64,000 nt of DNA from Myxococcales bacterium. Lineage in GTDB: Bacteria > Myxococcota_A > Polyangia > Polyangiales > Polyangiaceae. The DNA is taken from contig CAHJWM010000023.1 in assembly GCA_903642325.1 (NCBI GenBank), forward strand, positions 1 through 64,000, read 5' to 3'. Positions 1-64,000 of this stretch are shown piece after piece. The translations under genes and the position numbers were made by a program. How positions within the stretch are numbered: position 1 is the first letter of the stretch; every line of letters starts with the position of its first letter. The notes under the pieces are model-generated. The model did not search any database. It was not told the origin of the DNA and worked only from the letters and a program-made list of their open reading frames with translations.

Positions 1-192
1 TCCGCTCCGCCCACCCCCATCCCCGCCCCCAGCTTCTCCACTCGAACCACTCGCGTTAGCGCCGGACTCGCCGCCAAATGGGGCGCAGGTTTTGTTGGCG
101 TTGCAGTCGTTCGTTTTGCTCGAGCAACTCCAAGCGAGACCACCAAAGGTGAGCAAACCAATGGTGCCGTATGTCAAGCGTGCGACGTTCAT
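1..192 (-). CDS. Putative lipoprotein, 3' part outside window
   Basis: This leftward gene starts with ATG at 192 and stays open to the left edge, giving 64 residues. The N-terminus is a typical export signal: MNVARLTY, a hydrophobic stretch, then a cysteine (LAWSC) that could be the lipid-modified residue, although W at -2 is not a textbook lipobox. A Cys-containing segment (CNANKTC) and a Gly/Ser/Ala-rich linker follow, the pattern of surface lipoproteins repeated through this window. It lies 16 bases after the TPR/PEGA gene on the same strand and may share its transcript. The functional domain is outside the window, so no role can be given. Confidence 0.6.
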   Translation of the reverse strand, partial: MNVARLTYGTIGLLTFGGLAWSCSSKTNDCNANKTCAPFGGESGANASGSSGEAGGGDGGGRSG

Positions 193-208
193 GCTGCCCC
201 GGATGGTG

Positions 209-1267
209 TCAAAAACGCCCTGCTAGGCCCAGGCCGCCCATGCCCGGCTGCGCCGCAAGAATTGGCGTAAGGGTCCGGCCCGTGGTGGCCGCGCTCGAGT
301 GTGGCCAGAGAAAATATAGCAGGGTGCCGATGGCGGCGGCTCCCGCTACAGCGAAACCCGTGGCTTCGATTGTATGCGAGCGATCAATATCTCGGTTGAC
401 GTCGTGCAGCTTTGCACACTCGGTGTCATGCGGCGTGCCCACTCCGCACGCGTTGTTGGGGCCGAGGGTGGACCCCAGTTGGTCGGCATCTTTCTGGCTC
501 GAATTCGCCGAAAAGAGAGACACGAAGCCGACCGCCGCGCCGGTAACGACAAGGCCGCCACCGATCGCAACGGGCACCATCGAACGCGATGGCGGCTCTG
601 CGAGCTTCGGCGGCGAAGCATCGCCCGCCAGCGCCAGCGCCGGCGGCGCAGTTTGCGCGGCCGCACGAACCTCGAGCAGCTTGATCCACACGACCTGCGC
701 AGCACCCTTCGACACGTGCAGCGTCTGCTCATTTTGCTCGTAGCCATCGTGAGTCACGACCGCGCGGTGATCACCCGCCTCCACGAACACTTCGCCGTTC
801 ACGGGCAGCATCACCGCGGTGTCATCGATGCTGAGCGCGGAGTTAGCCGGCTCGAGCGTGACATGCAGCGTCCCGATTACGCTCTTCTCTACTTCCAAGC
901 CGTCGGCGAGCGACGTCTTTTGCTCGTCTGTCGAGCTCGGAAGCAGATGCGCGAGCGCAAAAGCGAAATGCTCGGCAGCGTCGCGATGCTTGCCAAGCTC
1001 GGCCTCGGTTTGAGCGAGATTTGCCGCGATGTCGGGGCTCGGCTTCAAGCGCCAGGCTTCGCTGTAAATACGCAACGCGTCGCTGTACTTGCCACCGTTG
1101 AAAGCAACCTTTCCCTTCTTGAAAAGGATGTTCGCTCGCTCGCTATCAGCAGCGTTGCCCTGCGCGTGCGAGCGCACACTGCTGCAAACTGCGGCCAGCA
1201 GACACGCGCGTGCGAGTCGGCGCCGAAAATTAGCCGATCCCTTTTCGGTTCGGAACGAAGCATTCAT
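209..1267 (-). CDS. TPR and PEGA-domain envelope protein
   Basis: 352 residues. An N-terminal signal (to about residue 36, cleavage near SHA-Q) is followed by TPR-like helices at about 42-110 (FKKGKVAFNGGKYSDALRIY). A PEGA-type beta domain spans about 133-195 (GTLHVTLEPANSALSIDD, then GDHRAVVTHDGYE). Two hydrophobic segments sit at about 229-251 and 300-322. Such proteins are common in myxobacteria and usually sit in the envelope; PEGA domains are thought to bind surface structures. The start codon lies 3 bases after the stop of the upstream membrane gene, so the pair is almost certainly one operon. The molecular role is unknown. Confidence 0.8.
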   Translation of the reverse strand: MNASFRTEKGSANFRRRLARACLLAAVCSSVRSHAQGNAADSERANILFKKGKVAFNGGKYSDALRIYSEAWRLKPSPDIAANLAQTEAELGKHRDAAEHFAFALAHLLPSSTDEQKTSLADGLEVEKSVIGTLHVTLEPANSALSIDDTAVMLPVNGEVFVEAGDHRAVVTHDGYEQNEQTLHVSKGAAQVVWIKLLEVRAAAQTAPPALALAGDASPPKLAEPPSRSMVPVAIGGGLVVTGAAVGFVSLFSANSSQKDADQLGSTLGPNNACGVGTPHDTECAKLHDVNRDIDRSHTIEATGFAVAGAAAIGTLLYFLWPHSSAATTGRTLTPILAAQPGMGGLGLAGRF

Positions 1268-1270
1268 TCG

Positions 1271-1975
1271 TCAATAGATCGCGTGTTTGGGTTTGTTAGA
1301 GCTAGACGCCGTTCGTGGTTGGCTCGCCGCGGCTTCGCGTGCATCGACGCTGGCAGAGTGAGAGCTCTGTAGAGCACGCACCGGATGAGTCGGAGCGGCC
1401 TTCGGCGTGACCGAAGCGGAGGCGGCAGGGGCGGACTCATCGGCGACGGGCGTCTGGACCAATGGGCGCGCCGGCGTCGCCGACCGCGTAGGCACGGACG
1501 CGCGCTGGCCCGTGATCTGCGACTCACTTCCGGTTGCTGAAACGTTACCCGCATCGACTGATGCTGTGGACCGCGTCGCCGCGCGCACCAAAAAGAGTGC
1601 GACCAGCAGTGAGAGCAACACCACTGATGTCAACCAGCGGCGACTGAGCCTCGTGGGTCGTTGACCGGTGGTGAGCGCGGTCTGCGTCGGCCAAGCCGCG
1701 TCGGACGGCGGCTCGCACTCGTTGGGACGGGTCAGGCGAAGCTCGGTTGCGAGCTTTCGCGGGTCGATGTCCTCGGCCAACTTCACGGTCTGCACCTCGA
1801 GCGTCTTGTGGTTCGAGACCGCAACTACCGGCTGTGGCTCGTAGTACACGAGCCCATCGGGGCCGCTCGACTCTGGCTCGTCCAATAGCTCGAGCGAACT
1901 CAGTGTTGAGGGACCCATTGGCGCGAGCGGGCCTAAGCCGGGGTCGGTGATGATTTTTTCGCGCTTATCGGTCAC
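1271..1975 (-). CDS. Single-pass membrane protein of unknown function
   Basis: 234 residues with a polar N-terminal half (about 1-110), one clear membrane segment at about 114-134 (WLTSVVLLSLLVALFLVRAA), and a low-complexity Ala/Ser/Pro-rich tail. The arrangement predicts a cytoplasmic N-domain and an exported disordered tail. It is immediately upstream of the TPR/PEGA gene with a 3-base gap, so the two products probably act together. In related bacteria such pairs often follow a Ser/Thr kinase gene, but none is seen here. No domain is recognised. Confidence 0.7.
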   Translation of the reverse strand: MTDKREKIITDPGLGPLAPMGPSTLSSLELLDEPESSGPDGLVYYEPQPVVAVSNHKTLEVQTVKLAEDIDPRKLATELRLTRPNECEPPSDAAWPTQTALTTGQRPTRLSRRWLTSVVLLSLLVALFLVRAATRSTASVDAGNVSATGSESQITGQRASVPTRSATPARPLVQTPVADESAPAASASVTPKAAPTHPVRALQSSHSASVDAREAAASQPRTASSSNKPKHAIY

Positions 1976-2200
1976 GGCGCACCGTTATCGCGGCTCGAAG
2001 ACCAGATTGGAACCGATCAGGCTCAGGTCGTTAGAAGCTTGGACGGTCCCACCTCTCGCGGAGCTCGCGAGCCTATATGACCTGGAGGTACATCCCGAGG
2101 CAACCCCGGCGCGCACCTCCGTGAACCGGCACGGCTCCCAGCCCCGGTTTCGATAGACGAGCTGAACGCCCGGCCGGCAGCCCTTGAGCCGATATTGGGC

Positions 2201-3019
2201 TTATGCGCGGGAGCGTGACTTGCTGGCGGTCGCTTTGGCGCGCGGCGCCTTGGAGCGTGGCGCGCGGGGTTTAGGCGCTTCCGCTTCCTCTGGCGCTTCC
2301 GCTTCCTCTGGCGCTTCCGCTTCCTCTGGCGCCGGCTGCGACACGTTGGTGGGCTTCCGTTCGGAGCGCGGGATCTCGAGCGAGCTGCTGCGCGGAGGCT
2401 CACCGCCGTGCTGAGCGTGTAGCTCACCCAACAGCTCAATCAGCATCAAGTACTGATCGGTCGGGTTCAGACAACTGAGCGCAGCCTGCGCCTGCTGCTT
2501 CGCCTTGGCGCGCACGACGGCAGCCGGCAGCTCCGGCGGAACGAACGCGCCGTCAGGAACCACGGGGGGCCACCCAGCACGCGGCTCCGACCGCGGGGCT
2601 GGAGTCATGGCCACCGGGCTCGGCGCGGGCTTCGATGCCGGTACAACCTCGAAAACACGGCGGCGTGGGAGCGCGCTAGTGGCAGTAGCACCGGCGGCTG
2701 GCTTGGGTCGGCTATCCGGCGGGGTACTCCCCGGCGCGCGCGGGTCGCGTGGCTTCTTATCGTTGAAGATGGCCGCGCGAATGTCTCGAGGAAGACGTTG
2801 ACGGGCCAAGAAGAAGAAGACGCCGCCCGGGCTGCGCCGACCGCTGCCGTCGCCGCGCATCAAGCCGCCCGCCTTCTCTATTTTATCTGTCTCGGCCAAA
2901 AGCGTGAGACAGGGCTGCTCACCAAGGTTGTCGACGACAGCCTTGATCTGTGCGACCGGGCTCTCGTCAGTTTCCCCGAGCGCCTTCGCGATTGTGTTGA
3001 TCGTCTGCTCACTAGCCAT
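2201..3019 (-). CDS. PHAX-type RNA-binding domain protein with basic tail
   Basis: 272 residues from ATG at 3019; the frame stays open upstream, but conserved-looking sequence begins here (MASEQTINTIAKALGE). Residues about 5-85 match the RNA-binding domain of the eukaryotic phosphorylated adaptor for RNA export (PHAX): a helical stretch, ETDKIEKAGGLM, then GRRSPGGVFFFL and an AAIF-type end. The remainder is low complexity: Pro/Ala-rich, then three copies of EAPEEA and a Lys/Arg/Ala-rich tail suited to nucleic-acid binding. PHAX domains are known in some bacterial proteins, without a settled function. It stands alone, with no tight operon partner. A role in RNA binding is inferred from the fold only. 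Confidence 0.75.
   Translation of the reverse strand: MASEQTINTIAKALGETDESPVAQIKAVVDNLGEQPCLTLLAETDKIEKAGGLMRGDGSGRRSPGGVFFFLARQRLPRDIRAAIFNDKKPRDPRAPGSTPPDSRPKPAAGATATSALPRRRVFEVVPASKPAPSPVAMTPAPRSEPRAGWPPVVPDGAFVPPELPAAVVRAKAKQQAQAALSCLNPTDQYLMLIELLGELHAQHGGEPPRSSSLEIPRSERKPTNVSQPAPEEAEAPEEAEAPEEAEAPKPRAPRSKAPRAKATASKSRSRA
2274..2327. repeat. Three tandem copies of an 18-bp repeat
   Basis: The unit ggcgcttccgcttcctct occurs three times in a row without mismatch, inside the coding region of the PHAX-type protein, and encodes the EAPEEA motif on the minus strand. Perfect copies suggest recent slippage expansion. The repeat is in frame and only changes linker length. Confidence 0.95.
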
Positions 3020-3349
3020 GGTTAGTTGACCGCTCTTGCACAACTCCCCCCATGGAGTGCGAGCGACTGAGGTTTCTTGGCACCGACAGGGTCTGACTGC
3101 AATAGGCGTCTGCCAAGTAACGGCCAGAGTGGCCAAACTTCACGCAGACCCAGCCCTCACATCATACGGCTTCTTCTCGCGCAACGCTAAGAGCAAATTC
3201 AGTTCCCGTGGCGCTTGGTGAGCGTCGCTCGCGCTCACGCGCCTCCGCACGACGGCGCGAAAGGCCACAAGTTGGACAAGCGCGAGCAAGCGCGAGGCTC
3301 GATCTTTGCCAAATGTTTCTTGCGCCCGACCGTCTCGGAGCGCGCGCGT
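3020..3349. other. Intergenic stretch, no supported gene
   Basis: This 330-bp region lies between the start of the PHAX-type gene and the end of the next leftward gene. Open frames here have no recognisable protein character. It probably carries the promoter of the PHAX-type gene; no clear -35/-10 or hairpin was found. Confidence 0.5.
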
Positions 3350-4150
3350 TCATTTGAAGCCATGCAGATGCACCACGTACCATTCGCCGCGCCAAGAGAT
3401 GAGCGAAGTAACCTCGAAATCTCGCGACCGGCCGGCGGGCAGTGTAAAGCGCAACCGAGCGCGCAACACTCGGTAGTAGCCGAGCTTGTTACCCTCGGAT
3501 CCTGGGGCCATCCACGTCACGTCCCTTTCAGAGACGGTTATCCCGCTGAGCTCCGCATCGGACGCCGAGCTGCCGAGCGAGCGGTGATACGCAAGCACGT
3601 CGCGTTCGAAGTTCGCGAGCAGTCGGAAACGATAGTCCCGTTCGGGCTTGGCGATGTCCTTCACCTGCGCGTAAGCGACGAGGGGGAAGAATGCTTCGGA
3701 CGCCAGCTCCGGCTGTCCGCTGATGATCGCCTTCGCCAGCGCTTCGACCCGCCGTCGAAAGAAAGGCGAGCTGACCGTGGGCCGTGTATCGGTTTGAGGA
3801 TACGGCCTACCCTCGCCGTCAACCAAAGTCGGCCCTTGCCTACTCTCGGGGGTTGTACTGAGAGGGTCAGCAACTGCGGAGCCGTCATCGGCTGGGCCCG
3901 CGTCGTGCTCTGCCGGGCCCGGGGCGGCGTGGATATCGGACTGGGAGCCGGAATGGCGTGCGAGCTCGACGGCATTGGGCGCCGAGCCCCAAGGCGCCGA
4001 GGACGCAGTGGCGATGTCGGTGCGAGATGGCTCACCCGAGCTCGGCTGCGCGGGACTCGAACCATGGCATCCACTGAGCCAGCTCCCCAGCCAGACGAAA
4101 CACGAGATCAGGCTCGGAAGTTGGGAGAGCGACACGCGACAGCTGTACAC
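3350..4150 (-). CDS. Lipoprotein of unknown function
   Basis: 266 residues. The signal ends in a good lipobox (LSGC, Cys at about 28). A Ser/Pro/Ala/Gly-rich linker reaches about residue 105. A folded domain of about 150 residues follows, with helices (RRRVEALAKAIISGQPELASEAFFP) and a C-terminal beta-rich end (WRGEWYVVHLHGFK). The size and the sheet-rich ending resemble NTF2-like or SnoaL-like folds, which is speculation. Its start faces the DUF6438 lipoprotein gene across a 193-bp divergent promoter region. Confidence 0.7.
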   Translation of the reverse strand: MYSCRVSLSQLPSLISCFVWLGSWLSGCHGSSPAQPSSGEPSRTDIATASSAPWGSAPNAVELARHSGSQSDIHAAPGPAEHDAGPADDGSAVADPLSTTPESRQGPTLVDGEGRPYPQTDTRPTVSSPFFRRRVEALAKAIISGQPELASEAFFPLVAYAQVKDIAKPERDYRFRLLANFERDVLAYHRSLGSSASDAELSGITVSERDVTWMAPGSEGNKLGYYRVLRARLRFTLPAGRSRDFEVTSLISWRGEWYVVHLHGFK

Positions 4151-4343
4151 CGCGACTCGATACCGGTGAAGAAAAAGCGCCCGATCTCGCCGGCTCGAGG
4201 GACAGGGCGCGGCGGCTTTTTGGATCGCGACGGCGGTGGCTGTGCGCTACGATCGCGCCCGACCTAGCCTCTGAAAGACACACGCGAACGGCAGGCTCAG
4301 CCTCGTTTCACCAACCGCATCCCGACCAGAACTCAGAGCCCGC

Positions 4344-5027
4344 ATGCCAAAGGCCTTTATTAGACCCCGCCGCTGGCTCCTGCCGGCCGTACTGTGCTCG
4401 ACGTGGCTCGCTGCGGCCGGTTGCCGAAAAAAGCCGGTCAAGCCGAGCGACGCGAGCGCGATCGATCAGCCTCACCCGCCCGACCAAGTGGCTGGCGCAA
4501 CCCCGACGGCGACGCTGGAGCGCACGGGCTGTTACGGCGAGTGTCCTGTGTATCGCTTGACCGTCAACAGCGATGGCAGCGTAGTTTATGTCGGCACACG
4601 CTGGGTCAAGGTGCTCGGTCGGCAACAGTACCACCTTAGCGAGACGCAGTTGGCCGAGCTACTAGCGGTGTTCGAGCGCTCTGGCTTCATGCAGTTGCGT
4701 GATTACGACCGCGTAGAGAACACGGACGACGATTGGGCGCACGTCTCTTATCGACGCGGCGGCCTGGTCAAACGAGTGCGCCACTACCATGGTGATAACA
4801 GCGCCCCCGCGTCGCTGAGCGCGTTGGAGGACGACTTCGACCGCATCGTGGGCAGCGGGCGTTTCGTCGGTATGCCGTCGTCCAATGGCGCGGTTGCGCC
4901 GGGCACGCCGGCCGCCGCCGACTCCGCGCCAGGCGCAGCGCCACCACGGCTACCCCAAGGGCCGCGTTCCAGCGAAAACGGGGGCCCGGCCGACGACATC
5001 GCCGCCGACCCCGATAACCACCCTTGA
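4344..5027 (+). CDS. DUF6438-type lipoprotein
   Basis: 227 residues with a basic N-terminus, a hydrophobic core and a lipobox (LAAAGC). Residues about 55-170 match the DUF6438 pattern: LERTGCYGECPVYRL, then an NSDGSVVYVG strand, a helix (LSETQLAELLAVFERSGF) and a late RHYHGD strand. The paired cysteines in GCYGEC are typical of the family. The C-terminal 50 residues are Ala/Pro-rich and disordered. The family is widespread and uncharacterised; the protein should sit on an outer or inner membrane leaflet facing the periplasm. Confidence 0.75.
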   Translation: MPKAFIRPRRWLLPAVLCSTWLAAAGCRKKPVKPSDASAIDQPHPPDQVAGATPTATLERTGCYGECPVYRLTVNSDGSVVYVGTRWVKVLGRQQYHLSETQLAELLAVFERSGFMQLRDYDRVENTDDDWAHVSYRRGGLVKRVRHYHGDNSAPASLSALEDDFDRIVGSGRFVGMPSSNGAVAPGTPAAADSAPGAAPPRLPQGPRSSENGGPADDIAADPDNHP

Positions 5028-5365
5028 GGCGGTGCGAGGGCGGCGCGCCGTCACGGAACCAGGTTTGACGTCCGTGCAAGATCGGAGACGATATTTCAGA
5101 TCTGCAATGGCGGGCGTCGCCTTCTCGACTAACTGTCGGATCACATCTTGGCCCGAGATATGCTTGTTAAGCCAGATCGCCACTCAACCATCAATGCGCG
5201 GCGTCATTACAACCAGACACTTGGTCACCCACGCGCCGCTCATCATGCGGCTGTTCGGTGTGCGCGCTTACTTCAAGTGCTTGTCCTGCGTGCTGCGCAA
5301 AGGGGGGCGGGCTACTTTTTTGGACGCGGTTTCCCATTAGTGGCGCTCAGCGCGGTTAGTCGTTG
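5028..5365. other. Intergenic stretch, no supported gene
   Basis: This 338-bp region is less GC-rich than its surroundings. A short minus-strand frame ending at 4950 starts here (MAIWLNKHISGQDVIRQL), but it runs antisense into the DUF6438 gene and matches nothing recognised. I see no terminator or RNA gene. Confidence 0.4.
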
Positions 5366-5761
5366 ATGAGCAGCAAGGGCCGACCGTACCGGACCTTCTT
5401 CTGCGAAGGCTTCGAGATTCTGGTTGGCAAGGCCGCGACTGACAACGACCACCTGACGTTCCAGATCGCGCAGCCGTACGACGCCTGGCTGCACGTGGCG
5501 GGTGGGACGCCGGGCAGCCACGTCGTGATCCGAAATCCCGAGCGCGCCGTCATCCCCGAGCCAGTCGTGCTTCACGCAGCCGGGCTCGCGGCTTGGTACT
5601 CGAAGGCCCGCCCGGCCGCGAAGGTCGAAGTTCACCTATGCCGGGCCGCGGACGTGACGAAAGTGCGCGGCGCTCCCGCCGGGCAAGTGCAGATTGCACG
5701 ATTCAAGTCGCTACGCGTTGCGCCGAAGCCGTTCACGAATGATCCGTCGGAACGGGACTGA
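5366..5761 (+). CDS. Stand-alone NFACT-R (DUF814) RNA-binding protein
   Basis: 131 residues from ATG at 5366; an in-frame TTG just before is possible. The whole protein is one NFACT-R domain: YRTFFCEGFEILVGK, then DNDHLTFQIAQPYDAWLHV, then GTPGSHVVI. This is the C-terminal RNA-binding module of RqcH/NEMF/FbpA proteins, which act on stalled ribosomes. The NFACT-N and coiled-coil parts are absent, so it is the short stand-alone form. It ends 5 bases before the end of a convergent lipoprotein gene. Binding to tRNA or ribosomes is inferred from the family. Confidence 0.8.
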   Translation: MSSKGRPYRTFFCEGFEILVGKAATDNDHLTFQIAQPYDAWLHVAGGTPGSHVVIRNPERAVIPEPVVLHAAGLAAWYSKARPAAKVEVHLCRAADVTKVRGAPAGQVQIARFKSLRVAPKPFTNDPSERD

Positions 5762-5766
5762 TCGTC

Positions 5767-6327
5767 TCAGGACGGCAGCTTGGCTTTCGCGGCGCGAGTC
5801 GTGTTCTTGAGCAACGCGAGATCGTGCTCGAATTTCGTCTTGAGAGCCTTGAATGTATCCAGCGTGGCCTTGTCGTACGCAGCCAGGTCAGCCGCCAGCG
5901 CTTTTTGCTGCGCCGCAACTGGCTTCAACGCCGACTGAAAGGCGGCTCTCGACTTTGCATTAGCCTTGGCTGACTTCGGGCCAAGCTCGTTCAAGGCCTT
6001 GTTGGCATCGGCGAGCTCGAGCCGACCTTCATCCTTGAATGCCTGACGCGCGGCCGCTAACGCAGCTTCAGCGCTCTTGCCCTGCTCGTCGGCGGTGGCT
6101 TGCGCCTTGCTCGAGCACTCTTCGAGCTTGCTCTTGGCATCGGTCGCTTCGGTCTTCAGCTGATCGAGCTGCTTTTGAAGATCGTCCAGCTTTTGTTGCG
6201 CCACCTGCTTGGCCTTCGAGCTTTGCTCGTCGGCTTGTTGCTGCACGGCGGCGACCTTCTTTTTTGTTTCTGCCTCTGTTCCGCAGGAGACGAGCAAGAA
6301 CGGCACGACTAGGAATGCAGCGCGCAT
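5767..6327 (-). CDS. Coiled-coil lipoprotein
   Basis: 186 residues. A short signal ends in LLVSC, giving a lipid-anchored cysteine at residue 15. The rest is almost all Ala/Lys/Glu/Gln-rich helix with heptad character, predicted to be an extended coiled coil, and it resembles Lpp-like or periplasmic spacer proteins. No enzyme motif is present. It is convergent with the NFACT-R gene. The function is unknown; a structural role is the simplest guess. Confidence 0.65.
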   Translation of the reverse strand: MRAAFLVVPFLLVSCGTEAETKKKVAAVQQQADEQSSKAKQVAQQKLDDLQKQLDQLKTEATDAKSKLEECSSKAQATADEQGKSAEAALAAARQAFKDEGRLELADANKALNELGPKSAKANAKSRAAFQSALKPVAAQQKALAADLAAYDKATLDTFKALKTKFEHDLALLKNTTRAAKAKLPS

Positions 6328-6433
6328 GGGGCGACGCTAGGGGATGTACGGCAGATGCACAACCAATCGGCGTGTAGAGCCCGATGCCGGAGTCGGTCAG
6401 ACTCGAGAATGTGACGAGGTTGAACCTTTCCGT

Positions 6434-7312
6434 TCAGGGAAGCTCTACAGACGTAGCTCCCGAAACGTCACGCTGCGTCGCGCTCTCGGCGTAAGCAACG
6501 ACGCCAACTCGACGAGCTACGAGCTCACCGTCGTACGGAAATGTCCAGTGCCCAGCCGTGCCGTCGCTGAGGCCGCGGCTCGTGAACGACCGAACCACGT
6601 TCACATGAACGAGTCGCTCGCCGGCGTTTTCACCGCGATCGACTTGGCTCTCGGCAAGCGGCTCGAGCAGCGCAAGGTTCAGCACGAGGCCCGCAGTGAC
6701 GCCGCTCACGCGATAGTCGACCACGATGCTCTGTCCTCTCCGCGCTGCTTCGAGCTCGATGTGCGTTCGCTGCGGGTGTCTCAGCGCGACATCGATCAAG
6801 TCGCCAATGCACGACGCGTTGGACCCGACGCACTCAGCCTGGCCGTTGACCACGACCTGTGGCGTGTAGGTGCTGTTATCGACATTGATGCTCGAATAGC
6901 CATGTTGTCGTTCGGAGTAGCTGGCGCGGCTGAAGCGGTCGCGCCACCCGAGGTAGTTCCAATAATCGACGTGAAAAGACAGTGTGTAGACGGGCAGAGC
7001 GCGCGCCCTGGCCTCCGACTTCAACGTCGCCAACACGCGGTCGGCCGGCGGACAGCTCGAGCAACCCTCCGACGTGAAGAGCTCGACCACGGCCACGCCG
7101 GGGGCACCACGCTGCGCGCCCCGTGCTGCACCCGCCAGGGTGGAAGACGGCAGGTGCACCGAACCTGGCGCACCCTTCGAGCCGCGAGAGAGCCGAGGCA
7201 TCGCTGGCTCGGCGCTGGCCGGCGCCGTACGCTCGGCAGGCTCAGCCGAGCAGCCCACGAACAGGAGCAGCACGACTGCCGTTCGGCGTCGCAAGCCACC
7301 GTTACTCGACAT
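6434..7312 (-). CDS. DUF1223 thioredoxin-fold lipoprotein
   Basis: 292 residues from ATG at 7312 (MSSNGGLRRR). This start gives a good signal ending in LLLFVGC, which the longer frame would bury. A low-complexity linker is followed by the DUF1223 core from about residue 68: VAVVELFTSEGCSSCPPAD, then FHVDYWNYLGWRD and YTPQVVVNG. The CSSC pair is in the thioredoxin-like position, so a thiol role is plausible. The start overlaps the end of the anti-sigma-like gene by 11 bases, which implies translational coupling. Confidence 0.8.
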   Translation of the reverse strand: MSSNGGLRRRTAVVLLLFVGCSAEPAERTAPASAEPAMPRLSRGSKGAPGSVHLPSSTLAGAARGAQRGAPGVAVVELFTSEGCSSCPPADRVLATLKSEARARALPVYTLSFHVDYWNYLGWRDRFSRASYSERQHGYSSINVDNSTYTPQVVVNGQAECVGSNASCIGDLIDVALRHPQRTHIELEAARRGQSIVVDYRVSGVTAGLVLNLALLEPLAESQVDRGENAGERLVHVNVVRSFTSRGLSDGTAGHWTFPYDGELVARRVGVVAYAESATQRDVSGATSVELP

Positions 7313-8102
7313 GACGCAGCCGCCATTGCAAAGACGTGACGGCAACGAACCAAACAAAGCCAATGCTGAAGTGACCAGCCCAGAGATGGACTCCATCCGT
7401 AAGTGGGCAATGCACTATCAGAATCAAGTTGGCCACCAATGCCATCGTGCCAGTAGCCAGCGCCCGGACCCGATAAGGCACCCGCATTCCGCGATCGAGC
7501 GCCCATAGCAGCGCGGCGGCGGGCGCCGAAAGCGCGCTGCCGTAGGAAAAACAGCTGAGCGCGCGCCCGGCAAAACCACCCGTGATCGGCGGGCTCGGCC
7601 GAGATTCGGGCGCTAGGCACAGAAGACAGGGGAGACAGCAGGCCGCGGCGGTGAGTGCCCAACACAACCGCGCCTTACGGCGCCCGATCGGCGCCGGCCT
7701 GAGCGCCGCCCGCACGACCAGCGCCATGAGCCCGAGCAGCAGCAGCCCCATGATCAACTTTGGGGTACCGAGGTTCATCCACGGCACTGGCCGTTCCCAA
7801 AACTCCCGTGCAAGTAACGCGAGCGGGACGCACAGTGTCAACGCCCAACGCACTCGTGTGGGACGACTGCGCAAATAGGCACGGAGCCCGCGCTCGCGAT
7901 CGATCAACGATTCGGTAGCAATGAGCCCTGCACCTACATCCGACTGAAGCTCCGCAGAGAACTCCGCCAAGCGACGGCCGAGTGTGGCGCCGCTTTGGAC
8001 GAGATCGGCGCAGGACGCGCAGCCTCCTAGATGTTCGTCGACGGTTGCGCCGGAAAGGGGCGTTCCGGCCAGAAATCCTCGGCGAAGGTCGACGCAGTCC
8101 AC
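7302..8102 (-). CDS. Anti-sigma-like zinc-finger membrane protein (NrsF/DUF1109 type)
   Basis: 266 residues with a GTG start. The N-terminus has a zinc anti-sigma signature, Cys3 with His24-x3-Cys28-x2-Cys31 (EHLGGCASC). Six hydrophobic segments follow, and the last part has the HCP...H pattern (HCPLTDGVHLWAGH) seen in NrsF/DUF1109 anti-sigma factors. It probably holds an ECF sigma factor at the inner membrane, but no sigma gene is next to it; the neighbour upstream is a VOC protein. It is coupled to the DUF1223 gene downstream. Confidence 0.7.
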   Translation of the reverse strand: MDCVDLRRGFLAGTPLSGATVDEHLGGCASCADLVQSGATLGRRLAEFSAELQSDVGAGLIATESLIDRERGLRAYLRSRPTRVRWALTLCVPLALLAREFWERPVPWMNLGTPKLIMGLLLLGLMALVVRAALRPAPIGRRKARLCWALTAAACCLPCLLCLAPESRPSPPITGGFAGRALSCFSYGSALSAPAAALLWALDRGMRVPYRVRALATGTMALVANLILIVHCPLTDGVHLWAGHFSIGFVWFVAVTSLQWRLRHVE

Positions 8103-8240
8103 GGTATTTGCGTGGTACGGCGCAGGCCGTCGGAGGGTTACGAGGAGCGCGAAACCCTTTGATGATAGGGGCCGGCGCGCTCGGGCTTAGCACGTGAGCT
8201 CGCGCGGTAAGGCGGCTGATGATGGCGCTGAAGGCTCAGA

Positions 8241-8876
8241 TTATTTTTTCTTTCCCGGCGCCTTTTTGGCCGACACGGCTGCCGAGCTGGCCGGCAGCGC
8301 GGCCTTCTGCTTCGGTGCCTTTTTCGGGGCCGCGGGGAGCGGATCCGGGCTTGCGGCCTTCTTGTCTACCTTTTTGGCTGAAGGAGCTGCGGAAGGTAAC
8401 GCTGGTGCGGCAGGCCCTTTCTTACCGGATGCCTTCTGAGCCGGCTCCGGCGCTGCCACCTTTTTCTTGTCGGAGGTGGTGGTGCCCTTTTTGGCTGCGA
8501 GCGGCGGCGCTGCAGCAGCGGGCGCCTTTGCCTGTTCCCATAAACCAAGCATGGCACCCGCCGGATCTTTGAAGATTCCGATCGCCCCCATGCTCCCGAC
8601 CTCGTGATACGTCACGATCGCGGTGGCGCCTGCCTTGACGGCCTTCGCCATGACCGCCTTGACGTCTTCCACTCCTACATAGGGAAGCCATGCGGTGGGG
8701 GCCTCGGGCATTTGCTTTTTTTGCATGCCACCGCCCGCCCCGCCGCCGACGTCGATCATCGTGTAGCCGAATTCCGGTATGTCACTCAGCTTCCACGCAA
8801 AGAGTGCTTGGTAGAACTTCTTGGCCTTCTTGACATCATCGGTACTGAGCTCGACGTGAGCGAATGGGTTGGGCAT
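8241..8876 (-). CDS. VOC-family protein with histone H1-like tail
   Basis: 211 residues with a strong ribosome-binding site (AAGAGGAG, about 7 bases before ATG). Residues 1-118 form one glyoxalase/VOC module (HVELSTDDVKKAKKFYQALF, then FGYTMIDVGGG and GIFKDPAGAMLGLWEQ). Residues 119-211 are Lys/Ala/Pro-rich repeats (KKVDKKAASPDP and similar) like bacterial H1-type tails, which bind DNA or other polyanions. A VOC fold joined to such a tail is unusual. The VOC substrate cannot be told. The gene is divergent from the DUF2127 gene. Confidence 0.75.
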   Translation of the reverse strand: MPNPFAHVELSTDDVKKAKKFYQALFAWKLSDIPEFGYTMIDVGGGAGGGMQKKQMPEAPTAWLPYVGVEDVKAVMAKAVKAGATAIVTYHEVGSMGAIGIFKDPAGAMLGLWEQAKAPAAAAPPLAAKKGTTTSDKKKVAAPEPAQKASGKKGPAAPALPSAAPSAKKVDKKAASPDPLPAAPKKAPKQKAALPASSAAVSAKKAPGKKK

Positions 8877-9110
8877 GTGAACTCCTCTTAACCCGCGGGA
8901 GATTGCAGCGAAACCCCGCGCACGAGGGGCAGACTCTCACGCCGTGATTGCCTCGGCAAGACGCGAGTTTTTACTTTTGCGCGCGATCGTCAGCACGTTG
9001 CAACCGGCGATGCCGCCACCCGGCGGGTCGCCAATCGTCCCCAAGTGAAGCCAGCAAGCCCTAAGGCCCAGGCCCTGGCCGGGCGCCGGGAATTGGGTAC
9101 GCTCATCCGC

Positions 9111-9614
9111 ATGCCGAAGGATTCACGCCGCGGATTGATGCTGATTGGCCTCATGAAGCTCTTGAAGGGCGCTGGGCTACTGGCGATCGGGATCGGCGTG
9201 TTGTCCTTGATGCACCGCGACGCGGAGGAAACCGTGCGCCATTGGGTCGAGTTTGTGCGCGTAGACAGCCACGCGCGCCTGGTCGATCACCTGATCGAGA
9301 AGGTGGGCGGGGTCAGCCCGCGAACGCTGCGGCGGCTGGGCGTCGGCACGCTGGCCTATGCCGCGGTCTTCACCACGGAAGGGATAGGCTTGCTCCTCGC
9401 CAAGCCATGGGCTGAGTACCTGACCACCGCTGTGACGTTGTCGTTTTTGCCAATCGAGGTTTACGAGCTCATGCACCGCCCGAGCATCGCGAAAGTGGTG
9501 GTGACCTCGATCAACGTGGCGGTCGTGGTGTACTTGGTGCTGGAAATTCGGCGCCGCCGAGCAACTGTGGCCACGGTTCCTTCGGCCGCGTCGGAAGCGC
9601 CAGCGAAGAGCTGA
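9111..9614 (+). CDS. DUF2127 family membrane protein
   Basis: 167 residues from ATG at 9111; an in-frame GTG at 9045 would add 22 residues without signal character. The protein has about four hydrophobic segments (LLAIGIGVLSLM; LGVGTLAYAAVFTTEGIGLLL; YLTTAVTLSFLPIEVYELM; VVVTSINVAVVVYLVLEIRRR). The arrangement and the ending at a basic motif match the DUF2127 family. Function unknown. The last residues are polar and probably cytoplasmic. Confidence 0.7.
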   Translation: MPKDSRRGLMLIGLMKLLKGAGLLAIGIGVLSLMHRDAEETVRHWVEFVRVDSHARLVDHLIEKVGGVSPRTLRRLGVGTLAYAAVFTTEGIGLLLAKPWAEYLTTAVTLSFLPIEVYELMHRPSIAKVVVTSINVAVVVYLVLEIRRRRATVATVPSAASEAPAKS

Positions 9615-9821
9615 GCTCCGCGACGCTCCAAGCGTGGGCGTTCCTGCGAGTGCAGATCGTGCTTTTTAGCTGACCATTCTCGCTCACTTTTGAATCAGTC
9701 GCGTTTCGAAATCGCAGCGAGCGGTCGGGCTGCAATTTTATGTCGGGCGTCGCGCACGCGTACGCAGATCGCTTGTACGCCAGAGGGGACAGCGCTACGC
9801 AGACCAAACGGATAAGTCGGC

Positions 9822-10532
9822 ATGCGCGCGATAACGGCTCTAATCTTTTTTGCTTTCGCAGGCTGCAGCTCGGCGGCGACGCCATCGGCGGAGCGCGCTC
9901 AGGCCGCGTCCAATGACGACGCCCCTCGGGCGAGCGCCCCTCGTCACTCGCTGCCCGATCACTGCGCGCGTGGCAAGCGCGAATGCGTACCGCCGCCCGG
10001 GTGGGTCAAGAGGCTGTGTGACGACGTTTATCCAGACGTTGCGTTGAACATGTTCAGGCCCGGCACCCGTTGGCAGAGGCTGTACATGCTGGCGCGTGCC
10101 GAACCGTTCAATGCTTCGGGCGGCGCCTCGCTGTTGGGCGACGAGATGGAACGCGGCGAAGAGGTCATCGCGCTCCATCGCCGCGACAACAACGGTGAGA
10201 TGCAGGTAGGCGACAACGCCGGCTATGACGTGCTGCGCTGGAACGGAGCTTGCGCCACGATTCACGATGGCGACTTTTCACGAGAGCCGCTCCGCCAGGG
10301 CATCGTTCATTCGAAGATCGAATGGCGCCGCCTGGGTCTCGATCTGCGGAAAGCTTTGGAAGCTCAGCCAGACGTTGCGTCCGCACAGCTCGCCCGACGC
10401 AAGGCCTGTAAGGGCATGGGGTATGGTGACGTCGGCCGTGATTGTGAAGTGAATGATCAAAAGTTCATGGACGAAATCGTTCGTTATGTGCGCGAGGGCG
10501 GCACTATACCCGGGCCCTCCCGCATGCCTTGA
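9822..10532 (+). CDS. Lipoprotein of unknown function
   Basis: 236 residues with a short signal and lipobox (FAFAGC, Cys at residue 15). The mature part has a Cys pair (CARGKREC), a KRLCDDVYPDVAL motif, then RAEPFNASGG and a beta-rich middle (EEVIALHRRDNNGEMQVGD) that looks like a small SH3-like barrel. Another Cys cluster lies near the end. I recognise it as a lineage-typical unknown lipoprotein rather than a named family. Confidence 0.7.
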   Translation: MRAITALIFFAFAGCSSAATPSAERAQAASNDDAPRASAPRHSLPDHCARGKRECVPPPGWVKRLCDDVYPDVALNMFRPGTRWQRLYMLARAEPFNASGGASLLGDEMERGEEVIALHRRDNNGEMQVGDNAGYDVLRWNGACATIHDGDFSREPLRQGIVHSKIEWRRLGLDLRKALEAQPDVASAQLARRKACKGMGYGDVGRDCEVNDQKFMDEIVRYVREGGTIPGPSRMP

Positions 10533-10628
10533 AGCATTGCCGGGTGTCTCGGCGCCGCCCGCGACACGTTGCCGCACTCGGTTCTTTGAGCTGGACGTAA
10601 AGACGGTCGTGCCCTAGCTCTGCGCGCA

Positions 10629-11294
10629 ATGAAACGCGCACGCTTGCTTCCACTCGCTACAATCGTCTGCGCCCTGATCAACTCGAGCTGCTCGTCCGAT
10701 GACTCGGGCGGCTCGGGCACGGGCCCGACGGGCGGACCGGTTACGGGGGCCGCGGATGCGCACTGCGACGGCCGAGAGCCGGTCAAGGTCGATCCTGCGA
10801 CGTGTGAAGGCTCGGGCGCCGAAGGAGGCGCGCCTGGCGACGAAGACGGGGCGAGTCAGGCGGGGGCGAGCGACTGCAATGCGACACACGACGGAGAGTA
10901 TGGGGACACGCTTCCGAATAGCGCCGGTGACGACGATGATTGCAAATATCATGCTTCTTTCACGTCAACGCCTATCCGCCTGAATGAGGATGCGACATTT
11001 ACGGTCACCGCCACCGACCTCGCGACGGGCAAGCCGCTCGAACCGTTGAGCAAAGGCGGCGAGCCCGCGCTGTCGCGCGTGGAAGTATACCAGCCTTGCA
11101 AGCCAACTCGTCGCGCGCCAGCCGAGGACTACTCGGCGGACCTGAAGGAGACCGGGCCCGGCGTGTACAGCGCGGGGCCGTTGCGCTTCGACCAATCCGG
11201 GCGGTGGGTCGTGCGGTTTCATTTTTACGAGAGCTGCGTGGACGGCGACACCTCCCCCCACGGCCACATCGCCTTTTTCGTAGACGTTCCTTGA
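10629..11294 (+). CDS. Lipoprotein with YtkA/FixH-like C-terminal domain
   Basis: 221 residues. The signal ends at a Cys (NSSC). A Gly/Ser/Thr and acidic linker reaches about residue 115. The last 100 residues form a beta-sandwich-like domain (DATFTVTATDLATGKPL, then YSAGPLRFDQSGRWVVRFHFYESC), which resembles YtkA/FixH-like modules by pattern. It ends 13 bases before the end of the convergent cytochrome-like lipoprotein. Binding of a metal or small ligand is a guess. Confidence 0.6.
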   Translation: MKRARLLPLATIVCALINSSCSSDDSGGSGTGPTGGPVTGAADAHCDGREPVKVDPATCEGSGAEGGAPGDEDGASQAGASDCNATHDGEYGDTLPNSAGDDDDCKYHASFTSTPIRLNEDATFTVTATDLATGKPLEPLSKGGEPALSRVEVYQPCKPTRRAPAEDYSADLKETGPGVYSAGPLRFDQSGRWVVRFHFYESCVDGDTSPHGHIAFFVDVP

Positions 11295-11307
11295 ATTTGT
11301 TTCGGCC

Positions 11308-11661
11308 TTACTTCGGCCCACCGCAGCTCAACCAGGCGAGAATTCGTTCCCGCTCCTCGCCACTCAGCGCCGGGCTACCGGCGGGCGGCATGGAGCAGGT
11401 GACGAGCTGGTTGGCGATGCTCATGCGCTGCCTCGATACGTGCTCGTAGTCCGTGAGCAGGCTGGTGCGCTCGACACCACCCGACGCGTGGCACGGGGAG
11501 CAGCGCTCCTCGAGCAGTTCCCCGATGCCATCGTCATAGCCGAGCGCCGAATCGACACAATCGGTTTGATCCTCCACTTGGCAGGCCGCCCCGGTCGTCG
11601 AGGACCCGCAGCCGAGCGCAGCCAGTAGCATCGGAGCTAGCAGGGAGATTCGCGCGCTCAT
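11308..11661 (-). CDS. Small c-type cytochrome-like lipoprotein
   Basis: 117 residues. The lipobox LAALGC gives Cys at 18. The mature protein contains one CxxCH heme motif (CSPCH) at about residue 54-58 and a late methionine in VTCSMPPAG that could be the distal ligand. It ends in the ERILAWLSCGG helix common to planctomycete/myxobacterial cytochrome c-like domains. It is probably an outer-face electron carrier or heme-bearing lipoprotein. It is convergent with the preceding lipoprotein gene. Confidence 0.7.
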   Translation of the reverse strand: MSARISLLAPMLLAALGCGSSTTGAACQVEDQTDCVDSALGYDDGIGELLEERCSPCHASGGVERTSLLTDYEHVSRQRMSIANQLVTCSMPPAGSPALSGEERERILAWLSCGGPK

Positions 11662-11904
11662 GCGATTCGGGCGACGAGTTTACCACGACGCGCAGCCGCC
11701 AGACAGTCGCGCTCGCTTCCCGTGCGCGTGAGGGGCAAATGCGTGAGCAGCAAACGCGCGATGGGAAAGCTGCCGGCGGCGAACGATTTGCGCGCGCGCC
11801 CCGCAGCTCTTCGCACTGCTCGGCGGCGAGATGCTGCGGCGGCGCCATCGAGGCAGACCGATCGGCGGAGCAAACCAAAATGGGGCTCGCTCGCCGAGCC
11901 GCAC

Positions 11905-12234
11905 TCACGCGATTGCGTCTTTGATCGCCTTGGTGGCGCGGGCCTTGACGGCCTTGCTCGCGGGCTTGGCGGCGAACGTCGTCGGCTCCTTCGTGAAGGG
12001 GTTGATGCCTTTGCGTGCAGCGCGCGCGGGCTTCTTGACGACGACGAATTTGGCGAAACCGGGGAGGACGAACACGCCGTTTTTCTTCAGCTCTTTGTGG
12101 CCAATTTCGACCAGTGCGTCCATTACTGCTTTTACGTCTTTGCGCGACGCGCCGTCGCCAACGCTGTCGACCATGGCTAGGAGGAGCGCGCTTTTCGTGA
12201 GTTGCTTCGTCGGTTTCGTTTTCGGCTTTGCCAT
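11905..12234 (-). CDS. HU-family DNA-binding protein
   Basis: 109 residues with an AGGAGA ribosome-binding site about 8 bases before ATG. After a Lys-rich start come the HU helices (TKSALLLAMVDSVG, SRKDVKAVMDALVEIGHKELKK), the strand motif GVFVLPGFAKFVVV, and the INPFTKEPTTF arm. The sequence ends in a Lys/Ala-rich helix (KPASKAVKARATKAIKDAI). It acts as a nucleoid protein that bends DNA. Monocistronic by position. Confidence 0.92.
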   Translation of the reverse strand: MAKPKTKPTKQLTKSALLLAMVDSVGDGASRKDVKAVMDALVEIGHKELKKNGVFVLPGFAKFVVVKKPARAARKGINPFTKEPTTFAAKPASKAVKARATKAIKDAIA

Positions 12235-12691
12235 TGGGAAGTCTCCTGTGCGGGATAAGAACCGACAGAGAGCACCGTTAGCCCTCGAAATCCAGACCTA
12301 AACTGAGATCGATCCAGTCCAGACGGGCAGCGAGCGCCACAGTCGGTCGGCGCGCTTGGAGAAGACAGCGCGATTGGCCGGGCGCTAGTGTTCTCCAACG
12401 TGCCCTCGCAGGAGTGCCAACGTCGTGGTAAATCCGCTGGAAATTGCCCACTCCACGCCCCAGCGCATGCGAGCGGTGCGCCATGCTCGGACCGTCGGAG
12501 CACGCCGCTAGGGCGTGAGCTCAGCGTCGCCTGCGAGCAGCGAGCGTTGATCACGACAGTCTCGATATTTCCCGGAGCGTGTGGCGCCGATACGCCGGAG
12601 GGCGCGTCGGAGTGGTCGACCGGTCCTGCGACGACGACGCCGCGAGTGCGATCGCACATGCGCGAGGAGCCCCGATCGGGTAGGCTGAAGC
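12235..12691. other. Intergenic stretch, nothing recognised
   Basis: 457 bp between the divergent HU and small CxxC genes. Frames here (for example on the minus strand through 12177-12749) overlap the HU gene and have no domain. It must hold the HU promoter. No hairpin or RNA was identified by eye. Confidence 0.4.
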
Positions 12692-12892
12692 ATGAAATCA
12701 GTCCATCAGGGTATCTTTCCGAAAGAAGCGCGCACTCACGACTGGGCAATCCAGGGTGATGCCGTCGGCTCCTTCAGTGCTTATAAGTGCACCAAGTGCG
12801 GCACCAAGGCGAGCGGCCGTGGACGCACCATCATGACCGCCGCCGGCACTGCGTCCTGCGATCAGACGATCGCTGCAGCCGCGCAGAGCTAG
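12692..12892 (+). CDS. Small CxxC protein
   Basis: 66 residues. The middle has a YKCTKCGTKA segment that could bind zinc through its CxxC, with one further Cys (ASCDQTI). The N-terminus contains His/Trp (EARTHDWAIQGDAVG). A stem-loop sits right after the stop. It is short, but its amino acid choice is sensible, unlike neighbouring shadow frames. The role is unknown. Confidence 0.5.
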   Translation: MKSVHQGIFPKEARTHDWAIQGDAVGSFSAYKCTKCGTKASGRGRTIMTAAGTASCDQTIAAAAQS

Positions 12893-12898
12893 CGCTTC

Positions 12899-12929
12899 GG
12901 TCAGCTCGCCGCGTCGCGGCGAGCTGACC
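12899..12929. terminator. Perfect stem-loop between convergent genes
   Basis: Arms of 14 bases pair perfectly around a 3-base loop (ggtcagctcgccgc / gcggcgagctgacc), just after the small CxxC gene and before the end of the convergent propeller-like gene. It could stop transcription from both sides. There is no T tract on either strand, so it is not a standard intrinsic terminator. Confidence 0.55.
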
Positions 12930-12947
12930 CTCCCGGACGGCGGCGTG

Positions 12948-13907
12948 CTAAGAGCAGATGACGACCTGCTCAGCCGGCGTGAGGTCAGCTATTTTCTCGA
13001 CCGCACTCCGAGTCTCGGCCGAAAATCTAAAAACCCCGTCGCTCGTCGAGTACACGAGGACTCCGTCGATGGTCGCGTCGAATGCGAGCACGTTCGAAGC
13101 GAGCGCTTCCACCCGCTTGTCCGTGATGCGCACGAGCTCGTTGCCGGAGCCTGCTCGCCCTTCTCCCTCTGGCCGCATCTCACCGCGGGCGCCCTGAGTG
13201 CGCGTCCGAGCAACGCTACCCGCCTTGAGGAAGGGCGCGAGGAGACCGTTTGCCACTCTGGCCAACGGTGATTTCCGGGCCTTTGGGTCGTACATGCGTC
13301 GAAGCGCATAGATCAGGGAATTCGAAACGGGAACGGGCGCCATGTAATCGTACTTGGCGTCGGACACGAGCACCTCGACGGTGCTCTCCGCGAGCCTCAA
13401 GCGATGGAGCGACGACGGCCCAAGGCCCACCCACGCACCCGACTTCGTTCGCCCGACCCCAGCCGATGCATACAGGATCTCGCCGCTTCCCCCCGGCGCC
13501 CAGCGCGGCTCGCGATCGAGCACGTCCCCTTCGGTGACGGTGCGCATGCCCTTGCCGTCGTCGGCCAGCATACCGATCGCGGTCGTACCGTCCTTGTTTT
13601 CTAGGGTGCATGCGAGTGCCTCATCGGCGAAGCTAAAGTCGAGATCTCGAATTTCGGCCTGGGCCGCGAACAAGCGGCGCTCTTCACCGGTGCCGGGAAC
13701 CTGAGTGAAAACGGTCGAAACGCCGTCCGATGACAGGGCGTAGCACAGCTCGTCATTTCGCCTGCCGCGCGAGACGTCCACGAAGCGCGCCCGCGGCAAG
13801 CGCCTGCCGAGTTGCGAGGCATAGGGACTTTCGAGCTCCGTTCGCCTTTGCCCGGACTGCAAAACGACGATGCGCCCATGAGACAGGCAAGCAACGATCT
13901 CCGCCAT
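12948..13907 (-). CDS. Beta-propeller-like protein (PD40/TolB-type repeats)
   Basis: 319 residues without a signal peptide. Repeated short strands with DG/SDG and W/Y-containing turns (ELCYALSSDGVSTVF, REPRWAPGGSGEILYAS, DYMAPVPVSNSLIYALRRM) fit PD40/WD40-like propeller blades. Near the C-terminus, VLVYSTSDGVFRFS looks like the last blade. No catalytic motif is seen. It probably provides a protein- or ligand-binding surface in the cytoplasm. Confidence 0.55.
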   Translation of the reverse strand: MAEIVACLSHGRIVVLQSGQRRTELESPYASQLGRRLPRARFVDVSRGRRNDELCYALSSDGVSTVFTQVPGTGEERRLFAAQAEIRDLDFSFADEALACTLENKDGTTAIGMLADDGKGMRTVTEGDVLDREPRWAPGGSGEILYASAGVGRTKSGAWVGLGPSSLHRLRLAESTVEVLVSDAKYDYMAPVPVSNSLIYALRRMYDPKARKSPLARVANGLLAPFLKAGSVARTRTQGARGEMRPEGEGRAGSGNELVRITDKRVEALASNVLAFDATIDGVLVYSTSDGVFRFSAETRSAVEKIADLTPAEQVVICS

Positions 13908-14122
13908 ACTCGGATATTAACCGAAATCACTCGCCGATCAGCGCGACTCGAGTGGACCAGGTACCTCAGTCAGTGCGCGGACCAGCGAGTCTCCCGCCGG
14001 TTCACGCGAAATGGGGGGGCTTTGGTAGTGCACTCGACCCCGCCCGGCCACGTTGAGTGGAGTCCCCTCTTTCGCTGACGCCCCGAAGTGTGCGGAGCTT
14101 TCGCCTACGCCGCAGGCCCTAA

Positions 14123-14599
14123 TTAGTGGCGCGGCGAGAGGCGCTTGCGAAGCGCGCAGGCGTCGAACACGTTGCGGTAGAAGCGCGGCAACCTGCGCTC
14201 GATGCGGAAGCCGTGCTTCAAGAAAAGTTCCAAGGCGGAGAGGTTCGCGTGCGCGGTGTGGATCGTGAGCTCGTTGAAACCGGCGAGCGCCAAGACGCGC
14301 TCGATCTTGACCAGTAAAGCGCTGCCGACGCCAACGCCTCGCGCGTGCTCTTCGACCGCGATGGCACATAGCTCGGCTTGTTCGTTGCTTCCGGGTCGCA
14401 CGACCGCAAACCCGACGGGCTCTTCGTCTTGACAGGCGAGCCAGGTGACGCCGGCTCGTGCCATGCGCAGCGTGCTGCCCGCCGCATGTGCGTCATATTC
14501 CGTAAAGGCGCGTGCGGCGAGCGTTGCAATGAACGAGTCGTCGGCCGCGCAGCGCTGGCGGAGTGACAGCGCGGGTCCGGGCTCTGCGTCCACCGGCAA
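14123..14599 (-). CDS. GNAT-family N-acetyltransferase
   Basis: 158 residues; the first codon is TTG at 14599, with GTG two codons on as an alternative. The fold is clear: GFAVVRPG strand, ELCAIAVEEHARGVGVGSALL (the acetyl-CoA loop, RGVGVGSA), then AHANLSALELFLKHGFRIERRLPRFY (motif B). It is probably the last gene of the leftward envelope operon, 39 bases after the lipoprotein stop, or expressed on its own. The acceptor substrate is unknown. Confidence 0.85.
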   Translation of the reverse strand: MPVDAEPGPALSLRQRCAADDSFIATLAARAFTEYDAHAAGSTLRMARAGVTWLACQDEEPVGFAVVRPGSNEQAELCAIAVEEHARGVGVGSALLVKIERVLALAGFNELTIHTAHANLSALELFLKHGFRIERRLPRFYRNVFDACALRKRLSPRH

Positions 14600-14638
14600 A
14601 GCTTAGCGCGATTTTGCGGACAGTTAAAATGCTCGAAA

Positions 14639-15535
14639 TCACGGCAAAATCTCGAAACTGTAATGCGCAAAATCCGCGCCGCCGCGGGCGTCGCGCAGGA
14701 CGACCCATAGATTGACCGTACCGGCCACGTCCGGCGCGCGAAAACCAGCCCTCGTAGACAGCGTTGGATCTTCTTCCGCCACGCCGCTCGACTCGGTCTC
14801 GAGCTGCCCCGCATCCGCATGCCACGAAACGCGCATCGCCTCTCGTTTGTTCACGATCGATTGCTGAGCGCGGTCGAAATAGCGGTACGACTCGGCGTCG
14901 GAAGCCGCCCAGCTTACCTGGAGCTCGACGCTGGCACCGCGCGGAATCTCGGCGAGCCCGATCGTGCGATCGTCGCGGCGTACCACTAGTGGTGCTAGGT
15001 GCGGGTTCTGGTTCGGCACGTAGGTCATACCAAACTCGGTCGCGATATCGGCGGACGCATCACCCAAATCGCATAGCGCGCGCTGCAAGTGAAAGGCAGG
15101 CGGCGCCCCCGCGAGGTCCAGCCGCAGCGGCTGGTAATATCCGCCCGTCACGTCGGGGTCGCGAGCGCGAAAGCCACCGGGTGCGGTATCGGGGCCGAAC
15201 CGAGAGCAGGCCTCGGACGGCATCGCGGTCTGAATCGTTGCCCCGACGCCAACCAACTCGAGCTCGGCGGCAAGGAGGCACGCGCTGCCGACCGCGTTGT
15301 CTTCCGTGACCGGCTTGGGCGCAGTGCAGAAGCTCCAGCTGGGCATCGGGCCATGAGCGGGTGCGCCAGGTACCGCGATCAGCGCGCTGAGAGTCAGAGG
15401 CGCTCCAGGCGCGGCCTCCGCGGGCTCGCTCTTTACGGCCAGGACGCGCGCGGCGTCGATCCGCGCGGCATCTTCGGAGAATTCGGGGGCGCACGCGCTC
15501 ACTAGCACCGCGCACAGCGTGAGTTGCCCGTTCAT
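14639..15535 (-). CDS. Lipoprotein, last of the envelope operon
   Basis: 298 residues. The signal ends at VSAC (Cys 15). The mature part opens with DAARVLAVKSEPAEAAPG, a motif often seen in Ig-like surface proteins, and has cysteines at CTAPKP and SACLL. A C-terminal Ig-like stretch (AGTVNLWVVLRDARGG) resembles cadherin/Ig-like beta sandwiches of myxobacterial lipoproteins. Its ATG overlaps the TonB-receptor stop by 4 bases (ATGA), so it is translationally coupled to it and may be a surface partner. Confidence 0.7.
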   Translation of the reverse strand: MNGQLTLCAVLVSACAPEFSEDAARIDAARVLAVKSEPAEAAPGAPLTLSALIAVPGAPAHGPMPSWSFCTAPKPVTEDNAVGSACLLAAELELVGVGATIQTAMPSEACSRFGPDTAPGGFRARDPDVTGGYYQPLRLDLAGAPPAFHLQRALCDLGDASADIATEFGMTYVPNQNPHLAPLVVRRDDRTIGLAEIPRGASVELQVSWAASDAESYRYFDRAQQSIVNKREAMRVSWHADAGQLETESSGVAEEDPTLSTRAGFRAPDVAGTVNLWVVLRDARGGADFAHYSFEILP

Positions 15536-17601
15536 AGCTCGAGCCGTACCCCCACGACGCCAACGAAGGGCAAGCCGCTGACCACGCCGCGATGATCATA
15601 TGTTTGATCGTAGCGATACTCTTCACCGTTGTGATGGTTCGTCACGTTCAAAAGCTCCAGGTAGGCCAAGAGCCGTGCGCGACGTCCGAGCCTGAAGCGG
15701 CGATCTACGCGTACGTCGAGCTGGTAGAAGCTCGGCAGACGAAGCGTATTCTGTGCTCCGAAGATCGGCTGGTACGCGTCGTTCGTTTCAGCGTACAGCG
15801 CGCCGACCACGGGCGTGCGCGGAGCGCCGCTCGCAAAACGGAAGCGAAGCCCCAAACCCCAGTCACCCCACGCCTGATCTGCGACTACCGTGAGCACCTG
15901 CGGTTCATCGTAGTCGAACAAACGCGCGCGGGAAGTTGGCGTAGGCCGCCGTTCGCTGCGCGACAGAGTGTACGCGAACGAGCCCGAGAAGCCGTGGATA
16001 AGCTTTTGTTGTAACAAGAATTGGGCGCCGTAGCTCTCGCCGTCGCCGGTGCCGACGAGCGCACTGGCGAGCTTCGGCGTGGGCGCGCTGTCCCGCACGT
16101 TCAGCCTGGACAGTGCGCGATAAAATCCGGTCACGCTGAGCAACAGTGAGCTCGTAAGCTCGACCGCTTCACCGACGCTCGCGTGCTCGGCACGCTCGGG
16201 CCCGAGCGTGGGGGTTCCGAACACGGCGCTGAGATCGGCGGCTTCCGGGGGCTGTGTATAAATGCCCGCGGCACCTAGTAGAACCGCGCGAGGCGATAGG
16301 CGGAGCCGGACGCTCAATCTAGGCTCGATCTCCGCAATTAGAGAGGACTGCTCGATCGCTGGCGTTTGACCGACGCGCGGCGTGCTGCGGCTCGCTTCCA
16401 AAAGATACATGTCCAAGCGGACGCTGGGCGTCAGCGTCAACGGCCCGAGCTCGCTGTCGAGCGTGAGGTAGGGCGCAGCGTTCAGCACCGTGGCCGACCA
16501 GGTGTCGGTGTTGGTATCCCCGCCGGGCGGTTGACCAAATACGCTCACGTCGCCCTCGCGCGCGGGGATTGTCAGAGAGCCTTGACGGCTGACATTCGCG
16601 TGCGAGCCAGCGGCATCGAGCCCGAGGCGCAAGGTGGCCCTCGAAAGCACGCGCGCGCGCTGCTCTGCACGCACGCCCCAACGCAGCGCCCGTTGCTCGA
16701 GCTCCGCCGTGTCAGCCCCGAAATGTGCAGCCACGTGCGATTCGTCTCGCCCCGCCCACGGCACGACGTCCACGCTCGAGCCGTCGTCGAAAGTCCGCCG
16801 GTACCGCATATAGATCCGTTCGAACGAGCGCGCATCGCTCGTAGAAAGGCGGCGAGCCGGGTCCCGATTGGGCACGGTGCGGCCGAGCTCGTCACCGGAC
16901 CCGAGCCACACCAGGTCGATCGATTCGCGCTCGCGCAGTGCTAATTGTAGCTTGGCCTGATAATCGCGATATCGGGGCACTGCGAAGAGCTCCCCGACGT
17001 CTGGAGCGCCGACCACGCGCAGGGTGCGATCCAAGAGGCCGTAGCGTGCCGCGAGCGCCAAGCGCAGCTTGTTCGAAAGAGGAGCGCTAACGAGCGCAGA
17101 CGCATCCAAGCTGCTCGCCTCGAGCGTTGCGTGCGGGCGATCGCGGGCTAGGTCGCGCGTCTCGAGGCGGATCATTCCGCCGATCGCGCGCCCGTAATCC
17201 GCGCCGAAGGCCCCGGGGGTTAGGGCGACGCTTCGCAGCAGGTTGCCATTGATGATTCCGCGCAGACCGCTCCCGTGAAAAAGCTGAGGGATCTCTACGC
17301 CGTCCACGTACACTCGGGTGTCTTCGGGCGCGGCACCCCAGAGCAAGACCTGATCGTGACCAAGGCCCGGCCGCGCCATACCCGGCGCGTTTTGCAATGC
17401 CTTTGTTGGGTCGTCTTCGGCGCCCGCTTGCGCTCGCGCTTGGTCGACCGATAGCTTGAGCTCGTTCGCATCGCGCCGCGGGCGAATGCCGCGCACGGCG
17501 ATTTCCATCTCCTTTGGCGTCGTCTGCGCCGACACGGGGCGTGCGCTCAGCGCGAGCCCAGCGGCAGCCAGCAGACCGCGCGCGAGCCTGACGGCAATCA
17601 C
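15532..17601 (-). CDS. TonB-dependent outer-membrane receptor
   Basis: 689 residues from GTG at 17601, which overlaps the upstream stop as GTGA and gives a sound signal (VIAVRLARGLLAAAGLALS...SAQ); the frame continues upstream without signal character. The plug follows (DDPTKALQNAPGM, RVYVDGVEIP, GLRGIINGNLLRSVAL, GADYGRAIGGMIRLE). The barrel carries long amphipathic strands and ends in an aromatic-terminated last strand (VGVVGVRLEL). It imports a substrate across the outer membrane using TonB energy; no tonB/exbBD gene is in the window. Its place in the operon with a porin and a binding lipoprotein is unusual. Confidence 0.88.
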   Translation of the reverse strand: MIAVRLARGLLAAAGLALSARPVSAQTTPKEMEIAVRGIRPRRDANELKLSVDQARAQAGAEDDPTKALQNAPGMARPGLGHDQVLLWGAAPEDTRVYVDGVEIPQLFHGSGLRGIINGNLLRSVALTPGAFGADYGRAIGGMIRLETRDLARDRPHATLEASSLDASALVSAPLSNKLRLALAARYGLLDRTLRVVGAPDVGELFAVPRYRDYQAKLQLALRERESIDLVWLGSGDELGRTVPNRDPARRLSTSDARSFERIYMRYRRTFDDGSSVDVVPWAGRDESHVAAHFGADTAELEQRALRWGVRAEQRARVLSRATLRLGLDAAGSHANVSRQGSLTIPAREGDVSVFGQPPGGDTNTDTWSATVLNAAPYLTLDSELGPLTLTPSVRLDMYLLEASRSTPRVGQTPAIEQSSLIAEIEPRLSVRLRLSPRAVLLGAAGIYTQPPEAADLSAVFGTPTLGPERAEHASVGEAVELTSSLLLSVTGFYRALSRLNVRDSAPTPKLASALVGTGDGESYGAQFLLQQKLIHGFSGSFAYTLSRSERRPTPTSRARLFDYDEPQVLTVVADQAWGDWGLGLRFRFASGAPRTPVVGALYAETNDAYQPIFGAQNTLRLPSFYQLDVRVDRRFRLGRRARLLAYLELLNVTNHHNGEEYRYDQTYDHRGVVSGLPFVGVVGVRLEL

Positions 17602-18485
17602 GGCACGTCGAATCCAAGCGCCAACACACCGGCACCGCGATCGTGCGGTCCCCAGGTGTCGCTGTCGAGCGCGATACCCGCCGCAGACGCTAGCGGCTCG
17701 TGGTCGAGCGTGACCGTCACGAGCCAGTGTGCATTCGGACGCCCGCACAATGAGGTGGTGTCGACCCGAACCAGGTACCGACCGCTAGGCGGCTCTTCAG
17801 CCCAGACCACGTCCTCTTGCCGCAAGCCGTCGGCCCTGCATTCGGCGTCAGAGTCGACGTCGAGGGTCCCGTAGCTCGAAGCCGGGGTGTTTTGGGCGAA
17901 GGGATCGCGCGAGCTCCGTGAGCCGTGGAAGATTTCGCTGCCAGCTGGATCCACGACGTGCAAATCCAGATCAGAGTCGACGTCCCAGCTCAGAGTGACG
18001 TTGAGCGCCCCTGGTGTTGCTCGTGACGGGGCGAAGGGCAAGGCGATCAGGGTCTGTCGCCGTGCCGCGCCGAAGTGCGCTGAGTCGTCAACCGCGCGAA
18101 CCTCGAGCGTGTACGAGCCCGGGGCTAGGTTTTGCGCAAACGCGGCAACCGCGCGGAAAGTGGGCAACTCTGGTGCTGATACGTCGGGCACACCGGCGGG
18201 CACGACCCAGTAGCCGTAGTCCCCGCTCAACGCGAGTGTCACCGCAGTTGCGCTGGCAGCCAAGCTACCGCGCACGGGCTTGTTCGAATACCCGGGCCAA
18301 ATAATGGTGGTGAGCAGATCCACGCTGGCAACCGCCGGGCCTGCGTGATCGCTGGGCGTTGCGCCGGCCACGAACTCGGCGCCCGCGATGCGCATGCGTG
18401 CGCCCAGCGCGGGGTCGTTGCTTGCCCCTGCCGAGCAGCCTGCGGCGTAAATCGCGCCAACACCCAAAAAAAACAGGCCGCGCAT
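17598..18485 (-). CDS. Lipoprotein with Asp-rich DLDLHVVDP domain
   Basis: 295 residues with a lipobox (YAAGC, Cys at 17). The central region has LSWDVDSDLDLHVVDPAG followed by GTLDVDSDAECRADG and a PPSGRYLVRVDT strand: the acidic beta-domain known from YfaP/DUF2135-like proteins. The Asp runs suggest calcium binding. It overlaps the porin gene by one base upstream and the receptor by GTGA downstream. Confidence 0.72.
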   Translation of the reverse strand: MRGLFFLGVGAIYAAGCSAGASNDPALGARMRIAGAEFVAGATPSDHAGPAVASVDLLTTIIWPGYSNKPVRGSLAASATAVTLALSGDYGYWVVPAGVPDVSAPELPTFRAVAAFAQNLAPGSYTLEVRAVDDSAHFGAARRQTLIALPFAPSRATPGALNVTLSWDVDSDLDLHVVDPAGSEIFHGSRSSRDPFAQNTPASSYGTLDVDSDAECRADGLRQEDVVWAEEPPSGRYLVRVDTTSLCGRPNAHWLVTVTLDHEPLASAAGIALDSDTWGPHDRGAGVLALGFDVP

Positions 18486-19834
18486 CAGAATGTCAATTGC
18501 CCGCGCACGGTCAGAGCATCATTCGCGAGGCGCGCAGGTGCGCCGCTCGAGTTGCGCCCGAGCGTGTTGTGATTGTGATCGTACTCGAGGGCCAACCGCG
18601 CATCGGCGTAACGAAGCATGGCCAAAAAAGCCAGCGTGCTGTAGCTGCGGTCGCGCGGCACCATCACCGCCGCTTGCTGCTCGCGGGCGTCTTGGTCCGG
18701 GTCGTATCGGTCATAGCGCACGCCCAGCAAGGCCCACGACGTGAGCTCCTGGGTCAGGCCCACATACCAACCTAGCTCGTGCAAATCGTGACCTGCGCCG
18801 ACCGGGTCTGCGCTTTCCAGGCCGCGATCCAGGTTACTGGCGCGCACCAGCTCCCCGCGCAGACTCAGCTCGAATCCGGGCGCAAAAGAGACCGCGAGCC
18901 GCGCGTCGGCCCCGAGCGCAAAGCGATGAAATTCCTGCGAGGGACGGGCAGACGATCCAGCAACCACCTGTATCTCGGTGGACTGAACGATGCCATCGCC
19001 GTTGTCGTCACGCCAAACGAGCTCGTCCTTGGTCGTCGGTGTTCCCTCATGGAAGCCATTGCCCGTGTCGGCCGAGATGCCCAACGAAAATTCGACGTTC
19101 TGGACCGGATTCGTTTGCACCCCGAGATGCCCGATGACTTCCTTTTTCTGATCGGGCGCCAGCGCCGGAAACACACGGTCGCCGATGGGATGACCGTTCA
19201 TGGCCGAGAGGGTCATCTCCAGAAACCGGTACTTGGCTCGGAAGCGCGCGCCCACGTCGTACTCGCCCGGGAAAAACGCGCGTGCCATCGTCGAGCGCTC
19301 GAGAAAAGGGCGCAGCGCGTCTGACTCGGGCACCTCGACGCCGAACGGGATTTTCATGATGCCCAGAGCGAGCTCGAAAAGCGGCCGACCGGGATCGGCC
19401 TTTTCCGGCCAATGAACGCCAATTTCTGCGTTCAGAGGGCGGACCTGGGCGCCGTTCGTGGTGTTCACGTCCACTTCGAGCGCCGCTCTCAAGAAGCGAT
19501 GTTCCGCATCGACGCGGAAGTGACCACGACGCAGCGTGAAGCGATCTTGGTTCAGGGGCGCGTTCGTTGCGTAATCAATCTCATTTCGCGACGCTTGGTT
19601 GTACAGAACCCAGTCCACCTGCACGTAGCCCGACAGGTGCAGCGATGGATGCTGAAGCGCGTCGATGGCGGATGCTTGACGTCCTAGCTCGGAGCGCAAC
19701 GCATCCATCTCGGCTCCGCCGACTACGGGCGGCGAGCGCGAAGGCCAGAGACTCGCTTCATCCGCCCGTGCTGGGTGCGACCAGGCGACACCTAGTAGGA
19801 GCACCCCGGCGAATGCGCCGAGCTGGGGGCTCAT
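18485..19834 (-). CDS. OprP/OprO-like porin
   Basis: 449 residues with a Sec signal (ending SHPARA). After a short coiled segment comes a barrel: LSGYVQVDWVLYN, FTLRRGHFRVDAEHRF, MKIPFGVEVPE, EYDVGARFRAKYRFLEM, and an aromatic last strand (TVRGQLTF). This is the pattern of phosphate-selective OprP/O porins. At about residue 268-279 there is an EF-hand-type loop (DDNGDGIVQSTE). The start overlaps the upstream stop by one base (TGATG), and its own stop does the same with the next gene, so it is co-translated with its neighbours. Confidence 0.8.
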   Translation of the reverse strand: MSPQLGAFAGVLLLGVAWSHPARADEASLWPSRSPPVVGGAEMDALRSELGRQASAIDALQHPSLHLSGYVQVDWVLYNQASRNEIDYATNAPLNQDRFTLRRGHFRVDAEHRFLRAALEVDVNTTNGAQVRPLNAEIGVHWPEKADPGRPLFELALGIMKIPFGVEVPESDALRPFLERSTMARAFFPGEYDVGARFRAKYRFLEMTLSAMNGHPIGDRVFPALAPDQKKEVIGHLGVQTNPVQNVEFSLGISADTGNGFHEGTPTTKDELVWRDDNGDGIVQSTEIQVVAGSSARPSQEFHRFALGADARLAVSFAPGFELSLRGELVRASNLDRGLESADPVGAGHDLHELGWYVGLTQELTSWALLGVRYDRYDPDQDAREQQAAVMVPRDRSYSTLAFLAMLRYADARLALEYDHNHNTLGRNSSGAPARLANDALTVRGQLTF

Positions 19835-21453
19835 CAGGGCAATGGCTCGGGATCGTCGTTCGGTAGCGCGACGGCCTTGGTGACGTGTTGAGCGTTGGTG
19901 CAGGCGTTGATGATCTCAGCGTTCGTAGTCGGCGGGCCGCTGAAGCAGCCCGGGCTAGCGCCCGCGGTGGACACGGCGTCCGGTTCACAAAACCCGTGAC
20001 TACACGTGCCGCCGGCGCAACCCGCGTTCGAGGTGCAAGCGGCGCAGCCTGCCGGCACACCGGTCGCGAGCGGTGTTTTGCTCAAATAATAGCAGGTGCA
20101 CGGGTCTGCGGGGCTGAAGGCGCTGAGCGGACCGCCGTCGGCGGCGCGGCTGACCTTCATGGCGCACTCCGGGATGAGACCGACTTTTATCACGTCCGAA
20201 AGTGCATCGAATGCCTCTGCTCCGACTGGCGGCACCGCCGGAGGTGCACCGCCCACGACCAGATCGACCAGGTATTTGACCGCCGAGTTGCGCGGCTTGT
20301 TCGAGCTGTCCACCGGAGCAATGTAAACGGTGGGGGACCACAGCGTGTAGTGCCCGTCGCGCACGTTTTGCTTGTCGAACGCCCCCGACGTGGAATCGGG
20401 ATAGTAGGCAGTTTTCTGATCGAACGCTTGAAAGGCGAGCGTTTGGATGCCCTTGCTTCGATTGCTGTCATAAACCTCCGCGCCCAAAATTCCGATCGTG
20501 GCTTTGGGCTGCGTCGAGGTGGAGACGGCCGTGACCACATCGCCGGACGCTGCCTCCTGGACGCCTTTCCACTTATTTGGCGGCACGTTGATGTTTTTTG
20601 CCGTCGCCACGAGGGTGCTCTTGGTTGACGGGCGAATGAACATGAACGTTTCGTTGTTCCAAGGGTTGTACGCGGGCGCGAGTGGGTTCTGCGCTCCGAA
20701 GCCGAATGCGTAATAAGCTTCTTCCGCCCAGATGGCCGTTTGATCGCTCGCTTTCGGTACGATGAACGTGTACGCCTGAATCGGGCCCTGAATCAGACCA
20801 AGGCTGGCCGGAGTTGCGCCTAGCCCGCAACTGTCCACGAACAACGCCGAAATGGCCAAGTCGAGTGACACGCCGCCGGGTCCGGTGGTGCATGTCGGCT
20901 CGATCATGGCCGGCGTCCAGTTCGGGTCTTCGACGGTGGAAGGGATATACTTCAACGTGCCGCTCTTCAATACGTTCGCGCCTGCGTACATGTCGCCCGT
21001 CAACGTGCAGGAGCCGGTCAAGAAGAACGCCAGCGTGATGTTCGCCGTATCGCGCAAATGGCGACCGATGTTCTTCAGGAGATTTTCCTGTGTGTCTCCC
21101 GACTCGATGTACAGCACCGTGCCGGGCAGCTTGCCGCACGTGCCCGTGTCCACCGGCAGCGTGACGGGCGCGCCTGCGGCGCCGGCCTGATCGTCCGTTT
21201 CGTTGACGCCTGCGGCGCCAGCGCTGTCTGCCGCCGCCGAGCCGCCGCCCGCGCCAGGCTTGCCAGAGGCGCCCGCCCTTCCACCGGGCTTCCCGCTGCT
21301 TCCGCTACTTCCGCTGCCTCCGCCGAAATCTGCTCCGACGGCGCCCGCCTCCGGGCTTGGTACGCCGTTGGAAGTCGTGGTGTCACTGTCACTGCAGCTC
21401 GCGGACAGAAGCGCGAACGCGAGCGGCGTGAATAGGACGAGTAAGCGTTTCAT
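19834..21453 (-). CDS. Periplasmic-binding-protein-like lipoprotein
   Basis: 539 residues from ATG at 21453 (MKRLLVLFTPLAFALLSASC); the frame continues upstream, but the lipobox start is here. A long Gly/Ser/Ala linker reaches about residue 105. The domain that follows (TVLYIESGDTQENLLKNIGRHL, then YNPWNNETFMFIRPSTKSTLVATAKNI, then GILGAEVYDSNRSKGIQTLAFQ) looks like a type II substrate-binding fold of the PstS/ModA kind. A Cys-rich tail (about 12 Cys) ends the protein. It is probably an outer-surface or periplasmic solute binder; the ligand is inferred from context only. Confidence 0.65.
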   Translation of the reverse strand: MKRLLVLFTPLAFALLSASCSDSDTTTSNGVPSPEAGAVGADFGGGSGSSGSSGKPGGRAGASGKPGAGGGSAAADSAGAAGVNETDDQAGAAGAPVTLPVDTGTCGKLPGTVLYIESGDTQENLLKNIGRHLRDTANITLAFFLTGSCTLTGDMYAGANVLKSGTLKYIPSTVEDPNWTPAMIEPTCTTGPGGVSLDLAISALFVDSCGLGATPASLGLIQGPIQAYTFIVPKASDQTAIWAEEAYYAFGFGAQNPLAPAYNPWNNETFMFIRPSTKSTLVATAKNINVPPNKWKGVQEAASGDVVTAVSTSTQPKATIGILGAEVYDSNRSKGIQTLAFQAFDQKTAYYPDSTSGAFDKQNVRDGHYTLWSPTVYIAPVDSSNKPRNSAVKYLVDLVVGGAPPAVPPVGAEAFDALSDVIKVGLIPECAMKVSRAADGGPLSAFSPADPCTCYYLSKTPLATGVPAGCAACTSNAGCAGGTCSHGFCEPDAVSTAGASPGCFSGPPTTNAEIINACTNAQHVTKAVALPNDDPEPLP

Positions 21454-21490
21454 CGTCAATGCTCCTGAGTGACTTTCTAAATTCGGAAAC

Positions 21491-22423
21491 TTAGGCCGCG
21501 CGCACTTGCGCAACACGCCGGCCACATTGTGAAACGTCATAACCGAGCGCTGACAGCTCGCGCCGGAAGGGCGCGGCAGTCATGCTCTCGAATAACCGCA
21601 CGATACTCGGGACTCGCAAATCCTCGCTCGCAACCACTACGTCGTAGCGCTCCTCGGCAAGCGGCACGAAACCAAGCCCTCGGCTCTGCGCGGCGTCTCG
21701 CGTGGCAATGCCAACATCGGCGACGCCGAGCGCAACGGCCTCCGCGACTTCGGCGTGTCCGGCGGCGTGAACGCATGCCCGAGTTGCGAACTCCAACGAC
21801 AATCTCGCTTTCGTGAGCTCTTGTTCCAATAAGCGACGCGCGCCGGAGCCCCGCTCGCGCGATGCCAGGCGCAAGCTTCGCTCGGCAAACGCCGAGACGG
21901 CTTTTATGCGCTTGGGGTTGCCGGGTGCAACGACGAGCCCCGCCTCCCAGCGTGCGAGCGTGACTATGATTAGCGAGCGCTTTGCCGCTAGGCGTTGTAC
22001 GTCGGGTAAATTCGCCTGGCCGGTCTTGGCGTCGACCAAGTGTACGCCTGCGAGCTGGGCCTGATTGCGCTTCAGCGCCCGGAGGGCGACCGTGCTCGAA
22101 CGTGTAAGCCAAAGAAAGCGCCCCGGCCCCGGCCGTGCGTTGAGACGCTCCGCCAAAAGCCCGAGCGCGGGCGCACAGCCCATGAGCACGACGCCAGCCG
22201 GGTCAGCGGAGACGGAAGAGTCGGAGCCGCCGAATACGTCTTCGACCGCGCAGCCGAAGGCGCGCGCCAAGCGCAGCGCGACGTCGACCGCCGGGACGGC
22301 CCGGCCGGTCTCGATGGCATGCACGCTTTGACGTGAAAGAGCCACGGCGTCCGCCAGTGCCGTTTGCGACCAGCCGCGCGCCCCGCGTAGGTCCCGCACC
22401 CGATTGCGCACGCCTTTGACCAT
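21491..22423 (-). CDS. XRE-type regulator with substrate-binding domain
   Basis: 310 residues. Residues about 5-60 are an HTH_3 domain (RDLRGARGWSQTALADAVALSRQSVHAIETG). After about residue 80 a PBP_like domain follows (VLMGCAPALGLLAERLN, HLVDAKTGQANLP, VAEAVALGVADVGIATRDAA, FVPLAEERYDVVVASEDL), as in regulators of molybdate/tungstate-type genes. It probably senses an anion or small ligand and controls the operon that follows 37 bases downstream. The palindrome at 22434-22450 lies just before its start, so autoregulation is likely. Confidence 0.85.
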   Translation of the reverse strand: MVKGVRNRVRDLRGARGWSQTALADAVALSRQSVHAIETGRAVPAVDVALRLARAFGCAVEDVFGGSDSSVSADPAGVVLMGCAPALGLLAERLNARPGPGRFLWLTRSSTVALRALKRNQAQLAGVHLVDAKTGQANLPDVQRLAAKRSLIIVTLARWEAGLVVAPGNPKRIKAVSAFAERSLRLASRERGSGARRLLEQELTKARLSLEFATRACVHAAGHAEVAEAVALGVADVGIATRDAAQSRGLGFVPLAEERYDVVVASEDLRVPSIVRLFESMTAAPFRRELSALGYDVSQCGRRVAQVRAA

Positions 22424-22433
22424 GAGAGGTGGT

Positions 22434-22450
22434 CTTTACATCACGTAAAG
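22434..22450. promoter_or_regulatory. Candidate operator palindrome
   Basis: Perfect inverted repeat ctttac-N5-gtaaag, 11 bases before the regulator start codon and between it and the end of the ModF-like gene. Spacing and symmetry suit a dimeric HTH protein. It is the only strong palindrome in this gap. Assignment to the XRE regulator is inference. Confidence 0.55.
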
Positions 22451-22540
22451 GATGCTTGTCATTCGAGAACGTGACAGGGGCGAATTTCCGTCGACATCAG
22501 AGCGGCCGTGATCGGGCTCGAGCCGCGCCGCTGCTACGCC

Positions 22541-24097
22541 TCAAACGACCGTCAACACCCAACCCTGAGCTCGATATTCGAACACTTGACGCGTACATGC
22601 GAGCTGCTCATCCGGGTCGTGCGTCACGTACAGCAACGTGGCGTCGGTATGCTGGCCAATGTAATCGGCGATCGTCAGCACCTCGCTCCGGTGACGCGCA
22701 TCGAGGCCGTGGCATGGCTCATCGAGGATCAGGAGCTCGGGCTGCTTGACCACGGCTCGTAAGATCAGCGCGACACGCTGCTCACCGTAAGACAGCTGGC
22801 TAAACGGTTCCGCGCGCTTGTGGGTCAAGCCCACGACGCCGAGCCAGCGCTCAGCCGCACTGATTTCCGAATAATTGGGCTCACGGTACAGACCAATCGA
22901 ATCGTGAAAACCAGACAGCACGGTTTCGATCAAGCTTGCATAACAGCGGTACGCATATTCTACGTGCAGCGCATAGGACACCTGCCCGAGCCTGGCTTTG
23001 ACCTGCCAGATCGATTCGCCCGAGCCGCGTTTCATGCCGCACACGGTCACATCGTTCGCGTACACTTGGGGGTTGTCGCCGTTGATGAGGTTGAGCAGTG
23101 TAGTTTTGCCGCAGCCATTGGGCCCGCGGACCAAAGTGTGCTCGCCGGTTCGAATGCTCAAGCTCAAATCGGAGAGGACGCGCCGCCCGCCGTAGCTCAC
23201 CACGACGTTGCGCAGCTCGATCAACGGTCGACCCGGCCCTTGGCCTGCGCGCTCTTCGCCCGCGACCGTCGCGGCCAGCGTTTCATTCAGGACCGCGGTT
23301 TCAGCCGCTCCGAGCTGCTTCAGCTCGGAGGGGATGCCGCGAGCTTCGAAGTCTTTGCGCGTGCCCGCAAACGCCACGCCGCGATCCACGATGTGAAGTA
23401 CATGAGTCGTGGCTTGCGGGACGTGCTCGTAGCGGTCGGTGATCACCAGCACGTTCGACGGCCGTGGCCCCAAAGCCTCACCGGAGGGCTGCACGGACTC
23501 GGCTACCAGGCGCTCGATCTCCTCACGCAAGACGACGCGCGTCGCCGCGTCCAACCCTTCATAGGGCTCATCGAAGATCAGGAGCGTCGGCTCACGGAGT
23601 AGCTCGCGGCACAGGAGTACCTTACGAATCTCGCCGGTAGATAGATATTTGACGCCTCGCCCCAGCAGGGGCCCGATGCCCAAGCGCCGCACTAACTGCT
23701 CTAGCCGCGCAGGCGCCGTAATAGGCGGCATGGCGGCGCCGCGCTTGCGACGCAAAATGAAATCCAATGCCGCGGTGCCGGGATCGACGCCGCCATCCAT
23801 GAACTCGCCATCGTCGTGGTAGCGCTCGTCGAACACGATTTCCCGCTGCCGCTCGAACGAAATCAACGCCACGGCGTCCGCGTCTGGCCGCTCGCTCCAC
23901 TGGTTGGTCTCGGGGCTGCGCGAGGTGACCGGTAAGCCACCAGCCAAGGCCTGCGCAAGCGCGCTTTTGCCGCTGCCATTGGCCCCCGTGATGACCCAAG
24001 CTTGGAATGGCTCGACGACCCAGCTAAAGTGGCGAAAAATGGGCGCGTCCGCAGCGCCGATCGCGGCGTCGCGGAAGCAAATCCGGAGCGTGCTCAT
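22541..24097 (-). CDS. modF: ModF-like dual-ATPase ABC protein
   Basis: 518 residues from ATG at 24097. It carries two ATP-binding domains: Walker [10 protein letters not shown] with signature LSTGE and Walker B LLIFDEP; then [16 protein letters not shown] and LLILDEP. The first domain has the YLSTGEIRK motif typical of ModF/PhrA. No membrane segment is present. ModF is encoded beside modE in E. coli and is linked to molybdate response, but its exact role is unclear. It lies 117 bases upstream of the regulator on the same strand and divergent from ilvC. Confidence 0.82.
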
Positions 24098-24115
24098 GGG
24101 TTTTCTTGGCTCATG

Positions 24116-24141
24116 TTGACAGGTGTCCATTTGCGTACAAT
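24116..24141 (+). promoter_or_regulatory. Possible promoter of ilvC
   Basis: A perfect TTGACA (24116-24121) is followed after 14 bases by TACAAT (24136-24141), 42 bases before the ilvC start. The hexamers are good but the spacer is short for a sigma-70 promoter, so only one of them may be in use. Confidence 0.3.
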
Positions 24142-24183
24142 GGATCCGCCCCCTTTCGTCAGGAAAACCGAGGAATCTCCGCG

Positions 24184-25653
24184 ATGAGTTACTTCAATGC
24201 TCTGCCGTTCCGTGAAGCTCTCAAGCAGCTGGGCGTGTGTCGTTTCATGGCTAAAAGCGAGTTCAGCGACGGTGTTTCCGTGCTGCGCGGCAAGAAGATC
24301 GTCATCGTGGGCGCCGGCGCCCAGGGCTTGAACCAGGGTTTGAACCTCCGGGATAGCGGTTTGGACGTGAGCTACGCGCTGCGCAAAGAGGCCATTACCG
24401 AAAAGCGCCCCAGCTACCGCAACGCGAGCGAGAACGGCTTCAAGGTCGGGACTTATGAGGAGCTAATCCCCAGCGCAGACGTAGTCGGCAACCTTACGCC
24501 GGACAAGCAGCACACAGCGGTGGTAGGCGCGCTCTTACCGTTGATGAAGAAGGGCGCTTCGCTGTGGTACTCGCACGGTTTCAACATCGTGGAAGAGGGT
24601 ATGCAGGTCCGCAAAGACATCACCGTGGTGATGATGGCTCCGAAGGGCCCAGGCTCGGAGGTGCGAGTCGAATACTCGCGCGGCTTCGGCATCCCGACGC
24701 TGATCGCCGTGCACCCCGAGAATGACCCCGAGCGCAAGGGTTGGGCCGTGGCCAAGGCGCTCGCGAGCGGCACCGGTGGTGACCGTGCGGGCGTTTTAGC
24801 GAGCTCCTTCGTCGCGGAAGTGAAAAGTGATCTGATGGGTGAGCAAACCATCTTGTGCGGGATGCTGCAGACCGGCTCCCTGCTCTGCTTCGACAAGATG
24901 GTCGAAAAGGGTATCGATCCAGGTTACGCGGCCAAGTTCATCCAATTCGGCTGGGAGACCGTGACCGAGGCGCTGAAGTTCGGTGGCATCACCGGCATGA
25001 TGGACCGCTTGAGCAATCCGGCGAAGCTCAAAGCGCACGCGCTCTCGCTCGAGCTGAAGAAGATCATGACGCCGCTTTATCAGAAGCATCAAGACGACAT
25101 CATCAGCGGCAAGTTTTCGAGCACCATGATGCTGGATTGGAAAGCCGGCGACAAAGACTTGCTAGCGTGGCGCGAAGCCACCGGTAGGACGGCATTCGAG
25201 CAGACGGCGCCGAGTGAAACGCCGATCAGTGAGCAAGAATACTTCGACAGGGGCGTCCTGATGGTGGCCATGGTCAAAGCCGGCGTAGAGCTGGCGTTCG
25301 AGACCATGACGGAGGCCGGCATCAAGGCGGAAAGCGCTTATTACGAGTCGCTACATGAGACGCCACTGATCGCCAATTTGATTTCGCGGAAGAAGCTGTA
25401 CGAGATGAATAAGGTAATATCCGATACCGCCGAATACGGCTGTTACTTGTTCGACAACGCCTGCCGCCCGCTGCTCGGCGAATTCATGATGAAGGTGGAC
25501 ACCGAAGTGATCGGTAAGGGGTTCGAGCTCACCGACAACGCAGTCTCGAATCGCGAGCTCGTGCGTGTCGACGCGGAAATTCGCAACCATCCGGTGGAGC
25601 AGATTGGCACCGTCCTGCGCGCGTACATGACGGCAATGAAACCCGTCATCTGA
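24184..25653 (+). CDS. ilvC: Ketol-acid reductoisomerase, class II
   Basis: 489 residues from ATG at 24184 ([17 protein letters not shown]). It converts acetolactate or acetohydroxybutyrate to dihydroxy acids with NADPH in branched-chain amino acid synthesis. The Rossmann motif is [16 protein letters not shown]. The long form with a duplicated knotted domain and Mg-binding carboxylates (the [12 protein letters not shown] region, then [15 protein letters not shown]) matches the E. coli type. It is monocistronic here, without other ilv genes. Class II enzymes are patchily distributed and often gained by transfer. Confidence 0.95.
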
Positions 25654-25783
25654 AGTATAAGTTCTGACACTTTAGCCAGGTCCGCGTCCGGAATCGGACG
25701 GCAGCACTGTCGTGCAAGGTGGGACTTCTTTCGCGCGGTGCCGCGCAATTCGAGCGCGTTTGCGGTTGCCCGGACACGGAGCA

Positions 25784-27025
25784 ATGATGACCAAGCGAAG
25801 CTGGGCGCTCACGTTGATGGGTTTGGCCTTGGGCACCGGAGCTTGCAGCAGCGATGCCGCCCCGACGCCTTTGTCCATAAGTAGCGCGGGCGCCGAGACC
25901 GGCGGCCGTGCGGCCAGCGGGGGCTCGTTGGGTAACGGCGGGGCGAGCAGCGCGAGCGTTGCTGGGTCCGCAGGCATGGATGTAAGTGATGGAGGAGGTG
26001 TCCCCAACGCAGCGGGCGGCACGTCGGGCATCGGTCCCGGCGGCTCCTCCGGCAGCGCGGGTGTGCCGGCGGGAGGAGGAGGAGGAGGAGGAGGAGGAGG
26101 AAGAGGAGTCGGAGGCAGCGGCGGCGGGAGCACGACAGCTCTTCCGACCGGCTCATCCACCGGCTGCAAAGTGCTTCCGCCCGCGAGTGACTCTGCGACC
26201 GGCTTCATCAAGCACGATGTCGAAGTCACCGAAGTTATGGATTCAGCCGTGTTGGCCGCAAACGCGGTGCCTGCCGACAAGACCTACAATTGGCAACACC
26301 GTAATTACTTCGTCCGACTGCCGAAGAATTACGACAATAAAAAACCGTACCTTCTGAGCATTGGCGGCAGCGGCTGCGGTGGCTCTGAAACCGTCGGCTC
26401 CGAGGGCGGTTACGCTCTGCTCGGCGGCGATCAAACGCAAGAAGTGCAGGTGGCTTTGAGCTACGTCACTGCAACCAGCGCATGCTTCACCGATGATTAC
26501 GTGAACTCGCCCGATTTGCAGTACTTCGACGCGATGTTGGCGGATGTGGAAGCGCACTACTGCATCGATAAGTCGAAGGTGTTCGTACACGGTTACAGCA
26601 GCGGCGCGTGGGAGACCTACCTGCTTGGTTGCGCCCGAGCCGGTATAGTCCGCGGCATCTTCACGTCTCAGGGCGGCGAGCGTTTGAAGCGACCGGCTTG
26701 CACTGGACCTATCGCCGCGCTGCTGAGTGCGGGGGCGGACGCAAGCAATGACAATCCGATTGGGCCGCTCGACCCGAATTCGAGCACGGCGAAGTCCCTG
26801 GACAGCCTGGGCTCCGCGGTCGCCCGCGACGAGATTCTAAAGCGCAACGGCTGCACCAGTACCATGACCAAAACCTGGTCGGGTTCGGCCGCTTGCCAGC
26901 AGTACGTCGATTGTCCGAGCGCATACCCAGTCATCTGGTGTCCGCTCAACGGTGGCCACGACTACGCGAGCTCCTTAGCGGGGCCCGCAGAGGTTCTGTT
27001 CCAAAGCCTGCTTCCTGGCGGATGA
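25784..27025 (+). CDS. PHB-depolymerase-type esterase lipoprotein
   Basis: 413 residues from ATG at 25784. The signal ends in GTGAC (lipobox), followed by a very Gly/Ser-rich linker with ten Gly in a row. The catalytic domain starts at about residue 125: RNYFVRLPKNYDNKKPYLLS (LpqC/PHB-depolymerase style), nucleophile GYSSG, and a late His in NGGHDYASSL. It likely acts on an ester outside the cell (polyester, feruloyl or acetyl). A paralogue lies convergently downstream. Confidence 0.82.
   Translation: MMTKRSWALTLMGLALGTGACSSDAAPTPLSISSAGAETGGRAASGGSLGNGGASSASVAGSAGMDVSDGGGVPNAAGGTSGIGPGGSSGSAGVPAGGGGGGGGGGRGVGGSGGGSTTALPTGSSTGCKVLPPASDSATGFIKHDVEVTEVMDSAVLAANAVPADKTYNWQHRNYFVRLPKNYDNKKPYLLSIGGSGCGGSETVGSEGGYALLGGDQTQEVQVALSYVTATSACFTDDYVNSPDLQYFDAMLADVEAHYCIDKSKVFVHGYSSGAWETYLLGCARAGIVRGIFTSQGGERLKRPACTGPIAALLSAGADASNDNPIGPLDPNSSTAKSLDSLGSAVARDEILKRNGCTSTMTKTWSGSAACQQYVDCPSAYPVIWCPLNGGHDYASSLAGPAEVLFQSLLPGG
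26072..26101. repeat. (GGA)10 microsatellite in coding sequence
   Basis: Ten uninterrupted gga units in frame encode ten glycines of the esterase linker. Slippage by whole units changes linker length; other slips would inactivate the gene, so it could be a site of phase variation. Confidence 0.95.
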
Positions 27026-27054
27026 AGCCTCAGCCTGAAAGCGAAAGGAGCGCC

Positions 27055-27189
27055 ATGGCAGGATATGCCTGGCGCGCTTATTGGATTCGAACGATCGAGA
27101 GGCGCGCGCTGCGCATCGCCGCATGTTCAGCTGCACTTGCGCACCGCTCCTCGTTCAGACGCGAACCTTCGCAAAGCTGTCGGAGCTAG
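27055..27189 (+). CDS. Possible 44-residue ORF
   Basis: ATG at 27055 has an excellent ribosome-binding site (AAAGGAG, four bases before). The reading frame gives a basic peptide (MAGYAWRAYWIRTIERRALR). It begins 29 bases after the esterase stop and partly overlaps the opposite-strand small ORF at 27155-27424. No homology is recognised. Confidence 0.25.
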   Translation: MAGYAWRAYWIRTIERRALRIAACSAALAHRSSFRREPSQSCRS

Positions 27190-27424
27190 CGGGGCGACGC
27201 GGAACCCAGGTGGTGCGACCTCCTTGCAATGCAGCGCGCGCGATCTCGCGAATAAGCTCTGGTGCAGTGCTGTCGCACAGCGCCTGGGCGTGCGCACCGA
27301 CTGAGAAGGCGCCGATGCGCGCGTCATCCAACAAGCGCACGACCTCGTACCGGCCGGCGTGTACGCGTACGATACGGTAAGTAACGCTCTTTACTTGGAC
27401 CATTCCTTTTACTGCAGTCTGCAT
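27155..27424 (-). CDS. Small hypothetical protein
   Basis: 89 residues. The N-terminal part (MVQVKSVTYRIVRVHAGRYEVVRLL) has regular beta-strand character and then a helix (TAPELIREIARAALQGG), which suggests a real small protein, perhaps of a plasmid or lineage-specific family. The first ATG may be at 27424 or 27403. No domain is recognised. The AT-rich 250 bp upstream could be its promoter region. Confidence 0.45.
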   Translation of the reverse strand: MQTAVKGMVQVKSVTYRIVRVHAGRYEVVRLLDDARIGAFSVGAHAQALCDSTAPELIREIARAALQGGRTTWVPRRPASSDSFAKVRV

Positions 27425-27678
27425 GGATTATGTCCGTGAACAGGCAAGGTACGCGCCAGCTGCCTCACTTTGTCTGGAACGTAACAATCTGTTATGAGAT
27501 GTCGTCACCAGTTACCGTAGGGAAACAACTAGGATTCATTATCCACTAGAACGCGTACTTCGACTCCCGGCCGCCGAGAGCTGCGTGCGCAAGCTCGCGC
27601 GCTGGGCGAGGCATTATGGCACACATGTGGTACGCGGCCGGGGCGCGCTGTCCTGCTTCACGCGGCTTCCGCCCAGGC

Positions 27679-28965
27679 TCAAGTGGGTGCAGGCAACGCG
27701 CCGAGCACGTCCCACATCATTCCCGGCGAATACTCCACGTTGTCGTACTTACTGTTGTTGTGCCCCGTGTTGGGCAATGAGCACCAGATGACGGGGTAGG
27801 CCGCCGGACAACCCGTGTATTTTACGCATGCGGGATACTTGGCATCCGCGGGAACCGTCGCCGTGCCGGTGCAGCCGTTTCGCATTAAGATCTCGTCGCG
27901 CGAAGGGCCCGAGCCGTAGCTGCCCAAGCGTTTCCCCGCGTCGCTGTCGAGCGTGAGAGGTCCGATTGGGTTCTCGGTATCTGTTTCGCCGGCGACGAGC
28001 ACAGCGGCAACAGGATTTTTGCACACTGGATGCATGGCGCGCTGCCCGCCTTCGTCCGCCCCGATACCGCGTACCAAGTCTGCGGTGGCGCAGCCCAGCA
28101 AATAAGACTCCCATCCACCGCTACTGTAACCACCTACAAAAACTTTAGAGAGATCGAAGCAGTAATTTGCTTCCAGATCCTTCATCACCGCTCGAAAGTA
28201 GGGCTCGTCCGGCGTGTCCACGCGGTTATCGATCGAGGGACCACCATCATTGAAGCAAGGACCGAGATAGGACAAGCCGACCTGCAGGGTCGTGCCCTGG
28301 GGAGCGATCTGAAAGCTGCCATCGGGGTGGCTGGCGAAATTCGTAGCACTGCCGCCGCAGCCTCCCGCGCCGAAGGTAACCGCATACCGTTTGCTCGGAT
28401 CGTAGTTCGTGGGCAGTTGAATGCCGTATGGCCGAAACGTGTAGTCGTACGGGCCGTCGCTCGCGTAATTCTTTCCGCCCTTCAAGTAGACCGCGTCAAG
28501 GCCGGCCATGTGCACCTCATGCTTCACGAACTTGGTCGTGGAATCAGCGGCTGGTGGCGCCTTGTTACAGCCAGCGCTCATGCCGATTCGAACATGACCG
28601 TTGACGCCGCCGCCCGCACCCGCGCCTCCCGACATGCCACCCGCCCCTGCCACGACGGCGCTTCCGCCGCCACCGCCGTTGCTCTGTCCGCCGCCGCCGG
28701 TGCCGCTGCCGCCGCCAATGGAGCTCGTAATGCCGGCCGTGCCCGCGGTGGTGCTCGTCATGCCGGCCGTCCCCGCGGCGGTAAGTGACGCCTCGGCGCT
28801 TCCGCTGGCGCCCCCGCCAAATTGACTTGCGCCGCCGGGACTCGGAATCGTCATGCTCGTTCCGCCGCCCACCGAAACTGAACCCGAATCGGTCGACCCA
28901 CAGCCAGGAGTCAAAGAAAAACAAGCGATCGAAGTGAATACGAAGAGACCGAGAGGCTTCACCAT
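27679..28965 (-). CDS. PHB-depolymerase-type esterase lipoprotein, paralogue
   Basis: 428 residues, start ATG at 28965. The signal ends in LTPGC; a long Gly/Ser/Ala/Met-rich linker follows to about residue 125. The catalytic part matches the gene at 25784: GIQLPTNYDPSKRYAVTFG, GYSSGGWESYLLGCATADLVRGIG, a PIGPLTLDSDAGKRLGSYGSGPSRDEILMRNGC segment and a final His in PNTGHNNS. The two genes point at each other across 650 bp and probably arose by duplication. Confidence 0.82.
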   Translation of the reverse strand: MVKPLGLFVFTSIACFSLTPGCGSTDSGSVSVGGGTSMTIPSPGGASQFGGGASGSAEASLTAAGTAGMTSTTAGTAGITSSIGGGSGTGGGGQSNGGGGGSAVVAGAGGMSGGAGAGGGVNGHVRIGMSAGCNKAPPAADSTTKFVKHEVHMAGLDAVYLKGGKNYASDGPYDYTFRPYGIQLPTNYDPSKRYAVTFGAGGCGGSATNFASHPDGSFQIAPQGTTLQVGLSYLGPCFNDGGPSIDNRVDTPDEPYFRAVMKDLEANYCFDLSKVFVGGYSSGGWESYLLGCATADLVRGIGADEGGQRAMHPVCKNPVAAVLVAGETDTENPIGPLTLDSDAGKRLGSYGSGPSRDEILMRNGCTGTATVPADAKYPACVKYTGCPAAYPVIWCSLPNTGHNNSKYDNVEYSPGMMWDVLGALPAPT

Positions 28966-29131
28966 ATGTAGGCAACTCCTTGACGAGCGTGACTAAGATT
29001 CGCTCGATGGGTGTCCGGACCGCAATGGTTCCGTCACCCACCGCCTCATCGAAGCGCGGGTCAAATCAAGTTGCCGCTTGTTGGAGATGCTAGTGCGCGT
29101 ATCCACGGCTCGTGTGGCGAGGGCACAGTCT

Positions 29132-30913
29132 TCAAGATTTTCCCGCGATCCCGGGAAAGAGCTGCGCGATCGCTTGCTTGATGATGCCGCCTTCTTCGGA
29201 ATCCATTTTCAGCAGGCTCATTCCGAAGGATTTTGCTTGTTTCAGCGTAATATGTGGTGGGAAAGGTGCGACGTTCGGGTCGACGCGCGCTTGGATGATG
29301 ACGGGCCGCGAGGCGGACAGCGCTGTCTTCCAGGCGTCTCCGATCTGCTCGGGTCGATCGATCGAGATCCCTTGTAAGCCGATCAATTCGGCGTACTGGG
29401 CGTAGGGAAACGCGGGAATGTCTTGCGAAGCCGCGTAGCGCGTATCGCCGGACATGGCGCGCATCTCCCAGGTCACCATGTTCAGATCGCGGTTGTCGAG
29501 CACCAGCACGATCAAACGAGGATCGGCCCACTCCTTCCAATACTTGGCGATCGTGACGAGCTCACCGTTGCCGTTCATCTGCATGGCTCCGTCGCCGGCA
29601 AAGGCGATCACCGGGCGCCCCGGATAAGCGAACTTGGCCGCGATTGCGTAAGGCACCGCGGGACCCATCGTTGCAAGGCCTCCCGACAAACTCGCGAGCA
29701 TGCCGCGGCGAAGCTTGAGGTTACGCGCGAACCAGTTGGCAGAAGAGCCGGAATCGGCCGTCAGAATGCAATTGTCCGGAAGCAGCGGTGAAAGCTCCGA
29801 GAACACACGTTGTGGGTTGATTGGGTCCGCGTCTGCCGCGGCGCGGTCCGCGGTGATCTGCTCCCAATCACGAATGCTGTGCTCGATTTTCTCCTGCCAG
29901 GCACCGCGCGGCTTCTGCTCCAACAAAGGCAACAACGCGCGCAAGGTCTCGCGCGAGTCCCCGACGAGGTTCACGTCCATCGGATAGCGCATGCCGACCA
30001 TGCGCCCGTCGATGTCGATCTGCACGCCACGCGCCGCCCCCGGCTTGGGCAAGAACTCGGAGTACGGAAAGCTCGAACCAACCATGAGTAACGTGTCGCA
30101 GGCATTCATCATCTCGGAGCTTGCGGCGGTGCCCAGCAAGCCAATGGCGCCGGTCACGTAAGGCAGGTCATCAGCCAAGACCGCGCGGCCAAGTAAGGCC
30201 TTCGCCACACCTGCGCCGAGTACTTCAGCTATCGCCATCACTTCGTCGACTGCGTCTTTTGCGCCGCTACCGATCAGCATCGCAACTTTTTGTCCAGCGT
30301 TCAGTAAGGCCGCGGCGCGCGCGAGCTGCGCTTCCGAAGGCACGACGCGCGGCTCGGCGTAGTCGGTCGAGGTGGGCACCATGTCGTGCTCACGCGGCGG
30401 CTCCCGCACCGCGTCCAGCTCCTGAACGTCCTTGGGCACGATCACGCACGTCACGGTTCGCTCACTCTTGGCAATCCGCACTGCCCGGTCGATCAACATA
30501 CCAGCCGATTCTGGCGTCATGCAGGTGTGCACGTACTCGTGCGCGACATCTTTGAACAGCGCCTGGAGGTCGACCTCCTGCTGGTAGTTACCGCCCATCG
30601 CGCTGCGCGCCGATTGTCCGACGATGGCCAGCACCGGCGCGTGATCGAGCTTGGCATCGTACAGCCCGTTCAGCAGGTGAATCGCCCCCGGGCCGGACGT
30701 GGCCAGACACACTCCCAGCTCGCCGGTGAACTTTGCATGGGCGCAGGCCATGAATGCGGCCATTTCTTCGTGACGGGCCTGAATGAAGCGGATCCCGTGA
30801 TCGTTTCGGTTGAACGCACCCATAATGCCGTTGATGCCGTCCCCTGGATAACCGTACACGGTGCTCACGCCCCAAGCCTTGAGCCGTTCTAACAGATGGT
30901 CTGCGACGTTCAT
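29132..30913 (-). CDS. Pyruvate-oxidase/acetolactate-synthase-like TPP enzyme
   Basis: 593 residues from ATG at 30913 (MNVADHLLERLKAWG). It contains all TPP-enzyme parts: N-terminal PYR domain with the catalytic Glu (IQARHEEMAAFM), VCLATSGPGAIHLLNGLYDAKLD, a central domain, and the C-terminal PP domain with GDGAMQMNGNGELVT and LDNRDLNMVTWE. The overall layout fits pyruvate oxidase (PoxB) rather than IlvB. It probably decarboxylates pyruvate. It stands apart from ilvC by 3.5 kb. Confidence 0.8.
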   Translation of the reverse strand: MNVADHLLERLKAWGVSTVYGYPGDGINGIMGAFNRNDHGIRFIQARHEEMAAFMACAHAKFTGELGVCLATSGPGAIHLLNGLYDAKLDHAPVLAIVGQSARSAMGGNYQQEVDLQALFKDVAHEYVHTCMTPESAGMLIDRAVRIAKSERTVTCVIVPKDVQELDAVREPPREHDMVPTSTDYAEPRVVPSEAQLARAAALLNAGQKVAMLIGSGAKDAVDEVMAIAEVLGAGVAKALLGRAVLADDLPYVTGAIGLLGTAASSEMMNACDTLLMVGSSFPYSEFLPKPGAARGVQIDIDGRMVGMRYPMDVNLVGDSRETLRALLPLLEQKPRGAWQEKIEHSIRDWEQITADRAAADADPINPQRVFSELSPLLPDNCILTADSGSSANWFARNLKLRRGMLASLSGGLATMGPAVPYAIAAKFAYPGRPVIAFAGDGAMQMNGNGELVTIAKYWKEWADPRLIVLVLDNRDLNMVTWEMRAMSGDTRYAASQDIPAFPYAQYAELIGLQGISIDRPEQIGDAWKTALSASRPVIIQARVDPNVAPFPPHITLKQAKSFGMSLLKMDSEEGGIIKQAIAQLFPGIAGKS

Positions 30914-31103
30914 GACAGTGCCTCGTTTGCAAATGGATGTGGGAAGCGACACCCCGCGGCGTCGATCCGGCTTTCAGATTTGAACTAGGTTCATGCTTGA
31001 CTAGGCGCCCGCCAACTCGTGTCTTTGCGTCACTTTGCCACACAGCCCGCACGCTGTTTAAGTCACCTGGTGGGCACCGCTATTGCACTGGCTTAGACCT
31101 GGA

Positions 31104-31481
31104 ATGAATAGGCTATTTAACAAAGTCGCGGAAAGGACATCGCACTCGCTAGGCTCCGCGTGGGCTTTCGTGATCGCAGTGAGCACCGTGCTCGTGTGGG
31201 CAGTGAGCGGGCCGGCCTTTCACTTCAACGATACTTGGCAGCTCACGATCAATACGGGCACGACCATCATTACGTTTTTGATGGTCTTTCTCATTCAAAA
31301 TACGCAAAACCGCGACGCGCGTGCGACCCAGCTCAAGCTGGATGAGCTACTCCGCAGCATCGAACAGGCGCGCAACAGCATGGTCAACCTTCAAGACCTC
31401 ACCGACAACGAGCTGGACGCGCTCGAACAAGACTTTCGCCGACTTGGGCGAGGCAATTCGCCTCCAAGAACAGGCCGCTGA
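31104..31481 (+). CDS. Low-affinity iron permease family protein
   Basis: 125 residues from ATG at 31104 (MNRLFNKVAERTSHS); a TTG at 31083 is less likely. It has the family's opening (F...A....HSLGSAWAFVIAVSTVLVWAVSGP) and second membrane segment (GTTIITFLMVFLIQNTQNRDARATQLKLDELLR). The family is named after yeast Fet4 but bacterial members are short, and their transport ability is unproven. It converges with the following gene. Confidence 0.78.
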   Translation: MNRLFNKVAERTSHSLGSAWAFVIAVSTVLVWAVSGPAFHFNDTWQLTINTGTTIITFLMVFLIQNTQNRDARATQLKLDELLRSIEQARNSMVNLQDLTDNELDALEQDFRRLGRGNSPPRTGR

Positions 31482-31500
31482 CCCGATACGGGGCGCACAC

Positions 31501-31983
31501 TCAACCGCGCCAGGCCTCCGCGCTCAAGCGGTCGCCTTCATCCAATTCTTCCTGATCTGCAGGCTCCGCGATGGCTAAATCTTCGAAGTCCAGCACGAGC
31601 TCCCCCTCGCTCGGGCTGTGCTCAGATTGAGCCGCCCGTGATAGCCAATACGATCCTAGCTCGTCAGGGCTGGGAGGCTCGGCATCGTCCGCGCTGACGA
31701 GCGGGGGCACACGCACGGCGCTCTGAACCGTGGGCCCCGCCTCCGGCTCTTCCGATTCGCCGCTGAAGATACCGTCCAAGTCGAGCTCTTCATGCCTGTC
31801 TCGAGCGTGGCCCCGGGGTACGACCATGCTGTCGCGCAATGCCCGAGCCGGAGGCGGCACCTCACCGGGCTGGTCGCCTTGCCCGAATCCGCGCCCGCGG
31901 CGGGCGTACACAAAGGCCAATGCCCCTACACCGACTGCTGCGGCACCAGCCAACACTGGTAACCAAATTCTGCTTTTTGACAC
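31501..31983 (-). CDS. Membrane-anchored acidic protein of unknown function
   Basis: 160 residues with one N-terminal membrane segment (IWLPVLAGAAAVGVGALAFVYARR) and an acidic, low-complexity remainder (SEEPEAGPT, QEELDEGDRL). It starts 24 bases after the UvrA-like gene and so may be co-transcribed with it. No motif suggests an activity. Confidence 0.6.
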   Translation of the reverse strand: MSKSRIWLPVLAGAAAVGVGALAFVYARRGRGFGQGDQPGEVPPPARALRDSMVVPRGHARDRHEELDLDGIFSGESEEPEAGPTVQSAVRVPPLVSADDAEPPSPDELGSYWLSRAAQSEHSPSEGELVLDFEDLAIAEPADQEELDEGDRLSAEAWRG

Positions 31984-32007
31984 AGCTGCTCCTTCTTGGT
32001 TTCGGGT

Positions 32008-34590
32008 TTAACTCGCAATTAGCGCGCCAATTTTCAGCGCGCGCCGTAAATATTTCGCCGTCTGACTCGCCGTGGAAAGGGCGACCTCGCTGGGCGGGCC
32101 CGAGGCGACGACCATGCCGCCTTCGTCTCCCGCTCCGGGCCCCATGTCGATGATCCAATCGCTTCCGGCAATCACCCGCATATCGTGCTCGACGACGATC
32201 ACGGTAGCACCCGACGCAACTAGCCGGTCGAGTTGCGCCATGAGGCGCTCGACGTCTGCGGGATGAAGCCCCGTGGTGGGCTCATCCAATACGTACACAC
32301 TGCCGGCGCGTTGGACCCGTTGCAGCTCGGTTGCGAGTTTGATGCGTTGTGCTTCTCCTCCGGAGAGCTCGGTCGCGGGCTGGCCAATGCGTAGATAGCC
32401 TAAACCCACCTCCCGCAGCACTTCGAGCGGGCGTCGCACGGGAGCTTCTTCCTCGAAGAATTCCCAGGCGGTATCCACGGTCATCCCCAGCACTTCCGCA
32501 ATGTTCTTGTCGCGGTACTTCACCTCCAGAGTCTTCTGGTTATAGCGCGCGCCATGGCATTCCGGGCAGGGCGCGTAGACGCTCGGCAAAAACAAGAGCT
32601 CGACCATGACCGAGCCTTCGCCTTCGCATTTCTCACAGCGGCCTTTGACGACATTGAACGAGAACTGTCCGGCGTCGTAGCGGCGAGCCTTGGCGGTTTT
32701 GGTGCCGGCAAACAGCCTACGGACTTGATCGAACAAGCCCGTATAAGTAGCCAAATTCGAGCGCGGCGTTCGCCCGATCGGCCGCTGATCGACCTGCACG
32801 AGACGCTTGACGCGTTCCATGCCGCTCGTAATCGAGCCGCCCGCTGTCGGCTCCGGAGCGCGCTCCAACTCTTCGCCCTCCGGCTCGTCCGCGTGCGCTT
32901 CCACGCCCAGCTCCGCCGCGATCAGCGAAACCAGCACTTGGCTCACGAGGGTCGATTTGCCGGACCCCGAGACGCCCGTGACGCTAGTCAACACGCCAAG
33001 AGGTAAGGCCACGTCGAGGCCGCGCAAGTTATTTCGTGTGACGCCAGTCAGCTGGAGCCAAGCGAGTGGAGCGCGAGGCGCGTCTCGTCGCGGTGCTTCG
33101 ACCTCGAACAGATAGTGTCGAGTGAGCGATTCCTTGACCTGTGCGAGCCCAGCCGGTGGACCGCTGTACAGGATCCGGCCACCATTCTCACCCGCGCCGG
33201 GCCCCACATCCACGATCCAATCTGCGTGGCGAATCACGTCCATCTCGTGCTCGACGACGAACAAGGAGTTGCCGCCTTCCTTCAAGCCGTCCAATGCACG
33301 AAGCAGCGCTTCCGTATCGGCAGGGTGCAGCCCCGCCGACGGCTCGTCCAGCACGTACACGACGCCGAACAGATTGGACCGCACTTGTGTCGCCAGCCGC
33401 AACCTCTGCAGCTCTCCTGGTGAGCACGTGGGCGTACTCCGTTCCAAGCTCAGGTAGCCGAGGCCGAGATCGAGCAACACGCCGAGCCGAACGCACGCAT
33501 CCTGAGCGATACGCTGAGCGACAATCACTTTTTCGGGATGGGCCTGCTGATCATGATCCGTCGTCTTGCCCTCGGCGTAGGGGCTCAAGGTGGCGGCGAG
33601 ACGCTTCAAGGGCAAGCGGGACATGTCAGCGATGTCGAGACCCGCGAATTTCACGCTGAGCGCTTCGCGACGGAGGCGCTTGCCGCCGCACTCCGAACAG
33701 TCCGTGCTCAGCATGAAGGCCGCGACGCGACGCTTCATCAAGGCGCTCTGCGTCGTGGCGAAGGTCTGCAAAACGTAGCGCTGCGCGCTGGTGAACGTGC
33801 CTTGATAGCTCGGCTCTTCCTTACGTTTCAGCGCACGCCGCGTTTCGACCAAGTCGAAGCCCGCATACACTGGAACGGTGGGCTGCTGATCGGTAAACAA
33901 GATCCAGTTGCGCGTTTTTTCAGGCAGATCGCGCCACGGCGTGTCGACGTCGTGGCCTAGAGTCGTCAGAATATCGCGCAGATTTTGGCCCTGCCAGGCC
34001 GTTGGCCAGGCCGCGACCGCGCGCTCGCGAATACTGAGCGAAGGGTCGGGCACCATCGAACTTTCCGTCACTTCGTAGATGCGCCCCAAACCATGACACG
34101 TCGGACAGGCGCCCTCTGGCGTGTTCGTCGAGAACGATTCCGCGTACAGCAACGCTTGCTTCGGCGGATAGTCGCCGGCGCGCGAGTACAGCATCCGGAG
34201 CAGATTCGAGAGCGTCGTCACGCTGCCAACCGACGACCGCGTGGTCGGGGTTCCGCGCTGCTGTTGGAGGGCGACGGCGGGTGGCAACCCATCGATGTCG
34301 TCGACCGCCGGAACCTCCATTTGATGAAATAGACGCCGCGCGTACGGCGATACCGACTCGAGGTAGCGGCGCTGCGCCTCCGCGTAGAGCGTGCCGAATG
34401 CCAGTGATGACTTCCCGGAGCCCGAGACGCCGGTGAATACGACCAAGCTATCTCTTGGGATCTCTACACTGACGTTCTTCAGGTTGTGCTCGCGCGCGCC
34501 GCGAACTCGCACGAACCCTGCTCGCCGCGCCTGTCCGTCGAATGCCACACTCGAGCGTTGCTCACGCGACCTCCGCGAGCAATGTGGCAA
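32008..34590 (-). CDS. UvrA-like ABC ATPase (short UvrA2-type)
   Basis: 860 residues; the first start codon is TTG at 34590 and GTG at 34548 is possible. It has two ATPase modules: Walker [12 protein letters not shown] and [11 protein letters not shown], signatures [11 protein letters not shown] and [11 protein letters not shown], and Walker [13 protein letters not shown] and [12 protein letters not shown]. Zinc-binding CxxC groups include [22 protein letters not shown] and CPECHG. It is shorter than classical UvrA (about 940) and looks like the class lacking the full UvrB-binding region, known in DNA-drug tolerance. It is 9 bases after the histidine kinase. Confidence 0.88.
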
Positions 34591-34599
34591 AGAGCCGCG

Positions 34600-36231
34600 C
34601 TATTCCGATCGCCTGCGGCGAGCGGCGCGAGCCACGTCCGAAACGGCCGCCACGAGAGTCGCGGGCTCGACTGGTTTGGCAACGTGAGTCTGAAAACCTG
34701 CCTCCAGCGCTAACCGCTGGTCCTCACGGCGTGCGTAGGCGGTGAGCGCAATCGCCGGCAACGCGTCAGCCGAATAGCCACGAGCCCGGACGGCCCGGAT
34801 CAACTGATAGCCGTCCTCGATTGGCAAGCCAATATCGCTCAAAAGAACGTCCGGCATGAGCTCGCTCAAGCGCGCCAACGCCTCCGGGCAATTGCCGGCC
34901 TGCGCTACCGTGGCCCCTTGTTGCTTGAGCACGGTGACGAGCAAGTCGCGCGCGTCCTCGTCGTCCTCCACGACCAGGATGCTCAGATTCAAGAGCATGC
35001 CAACCGGCAGGCCGTGTCCGAGGTCGGAAGGGATCGGTGTCGGTCGATCCGTGTCGCCGGTGCGGGATACGCGCGCGTTATCCCCAGGCAGCGTGATCGT
35101 AAACGAAGCCCCGCGGCCCTCCCCTTCGCTGCTCGCGCCGACCGACCCGCCGTGCGCGGCCACGATATGACGCACTAAAGCCAAGCCCAAACCGAGCCCA
35201 GAGTGGCGGCGGGTGGCGGCGTCGTCTTCCTGCCGAAAGCGATCGAACACGTGTGGCAAGAACTGCTTGTCGATGCCTTTGCCCGAGTCGCTGACGCAAA
35301 CGGTGAGCTCGCCGTCGGACTTGGATAGCTCGATGCGGACGCTGCCGCCGAGCGGCGTGAACTTGACCGCGTTCGCCAGCAAATTCCCCACCGCCTGCTG
35401 CAGGCGATCGACATCGGCGCGCACTCGAAAGGACTGATCCGGGATGGTCAGCTGCAGATCCAGCTGGCGCGCGTCGGCCGAAGGCTTCACGGCGTCGAAT
35501 GCGGCGCGCACGACGTGCGCCAAATCGAGTGACGCCAACTCGATCTGCATTTTCCCGGAAATCACCCGCGTCGTATCGAGAATGTCTTCGATCAGCTGGA
35601 CTTGCAGGCGCGCGTTGCGTTGAATAGTGGTCAGGCCGCGCGCCAACGTTGCGGAGTCGGGGACACCTTCACCGAGCAAGCGTGACCAGCCCAGAATAGA
35701 GTTCAGCGGCGTACGCAGCTCGTGCGACACCGTCGCCAAAAAAACGTCTTTCGCTCGGTTTGCTTCGTCCGCGGCTTCTCGCGCACGCCGCGTGGCAAGC
35801 TCGGTTTGCTTGAGCTTGTCGTACAATTGTTTGCCCCGCGCCAAGGTGCCAACACGGGCTTGCAGCTCAGCCGGGTCGAATGCCTTGTTCACGAAGTCAT
35901 TGGCGCCCGCGGCGAGCCCTTCCAACAGATCGTCCTTACTGCCGGTAGCAGTCAGAATCAAAATCGGTAAGCTCGCTTCGTCCAATGTTTGCCGTACGAA
36001 CCGGCATACCTCGAGGCCGGACATGTCCGGCATGTGCCAGTCGAGGACGAGCACGTCGGGACGCGCCCCGGCGGCCAGCCACTCCAACACGGGTGGCCCG
36101 TCGGAAAATACGTCGACTTCGTACAGCTGAGTCAGCAGCCGGCGTGCAATTTCGCGCTCGAGAGGGCTGTCGTCCACCAACCAAACCCGCGCTCGCTCGG
36201 ACACTTCTGGGGAGGACGGTCGAGTCAGCAT
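34600..36231 (-). CDS. Hybrid histidine kinase (REC-HisKA-HATPase-REC)
   Basis: 543 residues from ATG at 36231; a GTG at 36255 is the alternative. Order: N-terminal receiver (WLVDDSPLE, phospho-Asp at 64 in [10 protein letters not shown]), a coiled link, HisKA with the phospho-His at 170 ([13 protein letters not shown]), ATPase with N-box ([10 protein letters not shown]), G boxes ([16 protein letters not shown]), then a second receiver ([14 protein letters not shown]). No membrane segment: a soluble kinase. It sits just before the UvrA-like gene and is divergent from the che operon. Confidence 0.92.
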
Positions 36232-36403
36232 GGGCACATCTGTTGAGGCGCGCACTCACGTGACTTTGCGCGCCGTCCAACATAAACCAAAAACGAACAA
36301 CGAACCAAAGTCAGATTCGGCACGGCTCTTTGCACGCGCGTTAACCGTGGCATTGCGCCCCGGTGCAGTTCCTTACGCGATTTGCGAACGCGAGTGGAGG
36401 GGG

Positions 36404-36443
36404 GCGCGAGTAAGAAAGTCGAAGCGCGAGTAAGAAAGTCGAA
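36404..36443. repeat. Tandem 20-bp duplication upstream of cheY
   Basis: Two perfect copies of gcgcgagtaagaaagtcgaa lie head to tail 94 bases before the cheY start. They sit in the divergent promoter region, so they could be a doubled protein-binding site or just a slip. Confidence 0.9.
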
Positions 36444-36536
36444 GATCGAGGGAAGCGTGGACCGCACGGGGAGCGGCTCCCACGTGGCTTGACCGCGCGC
36501 GGGCCGCGCCATAGCCTCGCGGTGAGCTCGCGTTAA

Positions 36537-36923
36537 ATGACCGATATTCTCGTCGTCGATGACAGCAAGGTCATGCGCGACATGATCATTGCATGCCTCC
36601 GTGCGATACCCGAAACGAGCTTCGTGCATGCCTCGAGCGGACTGGAAGCGATCGAGAGGCTGTCCTTGGCTACCTTCGACATGATGGTGCTGGACCTCAA
36701 TATGCCAGACATAGGCGGTGTGGAGGTGCTGGAGTTCGTCCGCGGCCAAGACACCCTCCGCTCCTTGCCCGTCATGATCGTCACCACGCGCGGGGACGAG
36801 CAATCGCGTGAGCGCGTGCTTCAGGCGGGCGCTACGAGCTTTCTGGCCAAGCCCTTCACGCCCGACGCTATCATCGCCGAAGTCCGCGCAATCCTGGGTG
36901 GTCGCGCGGAGTCCGTGGCGTGA
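36537..36923 (+). CDS. cheY: CheY-like response regulator
   Basis: 128 residues, a single receiver domain. Acidic pocket VVDDSK, phospho-Asp at 53 (MMVLDLNMPD), conserved Thr in VTTRG and Lys in FLAKPF. It is the first gene of the che operon; the stop overlaps the cheA GTG by 4 bases. The single domain suggests it either binds an output protein or acts as a phosphate sink. Confidence 0.92.
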   Translation: MTDILVVDDSKVMRDMIIACLRAIPETSFVHASSGLEAIERLSLATFDMMVLDLNMPDIGGVEVLEFVRGQDTLRSLPVMIVTTRGDEQSRERVLQAGATSFLAKPFTPDAIIAEVRAILGGRAESVA

Positions 36924-38971
36924 CGGCGACCGCGGATCTCAAGGAGTTCATCGCCGCCTATCTGGTCGAGGCAGAGGAACACTTGGCGGTCGCCAACGCC
37001 CAGCTATTGGCCGTCGAGAGTGCCCAGCGCAAGGGCGACACCAACCCCCGCGCAGTGCGGGAGACGTTTCGATCGCTTCACACCATCAAGGGCTTGTCCG
37101 CCATGGTCGGTGTCGAACCGGTCGTTGCCATTGCTCACCGAATGGAAACGTTCCTCCGCGACTTCGATCGTTCGGGGGCGCCGCTGCCGTTGCCGGCGAT
37201 CGATGCGTTGCTGAAGGGCGTGCGCGGAATCGAGCAGCGAGTAGCTGCGCTCGGACGCGGTGACGGGGCCGCGATGCCGTCGGACGAGCTCTTGGCCGCG
37301 CTCGATTCGCTCGGCTTTGCCGCCGTGTCCACGGCTCCTCCAGCCGCGCCGCTCGACTTAGAGCCAGCTCTTTTGGGTAAGCTTGCACCGTTCGAAATCG
37401 AGCAGCTTATCCGCGGGATCAACGCTGGAAAGCGTGCCCTACGTGCCGAATTCACGCCTTCGCCGGCGCGTGCCGCGGAGGGCATGACGATCAACTCGGT
37501 TCGCGAGCGAATGGCCGCCGTCGCCGAGATCGTGCGCGTCTTACCGCGCGCCGTTCCGGTAAGCCCCGGCGCGCCCGGAGGCCTGTGCTTCGTGTTGCTG
37601 TTACTCACGAGCTCCACCGACCAAGCCATCGCCGAGGCGGTCGGTATCGATGTAGACACCCTCCACCGCCTGCACCGCGAGGTGGAAGCGCCGATTTTAG
37701 CCGAACGGGGCAATGTTTCCCCCGAGATGGCGACGAGTGAGCTCGAGGAAGATTTTTCAGACGCCCAGAGCCGGCGCGGCGTAGTGCGCGTGGAAGTAAG
37801 TCGCCTGGATGAAGCGATGGAAGGGCTGTCCTCTTTGATCGTGACGCGTTTCCGCCTGGCGCGGGCGGTCGCAGCGCTGAACAAGCGGGGCATCAATACC
37901 CGCGAGCTGTCGGAGATCATGGTCGACAACGCACGCCAACTACGGGACCTGCGTGCCGCCATCGTACGCGTGCGGATGGTCCCCGTGGGAGAGCTTTTAG
38001 AGCGCGTGCCCCTCTTGGTGCGCGGTCTCCGGCGCGCCACCAATCGCGCCGTCCGGCTCGAGCTAGAAGGCGGGACCGCAGAGCTCGACAAGTCGGTCTC
38101 CGAACGCCTTTTCCCAGTGATCGTGCACTTGGTGCGGAACGCGGTCGACCATGCGATCGAAAGCCCGGACGAACGAGAGCGGCGGGGAAAGCCCGAGGAG
38201 GGCTTGCTGCGTATCACCTGTGGAGCTCGCTCCAACACCCGCTTGGAGATCACCGTAACCGACGACGGGCGCGGCATCGACCGGGCCGCCGTGGCTCGCA
38301 AAGCAGGCCGAAACACCCCGAACGACAACGCAGGGTTGCTGGATTTGTTATGCATTCCCGGCCTGTCCACACGCGATATCGTCACCACGACCAGCGGTCG
38401 GGGCATGGGGATGGAGATCGTCAAGCGCACGATCGTGGACGAGCTCGGCGGCGAGCTGGAGGTGTCGAGCGAGCTTGGCAAGGGCACGACGTTCACGTTG
38501 CGGGTGCCGCTGACCATCTCCATCGTCGACGCCTTTTCCTTCGAGTGCGGCGAGCAACGCTTCGTGGTGCCGGTAGCCATGGTGGACGAGATCATCGAGG
38601 TCGACTCCGAGTGCCTGGCGCAGGTGCCCGCGCAAGAGGACGGCGGTCCCACCGTGGACATCATTTCGAGGCGCGGTGTGGCCGTACCCATGCTCCAATT
38701 GGCACAAATATTTCGGCTGGCGGCTGCGGAAAAATACGGGCGCAAGGCGATCGTCGTGCGGCGCGCCGGCGCGCCCATCGCGTTCGCGGTCGACCGCATG
38801 CTGGGTCAACAAGAGGTCGTCATTCGACCTATCAACGACGTTCTTGTGCGCGCGCCCGGCATATCCGGAGCGACGGATCTCGGCGACGGCCGCCCGACAT
38901 TGGTGCTGGATTTGGTCGCCCTCAGTACGAGCTTGAACGTGCGCACCGGGGCGTCGAGAGCTCAACCATGA
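36920..38971 (+). CDS. cheA: Chemotaxis histidine kinase CheA
   Basis: 683 residues with a GTG start (GTGA overlap). P1 Hpt has the phospho-His at 54 (FRSLHTIKGLSAMVG). A P2-like region follows at about 155-255, then P3 dimerisation (EVSRLDEAMEGLSSLIVTRF), P4 ATPase with N-box (HLVRNAVDHAIESP) and G boxes (DDGRGID, GRGMGMEIV), and a P5 CheW-like domain (VDAFSFECGEQRFVVPVAMV) to the end. It phosphorylates CheY and CheB. The operon also holds a receptor, CheW, CheR and CheB, so the module is complete. Confidence 0.95.
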   Translation: MTATADLKEFIAAYLVEAEEHLAVANAQLLAVESAQRKGDTNPRAVRETFRSLHTIKGLSAMVGVEPVVAIAHRMETFLRDFDRSGAPLPLPAIDALLKGVRGIEQRVAALGRGDGAAMPSDELLAALDSLGFAAVSTAPPAAPLDLEPALLGKLAPFEIEQLIRGINAGKRALRAEFTPSPARAAEGMTINSVRERMAAVAEIVRVLPRAVPVSPGAPGGLCFVLLLLTSSTDQAIAEAVGIDVDTLHRLHREVEAPILAERGNVSPEMATSELEEDFSDAQSRRGVVRVEVSRLDEAMEGLSSLIVTRFRLARAVAALNKRGINTRELSEIMVDNARQLRDLRAAIVRVRMVPVGELLERVPLLVRGLRRATNRAVRLELEGGTAELDKSVSERLFPVIVHLVRNAVDHAIESPDERERRGKPEEGLLRITCGARSNTRLEITVTDDGRGIDRAAVARKAGRNTPNDNAGLLDLLCIPGLSTRDIVTTTSGRGMGMEIVKRTIVDELGGELEVSSELGKGTTFTLRVPLTISIVDAFSFECGEQRFVVPVAMVDEIIEVDSECLAQVPAQEDGGPTVDIISRRGVAVPMLQLAQIFRLAAAEKYGRKAIVVRRAGAPIAFAVDRMLGQQEVVIRPINDVLVRAPGISGATDLGDGRPTLVLDLVALSTSLNVRTGASRAQP

Positions 38972-39450
38972 AGCTTTATGTAATCTTTACCCTCGCTGGT
39001 ACCGAGTACGCCCTACCCGTCGATGCGGTTCTGCAGATGCAAAGCTTCACGGGCGCTACGCTCGTTCCCGGTGCGCCGGCCTACGTCGCGGGCATCGTGA
39101 CCGTGCGCGGCTTGGTCGTGCCCGTCATCGATCTCAGGGTGCGCTTCGGTCTGCCACCAGCCGAGCTAACGCTCGACACACGTATCATCGTGACGGAGTC
39201 AGAGGGGCGCGTGGTTGCACTTCGCGTGGACGCCGCTCGTGAGGTCCTCAAGCTGGACGTGGACAAGCATCAGCCCGCGCCCAGCGTGGTGAGTGAACGC
39301 GCCTCTGGCTTCGTGCACGCCGTGCATGCCTTGGGCACCCGGTTATTGTTACTCATGGATTTATCGAAAATATTAGGTGAAAGCAGTCATGACCCAGCCC
39401 GCGCCAGCCTCGTCGATGGCACAAAAGCACGTCCTCAGCTCCCAAGTTGA
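38968..39450 (+). CDS. cheW: CheW coupling protein
   Basis: 160 residues. ATG at 38968 overlaps the CheA stop (ATGA). The fold matches CheW ([21 protein letters not shown], then [27 protein letters not shown], then [22 protein letters not shown]). The last 25 residues overlap the receptor gene by about 60 bases. It links receptor and CheA. Confidence 0.9.
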
Positions 39451-41920
39451 ATTGGTCGCCCAGTCGCTGCGCGCCACCGCCGCCGAGCTGAGCGCGATCG
39501 AGGCGGCAGCCTTGCGCTTGGCCGCTGCTGGCAACGAACGCGCGGCGCTCGGCGAGCAGGTCAATGCGGCTTCCGAATCGATTGCAGCGTCCGTCGAACA
39601 GACGGGTGTCATGGGGGTCAAAATTGCCAAGGCTCAACAGTCACTGAGCGAGCTCAATCAGTCCCTGCTCAGCAGCGTCGAGGAATCCACCACCGCCCTG
39701 CGCGAGGTCGCGGGCTCTATCGGCGCGGTCAAGAAGGACACCCAGTTGCTCGCGGAATCGTCGGATAACACGGCCGCGGCGATCGAGGAGTCGGTCCGTT
39801 CGATCCGCGGCGTGACCGCCAATGCACAGGACCTCGCCGCGGCAAGCGAGCAGTTGCTCGCAACTTCGACCGAAATGTCGGTCGGTCTGGCCAGCATGTC
39901 GGCTCGGGGCGAGAGCGCCGCAAACACCATCGCAGAGGTCGGCGCGACCTGCGAGGAGATGGCCAAAGGCATCGAGCGCCTGACGGCGGATGCCCGCGAC
40001 GTGACGGCCCGTATCGCCTCGGTCTCGGCCAGCACCGCGACAGTCGCCAAGGGCATCGCCGGTGTCGCAGAGCGCGGCCAAGATCTAGCGGCGTCCGTCC
40101 AGGAAACGGCGAGCACGAGCGAGGAGGTAGCCCGCTCGGCTGCTTCAGCGGCGAGCAGCGCCAAGGCGCTCGAGGCGGCCAGCTCCGAAAACGCGGCTAC
40201 GGTCACCGAGATCGCGGCCTCCGTGGAGGAGGTCGCCGCCACGTCCGAAAAAACCGCTCGGGTAGTAGAAGGCAACGCCGCCACCATCGAAGAGCTGGCC
40301 AAGTCCGCTCAAGCCGTCTCGCGCTCGGCGGAAGACATCGCGCGGTTGGGCGAGGCAAGCGCTAGTGCCACCAACGAGGTGGAGGCCTCCACGCGCCGCA
40401 TCGCTCGCGTCTGTGACGATGCCCGCGCGGTGGGGGACCGCGTCACCTCGCTGGCGCGCGAGGGCGGGGCGACGGTTGGCCGGTCCATCGAAGGCCTGGC
40501 AAAGATCCGCGTTTCAATCAGTGGCTCGGCGGGTGTGATGAAGGAAATGGGTCAAAAGGTCGACGAGATCGGCGACTTCGTGCAGACCATCAACCTAATC
40601 GCAGATCGCACCAATCTGCTTTCATTGAACGCGAGCATCGAAGCGGCGCGGGCCGGTGAGCATGGCCGCGGTTTTGCGGTCGTGGCGGAAGAAATCCGAG
40701 CGCTTGCCGACCGGGCGGCAACCGCCAGCGCCGACATCGCCAAGATCATCCGCGCCTTACAGAACACCGCGCGCGACGCCATCGCCGCGACCCACGAGGG
40801 CGAGCGCATAGCAACCGACGGCGCTTCTCTTGCGACCGACGCCGAGCGGGCGCTGGCCGCGATCCTGGGCGGGGTGCAGGAGCTTGGTCAATCGGTGCGC
40901 GAGGCATCCGACAGCGCCAACGAGCAGGTGATCGTGGTCAAATCGCTGGCGGAGTCCTCCAGCAAGGTCCGCGAGCAGACGCGCATCATTGCCACGGCCG
41001 CCGGCGAGCAAGCCAAAGCGACCCAGGACCTCGCCAAGAGCGCCGGCGAAATGCGGCAAATGGCCAAACAAACCACGCTCGCTTCCTCTGAGCAGGCGCG
41101 CGCGCTGCGAGACGTCGTGCGTGCAAACGAGCAGCTGGTCCTGAACGCCAAGCAGGTTTCAGTGGGCGCCGCAGAGCAAGCCGCTGCCGCCTCCGAGCTG
41201 TCCAAAGTAGCACTGCAAATGCGTAACTTGACCGCAGCAACGATGACCGCTTTGAGCGAGCAGACAACGCTCGTCACCGGCATAGCCCGCCAATCCGAAG
41301 AGGTGCGTGCGGCGACCGAACGCACGGTCATCGGTCTCAGCGAGCAGGCCAAGGGCGCATCGGAAATCGCGCGAGCGATGGACGCCGCGCGCAAAGACGC
41401 GCAACAGAACGCCAAGGGTCTGCTCGAACAAGCACAAGCCGGTAAGGAGCTGGAAGGGGCGGCAAAACAGGTCGCCGCGTCCGCCGCCGACGTGACGCGC
41501 GCCAGCTCCGAACAAAGTAAGGTGGCCGAGTCGATCGCCAAGAGCGCTGAAGACGTGCGCCGCGTGGCTCGCCAGACTGCACGCGCTCTCGAAGAACAGA
41601 GCGAAGCCGTGATCGCGCTCGCCGACAACGCAACCAAGCAAGGCACGGCCATCGCGGCGGTGCGCAAGGGAAACGGTGAACAGGCTGCCGCCAGCGAGCA
41701 GATTGCGGCGGCGGTCAACGACATGCGCGGTAGGATTCGTGAGACAGTCACGGCGTCTGCGTCTCAAGCCAAGGGCGTCGCGACTTTCGGACGCGAGATG
41801 GAAGCACTGTCGGCGCAGATTGCACGCATCCGCTTCGCAAACTTGAGCCACGCCGAAACCATTGCCGGGATCGCGGTAACTGTCGCCAGTGACTCATCGC
41901 TCGCACCGGGGCCGGCTTGA
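39389..41920 (+). CDS. Soluble methyl-accepting receptor with giant hairpin
   Basis: 843 residues from ATG at 39389; GTG at 39377 and ATG at 39416 are alternatives. There is no signal peptide, no membrane segment and no sensory domain: the protein is helix and heptad repeats end to end. The CheA/CheW-contacting tip ([36 protein letters not shown]) sits near residue 400-445, in the middle. Each arm is about 400 residues, far longer than normal. Repeats of EQ..A-type heptads in the C-arm could hold methylation sites for CheR/CheB. It overlaps the end of CheW, and its stop overlaps the HEAT gene start. Confidence 0.88.
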
Positions 41921-44262
41921 GCGTCGTAGCTGATACGCACTCGAGCGGCGAAGGCGCGCGCTTGAGGCGCGTGGCCGAGCTCCGTGCCGGCGGCGCCGCG
42001 CGCGTAGTGGAGTTGACTGACGAGCTGGTCGATCGAAACTGGGCGGTCCGGCGCGCGGCGATCTCGGCGCTGAGCGACGCGGAACCGGAGGCGATGCCCT
42101 TACTGGGCGACGTGCTGCGTTCCTCGCGCGAAAGCGAAGCCAAGATTGCGGGGCTCGTAGATGCCCTTTCCGCCACCAAGCACGATATCGACCCGATGTT
42201 GCTGAAGCTGGCCGACGACGATAGCGTGGCGGTGATCTGCGATGCCGTGCAGATTCTCGGCCGACGCGAGAGCGCAGAGGCCGTGCCCAAGCTGAAAGTG
42301 CTTACGAGGCACGTGGACGACAACGTAGCGCTCTCCGCGATCGAAGCCTTGGCTCGAATTGGTGGTAGTCAGGCTCTCGAGTCACTTTTGGCCATCGCCG
42401 ATGGCCAAAACTTTTTTCGCACCTTCCCGACGATTGACTTGCTCGGTCGGTCTCGCGATGCGCGAGCGCTTCCTACGCTGTTGCAGCTCGCGGCCGACCC
42501 ACTGTATGCGACCGAGGCGGTACGAGCCTTGGGCCGGCTCGCCGATCCCGCGGCCATCCCTGCGCTCCTCGAACAGCTGAGCCGGGCCGGCGGCAGCCTA
42601 GTATGTGCCATCGCCCTGGCCCTCGTCGCCATGCACGAAGCGTCTGAGCAACGGTTCGGGACCGGCGTCGCCATCGAACGCGCGGTCCTGGCCGCCTCGA
42701 ACGTCGCAGACATCCGTAGGCAGCTGACACTTAGCCTCAAGCGCGCCGATGCGTCCGAACAATCCGCAGTCGGACGCGTGCTCTCCTGGATCGGGGAGGA
42801 GAGCACGGTCCCCACTCTACTCAACTTGCTGCGCGGGTCTTCGGCAGTGGCTCAAGTCGCGGCCGAGTCCCTGAGGAAGCTCGGCGCGCTGGCCGAGCCT
42901 GCATTGATCGACGCTCTTCTGAGTGCGCCGAGCGAGGAGCGACGTCAACTCGTTCCCGTGCTTAGCGGGCGACTCGCGGCTCGCGATGCACTCGTCGCGT
43001 GTCTCGACGATGAAGATCCCGTGGTGCGCGCGGCCAGCTGCGACGCGTTGGCGCGCACGTCCGATGCGTCGGCCGCGCCTGCTATATTCCGAGTATTGGG
43101 CGACGTGGACGCGCGCGTCGGGCAGGCGGCCCTGGCCGCAATTCAATCCCTGGGCAGCAACGAGACCCGCCGCCTGACGTTGCAAGCCGCAAGCTCCAGC
43201 GAGCCGCGCTTGCGCCGCGCGGCGTTGCGCATCATCGGTTATTTTGGCTATGTCGAGGGGCTCGACGCCATCAGCGAGGCCGCGCAGGCCAGCGACGAAC
43301 GGCTCCGCGACGCAGCAATTGGGGGCCTACCGTTCATCGACGACCCGCGGGCACTGGCGCTCATTTTACACTCCGCGGGGCATGAATCCGCGCGCACACG
43401 GGCTGCTGCCGTACGCGCCCTCGGCCATACCGGGGGTGAGCCCGCGGTGCGCGCGCAGCTTCACGACGCGCTGCACGATTCCGATGCGTGGGTGCGCTAT
43501 TACGCGTGCCAGGCACTGGGCAGGTTGGCGGACGACTCGGCGACGGACGCGATTGCCGGCATGCTGACCGACGACTCGGGTCAGGTGCGCGTTGCTGCGG
43601 TGGAGGCGTTGGCACACTTGCACGGTGCTGCCGCCTTCGACGCGCTGAAAGGCGTGCTTGCTTCGGGCGATGCCGATTTGTACCGTGCCGCTTTGGTGGC
43701 GCTCGGACTCTCGAAGCGAGAAGAGGCGCTTCCTATGCTGCTGAGCGCGTTGTCCTCTGATCAACCGGCCACGCGGTTGGTCGCTCTGTCTGCGCTCGCG
43801 GAGCTCGGTGCAGCAGAGGCATTGCCGGCGATCGCGCGCGCCACGCGCGATGCAGACGACGGCGTGCGGGTCGCCGCCACCGGCTTTCTCGCGGCCCGGT
43901 CTGACCCCGCGGCTGCCGAAGAGCTGATCGCTTTGCTCGCCGAAGACCCGGAACGTCAGTCCCTCATCCGCGCCCTCGCCGGCCCGGGCGCGGGCCGGAG
44001 TGAAGCGATTGCCAGCGCGTTGAACAGCGCTGATGATGCTTTGGCGGGCGCCCTCGTCGCGAGCCTAGCGCGCATGCATACCGAAGCCTCGCTGTCCGCC
44101 TTACGTGCGGCGCTTACCGCGGCGAACGACGCCGCGCGCCGCGCCGCCGCGTCCGCCTTGAGCGCGATGCAAGATCCGCCGAGCGCGGCCGTGCTCGCAC
44201 ACGCCGCCCTGCACGATCCCGATGCGGAAGTGCGCCGAATTTGCGCGTCTTTCCTCAGATGA
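41917..44262 (+). CDS. HEAT-repeat protein of the che operon
   Basis: 781 residues; start TTG at 41917 overlaps the receptor stop (TTGA). It is made of about 20 HEAT/PBS-lyase-like repeats, e.g. [73 protein letters not shown]. No catalytic domain is found. HEAT proteins are known in a Myxococcus che cluster, where they assist signalling. Its place between receptor and CheR suggests a scaffold or output partner of this pathway. Confidence 0.88.
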
Positions 44263-45083
44263 TTCCCGCTCTGCCGCTTTCTCCGCAGGTCTTTGCGATC
44301 CTGAGCGCGCTCATCGAGGAGCGCACCGGCCTGCAATATGACCCAAACGAACGCGAGCTACTGGCGGATCGCGTTTCGCCGCGCGCCGTGGAACGAGGGT
44401 TCGACTCCCTGCTCGATTATTACTACTTCCTCCGTTACGATCCCGACGCGGACACAGAGCTCGCCCTGCTGGTCGAAGCGCTCGTCGTCAACGAGACCTA
44501 CTTTTTCCGGGAGCTCCCGGCCCTCAAGGTGGTTGTCTCGGAAGTCGTCCCAAAGGTCATTGCTCAGGGCCGCCGACCGCGCGTCTGGTGTGCCGCCTGT
44601 GCCACGGGTGAGGAACCGCTGACGCTGGCGATGTTGTTGGATGAGGCAGGCTTGCTCGGCCAGGTCGGGATCGTCGCCAGTGACATCAGTGGTCGAGCCC
44701 TAACGCAGGCCAGAAGCGGAGCCTATCGGCGTCGCTCCCTGCGTTCGTTGCCGAGCGGCGTGGTGGGTCGCTGGCTGGAGGGCGACGAGAACGGCATGCG
44801 AGTTGCTCCACACATCAGCCGTGAGGTCGAGTGGCTTCAAATCAACCTGGTTGATCCCAAAGCACTGTCCGCGCTCGGACAATTCGACCTCATTCTGTGC
44901 CGTAACGTGCTGATTTACTTCCGAGACCGGACGATAGAGCAAGTGATTACGAATCTTTGGCAGCGGCTCTTGCCTCAGGGGCAACTCCTAGTGGGGGCGG
45001 CGGAGTCCCTGCTCCGGTTCGATGTGGCGTTCGACTGCGAAGAGCAACGCGGCTCGTTCTTTTACCGAAAGCGCGGCAGTTGA
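44259..45083 (+). CDS. cheR: Chemotaxis methyltransferase CheR
   Basis: 274 residues from ATG at 44259, overlapping the HEAT stop (ATGA). N-domain: helices with DYYYFLRYD. Catalytic domain with SAM loop (VWCAACATGEEPLTLAMLL), the VASDISGRAL motif and DLILCRNVLIYFRD. It methylates glutamates in the receptor. The stop overlaps the cheB TTG. Confidence 0.93.
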   Translation: MIPALPLSPQVFAILSALIEERTGLQYDPNERELLADRVSPRAVERGFDSLLDYYYFLRYDPDADTELALLVEALVVNETYFFRELPALKVVVSEVVPKVIAQGRRPRVWCAACATGEEPLTLAMLLDEAGLLGQVGIVASDISGRALTQARSGAYRRRSLRSLPSGVVGRWLEGDENGMRVAPHISREVEWLQINLVDPKALSALGQFDLILCRNVLIYFRDRTIEQVITNLWQRLLPQGQLLVGAAESLLRFDVAFDCEEQRGSFFYRKRGS

Positions 45084-46102
45084 CGATCCGCGTGCTCGTA
45101 GTGGACGACTCCGCGTTCGCCCGTAAGGTGGTGCGCGAAAGCCTGTTGACCAGTCCCATGATCGAGGTGGTCGGCACCGCGCGGGACGGCATCGACGCGC
45201 TGGAGAAAATTGCCGCGCTCGAACCGGACGTAATTACCCTCGATTTGGTGATGCCAAACCTCGACGGCCTCGGCGTACTGGCAGCGCTCACGCCGGAACA
45301 GCGGGGGCGCGTGATCGTCGTCAGCATGGCGGACGGGGAGAGCGACATAGGCATCCGGGCGCTCGGCTGCGGGGTCTTCGACTTGGTGCACAAGCCGACC
45401 GCCCTTGCCGTCGCTGCCTTGAAAGACATTGCCGAAGAGCTGGTGGCAAAGGTGCAGCTCGCAGCCGTGCAGCCGCGCACGCGCGTGCCGGCCGTGCCCT
45501 TCGTTGCGCACACTCCGCCCGCGTTCGACGTCCATTCCAAACGCGTGGTCCTGATTGGCACGTCTACGGGGGGGCCGCAGGCTTTGAGCCGGCTGCTCAA
45601 GTCGTTTTCGGCTGACTTTCCCGCGCCAATCGCGATCGTGTTGCACATTCCCCCAGGCTATACGGGCCCTCTCGCGGAGCGGCTCAATGGGGAGTGCGCC
45701 ATCCAGGTCGTCGAAGGTCGCGACGGCCTCGTCCTCAAGCGGGGCGTTGCGGTCATCGCTCAAGCCGGCATGCACATGCGTCTGATGGCCTCGGGCTCCG
45801 AAACCGTCGTGCGTGTCGACCTCGAACCGCACGGTGCGATACATCGACCTGCGGTCGATGTACTGTTTGCGAGCGCCGCGTTGAGCTTAGGCAAGAGGGC
45901 GCTCGCTGTCGTCATGACGGGCATGGGCGATGACGGGCTGGCCGGAGCGCGCGCGATCACGGCGGCCGGCGGCCAAGTGTTGACGGAAGCCGAATCGTCC
46001 TGCGTCGTGTACGGAATGCCACGGGTCGTGAAGGAGGCCGGGTTGTCGATCGCCGAAGCTGAGCTCGACCGCATGCCGGCGGCGATCTTGTCGCGGCTGT
46101 GA
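45080..46102 (+). CDS. cheB: Chemotaxis methylesterase CheB
   Basis: 340 residues from TTG at 45080, which overlaps the CheR stop (TTGA) and starts the receiver at once (TIRVLVVDDSAFARK); longer frames only add junk. Receiver phospho-Asp at 55 (DVITLDLVMPN), then the linker and the methylesterase domain with Ser162 (IGTSTGGPQ), His189 (VLHIPPGYT) and Asp284 (MTGMGDDG). It demethylates or deamidates the receptor under CheA control. It ends the operon. Confidence 0.94.
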   Translation: MTIRVLVVDDSAFARKVVRESLLTSPMIEVVGTARDGIDALEKIAALEPDVITLDLVMPNLDGLGVLAALTPEQRGRVIVVSMADGESDIGIRALGCGVFDLVHKPTALAVAALKDIAEELVAKVQLAAVQPRTRVPAVPFVAHTPPAFDVHSKRVVLIGTSTGGPQALSRLLKSFSADFPAPIAIVLHIPPGYTGPLAERLNGECAIQVVEGRDGLVLKRGVAVIAQAGMHMRLMASGSETVVRVDLEPHGAIHRPAVDVLFASAALSLGKRALAVVMTGMGDDGLAGARAITAAGGQVLTEAESSCVVYGMPRVVKEAGLSIAEAELDRMPAAILSRL

Positions 46103-46237
46103 CGGGCGGCGAGGCGCTTCGCACCATCGCTCTTGAGACACTCGCAATGGCGCCACGCCGGCGGGCCGCGGGCGGTTACCATTCCCGGGTTTTTTTCAGC
46201 GATTGATGTGGCACGTGGAGTGCAGTTGAGCGCCGAG

Positions 46238-46693
46238 ATGGCAAAGAACGAGGCCCCAGTCGAGCTTGATCCAGAGGCGTTCATCGCAGAGACTGAAGCC
46301 TTGCCCAAACCTGCGAAGCGGCGTGCGGCCCGCGCTGGAAAAGCGGCGCTTGCCCCTGCCGCAAGCTTCGCCCCCGAACCGGCCCCTTGGAAGACGAGCA
46401 CGCCTGCGGAATCGCGCGTCAAACCAATCGCGCTAGGCATCGGGATCGCGGCCGCAGTGGCGGTCGCGGCACTTGCACTAAATTCAAATAAGGGCGCCCG
46501 CAAAGGAATCCGCGCGCCGCAGTCTACGATCACGAAAATGCTAACTAAGGCCGCACTCCTGGCTGTAGGCCGTTTCGTCGCCAAGCGTGCGGCGCGGGCT
46601 CTGGCGCAGCGCGCCGTGGGCGCCGTAGCGGCGCGAGCCGCCACCAGCGTTGCCGACCGCTATATAGGGCAAAGGCCGGCTGAGACACGATAA
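46238..46693 (+). CDS. Hypothetical membrane protein
   Basis: 151 residues from ATG at 46238 (MAKNEAPVELDPEAFIAE); GTG at 46220 with a nearby GGAG is also possible. After an acidic start and a basic Ala-rich stretch there is a hydrophobic segment (IALGIGIAAAVAVAALAL) and a second Ala-rich amphipathic helix. No family is recognised. It lies 135 bases after cheB and may belong to the same transcript. Confidence 0.5.
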   Translation: MAKNEAPVELDPEAFIAETEALPKPAKRRAARAGKAALAPAASFAPEPAPWKTSTPAESRVKPIALGIGIAAAVAVAALALNSNKGARKGIRAPQSTITKMLTKAALLAVGRFVAKRAARALAQRAVGAVAARAATSVADRYIGQRPAETR

Positions 46694-46950
46694 GTGTCGT
46701 GCCCTCACCTTCGCGCAACTTCACCAGACGCGCGTTGGCCCGCTGCGTTCGCGGCGCAACTCGACGACGGCGCGGGACGCGTATGCGTTCGTACTTTACG
46801 ATTTCACGCGCCATGCTGGCTGTGAGCGAGCGCGGTCGATCTCGTCGGTATTCATGAACGCGCTTATCCAGCACCGTCGCCGATTTTGCGCTGACCGTCG
46901 AAAAGCGCGTGAGCCGCAGTGTACGAGAGCCTAGCGACCGTCTGCATTCG

Positions 46951-47784
46951 TCACGCTGCGGCCGTGGCTTTGCCGATGTTGCTCACTTCTTCGGTAACAA
47001 TTTTGAACTGGGTCAATCTGGACTGACCGAACGTGGTAGTGATCGCGCAGTCCGCCGCATCCCGGCCGCGGGCCATTAGGATTCGCCCGATGCGCGGCTT
47101 ATTGTGCCGTGCGTCGAACGTGTACCAGCGACCGCCAAGATACACTTCGAACCATGCGCTAAAATCCATCGGCGCGGGAACTACGGGCACGCCGATATCG
47201 CCTAGGTATCCCGTAGCGTAGCGCGCAGGGATGTTCATGCAGCGGCACAACGCAACCGCCAGATGAGCAAAGTCCCGACAGACTCCGACGCGCTCCTCGT
47301 GGCCTTCCCACGCGGTTCGTGTAGCCCGCGCGAATTGATAACCAAACGTCAAACGGTTGTGCACGTAGTCCACGATGGCTTGAACCCGCGCCCAGCCGCG
47401 CGGCGTGTTTCCGAACAGCGACCAAGCCATCTGCGACAGCCGGTCGGTCTCACAGTACCGGCTGCCCATCAAAAATTGCACGGCTTCATCCGGGAGCTCT
47501 GCGACTGGCACTTCCTGCGCCCAGGGCGCGTAGTCGTCCGGTAAACCGGAGTCCTCGATCACGAAGTTGGTCGACAACTGGAGTATGCCCGCGGGCGCTA
47601 TGGTTCGCGTGCGTAGGTTGCCGAACTCATCGAGGCTAGCGACCAACGGCGCCGGGCCATTCGACGTGATGATGGCGGGCGTGCGAATGTCCCCCGCGCG
47701 AGAGGGATGCACGCTGAGGAGTGCCATTAAAGGCGTCTCGGAGTTGCATTCAATCGAAATCTCATACCCAGCTCTAATAAACAT
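46951..47784 (-). CDS. Transglutaminase-like protein (divergent pair A)
   Basis: 277 residues. The N-terminal beta domain (YEISIECNSETPLMALLSVHP) is followed by the papain-like core with Cys (RVGVCRDFAHLAVALCRCMNIPARYATGY), His region (MDFSAWFEVYLGGRWYTFDARHNKP) and Asp in the same block. This is the cytoplasmic/transglutaminase-N family, often protease- or amidase-like. The paralogue at 48248 points the other way. No signal peptide. Confidence 0.88.
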   Translation of the reverse strand: MFIRAGYEISIECNSETPLMALLSVHPSRAGDIRTPAIITSNGPAPLVASLDEFGNLRTRTIAPAGILQLSTNFVIEDSGLPDDYAPWAQEVPVAELPDEAVQFLMGSRYCETDRLSQMAWSLFGNTPRGWARVQAIVDYVHNRLTFGYQFARATRTAWEGHEERVGVCRDFAHLAVALCRCMNIPARYATGYLGDIGVPVVPAPMDFSAWFEVYLGGRWYTFDARHNKPRIGRILMARGRDAADCAITTTFGQSRLTQFKIVTEEVSNIGKATAAA

Positions 47785-48150
47785 GGCGCGTCAGCATGCA
47801 ATCGACGGGCCAGCGGACCGGGCGAAAACCTCAGGCTATTTCCGCCGCTATCCGCGAAGCCAGCGCGCCACGGCGAACCGTCTGAGCCGAAAGATCACGG
47901 GCGGCGCGAAACGCCTCACCAACGCTCTAAGATTCGCGACGTTCAACGCAATCGCGTTTGGCGCGTTCTTTGCGAACCGGATGCTCATGCCTGTTCTTTT
48001 CTTTTCGCTCCTGGGTCTGGCTAGCGGCTGCTTAGCGCGCGCCCTCTTGCCGGGGATCGGGCGATTGGGGCTGCCGGCGAGCATGGCATTCGGATCCTCG
48101 GCTCGTTTTTTGGCTCCCTTCTTATTAGCGTTGCGACCAGTAGCCGCGCC
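47785..48150. other. Intergenic stretch between divergent transglutaminase genes
   Basis: The 366 bases hold no supported gene. A plus-strand frame with hydrophobic stretches (MPVLFFSLLGLASGC) and a basic minus-strand frame overlap each other and cannot be separated by eye. It should contain both promoters. Confidence 0.4.
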
Positions 48151-48246
48151 ATGGACATGAACCGCGCCCACGTACTCGGCAGCCTCGTTGGCGTGTTGGT
48201 CGTCTTTGCGGTCATGGGGCGCGGCGCGACCCGAGCGATGGTCTGA
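48151..48246 (+). CDS. Possible 31-residue membrane peptide
   Basis: ATG at 48151 opens MDMNRAHVLGSLVGVLVVFAVMGRGATRAMV, which has one hydrophobic segment. Its TGA lies one base before the ATG of the next transglutaminase gene, as in a translationally linked leader. No ribosome-binding site is clear. Confidence 0.25.
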   Translation: MDMNRAHVLGSLVGVLVVFAVMGRGATRAMV

Positions 48247-48247
48247 C

Positions 48248-49024
48248 ATGCGGCTTCGAGCGGGCTGTGAGATGACCCTTCGTACGGAAAGCCCCGTCGC
48301 GATCATCGCCATGCTGCGCCCGAGCAGTGGGCAGGCGCAATGGATAGTGAGCGAACGTTTCGACTTCGAGCCGTTCGTCCGTGCGCTCGAGTACGTGGAT
48401 GGCTTTGGCAATCTATGTCAGCGCATGATCGCGATGGACGGCCTTCGGATTCGGACCGAGGCCGTCGTGGAAGTGACCGACTCAATTGCGGTGCATCCCG
48501 GCGGCGCGCTCACACTACCTCAGGACGTGCCCGACTACGCGTTGCAGTTTTTGCTTCCAAGCCGCTATTGTCCCTCGGATACGCTGGGCGACCTGGCCCG
48601 GAAAGTCGTCGCTGGCGCGGCGCCTGGCTATGACCAAGTCGAGGCGATTCGAGCCTGGATCAAGGAAGACATCGAGTACAAGTACGGGGTCAGCAACGGC
48701 TCCACGTCGGCCGCAGATACGCTGCGGGACAAGGCTGGCGTGTGCCGAGATTTCTCTCACATCGGTCTGTCCCTATGCCGCGCTCTACACATTCCGGCGC
48801 GCATGGTAGTTGGCTATCTACATCGCTTGGAACCCATGGATCTCCATGCCTGGTTCGAGGCATTCGTCGCCGGGCGTTGGTACACGTTCGATGCGACGCA
48901 GTCGGCGCCGCGCGGCGGACGAGTCGCGCTCGCCTACGGACGCGACGCCGGTGACGTCGCGTTGATCACGGAATTCGGCCCGCTCAAAACCGAAAACATG
49001 AGCGTTTGGGTCGAAGCTGAGTAG
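48248..49024 (+). CDS. Transglutaminase-like protein (divergent pair B)
   Basis: 258 residues from ATG at 48248 (MRLRAGCEMTLRTESP). N-terminal beta domain and core with Cys (KAGVCRDFSHIGLSLCRALHIPARMVVGY), His region (MDLHAWFEAFVAGRWYTFDATQSAPRGGR). It aligns closely in motif order with the gene at 46951. It is followed 9 bases later by the SHOCT-type gene, so the two may form an operon. Confidence 0.88.
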   Translation: MRLRAGCEMTLRTESPVAIIAMLRPSSGQAQWIVSERFDFEPFVRALEYVDGFGNLCQRMIAMDGLRIRTEAVVEVTDSIAVHPGGALTLPQDVPDYALQFLLPSRYCPSDTLGDLARKVVAGAAPGYDQVEAIRAWIKEDIEYKYGVSNGSTSAADTLRDKAGVCRDFSHIGLSLCRALHIPARMVVGYLHRLEPMDLHAWFEAFVAGRWYTFDATQSAPRGGRVALAYGRDAGDVALITEFGPLKTENMSVWVEAE

Positions 49025-49033
49025 GATTCCGCC

Positions 49034-49612
49034 ATGAACGAGCTGACCGAAGAAGGTAGCCGCGCGGTTCAGGATCTCGCGTCGCGCTACAACCTTAGCG
49101 CCGAAGCGGTGAAAACCTTGCTTCTAGCCGTGAACGCCGGGGGCGGGTCCATGGCGCAGTTCAACCATCCAGAGCTTGGTGGCGGCGGGCAATGGATGCG
49201 CGGAGGCATGACCATGGTTGGGGATATGTTCAACCGCGGTCTGCAGGCCACCGTCGCCAATTTGTGCAGTGAGCTTTCGTCACTGTTGGCCTCGAAGCAG
49301 GTCCTGAAATCCGCGGCAGACGCAAACGGCTCTTCGCCCAACCGCAACACGAGGGGCGACGGCAACTGGTGGCCCGCAGAGCTCGGCACGCCCAGCTCGA
49401 GCGGTGGCCAAAACGACGCACGCTACGCCTATTTCCGCCAAGCCCGGCGGCTCGTGATCGAGCGAGGCGGTCAGCAAAGCTCGTACGATACGCTCGAGCA
49501 CCAGATTGGCGGCGTCCAGCAGCAACAGGGCGGCTCGAGTGGCTCGCTCTCGTTCACCAGTCAGCTAGGCACTTTTACCGTCGATAGCCTACCGCGCGTC
49601 AGCGCACCCTGA
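49034..49612 (+). CDS. SHOCT-type protein
   Basis: 192 residues. It opens with a helix (ELTEEGSRAVQDLASRYNLSAEAVKTLL) then AQFNHPELGGGGQWMRGGMTMVGDMFNRGLQ, the segment found in SHOCT-containing proteins, and a Ser/Gly/Gln-rich C-terminal half. The role is unknown; short SHOCT modules are thought to mediate assembly. It lies between a transglutaminase gene and small genes of unknown function. Confidence 0.7.
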   Translation: MNELTEEGSRAVQDLASRYNLSAEAVKTLLLAVNAGGGSMAQFNHPELGGGGQWMRGGMTMVGDMFNRGLQATVANLCSELSSLLASKQVLKSAADANGSSPNRNTRGDGNWWPAELGTPSSSGGQNDARYAYFRQARRLVIERGGQQSSYDTLEHQIGGVQQQQGGSSGSLSFTSQLGTFTVDSLPRVSAP

Positions 49613-49615
49613 GCA

Positions 49616-49984
49616 TTGCGTCGCATCGCTTGGCTTGGGGCGACGCTCTTTCTCGGCGCCCTGGTGGGCTTATTGATCACCCGACGGCATTCTGCGGCGC
49701 TCAAAGCCAACGAGTGCCGACTTTCGATCCCTGGTTCGAGCGTCTCGCCCATGCTCTTCCCAACCAAGGCGGGATCAGAGGCGTTGGACGCGGCTATCCT
49801 GGGCAATGCAGACGACAGCGCCGTCACTCGCATCATCGCCGAGCAAGGCGGGTTCACGGTTCCGCCGGGCACCAGTTGCTCCGAACTGGAGGCTGGCCCC
49901 GTTTACTCGCGGGTGCTCGTCACGGACGGGTCGTTCGTCGGCAAGAGCGCATGGGCGCCGTCCATTCACACCCACGGTAAATGA
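49616..49984 (+). CDS. Small membrane-anchored protein
   Basis: 122 residues from TTG at 49616, 3 bases after the preceding stop. One N-terminal membrane segment (IAWLGATLFLGALVGLLI) and a small mature domain with two Cys (NECRLS, GTSCSEL). It ends in TDGSFVGKSAWAPSIHTHGK. I cannot name it. The tight spacing suggests an operon with the SHOCT-type gene. Confidence 0.55.
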   Translation: MRRIAWLGATLFLGALVGLLITRRHSAALKANECRLSIPGSSVSPMLFPTKAGSEALDAAILGNADDSAVTRIIAEQGGFTVPPGTSCSELEAGPVYSRVLVTDGSFVGKSAWAPSIHTHGK

Positions 49985-50468
49985 AGCTCAGCTGCTTCGC
50001 GGTTGGGGTGAGCTGAGATTCGAATCATTTCTTGAGCTTGGCGAGCCCGCGACCTTTGCCTTGCCAGCCACGCTGGGCATCGCTAGCCATCGTGGAGTGG
50101 CCGATCATCATGCGACCCCAATGCCGCTCGAAACATTGAGGGATTTACTGGGGATCGCCAGGGCCTTGTACGCCGCGTGGTCTGCTAGTGAAGGGCCCAT
50201 CGAGATGGAGGAGCTACGCGGCATCGGCGCGGAGCTTCGCGACGCCTACCGGCTAGCGGCGCGCTCAAAACCCGGCACGACCGCGCACCGAGCCGCGTGG
50301 GTAAAGGCCGAACGTGCGACACGACAATTGGGTGATCTGTTGGGCGACTTCACCACCGTAAAGTCCTTGGTCGGCACCACGAGCGTCCGCTTGGGATTTT
50401 CGAGCGGCGCAGCAAAACCATTTTACGACCGAAATGCGAAGGTCCGAGCCCGACGAAAGCGCGGCTAG
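49985..50468 (+). CDS. Hypothetical protein, start uncertain
   Basis: The reading frame is coding in character from about 49990 (EAQLLRGWGELRFESFLELGE) to the stop at 50468, with a helical C-terminal half and a basic end (RARRKRG). No ATG/GTG exists in this part; TTG at 50061 is the nearest, or the frame may begin inside the previous gene at 49806. A frameshift from the preceding protein is another option. Function unknown. Confidence 0.4.
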
Positions 50469-50682
50469 CAGTGCGGAGGGGCCCGCCAGCGGCGAAAATG
50501 CAAACCTCGTCACACCGCTCACGAGCCACCGCTTCTTCGACCATCCCGTCCAGGTAAGTGCGACGAAGAAAGCTCGACCTGACACCGGGCAGGCACGGTG
50601 TGCGGCCAGAAGCGAGGCTCAGGTGCACTGCCGGCTCGGGCCATTCACGTGACGGTAGAACCCCGGCGGGGCGCAAGCCCAT

Positions 50683-52059
50683 TCATACTCTACGTACGAG
50701 CCTGGGGGATTCTGACTGCTCGGGGATGCCTGTGCTTTGCGGCTGGTCGCGCTTTGCGACCAGCTTGAGGCGGCGTAGCTCGATTTGGGCAACCAGCAAT
50801 GCGGTGAGATCGTGAAGCGACGCGAGCTCTTCTTGTGTCCAAACACGGGGGCCGCTGTCGATCGCGCACAACGCGCCGAGCGCGTCGCCATCGGCAGTCA
50901 CGATCGGAACGCCCGCGTATGCACCGACGCCAATTTCGAGGACCGCGCCATTGTCACGCACCAATGGGTGAGTGCGCGCATCGTCAATCACCAGCGGTAA
51001 ACGAGTCGTCACGGCGTGTTGGCAGAAAGAATGAGTGAGCGGCGTTTGGCGTGCGCTCGCCCACGGCTCTGTCAATCCAATCGCGCTCTTGAAAAATTGC
51101 CGGTCGTTGTCGACCAAAGAGACCAACGCCACGGGTACCGTGAGCAACTTCGATACGAGCCGGGTAAACCGATCGAAGTCCTCTTCTGGTGCGCTATCCA
51201 ACAGGTGAGTGTCGTCGAGGGCCTGCAACCGTCCTGCCGAAAGAACCGCGGGGGATGGGTTGAGTGCCGAAGCTTGGGCGCGTACGTAGCGTGTCGTCCA
51301 GACGCCTGGTGGTGGTTGAGGGAGCGGCAGTGGGCCTGGTCTAGCCAGAAAGTACCCCTGCCCATACGAGACCCCGAGTTTCTGAAGCGCGACGAGCTCT
51401 GCTTCGGTTTCAATTCCCTCGGCACAAATCTGCGCTCCGAGGCTCTCGGCGAACGTCACCAGCGCGGCGGCGAGCGCCGCGCGAATTGGGCTCTCATCGA
51501 TCTTGGTCGTCAGGCTGCGATCGAGCTTGATCACGTTTGGTTGAAGGCGCAGCACGTGCTGAAAACTGGAGAAGCCGGCGCCAGCGTCATCGACGGATAG
51601 GCGCGCGCCAATGGCACGCAACCGAGCGACGGCGGCGATCAATGCGTCGTAATCGTCAACGCGTGCATGCTCGGTGAGCTCAACGACGACACGCCCGGGG
51701 GGAAGGGCGCGCAGCAAGTTGAACAACGCTGCCGAGCAGAGCGTCGCAGGCGCCGTATTGACTGCAATATAGACGTCCGGTGGGAAGCTATCGAGCACGC
51801 TCAGGGCCCGTTCGATGGCGTGCATTTCTAGCTGCAGCCCCGCCCCTGCGGTCCAGGCATCAGCGAACCACTCGTCCGGACTGCGATATGGCTGGGTGTT
51901 GAAGCGAGCAAGCGCCTCGGCGCCCACTACCTGCCCCGTACGAATGTCGACGACTGGCTGGTACACCATGGCGAGCGTCTCGCCAACCAACGGACCTGGA
52001 ATCCGCGCTCGGGCGGACTCAACGTCAGGAGGTCGCGAAGTCGACCGAGGATTCAACAT
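50683..52059 (-). CDS. EAL phosphodiesterase with C-terminal GAF domain
   Basis: 458 residues. An EAL domain (about 25-260): AEALARFN, VNTAPATL, VVVELTEH, SVDDAGAGFSSF, VIKLDRSL, CAEGIETEAE, GQGYFLARP; the metal and catalytic residues look intact, with DDAGAGF in place of DDFGTGY. A GAF domain follows at about 280-430 (EEDFDRFTRLVSKLLTVPVALVSLVDNDRQFFKSAIGL). It should hydrolyse cyclic-di-GMP, with the GAF part as a sensor. EAL before GAF is the reverse of the usual order. Confidence 0.9.
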   Translation of the reverse strand: MLNPRSTSRPPDVESARARIPGPLVGETLAMVYQPVVDIRTGQVVGAEALARFNTQPYRSPDEWFADAWTAGAGLQLEMHAIERALSVLDSFPPDVYIAVNTAPATLCSAALFNLLRALPPGRVVVELTEHARVDDYDALIAAVARLRAIGARLSVDDAGAGFSSFQHVLRLQPNVIKLDRSLTTKIDESPIRAALAAALVTFAESLGAQICAEGIETEAELVALQKLGVSYGQGYFLARPGPLPLPQPPPGVWTTRYVRAQASALNPSPAVLSAGRLQALDDTHLLDSAPEEDFDRFTRLVSKLLTVPVALVSLVDNDRQFFKSAIGLTEPWASARQTPLTHSFCQHAVTTRLPLVIDDARTHPLVRDNGAVLEIGVGAYAGVPIVTADGDALGALCAIDSGPRVWTQEELASLHDLTALLVAQIELRRLKLVAKRDQPQSTGIPEQSESPRLVRRV

Positions 52060-52212
52060 GGTTCGCGGGGAAACGGCCGTCGCCTACCAATCCTTATGAC
52101 GTGGTACGAAAGCGGCTGCATGATGCAGACTGCCTCGCGGTCGATCTACCTGCGCTTCAGGCGCGCTCCGCTGATGCTTTACGGGAGCGCGAAACCAGCG
52201 ACGAACGAGCGG

Positions 52213-52284
52213 AGCCGACTTCGAGACTTGAACTCGAGACCTGCGGTTTACGAAACCGCTGCTCTACCACTGAGCTAAGTCGGC
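52213..52284 (-). tRNA. tRNA-Thr (anticodon CGT)
   Basis: 72 bases on the minus strand fold as a tRNA: acceptor GCCGACT / AGTCGGC, D stem GCTC/GAGC, anticodon stem GCGGT/ACCGC around loop TTCGTAA (anticodon CGT, reading ACG), and T arm TCGAG-TTCAAGT-CTCGA. The CCA end is not encoded in full. It lies between the EAL gene and argJ. Confidence 0.97.
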
Positions 52285-52461
52285 GTGGGCGCGGGAGAAT
52301 ACGCGGGGACAAGCGAGAGTCAAGGTTCTCGGGCGCGTTTTGTGTGGCGGCGTGAGTGAGCGTGGGGCGATCGCGCGCGGGGGTATTTTCGCGCGAGGAG
52401 TGGGGCCGCGGGGTGCTATGGATGGCGGGCGGCCAGCTCGCCGCAGGAGGCAACAGACCAG

Positions 52462-53646
52462 ATGACTTCGACAATTGCAGGCTTTCGGTTCGCAGCGGTC
52501 TCGGCGGGAATCCGCAAGGACGGCCGTGTGGACGTCGCCTTGGCGGTTGCCGACCGCCCCGCGGTGGTTGCGGGGCTCTTCACGCGCAACCTGGTGCGTG
52601 CCGCACCCGTGCTGCTCGCGGAAGAGCGCGTTAAAAACGGTCTGGCCCGCGCCATCCTCGTGAATGCGGGCTGCGCTAATGCATGCACGGGCGAGGCGGG
52701 GTTCGCGGCGGCCCGTGAAACCACGGAGGCCGTTGCGCGCGCTTTGGGCATTCCGGTCGATGAAGTCCTTCCGGCGTCGACCGGGGTGATTGGCCAACTG
52801 CTGCCGGTCGCCAAAATGAATGCGAAGGCCAAAGAGCTGGCCAAGAGTATTACTCCGGACGGTTACGAAGCGTTCGCGCAGGCGATCTGCACGACGGATC
52901 GTTGGGTCAAAGTAGCAGAGGCCAAGGTCGAGACGTCATCGGAGGATCCCGTTACGATCGTGGGCATCGCCAAGGGCGCCGGTATGATTCATCCGGACGT
53001 GGGCCCCCCTCAGGCCACCATGCTGGTGTTCTTATTCACCGACGCCGTGATCAAGCAGGAAGAGCTACAACTCGCGTTGGCGCAGGTCGCGGACAAGACC
53101 TTCAATGCCGCGAGTGTAGACGGCGATACGAGCACCAACGATACGGTGCTCGCGCTCGCGTCCGGTGCGTCGAACATCCGACTCACTGCCCCACAGATCG
53201 CACCGGCGCTGTTCAGCGTCTGCGACAAGTTGGCTCGCTCGATGATCGCGGATGGCGAAGGCGCCAATCACGTCGCCGAAATACGCGCGGTCGGTCTGGC
53301 GACCGAGGCGGACGCCCGCAAAGTCGCCCAGACCATGGCCACTTCGCTATTGGTAAAAACGGCGCTGCACGGCAAAGATGCCAACTGGGGTCGCTTGCTC
53401 GCCGCCGCCGGCCGCGCCGGCGTAGCCTTCGATCCGAGGCTTGCCAGCATCAAAATTGGGGATGTCGAGATCGTAAAAAACGGCCTCGCCATGGGCGAAG
53501 AGGCCGAGAAGCTCGCGGCCGAGGTCCTGAAGGGCCCAAGCTACAAGATCGAGATCGGTCTCGGCTCTGGCCCCGGTGAGTTCAGCTACTTGACCAGCGA
53601 TCTCGGCCACGGCTACGTGGACGTGAATGCGGATTACCGCTCTTGA
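52462..53646 (+). CDS. argJ: Bifunctional ornithine acetyltransferase / N-acetylglutamate synthase
   Basis: 394 residues with an AGGAGG site before ATG at 52462. It makes ornithine while regenerating N-acetylglutamate in arginine synthesis. The precursor cleaves itself before Thr107 (PASTGVIG). Other marks: AGLFTRNLVRAAPV, NAGCANACTG, GDTSTNDTVLALASG and GKDANWGRLLAA. The C-terminal end (YLTSDLGHGYVDVNADYRS) is complete. Confidence 0.96.
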   Translation: MTSTIAGFRFAAVSAGIRKDGRVDVALAVADRPAVVAGLFTRNLVRAAPVLLAEERVKNGLARAILVNAGCANACTGEAGFAAARETTEAVARALGIPVDEVLPASTGVIGQLLPVAKMNAKAKELAKSITPDGYEAFAQAICTTDRWVKVAEAKVETSSEDPVTIVGIAKGAGMIHPDVGPPQATMLVFLFTDAVIKQEELQLALAQVADKTFNAASVDGDTSTNDTVLALASGASNIRLTAPQIAPALFSVCDKLARSMIADGEGANHVAEIRAVGLATEADARKVAQTMATSLLVKTALHGKDANWGRLLAAAGRAGVAFDPRLASIKIGDVEIVKNGLAMGEEAEKLAAEVLKGPSYKIEIGLGSGPGEFSYLTSDLGHGYVDVNADYRS

Positions 53647-53656
53647 TCCCTGCTCG

Positions 53657-54001
53657 ATGACGTTGGCCGTCGTACTGTGCGCCTGCGCCGCGCAGCACGG
53701 TACGATCGGGGCCGTGATCGCTCAAGAACCCGACACCGGTCGGCTCTTTCTTCGAGATGTCCCGCCGGGTCTGGCGGCGGCTCGCGCCGGCCTCAAATCG
53801 GGGGACGAAATCTTGTTGATCGACGGAGTCGACGCGCGCGCCATGGATTCCAAGCAGATCCACGGCATGCTTTCGGGCGAGGTCGACGACCAAGTAAAAC
53901 TCACGGTGGTGCGCGGCGATCAAGTCCTGCGTGTCACCTTGAAGCGCACCGAAGCGCAAAAGCTGCGGCCGACCCGCACTGGCCCAGAAGGCCCTTCCTG
54001 A
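53657..54001 (+). CDS. Small PDZ-domain protein
   Basis: 114 residues from ATG at 53657. It begins with a short hydrophobic signal-like stretch (MTLAVVLCACAAQ), then one PDZ domain (DVPPGLAAARAGLKSGDEILLIDGVDARAMDSKQIHGML, LTVVRGDQVLRVTL). It has no protease part. It starts 10 bases after the argJ stop. It may bind C-terminal peptides in the periplasm. Confidence 0.75.
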   Translation: MTLAVVLCACAAQHGTIGAVIAQEPDTGRLFLRDVPPGLAAARAGLKSGDEILLIDGVDARAMDSKQIHGMLSGEVDDQVKLTVVRGDQVLRVTLKRTEAQKLRPTRTGPEGPS

Positions 54002-54166
54002 GCTGATCGCCGCCCCGGCACATGCGGGATCGACCCCTCATTTTCGGCAGTCGCAGGCCTTCCCGTAGGCCGGTTTCATTGCTAGGTTCCGCGCCGATCC
54101 CGCGCTGGGCGAGCCCAGCCCGCCTCTCGAAGCTTTCGGGGAGACCCCCCGCCATGGAGTGTCACG

Positions 54167-55408
54167 ATGAGCAGCTATCTCTTCACGTCCGAATCCGTAA
54201 CCGAAGGCCATCCGGACAAAGTTTGCGACGCCATATCTGACGCCGTGCTCGACGCCGCCCTGGCCGGCGACAAATACAGCCGCGTCGCATGCGAGACGCT
54301 GGTCAAGACGGGCTTCGTCGTCATCGCCGGTGAAATTACGACGAAGTCGACGATCGACTTCGGCAAAGTCGCGCGAAAAGCGATCAAAGACATCGGTTAC
54401 ACGAGCTCGGACATCGGCTTCGATGCCGACACCTGCGGCATCATGATCGCCGTCGAACCGCAGTCGCCGGATATCTCGCAAGGCGTCACCGAAGGCCAGG
54501 GCCTGCACAAGGACCAAGGCGCGGGGGACCAGGGTTTGATGTTCGGCTATGCATGTGACGAAACGCCGGAGCTCATGCCCGCGCCGATCATGTACGCGCA
54601 TCAATTGTCGAAGCAGCTCGCTGCCGTCCGCAAGAAAGGCGCGGTCGACTTCTTACGACCCGACGGCAAGAGCCAAGTCACCGTCGAATACGAGAATGAA
54701 GTGCCCAAGCGCATCGAGACGGTCGTCGTCTCGACTCAGCACGGCCCGGAGGTGAAGCACAAGGCCCTCAAAGAGGCGGTGATGGAGCTCGTCATCAAAA
54801 AGGCGCTGCCCAAACACTTGCTAGACAACAAAACCAAGTACTTCGTAAATCCCACGGGCCGCTTCGTGGTCGGCGGACCCTGCGGGGACGCGGGTCTCAC
54901 CGGTCGCAAAATCATCGTCGATACGTACGGCGGCATGGGTCGGCATGGCGGCGGTGCGTTCAGCGGCAAAGACCCGTCCAAGGTCGATCGCTCGGCTTGC
55001 TACTACGCACGCTTCGTGGCCAAGAACATCGTCGCGGCCGGCCTTGCCAAACGGTGTGAAGTGCAGGTCGCTTATGCGATCGGCGTCGCCCAACCGATGG
55101 GCGTTTACGTCCAAACGTTCGGCACCGGGAAAATCGACGACGAGACCCTGGCCGCCTACGTGATGAAGAACTTCGACATGCGCCCCCGCGCGCTGATCGA
55201 GGAGCTCGACCTGCTGCGCCCGATCTACCAGCCCACGTCCAGCTATGGCCACTTCGGGCGTACTGAGTTCGCGTGGGAAAAGACCGAGCGCTCCAAGAGG
55301 TTGGCGGCGGATCTGCTGGGAGGCTCGGCCAAGTCCGCAACGAAATCGAACGGGATCGAAGTAGGCGAAACGAAAAAAGCGAAGCCCAAAGCTCAAGCGC
55401 GCGCCTGA
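54167..55408 (+). CDS. metK: S-adenosylmethionine synthetase
   Basis: 413 residues; a GGAG site precedes ATG. Motifs: [57 protein letters not shown] and [17 protein letters not shown]. It makes SAM from methionine and ATP. A Lys/Ala-rich tail of about 25 residues follows the conserved core. A clear terminator lies 35 bases downstream. Confidence 0.96.
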
Positions 55409-55758
55409 GCGCACGCTATCAAAGCTAGGTTTTTCCGTTGATAACCGCGGGGTCCGCCAAGATTCCGCGGTTCGCGTTTTTTCTTTGGGGTGCTCCTGCG
55501 CGGCAGGAGACGCCATTCTACAAACCCCTGACTTGCGCGCCGCGCCCGCATCGAGCTCGCGACGGAGCCAACGCTGGATGGCTGAACGTTGCAGCCGTGC
55601 CCTCGTAAACGGGTGCGAACACGCGCCGCCCAAGCGGTCGCGCAAGGGCCAAGGGCGAGCGAGCCCGCCTGACCCTGCCGTCGCCCAAACCGCCGGGGCC
55701 AGCGCTTCCTGGAGGGTGGCCGCGCCTAGGCGCTTCGCAGTGCGCTACGCTTTCGTCG
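55409..55758. other. Intergenic stretch with terminator
   Basis: 350 bp between metK and the cystathionine gene. The metK terminator is at 55443-55484; the rest has no supported gene. Confidence 0.6.
55443..55484 (+). terminator. Intrinsic terminator after metK
   Basis: Stem AACCGCGG / CCGCGGTT with a 14-base loop, followed closely by a run of T (ttttttcttt region). It fits a rho-independent terminator for metK. Confidence 0.8.
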
Positions 55759-56928
55759 ATGAAGCAAGACTCGCGAGCCTACGCTTTCGAAACGCTGGCT
55801 GTCCACGCGGGCTACGAGCCGGACGCGAGCCATGGTGCGGTCATGCCACCGGTCGTGATGGCCAGTACCTTCGCGCAACCAGAGCCGGGTAAGCCCCTCC
55901 GCTTCGACTATGGGCGCAGTGGCAATCCCACTCGAGCCCATTTGGAGGCGGCACTGGCGGCGCTCGAGGGCGGAACGCGCGGCTTTGCGTTTTCCAGTGG
56001 CTGCGCGGCCGCGACGACGCTGCTGCACACGCTCGAGCCGGGAGACCACGTGGTCAGCGGAGACGACGTATACGGTGGGACATTCCGACTGTTCGAAAAA
56101 GTCATGAAGCCATTCGGTATCGCGACGAGCTTCGTAGATCTGACGGATTTGTCGCGCCTCGAGACGGCCATTACCCCAAAAACGCGCTTCGTTTGGTTCG
56201 AAACGCCCACGAACCCAACTTTGAAATTGGCCGACATCGCAGCGGTCAGCCGCATCTGCGCGAAGCTCGGCGTGCGGGTCGTGGTCGACAACACCTTCGC
56301 TTCACCCGCTCTGCAACGGCCCTTGTTACACGGAGCCACGGTCGTGTTGCACTCGACGACCAAGTACATCAATGGCCACTCGGACGTCGTCGGTGGTGCC
56401 TTGGTGACGAGCGATACGGATTTGTGCGAGCGTCTTTCATTCCTGCAAAATGCCCTCGGTGCCGTGCCTAGCCCCATGGACTGCTACCTGGTGATGCGCG
56501 GAATCAAGACGCTGTCCGTGCGCATGAAGGCGCACGTGGCCAGCGCGTCCGAGCTTGCTCAACGCCTGGCCGCGCATCCGCGCGTTGCGCGCGTTCATTA
56601 CCCCGGCCTGAGCTCGCATCCTCAGCACGAGCTCGCCCTGCGCCAAATGTCCGGGCCGGGTGGCATGATCTCCGTCGAGCTCGCTAGTGATCTGGAGGGC
56701 TCGCGTCGCTTCTTGCAGGCGCTGCGTGTGTTCGCATTGGCCGAAAGCCTCGGCGGCGTAGAATCCTTGGCGGAGCATCCGGCGCTGATGACCCACGCCT
56801 CTATCCCTGCCATCAATCGCAAAGCGCTCGGCATCAGCGATGCCCTGGTGCGCCTGTCCGTGGGCATCGAGCACGTGGCTGATCTGTGGCAGGATCTCGA
56901 CTCTGCGCTGCAAGCGTGCTCGAGCTGA
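55759..56928 (+). CDS. Cystathionine gamma-lyase/synthase family PLP enzyme
   Basis: 389 residues. PLP-binding Lys at 202 (LHSTTKYINGHSDVVGG), GRSGNPTR, AFSSGCAAATTLL, GDDVYGGTFRLFEKV, VVDNTFASPALQRPL and SLGGVESLAEHPALMTH. The sequence fits both metB- and mccB/CTH-type enzymes. The cystathionine beta-synthase gene 102 bases downstream supports cystathionine gamma-lyase in reverse transsulfuration, making cysteine from homocysteine. Confidence 0.9.
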   Translation: MKQDSRAYAFETLAVHAGYEPDASHGAVMPPVVMASTFAQPEPGKPLRFDYGRSGNPTRAHLEAALAALEGGTRGFAFSSGCAAATTLLHTLEPGDHVVSGDDVYGGTFRLFEKVMKPFGIATSFVDLTDLSRLETAITPKTRFVWFETPTNPTLKLADIAAVSRICAKLGVRVVVDNTFASPALQRPLLHGATVVLHSTTKYINGHSDVVGGALVTSDTDLCERLSFLQNALGAVPSPMDCYLVMRGIKTLSVRMKAHVASASELAQRLAAHPRVARVHYPGLSSHPQHELALRQMSGPGGMISVELASDLEGSRRFLQALRVFALAESLGGVESLAEHPALMTHASIPAINRKALGISDALVRLSVGIEHVADLWQDLDSALQACSS

Positions 56929-57030
56929 GCGCCTAGTCGCGCACCACGAAAGGCGCTCGCCGCTTCTATTCGTGATGCATGCCCGCAGCGTCGCGTTGCG
57001 GCGCGCCGCGTGAAGGGTCAGGCTCTAGCC

Positions 57031-58407
57031 ATGCCCGAGCTCGAGCCTCCGTCTTCGGATGTTTTATCGCTGATCGGCAACACGCCACTGGTGCGGATCA
57101 GCCGCATCGACACCGGCCTGTGCGAGCTGTTCGTCAAACTGGAAAATCAAAACCCCGGCGGCTCGATCAAAGATCGAATTGGCTTGTCGATGATCGACGC
57201 CGCCGAACGGAGCGGCCTCATCAGGCCCGGCGCGACGCTCGTGGAGGCAACGGCAGGCAACACGGGGCTTGGCTTGGCCCTCGTGGCCGCACGCAAAGGC
57301 TACAAGCTCGTGTTGGTGATCCCCGACAAGATGAGCCAAGAAAAAGTCCATCACCTTCGGGCCCTCGGCGCCGAGGTGCGGATGACGCGCAGCGACGTCG
57401 GAAAGGGCCACCCGGAGTACTACCAAGATTACGCGGAACGCATCGCCGGCGAGCTCGGCGCCTATTTCATCAATCAGTTCGGAAACCCGGCCAATCCACT
57501 CGCGCATGAGCAAACCACGGCTCCCGAGATCTGGAAGCAGATGGATCATCGGCTCGATGCGGTCGTGTGCGGTGTTGGCTCCGGCGGTACGATGACGGGC
57601 TTCAGCCGCTTTTTCGCGCACACCGCGCCGAATGTCGAATTGGTGCTCGCCGATCCGAAGGGCTCCATTTTAGCGGACTACGTACGCACCGGCGAAATCG
57701 GTCAGGCAGGCTCCTGGCTGGTCGAGGGCGTCGGCGAAGACTTCGTGCCCGCCATCTGTGACTTGTCCCGCGTCCACAAAGCGTACACGGTGAGCGACGA
57801 AGAAAGCTTCAACGCGGCGCGCATGCTGCTCAAGGAAGAAGGCATTTTCGCCGGCTCGTCGTCGGGCACTTTGCTGACCGCCGCCCTCCTCTATTGCCGC
57901 GAGCAGACGACCGCCAAGCGCGTCGTCAGCCTGATCTGCGATAGCGGAGGAAAGTACCTATCGAAGATGTTCAATGATTATTGGCTGCGCGACCAAGGCT
58001 ACCTGCCTGGCACGGCCTACGGGGATCTGAGGGATCTGATCTCGCGGCGCGCGGAAACGGGCGCCGTGGTCTCCGTGGCCCCGAGCGATAGCTTGCTGGT
58101 CGCGTACTCGCGTATGCGGCTGTACGACGTATCGCAGCTGCCGGTCCTGGAGAATGCTCAGATAGTCGGCCTGATTGACGAATCCGATCTCCTCCTCGCG
58201 ACCCATGGCGAAGCCGCAGTCTTTCGCAACCCCGTGCGCGAATTCATGAGCACCAAGCTCGTCAGCGTGGATGCCCGAGCTTCCTTGGAATCCCTCATGC
58301 CGCTGTTCGATCAGGGCTTGGTCGCCATCGTGCGTGAGCATGAGAAATTCTCGGGTCTCATCACCCGCATGGACGTACTGAACCATTTACGTCGCAAATT
58401 GTCTTGA
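57031..58407 (+). CDS. Cystathionine beta-synthase
   Basis: 458 residues from ATG at 57031; GTG at 57010 is an alternative. PLP-binding Lys at 47 (GGSIKDRIG), TAGNTGLGLALVAA, GVGSGGTMTGF and FAGSSSGT. Two CBS modules at about 340-458 (AVVSVAPSDSLLVAYSRM, VREFMSTKLVSVDARASL) are typical of CBS rather than O-acetylserine sulfhydrylase. It condenses serine with homocysteine. It is paired with the preceding gene. Confidence 0.9.
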   Translation: MPELEPPSSDVLSLIGNTPLVRISRIDTGLCELFVKLENQNPGGSIKDRIGLSMIDAAERSGLIRPGATLVEATAGNTGLGLALVAARKGYKLVLVIPDKMSQEKVHHLRALGAEVRMTRSDVGKGHPEYYQDYAERIAGELGAYFINQFGNPANPLAHEQTTAPEIWKQMDHRLDAVVCGVGSGGTMTGFSRFFAHTAPNVELVLADPKGSILADYVRTGEIGQAGSWLVEGVGEDFVPAICDLSRVHKAYTVSDEESFNAARMLLKEEGIFAGSSSGTLLTAALLYCREQTTAKRVVSLICDSGGKYLSKMFNDYWLRDQGYLPGTAYGDLRDLISRRAETGAVVSVAPSDSLLVAYSRMRLYDVSQLPVLENAQIVGLIDESDLLLATHGEAAVFRNPVREFMSTKLVSVDARASLESLMPLFDQGLVAIVREHEKFSGLITRMDVLNHLRRKLS

Positions 58408-58429
58408 GAACGGCGGCCGCGCGTGGGGA

Positions 58430-59398
58430 TTACGCGCACACTCGGTTCCGGCCGCTGTCCTTCGCCCTGTACAGCATGTCGTCGGCACGGCCATATAGGG
58501 CTTCTGGCTCCTCGTCGCTGCCGGGCTCGAATTCCGCCAGTCCTAAGCTGACCGTGACGGGTAAACTGCGTTCTTCGAAGGTCGGAAGGTTACTGGCCAC
58601 CGCCTGCCGTATCTTCTCTGCGCACAGCTTGGCCGTCGCAAGTGAAGTATGACGGCAAAGCACGGCGAACTCCTCGCCGCCGACGCGCGCAAACAGGTAC
58701 TCGGGCGCCGCGGTAGCTTTCACGACGAGCGCAGTGGCGCACAACACGGCGTCGCCGGCCATGTGGCCGTGGGTGTCGTTCACTCTCTTGAAGTGGTCGA
58801 TATCGAGCACGATCAAGCTCACCGGGCTGCCTTGCGCGGTGGATACGGCAACGCGCAGGTTTTCTTCGAAGTAGCGCTTGTTGTGCACACCGGTGAGCGC
58901 GTCGAAGCTCATCAGGCGCTGCACCTCTTCGTGGTACGCGCTTTCGATATTTCCGCCGGCGAGGTATTTCAGCAAGGCCTTGCCGATCTGCAAACGGTCA
59001 CCATCCTTCAGCTGGTGCTCCTTCACTCGCAGGCCGTTCACGTACGTGCCATTCGTCGAGCCCAGATCCGTCAGCCGATGCCCGTCGCCATTGGGTTCGA
59101 TGCACGCGTGACGCCGACTCACCGAATCGGCGTCGAGCACGAGCCCCGCGTTCGAGCCTCGGCCAATCTCGACGCGGGTGTCGGACAGCACGGTGCGGTT
59201 GCCCAGGCGTGGGCCGGACAGCACCAGTAGCAATGCTTGCTGTTGACCCGCGACTCGGATCAGACTGCGCATATCGCGCGAAATCGTGACCTCGAGAGTG
59301 GACTCGTATAGCTCTTCGTCCGCCAAGTTCGTGTGAGTTCCCGCCCAGATTGTGATGTGCGGACTGCGGTTCAGCATAGCAGATCCGCGCACGCTCAT
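58430..59398 (-). CDS. FHA-GGDEF diguanylate cyclase
   Basis: 322 residues from ATG at 59398 (MSVRGSAMLNRS); ATG at 59377 also possible, while longer frames have no protein character. An FHA domain at about 55-130 (VEIGRGSNAGLVLDADSVSRRHACIE, LGSTNGTYVNG) precedes a GGDEF domain (SFDALTGVHNKRYF, VLDIDHFKRVNDTHGH, RVGGEEFAVL). The active site is intact and no RxxD inhibitory site is seen upstream. It likely makes cyclic-di-GMP in response to a phosphothreonine partner, such as a Ser/Thr kinase target. Confidence 0.9.
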   Translation of the reverse strand: MSVRGSAMLNRSPHITIWAGTHTNLADEELYESTLEVTISRDMRSLIRVAGQQQALLLVLSGPRLGNRTVLSDTRVEIGRGSNAGLVLDADSVSRRHACIEPNGDGHRLTDLGSTNGTYVNGLRVKEHQLKDGDRLQIGKALLKYLAGGNIESAYHEEVQRLMSFDALTGVHNKRYFEENLRVAVSTAQGSPVSLIVLDIDHFKRVNDTHGHMAGDAVLCATALVVKATAAPEYLFARVGGEEFAVLCRHTSLATAKLCAEKIRQAVASNLPTFEERSLPVTVSLGLAEFEPGSDEEPEALYGRADDMLYRAKDSGRNRVCA

Positions 59399-59567
59399 TG
59401 TTTCGAGCGACACGAATCCGTCGGGAATGTGGGCCCGCGCCCTACATTGTGATTTCTGAAGTGCGCTCCGCTCCGTGCGCCTCGTTCCCGCCTCCGCGCC
59501 TCGCTCGCGCAGTGCGCACGGACCTGCTACGCGCGTGTGATCGCGGCTCGCGCCACGGCCGAGAGAC

Positions 59568-60980
59568 TCACACGTCGTAGTACAAATGATATTCGAATGG
59601 TGTGGGGCGTAGCCGCGAGGCCTGCACATCGTGCTCGCGCTTGTAATCGATCCACATGTCGATCAGGTCCTGCGTAAACACATCCCCTTTAAGCAGAAAT
59701 TCGTGATCGCCTTCGAGCGCGTCCAGCGATTCTTCGAGCGAGGCGGGCATCCGTTCTACGTCCCTCAGCTCTTCGGCCGAGAGAGAATAAATGTCTTTGT
59801 CGAGTGGCGCGCCGGGATCGATCTTGTTTTGAACGCCATCCAAACCAGCCATCAACATCGCTGAAAACGCCAAGTATGGGTTGCACGTTGGGTCCGGGAA
59901 GCGAAGCTCCAGCCGTCGTGATTTTGGCGAGGGCGAATACGTGGAGATACGAATGGCGGCGGAGCGATTGCGACTGGAATAGGCCAAATTAACCGGCGCT
60001 TCGTAACCAGGCACTAGGCGTTTGTAACTGTTGGTCGTGGGGTTCGTGAGCGCAGCTAGAGCGTGTGAGTGCCTCAGAATACCTCCGATGTAGTACAATG
60101 CCGTTTCACTCAGCCCCGCATAGCCATCTCCCGCGAACAGCGGTTTACCGTCCTTCCATAACGACTGATGGCAATGCATCCCGTTGCCATTGTCACCGAA
60201 TAGTGGTTTGGGCATGAAGGTCGCACTGCGACCGTTGCGATATGCCACATTCTTCACCACGTGCTTGAACCACATGAGCTTGTCCGCGCACTTCAGCAAG
60301 CTGTCGAAGCGCATGTCGATCTCGCCCTGCCCCGCGCTGGCGACCTCGTGGTGGCTCACCTCGACCTCGATGCCGATGCGCTCGAGCTCCAAACAAATTT
60401 CCGTGCGCAGGTCCATCTGCGAGTCTTGCGGTGGAACGGGAAAGTAGCCCTCCTTGCTCCTGATCTTGTGGCCCAGGTTCGGGCCCTCCTCACGCCCACT
60501 ATTCCAGCTCCCTTCCGCGGAATCGACGGCGTAGAAAGCAGCGTTTGCCTTCACGTCGAAGCGCACGTCGTCAAAGATAAAAAATTCCGCCTCGGGCCCG
60601 AAATATACGGTATCCGCGAGGCCCGTGGACTGCAGATAGGCTTCGGCCTTCTTTGCGATGTAACGAGGGTCCCGCGAGTAACTCTGGCGAGTCAACGTAT
60701 CCTGGACATTGCACAGCAAGGACAGCGTCGGGAAGCGCGTGAACGGCTCCATCACGGCCGTGGTCGGGTCGGGAATGAGCAGCATGTCGCTCAAATTAAT
60801 GGGCTGGAAACCCCGTATCGAGGAGCCGTCGAAACCAAACCCCTCTTCGAACGCATCACTCGTCAGGCGGTGAAAAGGGACGGAAGTGTGTTGCCACTTG
60901 CCGATTAGGTCGATGAACTTGAGGTCGACCATGACCGCTTCGTGCTTCTTCCCCAGCTCGATCGCTTGCTTCGCGTCCAT
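59568..60980 (-). CDS. glnA: Glutamine synthetase type I
   Basis: 470 residues. It makes glutamine from glutamate and ammonia with ATP. Motifs: [94 protein letters not shown] and the adenylylation Tyr region [10 protein letters not shown]. It is preceded by glnB on the same strand with a hairpin between, so the pair is probably one unit under nitrogen control. Confidence 0.96.
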
Positions 60981-61013
60981 GGCGCTAGCTGTATCGCTAT
61001 CGGGCGCGTAGGG

Positions 61014-61045
61014 CTACTGCCGGAATTCTTCCCTTCCGGCAGTAG
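61014..61045 (-). promoter_or_regulatory. Strong stem-loop between glnB and glnA
   Basis: A perfect 12-base stem (ctactgccggaa / ttccggcagtag) around an 8-base loop lies in the gap between glnB and glnA. No T run follows it on the transcribed strand, so it may be a processing or stability element or a partial attenuator that makes more glnB than glnA. Confidence 0.55.
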
Positions 61046-61119
61046 GTCTCCTTCACGCAGCGAGCACGCGGTCGCGACGCTCGCTCGGCACACGGCGCTA
61101 GGCCTTCGAGCCGAGTCTC

Positions 61120-61482
<363 letters not shown>

Positions 61483-61542
61483 TTACAGCCCCTTGCGAGG
61501 CCTCCCCTCCCTTAGCGCGGGGGCACCGCTCGGTTCGTATGA

Positions 61543-61563
61543 ACCCGCCGTAGCTCGGCGGGT
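61543..61563. promoter_or_regulatory. Small stem-loop upstream of glnB
   Basis: An 8-base stem (acccgccg / cggcgggt) with a 5-base loop, about 85 bases before the glnB start. It may be part of the leader of glnB. Confidence 0.4.
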
Positions 61564-61583
61564 GCGATTGGAGGTACCGGGAC

Positions 61584-61665
61584 CCGTGTTTCCAAATTGT
61601 TTCCGAGTCGAGTCTGCGTGCTCCTCTGGGAAAATCAGTGCTTTTCTTTAAATTTGGAAACACGG
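61584..61665. repeat. 15-bp inverted repeat upstream of glnB
   Basis: Arms ccgtgtttccaaatt (61584-61598) and aatttggaaacacgg (61651-61665) are perfect inverted copies, 52 bases apart. Each arm contains tttccaaatt. This suits a pair of operator sites or a looped structure in the shared promoter region. Confidence 0.85.
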
Positions 61666-61876
61666 CGCGGGCGAATAGCGCTTCGATTTGCCACACGGCC
61701 TGATACGTATCGGCCCAAGACATCGAATCGAGCGCGCGCAATTCGAACCCCCGCGGGACCGGTCGGCCATTGAGCCGGCATCCAAAGCGACTCGGCCGCG
61801 CAGGCAATTCGGGTACTGTTGGCGCCCTCCGCCGGGCTCGGACACCGGCCGCGACTCCCGCACATCCGCCTTCGTA

Positions 61877-64000
61877 ATGCCGTCTCAGAATCAGTCACAA
61901 GTCCCAGTCGGGACCGTCCTCGAAGGCAAATTTCGGATCACGAAGGAGATCGGCCGAGGAGGCATGGCGGCGGTCTACGAGGCCGAGAACATCGACATTG
62001 GAAAACGAGTTGCGGTAAAAATACTAGCGGCGGAGCTCATCACTTCGCGGGTGGTGCGCGAGCGCTTCCTTCGCGAAGCGCGCGCGGCCGCCGCCATTCG
62101 CAGCCCGTACATCTGCGACGTGTACGACTCGGGCATGTTCGAGGAGCGCCCGTTCCTCGTGATGGAGCTGCTCGAGGGGGAGAGCCTCTACGATTTGATG
62201 ACGCGCGTTCGCCAGATCGAGGTCGACACGACCGTACGCATCGCCACGCACACCGCGCGCGGGCTCGCCAAGGCTCACGAATCGAACGTGGTTCATCGGG
62301 ATCTCAAGCCCGAGAACATTTTTTTGACTAAGGACGAGGACGGCAAGCTGAGGATCAAAATCGTCGATTTCGGGCTCGCCAAATTCTACGAGCCAACGAC
62401 GCCCGACGCCCAGACCGTGCGGTTGACCCGCGAAGGCGCGCTGTTCGGTACTCCCGCGTACATGAGCCCCGAGCAGGCGAAAGGTAAAGGAGAGGTCGAC
62501 CACCGCGCCGATTTGTGGGCGCTCGGCTGCATCGTGTACGAGTGCCTGACCGCGCAAACAGTGTGGAATGTAGAGCAAGGCGTAGCCATGATCTTGGCTC
62601 AAATCGCGAGCGCGCCTCTGCCCCGCCCGAGCAAGCTGCGGCCCGACCTGCCACCGACGTTCGACGCTTGGTTCGCACGTGCGCTCGATCGCGATCCTGA
62701 CAGACGCTATCAGACAGCGAAAGAGCTCGCCGAATCGCTCGCCAAGTCGCTGCTGCCAACCCGCGGCCGAGCGCGATCCATCTCGTTGTCGAGCGACGAC
62801 GAGGGAATGGTCGTGGACGAACTGATGGCGGCAGAGGTATCGCCGGTCAGCGGTCCGCTCACCGACCGGCGAGGCAAGACGGTTCGCGAGCCGCCGCCCG
62901 AGCCGCTAGCACGGCTACCCTCGCAGCGTGCAGAATCCGGAGCGGGTCGCGCGATCTCGCTGCTGATATTGGTCTCTGCACTCAGCTTGGGCGCGTATGC
63001 GGTCTGGCTGTATGTGTTGCATCCCCCCGGTCAGCTGCATGCCGTGCAAACCGTTGCCCCCCGCGCGACGACGTCGAGCCCCTCGAGCAGTCCGGCCGGC
63101 GTGAGCTCGGCCACGCGCGGCGCGGAGTCCGACGCATCAGCGGCCAAGATCGTGCGCGGACAAGAGCTGCTCGCGAGCGGGGACGGCAAAGGCGCTCTCG
63201 ACGTGTTCAGAGAGGCGCTCAAAGGAAACAGTGCGGTGGCCCGCTCGGTGTTCTCGCATATGTCGGTCGCAATCGAAGAGCCGAGTGGGCCATGCAAGCT
63301 CACGGGCATCAGCCGACCGCGACCGTATGCAATCGATCTGCCGGTCTCCCGGCCTTCGCTGTTGCACAGCAGTGCCGGCACCGTGTTCGTTTGGATCGAC
63401 AATCATCAAGATTCGAAGAAGAAGCAGGCCTACGCCGTCCTACTCGACGAAGCTCTCCGACGCTCGGCGCCCGAAGTATCGTTGACGCCAGAGGTTTCCT
63501 CCGCCCGCCAAGCGCAACTCTTGCCAGCGGGCGAGAAGTACGTGCTCCTTTATTGGGACGATGGCGGCGCCGAGCCCGGTGTGTACGCGCGCTTCATCTC
63601 TCACGACGGCCATATCGCGGGCCCACCGAAGCGCATCTCCCCCGCTAAACGGGGGGACTTATTCGCCGCGCTGGCCGCAGATGAAAATAATTTTTGGGTA
63701 GTCTGGCAAGAAGAGGTCGACAAAGGCTCCACCGATATCATGGCCCGCGAGCTGGACGCGGAGCTCGCGCCTACGGGCGAAGCAGTTCGGTTGACCTCGA
63801 TTCCGCCATCCAAGGGCGCGAACGGGAGCGCCGCCGGCACGCCGAGTGTGGCGGTGCGGGCCGATCACTTGTACGTCGCGTTCTCGGTCAACCGCGGCTT
63901 CGATCACCTGCAGGTCTACGTGCAGCGCATCGCCTTGAACGATCCGACGTTGAAGACCGGATTGCAGTCGACCAAGCGCACCGTCGGCAAAGAGCGTTAC
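61877..64000 (+). CDS. Receptor-type Ser/Thr protein kinase, 3' part outside window
   Basis: 708 residues to the right edge, still open. Kinase domain (about 12-280): GRGGMAAVYEAENI, Lys48 (RVAVKIL), Asp142 (VHRDLKPENIF), DFGLA, GTPAYMSPEQ, DLWALGCIVYE. After a basic linker a membrane segment lies near residue 358-378 (AISLLILVSALSLGAYAVWLYV). The exported part begins with a helical segment (QELLASGDGKGALDVFREAL) and then beta-propeller-like repeats (KYVLLYWDDGGAEPG, NFWVVWQEEVDKGST). It could sense an extracellular ligand and phosphorylate proteins read by FHA domains. Confidence 0.93.
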   Translation, partial: MPSQNQSQVPVGTVLEGKFRITKEIGRGGMAAVYEAENIDIGKRVAVKILAAELITSRVVRERFLREARAAAAIRSPYICDVYDSGMFEERPFLVMELLEGESLYDLMTRVRQIEVDTTVRIATHTARGLAKAHESNVVHRDLKPENIFLTKDEDGKLRIKIVDFGLAKFYEPTTPDAQTVRLTREGALFGTPAYMSPEQAKGKGEVDHRADLWALGCIVYECLTAQTVWNVEQGVAMILAQIASAPLPRPSKLRPDLPPTFDAWFARALDRDPDRRYQTAKELAESLAKSLLPTRGRARSISLSSDDEGMVVDELMAAEVSPVSGPLTDRRGKTVREPPPEPLARLPSQRAESGAGRAISLLILVSALSLGAYAVWLYVLHPPGQLHAVQTVAPRATTSSPSSSPAGVSSATRGAESDASAAKIVRGQELLASGDGKGALDVFREALKGNSAVARSVFSHMSVAIEEPSGPCKLTGISRPRPYAIDLPVSRPSLLHSSAGTVFVWIDNHQDSKKKQAYAVLLDEALRRSAPEVSLTPEVSSARQAQLLPAGEKYVLLYWDDGGAEPGVYARFISHDGHIAGPPKRISPAKRGDLFAALAADENNFWVVWQEEVDKGSTDIMARELDAELAPTGEAVRLTSIPPSKGANGSAAGTPSVAVRADHLYVAFSVNRGFDHLQVYVQRIALNDPTLKTGLQSTKRTVGKERY

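Follow-up and report, generated by a model that had tools for sequence, protein, structure and literature searches.

The window analysed here, a 64,000-nucleotide stretch of a Polyangiaceae genome (Myxococcota), contains a five-gene operon that we interpret as a molybdate/tungstate-responsive system for uptake of an oxyanion across the outer membrane, a reading to which we assign a probability of roughly 0.7. The unit encodes, in order, a PstS-like lipoprotein, an OprP/O-related porin, an Asp-rich lipoprotein (lipoB), a TonB receptor, and a further lipoprotein (lipoC), with an XRE-family regulator that carries a PBP_like domain upstream (Table 1). All five genes lie on the minus strand, and successive genes overlap by 1, 1, 4, and 4 bases, as the initial annotation of this DNA had described. 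The receptor starts at GTG 17601 and shares the four bases GTGA with the Asp-rich lipoprotein gene; the four-base overlap between receptor and terminal lipoprotein is ATGA. The most likely start of the binding lipoprotein is 21453, which leaves a 37-base gap after the regulator. An upstream ATG that would make these two genes overlap was rejected; the later start has its own ribosome site.

Table 1. Coordinates of the window operon, its regulator and promoter-like element, and the adjacent ATPase gene.
Feature	Position	Strand	Remarks
Conserved promoter/operator-like element CTTTACGTGATGTAAAG	22434..22450	-	starts 27 bases before the regulator ATG
XRE-family regulator with PBP_like (PF12727) ligand domain	21491..22423	-	predicted molybdate/tungstate sensor
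PstS-like binding lipoprotein	19834..21453	-	lipobox, Gly/Ser linker, predicted PstS-fold core, Cys-rich segment, C-terminal tail
Tail (CFSGPPTTNAEIINACT...) fused to the binding lipoprotein	19837..19950	-	aligns to separate ORFs in relatives
OprP/O-related outer-membrane porin	18485..19834	-	homologous to a porin that passes PF07396; aligns with porins of relatives' units
Asp-rich lipoprotein (lipoB)	17598..18485	-	all-beta model
TonB-dependent receptor	15532..17601	-	plug domain; without the N-terminal TonB_C of extended-form relatives
Terminal lipoprotein (lipoC)	14639..15535	-	lipobox LVSAC; conserved last gene of the unit
ModF-like tandem ABC ATPase	22541..24130	-	accessory neighbour, not a conserved part

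The initial annotation had made its proposal depend on the five genes being conserved together elsewhere. Dozens of Myxococcota loci have them in this same order, among them loci of Minicystis rosea, Polyangium, and Nannocystis (tblastn on relatives' neighbourhoods and marker tables that covered loci L036–L117 and L142–L221), and a PF12727 domain was found in no other gene of the 5.8-Mb genome than the window regulator; the five-gene grouping is therefore not a product of chance. Within the order, the binding-protein profile has hits in 74 of 184 genomes; in the sample from the whole phylum, it has hits in 31 of 284. Two forms of the unit occur. An extended form has ExbB, ExbD, and TonB genes between the Asp-rich lipoprotein and the receptor, and a compact form, to which the window belongs, is without them. 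In a tree of the five concatenated proteins, extended units stand apart from a clade made up of most compact units and all units with a linked PBP_like regulator. Such a regulator lies within 2 kb of 13 of the 45 compact units and of 0 of the 33 extended units (duplicates removed; Fisher p 4e-4, a value that is indicative only because the loci share descent). Among cultured relatives, Minicystis rosea DSM 24000 (L144) and Polyangium fumosum DSM 14668 (L188) have regulator-linked units. The fetched stretch holds no informative neighbour for 26 of the 45 compact units. Both forms are present in the window's own genome, where an extended copy with PstS-type loops (L053, contig C22) accompanies the compact window unit. 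A rule that equates the compact form with molybdate and the extended form with phosphate was rejected, since sulfate-linked units are of the extended form and some compact units have PhoB/PhoR-like neighbours.

The regulator is tied to molybdate genes both by its class and by its promoter region. The XRE protein with a substrate-binding domain that had been noted ahead of the five genes is borne out by profile matches to HTH_3, HTH_31, and PF12727 (E 3.4e-50), which is the architecture of XRE + PBP_like molybdate-type one-component regulators. Orthologues in this class are linked to modABC: in at least 10 of the 19 stretches fetched around other PF12727 genes, a regulator without the five-gene unit lies immediately before or beside ModABC-type genes. 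The element CTTTAC-N5-GTAAAG recurs identically at exactly the same distance ahead of the regulator in L162, which has regulator and unit, and in exactly the same place in L130, which has regulator and modABC. Eight more loci (L123–L129 and L175) have 9–11 of 12 element matches at exactly -27; about 2% of random 152-base stretches reach 9 matches at any position. The copy before the window regulator, CTTTACGTGATGTAAAG, is the sole exact one in the whole genome. Conservation of the element with the regulator points to a putative operator or part of a promoter. Other observations count against a molybdate role: the genome's own ModABC genes (C1:121622-122949) are unlinked to the window unit, no CTTTAC-N5-GTAAAG-type element occurs in their neighbourhood, and several PBP_like-linked units have no mod gene nearby.

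Molybdate transport genes adjoin several relatives of the window unit. In L142 (= L072), the regulator, binding protein, porin, lipoprotein, receptor, lipoprotein, ModA, ModB, and ModC follow each other in one direction (Mod gene matches TIGR01256 1.7e-45 and TIGR02141 3.9e-60), and in L159 the regulator, ModA, ModB, and a ModC-like ATPase precede the five genes. ModA-B-C and an HTH17-PBP regulator are divergent from the unit in L040, ModA and a two-component system stand beside it in L149, and a divergent MOT1 molybdate transporter (PF16983 3.7e-53) flanks it in L143 (= L073). The rest of the unit is absent from L156 (= L038:10267-13324), where a window-type binding protein comes first, then an amino-acid-kinase-fold protein that may resemble molybdenum storage proteins, then ModA-ModB-ModC. 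The HTH17-PBP regulator gene in L040 (L040:6812-7768) has an in-frame stop between its two domains, due to mutation or sequencing error. The Mod-linked units, the MOT1 linkage, the regulator orthologues that head modABC, and conservation of the unit all favour the metal-oxyanion (molybdate/tungstate-like) uptake that had been guessed from the window sequence. The main clue for that guess was a ModF-like ATPase just upstream, which has not kept its importance. The gene is present, 117 bases upstream of the regulator, and its best match is ModF (NF008186), but at 353.6 bits it falls under the curated cut-off of 459 and can be called ModF-like only. No comparable gene lies beside relatives' units, and ModF was rejected as a conserved partner for this reason; the gene is specific to the window genome.

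The binding lipoprotein combines a predicted PstS fold with altered anion contacts. An AF2 model of its core (pLDDT 87.4) has PstS 4lat as best match (VIA Z 24.8, 2.4 Å, 253 residues aligned), compared with a Z of about 15.8 for ModA, and would place the protein in the PstS fold. PDB sequence searches with the protein and its alignment gave no matches, so that the fold emerged from the model only, and the protein fails the PstS family model TIGR02136 (14.2 bits against a cut-off of 206.6). Its anion-loop residues are GDTQ / GSCT / ISAL / RPSTKST; the Asp56-type acceptor and R-x-x-x-S-G-T contacts of PstS are absent, and the protein is not filed as a phosphate-binding PstS. In E. coli PstS, Asp56 serves as acceptor for the proton of phosphate and keeps out dianions that are fully ionised. 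Its putative equivalent in the aligned loops was placed by sequence alignment, not coordinates, with an E. coli PstS sequence as ruler that was checked at printed positions only. Aligned in this way, Pst-linked copies keep GSTA, GSC, SDV (the Asp56 position), and RxxxSGT. In sulfate-linked copies the loops read GGSA, GAC, and RxxTSAA and the Asp is missing; in window-type copies they read GDTQ, GSCT, ISAL or similar without the Asp, and, in most, RxxTK(S/G)T. Among units with a readable loop, the Asp is absent from all that are linked to Mod genes, Cys genes, or a PBP_like regulator, and Pst-linked units keep it. Because Asp56 excludes fully ionised dianions, its loss in the sulfate- and molybdate-linked groups fits their genomic contexts, and in the window it adds support to metal-oxyanion uptake. 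The window loops are of the molybdate-linked type; molybdate and tungstate are indistinguishable here. A further loop type (GGTG or GATG, LDV or TDV in loop 3, and SGT) occurs in the binding proteins of L113 and L115, with an ABC transporter near L115.

The binding lipoprotein also carries a tail that has an independent existence in relatives. Of 90 loci, 70 have a gene for a short lipoprotein, which ends in C-x-x-x-P-x-T-H-x-E-I-I-N-A-C-T or a similar motif, between those for the binding protein and the porin. The binding proteins of the window, L142, and L143 carry this sequence as a C-terminal fusion, and alignment matches the window tail to free-standing ORFs in L037 and L043. Such fusion suggests that tail and binding protein act together, and the tail probably serves as a tether.

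Phosphate scavenging, in which the PstS-like lipoprotein and OprP/O-like porin import phosphate and the regulator controls the unit for another reason, is an unlikely explanation of the window operon. It draws on PstS as the closest fold, on extended homologues that adjoin pstSCAB/phoBR, and on PhoB/PhoR-like genes that neighbour some compact units. In L043/L187, phoB-phoR-pstB-phoU-pstS-pstC-pstA precede an extended unit (L043:865-18252), and in L204 a pstC match well above cut-off, with pstB, pstS, and phoU matches, lies beside a unit with ExbB-ExbD-TonB; these loci constitute a predicted TonB-linked phosphate branch. Pst-linked copies keep both the Asp and the S139-G140 contact positions, whereas window-type proteins have no Asp56 equivalent and changed residues at those positions (RPSTKST). 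The regulator class is tied to modABC, and the extended L053 copy already supplies the same genome with PstS-type loops. A PhoB/PhoR-like two-component system accompanies 5 of the 45 compact units (L039, L079, L096, L153, and L149), which was counted against the molybdate reading; L149 also has ModA. PhoB-like regulators were rejected as proof of phosphate because their family scores are below cut-off even within a pst operon and because L149 pairs one with ModA. The binding proteins of L039, L079, L096, and L153 are without the phosphate-type Asp.

The outer-membrane components have uneven family assignments. The porin had been called OprP/O-like, which is not detectable on the window protein itself (no PF07396 match at E 0.1 in a profile search) and is upheld through the homologous L053 porin, which passes PF07396 with 22.6 bits against a cut-off of 20.9. 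The receptor has the plug domain of TonB-dependent transporters (PF07715, E 1.2e-7, 32.7 bits, above the cut-off of 23.9); its barrel has a partial match to PF25183 (27.5 bits, below the cut-off of 30), and a relative passes PF00593. A TonB_C domain is matched by 31 of the 33 extended-form receptors and by 15 of the 47 compact-form ones. In L053 (L053:15595-18258) and other extended units, the receptor has its own N-terminal TonB_C together with a carboxypeptidase-regulatory-like domain. LipoB has an all-beta AF2 model (pLDDT 92.6) and a conserved W-D-x-x-x-D-L-D-L-H-V motif in alignment, with only weak beta-sandwich matches to Ig/FN3-type folds in a Foldseek structure search; lipoC has no family match in profile searches.

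TonB receptors commonly take up chelates, and a unit that has both a receptor and a separate porin for small anions could divide two jobs between them. The window receptor might accordingly import a molybdenum or tungsten chelate (a metallophore complex), with the binding protein capturing the released anion or the chelate itself. We consider this quite improbable, as the genes recognised in the window, and those noted beside the Mod-linked relatives that were read, include none for chelator synthesis, and the phosphate and sulfate branches have the same components even though neither anion requires a chelator. The sulfate branch is predicted from L098, where sulfate transporter genes (a sulfate-binding protein with 447 bits to TIGR00971; CysT, CysW, and CysA, each over its cut-off), a sigma-54-type activator gene, and an extended unit follow in order (L098:3430-18267), and from L052 and L059, where a sulfate transporter and a sigma-54-type activator again adjoin an extended unit. 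That branch (sbp-cysTWA) shows that the unit changes ligand, and an Asp-less pocket suits any fully ionised dianion, but it is very unlikely that the window serves sulfate, selenate, chromate, vanadate, or arsenate, with mod links reflecting the same anion moving through ModABC-like transporters, given sulfate-linked loops (GGSA / GAC.. / RxxTSAA) unlike the window's GDTQ / GSCT / RxxTKST, ModA matches above cut-off, and the MOT1 linkage.

Under the preferred molybdate/tungstate reading, the XRE-PBP regulator would sense cytoplasmic molybdate or tungstate and control its own operon from the CTTTAC-N5-GTAAAG element, so that scarcity of the anion would lead to production of an outer-membrane assembly. 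The PstS-derived lipoprotein, having lost the phosphate-specific Asp, would capture the dianion, and its tail would tie it to the complex. The anion may then enter through the TonB-dependent receptor and/or the OprP-like porin, aided by the two further lipoproteins. TonB-ExbB-ExbD could be supplied in trans from elsewhere in the cell, for example from the extended unit L053 in the same genome, and the separate, unlinked ModABC would carry the anion across the inner membrane.

The initial annotation knew of no described system with this layout, and a search of open-licence literature likewise found no description of a regulator with binding lipoprotein, porin, lipoprotein, TonB receptor, and lipoprotein. 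OprP/O are stand-alone passive channels; the window porin is related to them through a relative's PF07396 match and differs in that its gene is coupled to a TonB receptor and binding lipoprotein. With PstS/PstSCAB the window shares the predicted binding-protein fold, and its extended relatives adjoin pst genes, but the window protein, a lipoprotein, has a linker and a tail, is without the phosphate-specific Asp, and lacks a dedicated permease. SusCD-type pairs may be analogous in pairing a TonB receptor with binding lipoproteins; here the receptor would be paired with a PstS-fold anion binder in place of SusD, the unit has an additional porin, and inorganic cargo is predicted. The Pseudomonas aeruginosa H2-T6SS-ModA-IcmP system takes up molybdate via T6SS-secreted ModA, an extracellular molybdate-binding protein that hands its load to an outer-membrane protein (reviewed in PMC8602904); unlike the window, it includes neither an operon of porin, TonB receptor, and lipoprotein genes nor a PBP_like regulator. 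Caulobacter ElpS (CC0170) is a secreted lipoprotein made under phosphate starvation that co-occurs with the TonB-dependent receptor CC0171 and has a suggested role in phosphate uptake (PMC2996285). Compared by description only, ElpS/CC0171 differs from the window in its linkage to a type II secretion cluster and in having no porin or Mod genes described.

It is an even call whether these units form a hitherto undescribed family of TonB-linked outer-membrane importers of inorganic oxyanions, in which one conserved receptor-porin-lipoprotein chassis is adapted to phosphate, sulfate, or molybdate/tungstate through changes in the anion loops of the PstS-derived binding protein and the window is a dedicated molybdate/tungstate version. 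Molybdate, sulfate, and phosphate are usually assumed to diffuse across the outer membrane through porins. A dedicated and possibly energised system for each anion on a common chassis would, if true, change that view for soil and peat Myxococcota, and the units would form a natural series in which the change from phosphate to fully ionised dianions goes along with the disappearance of one acidic residue. Elsewhere in the window, opposite strands encode, close together, two secreted esterase-like proteins that are related to each other and have long Gly/Ser linkers (25712-27025 and 28965-27679).
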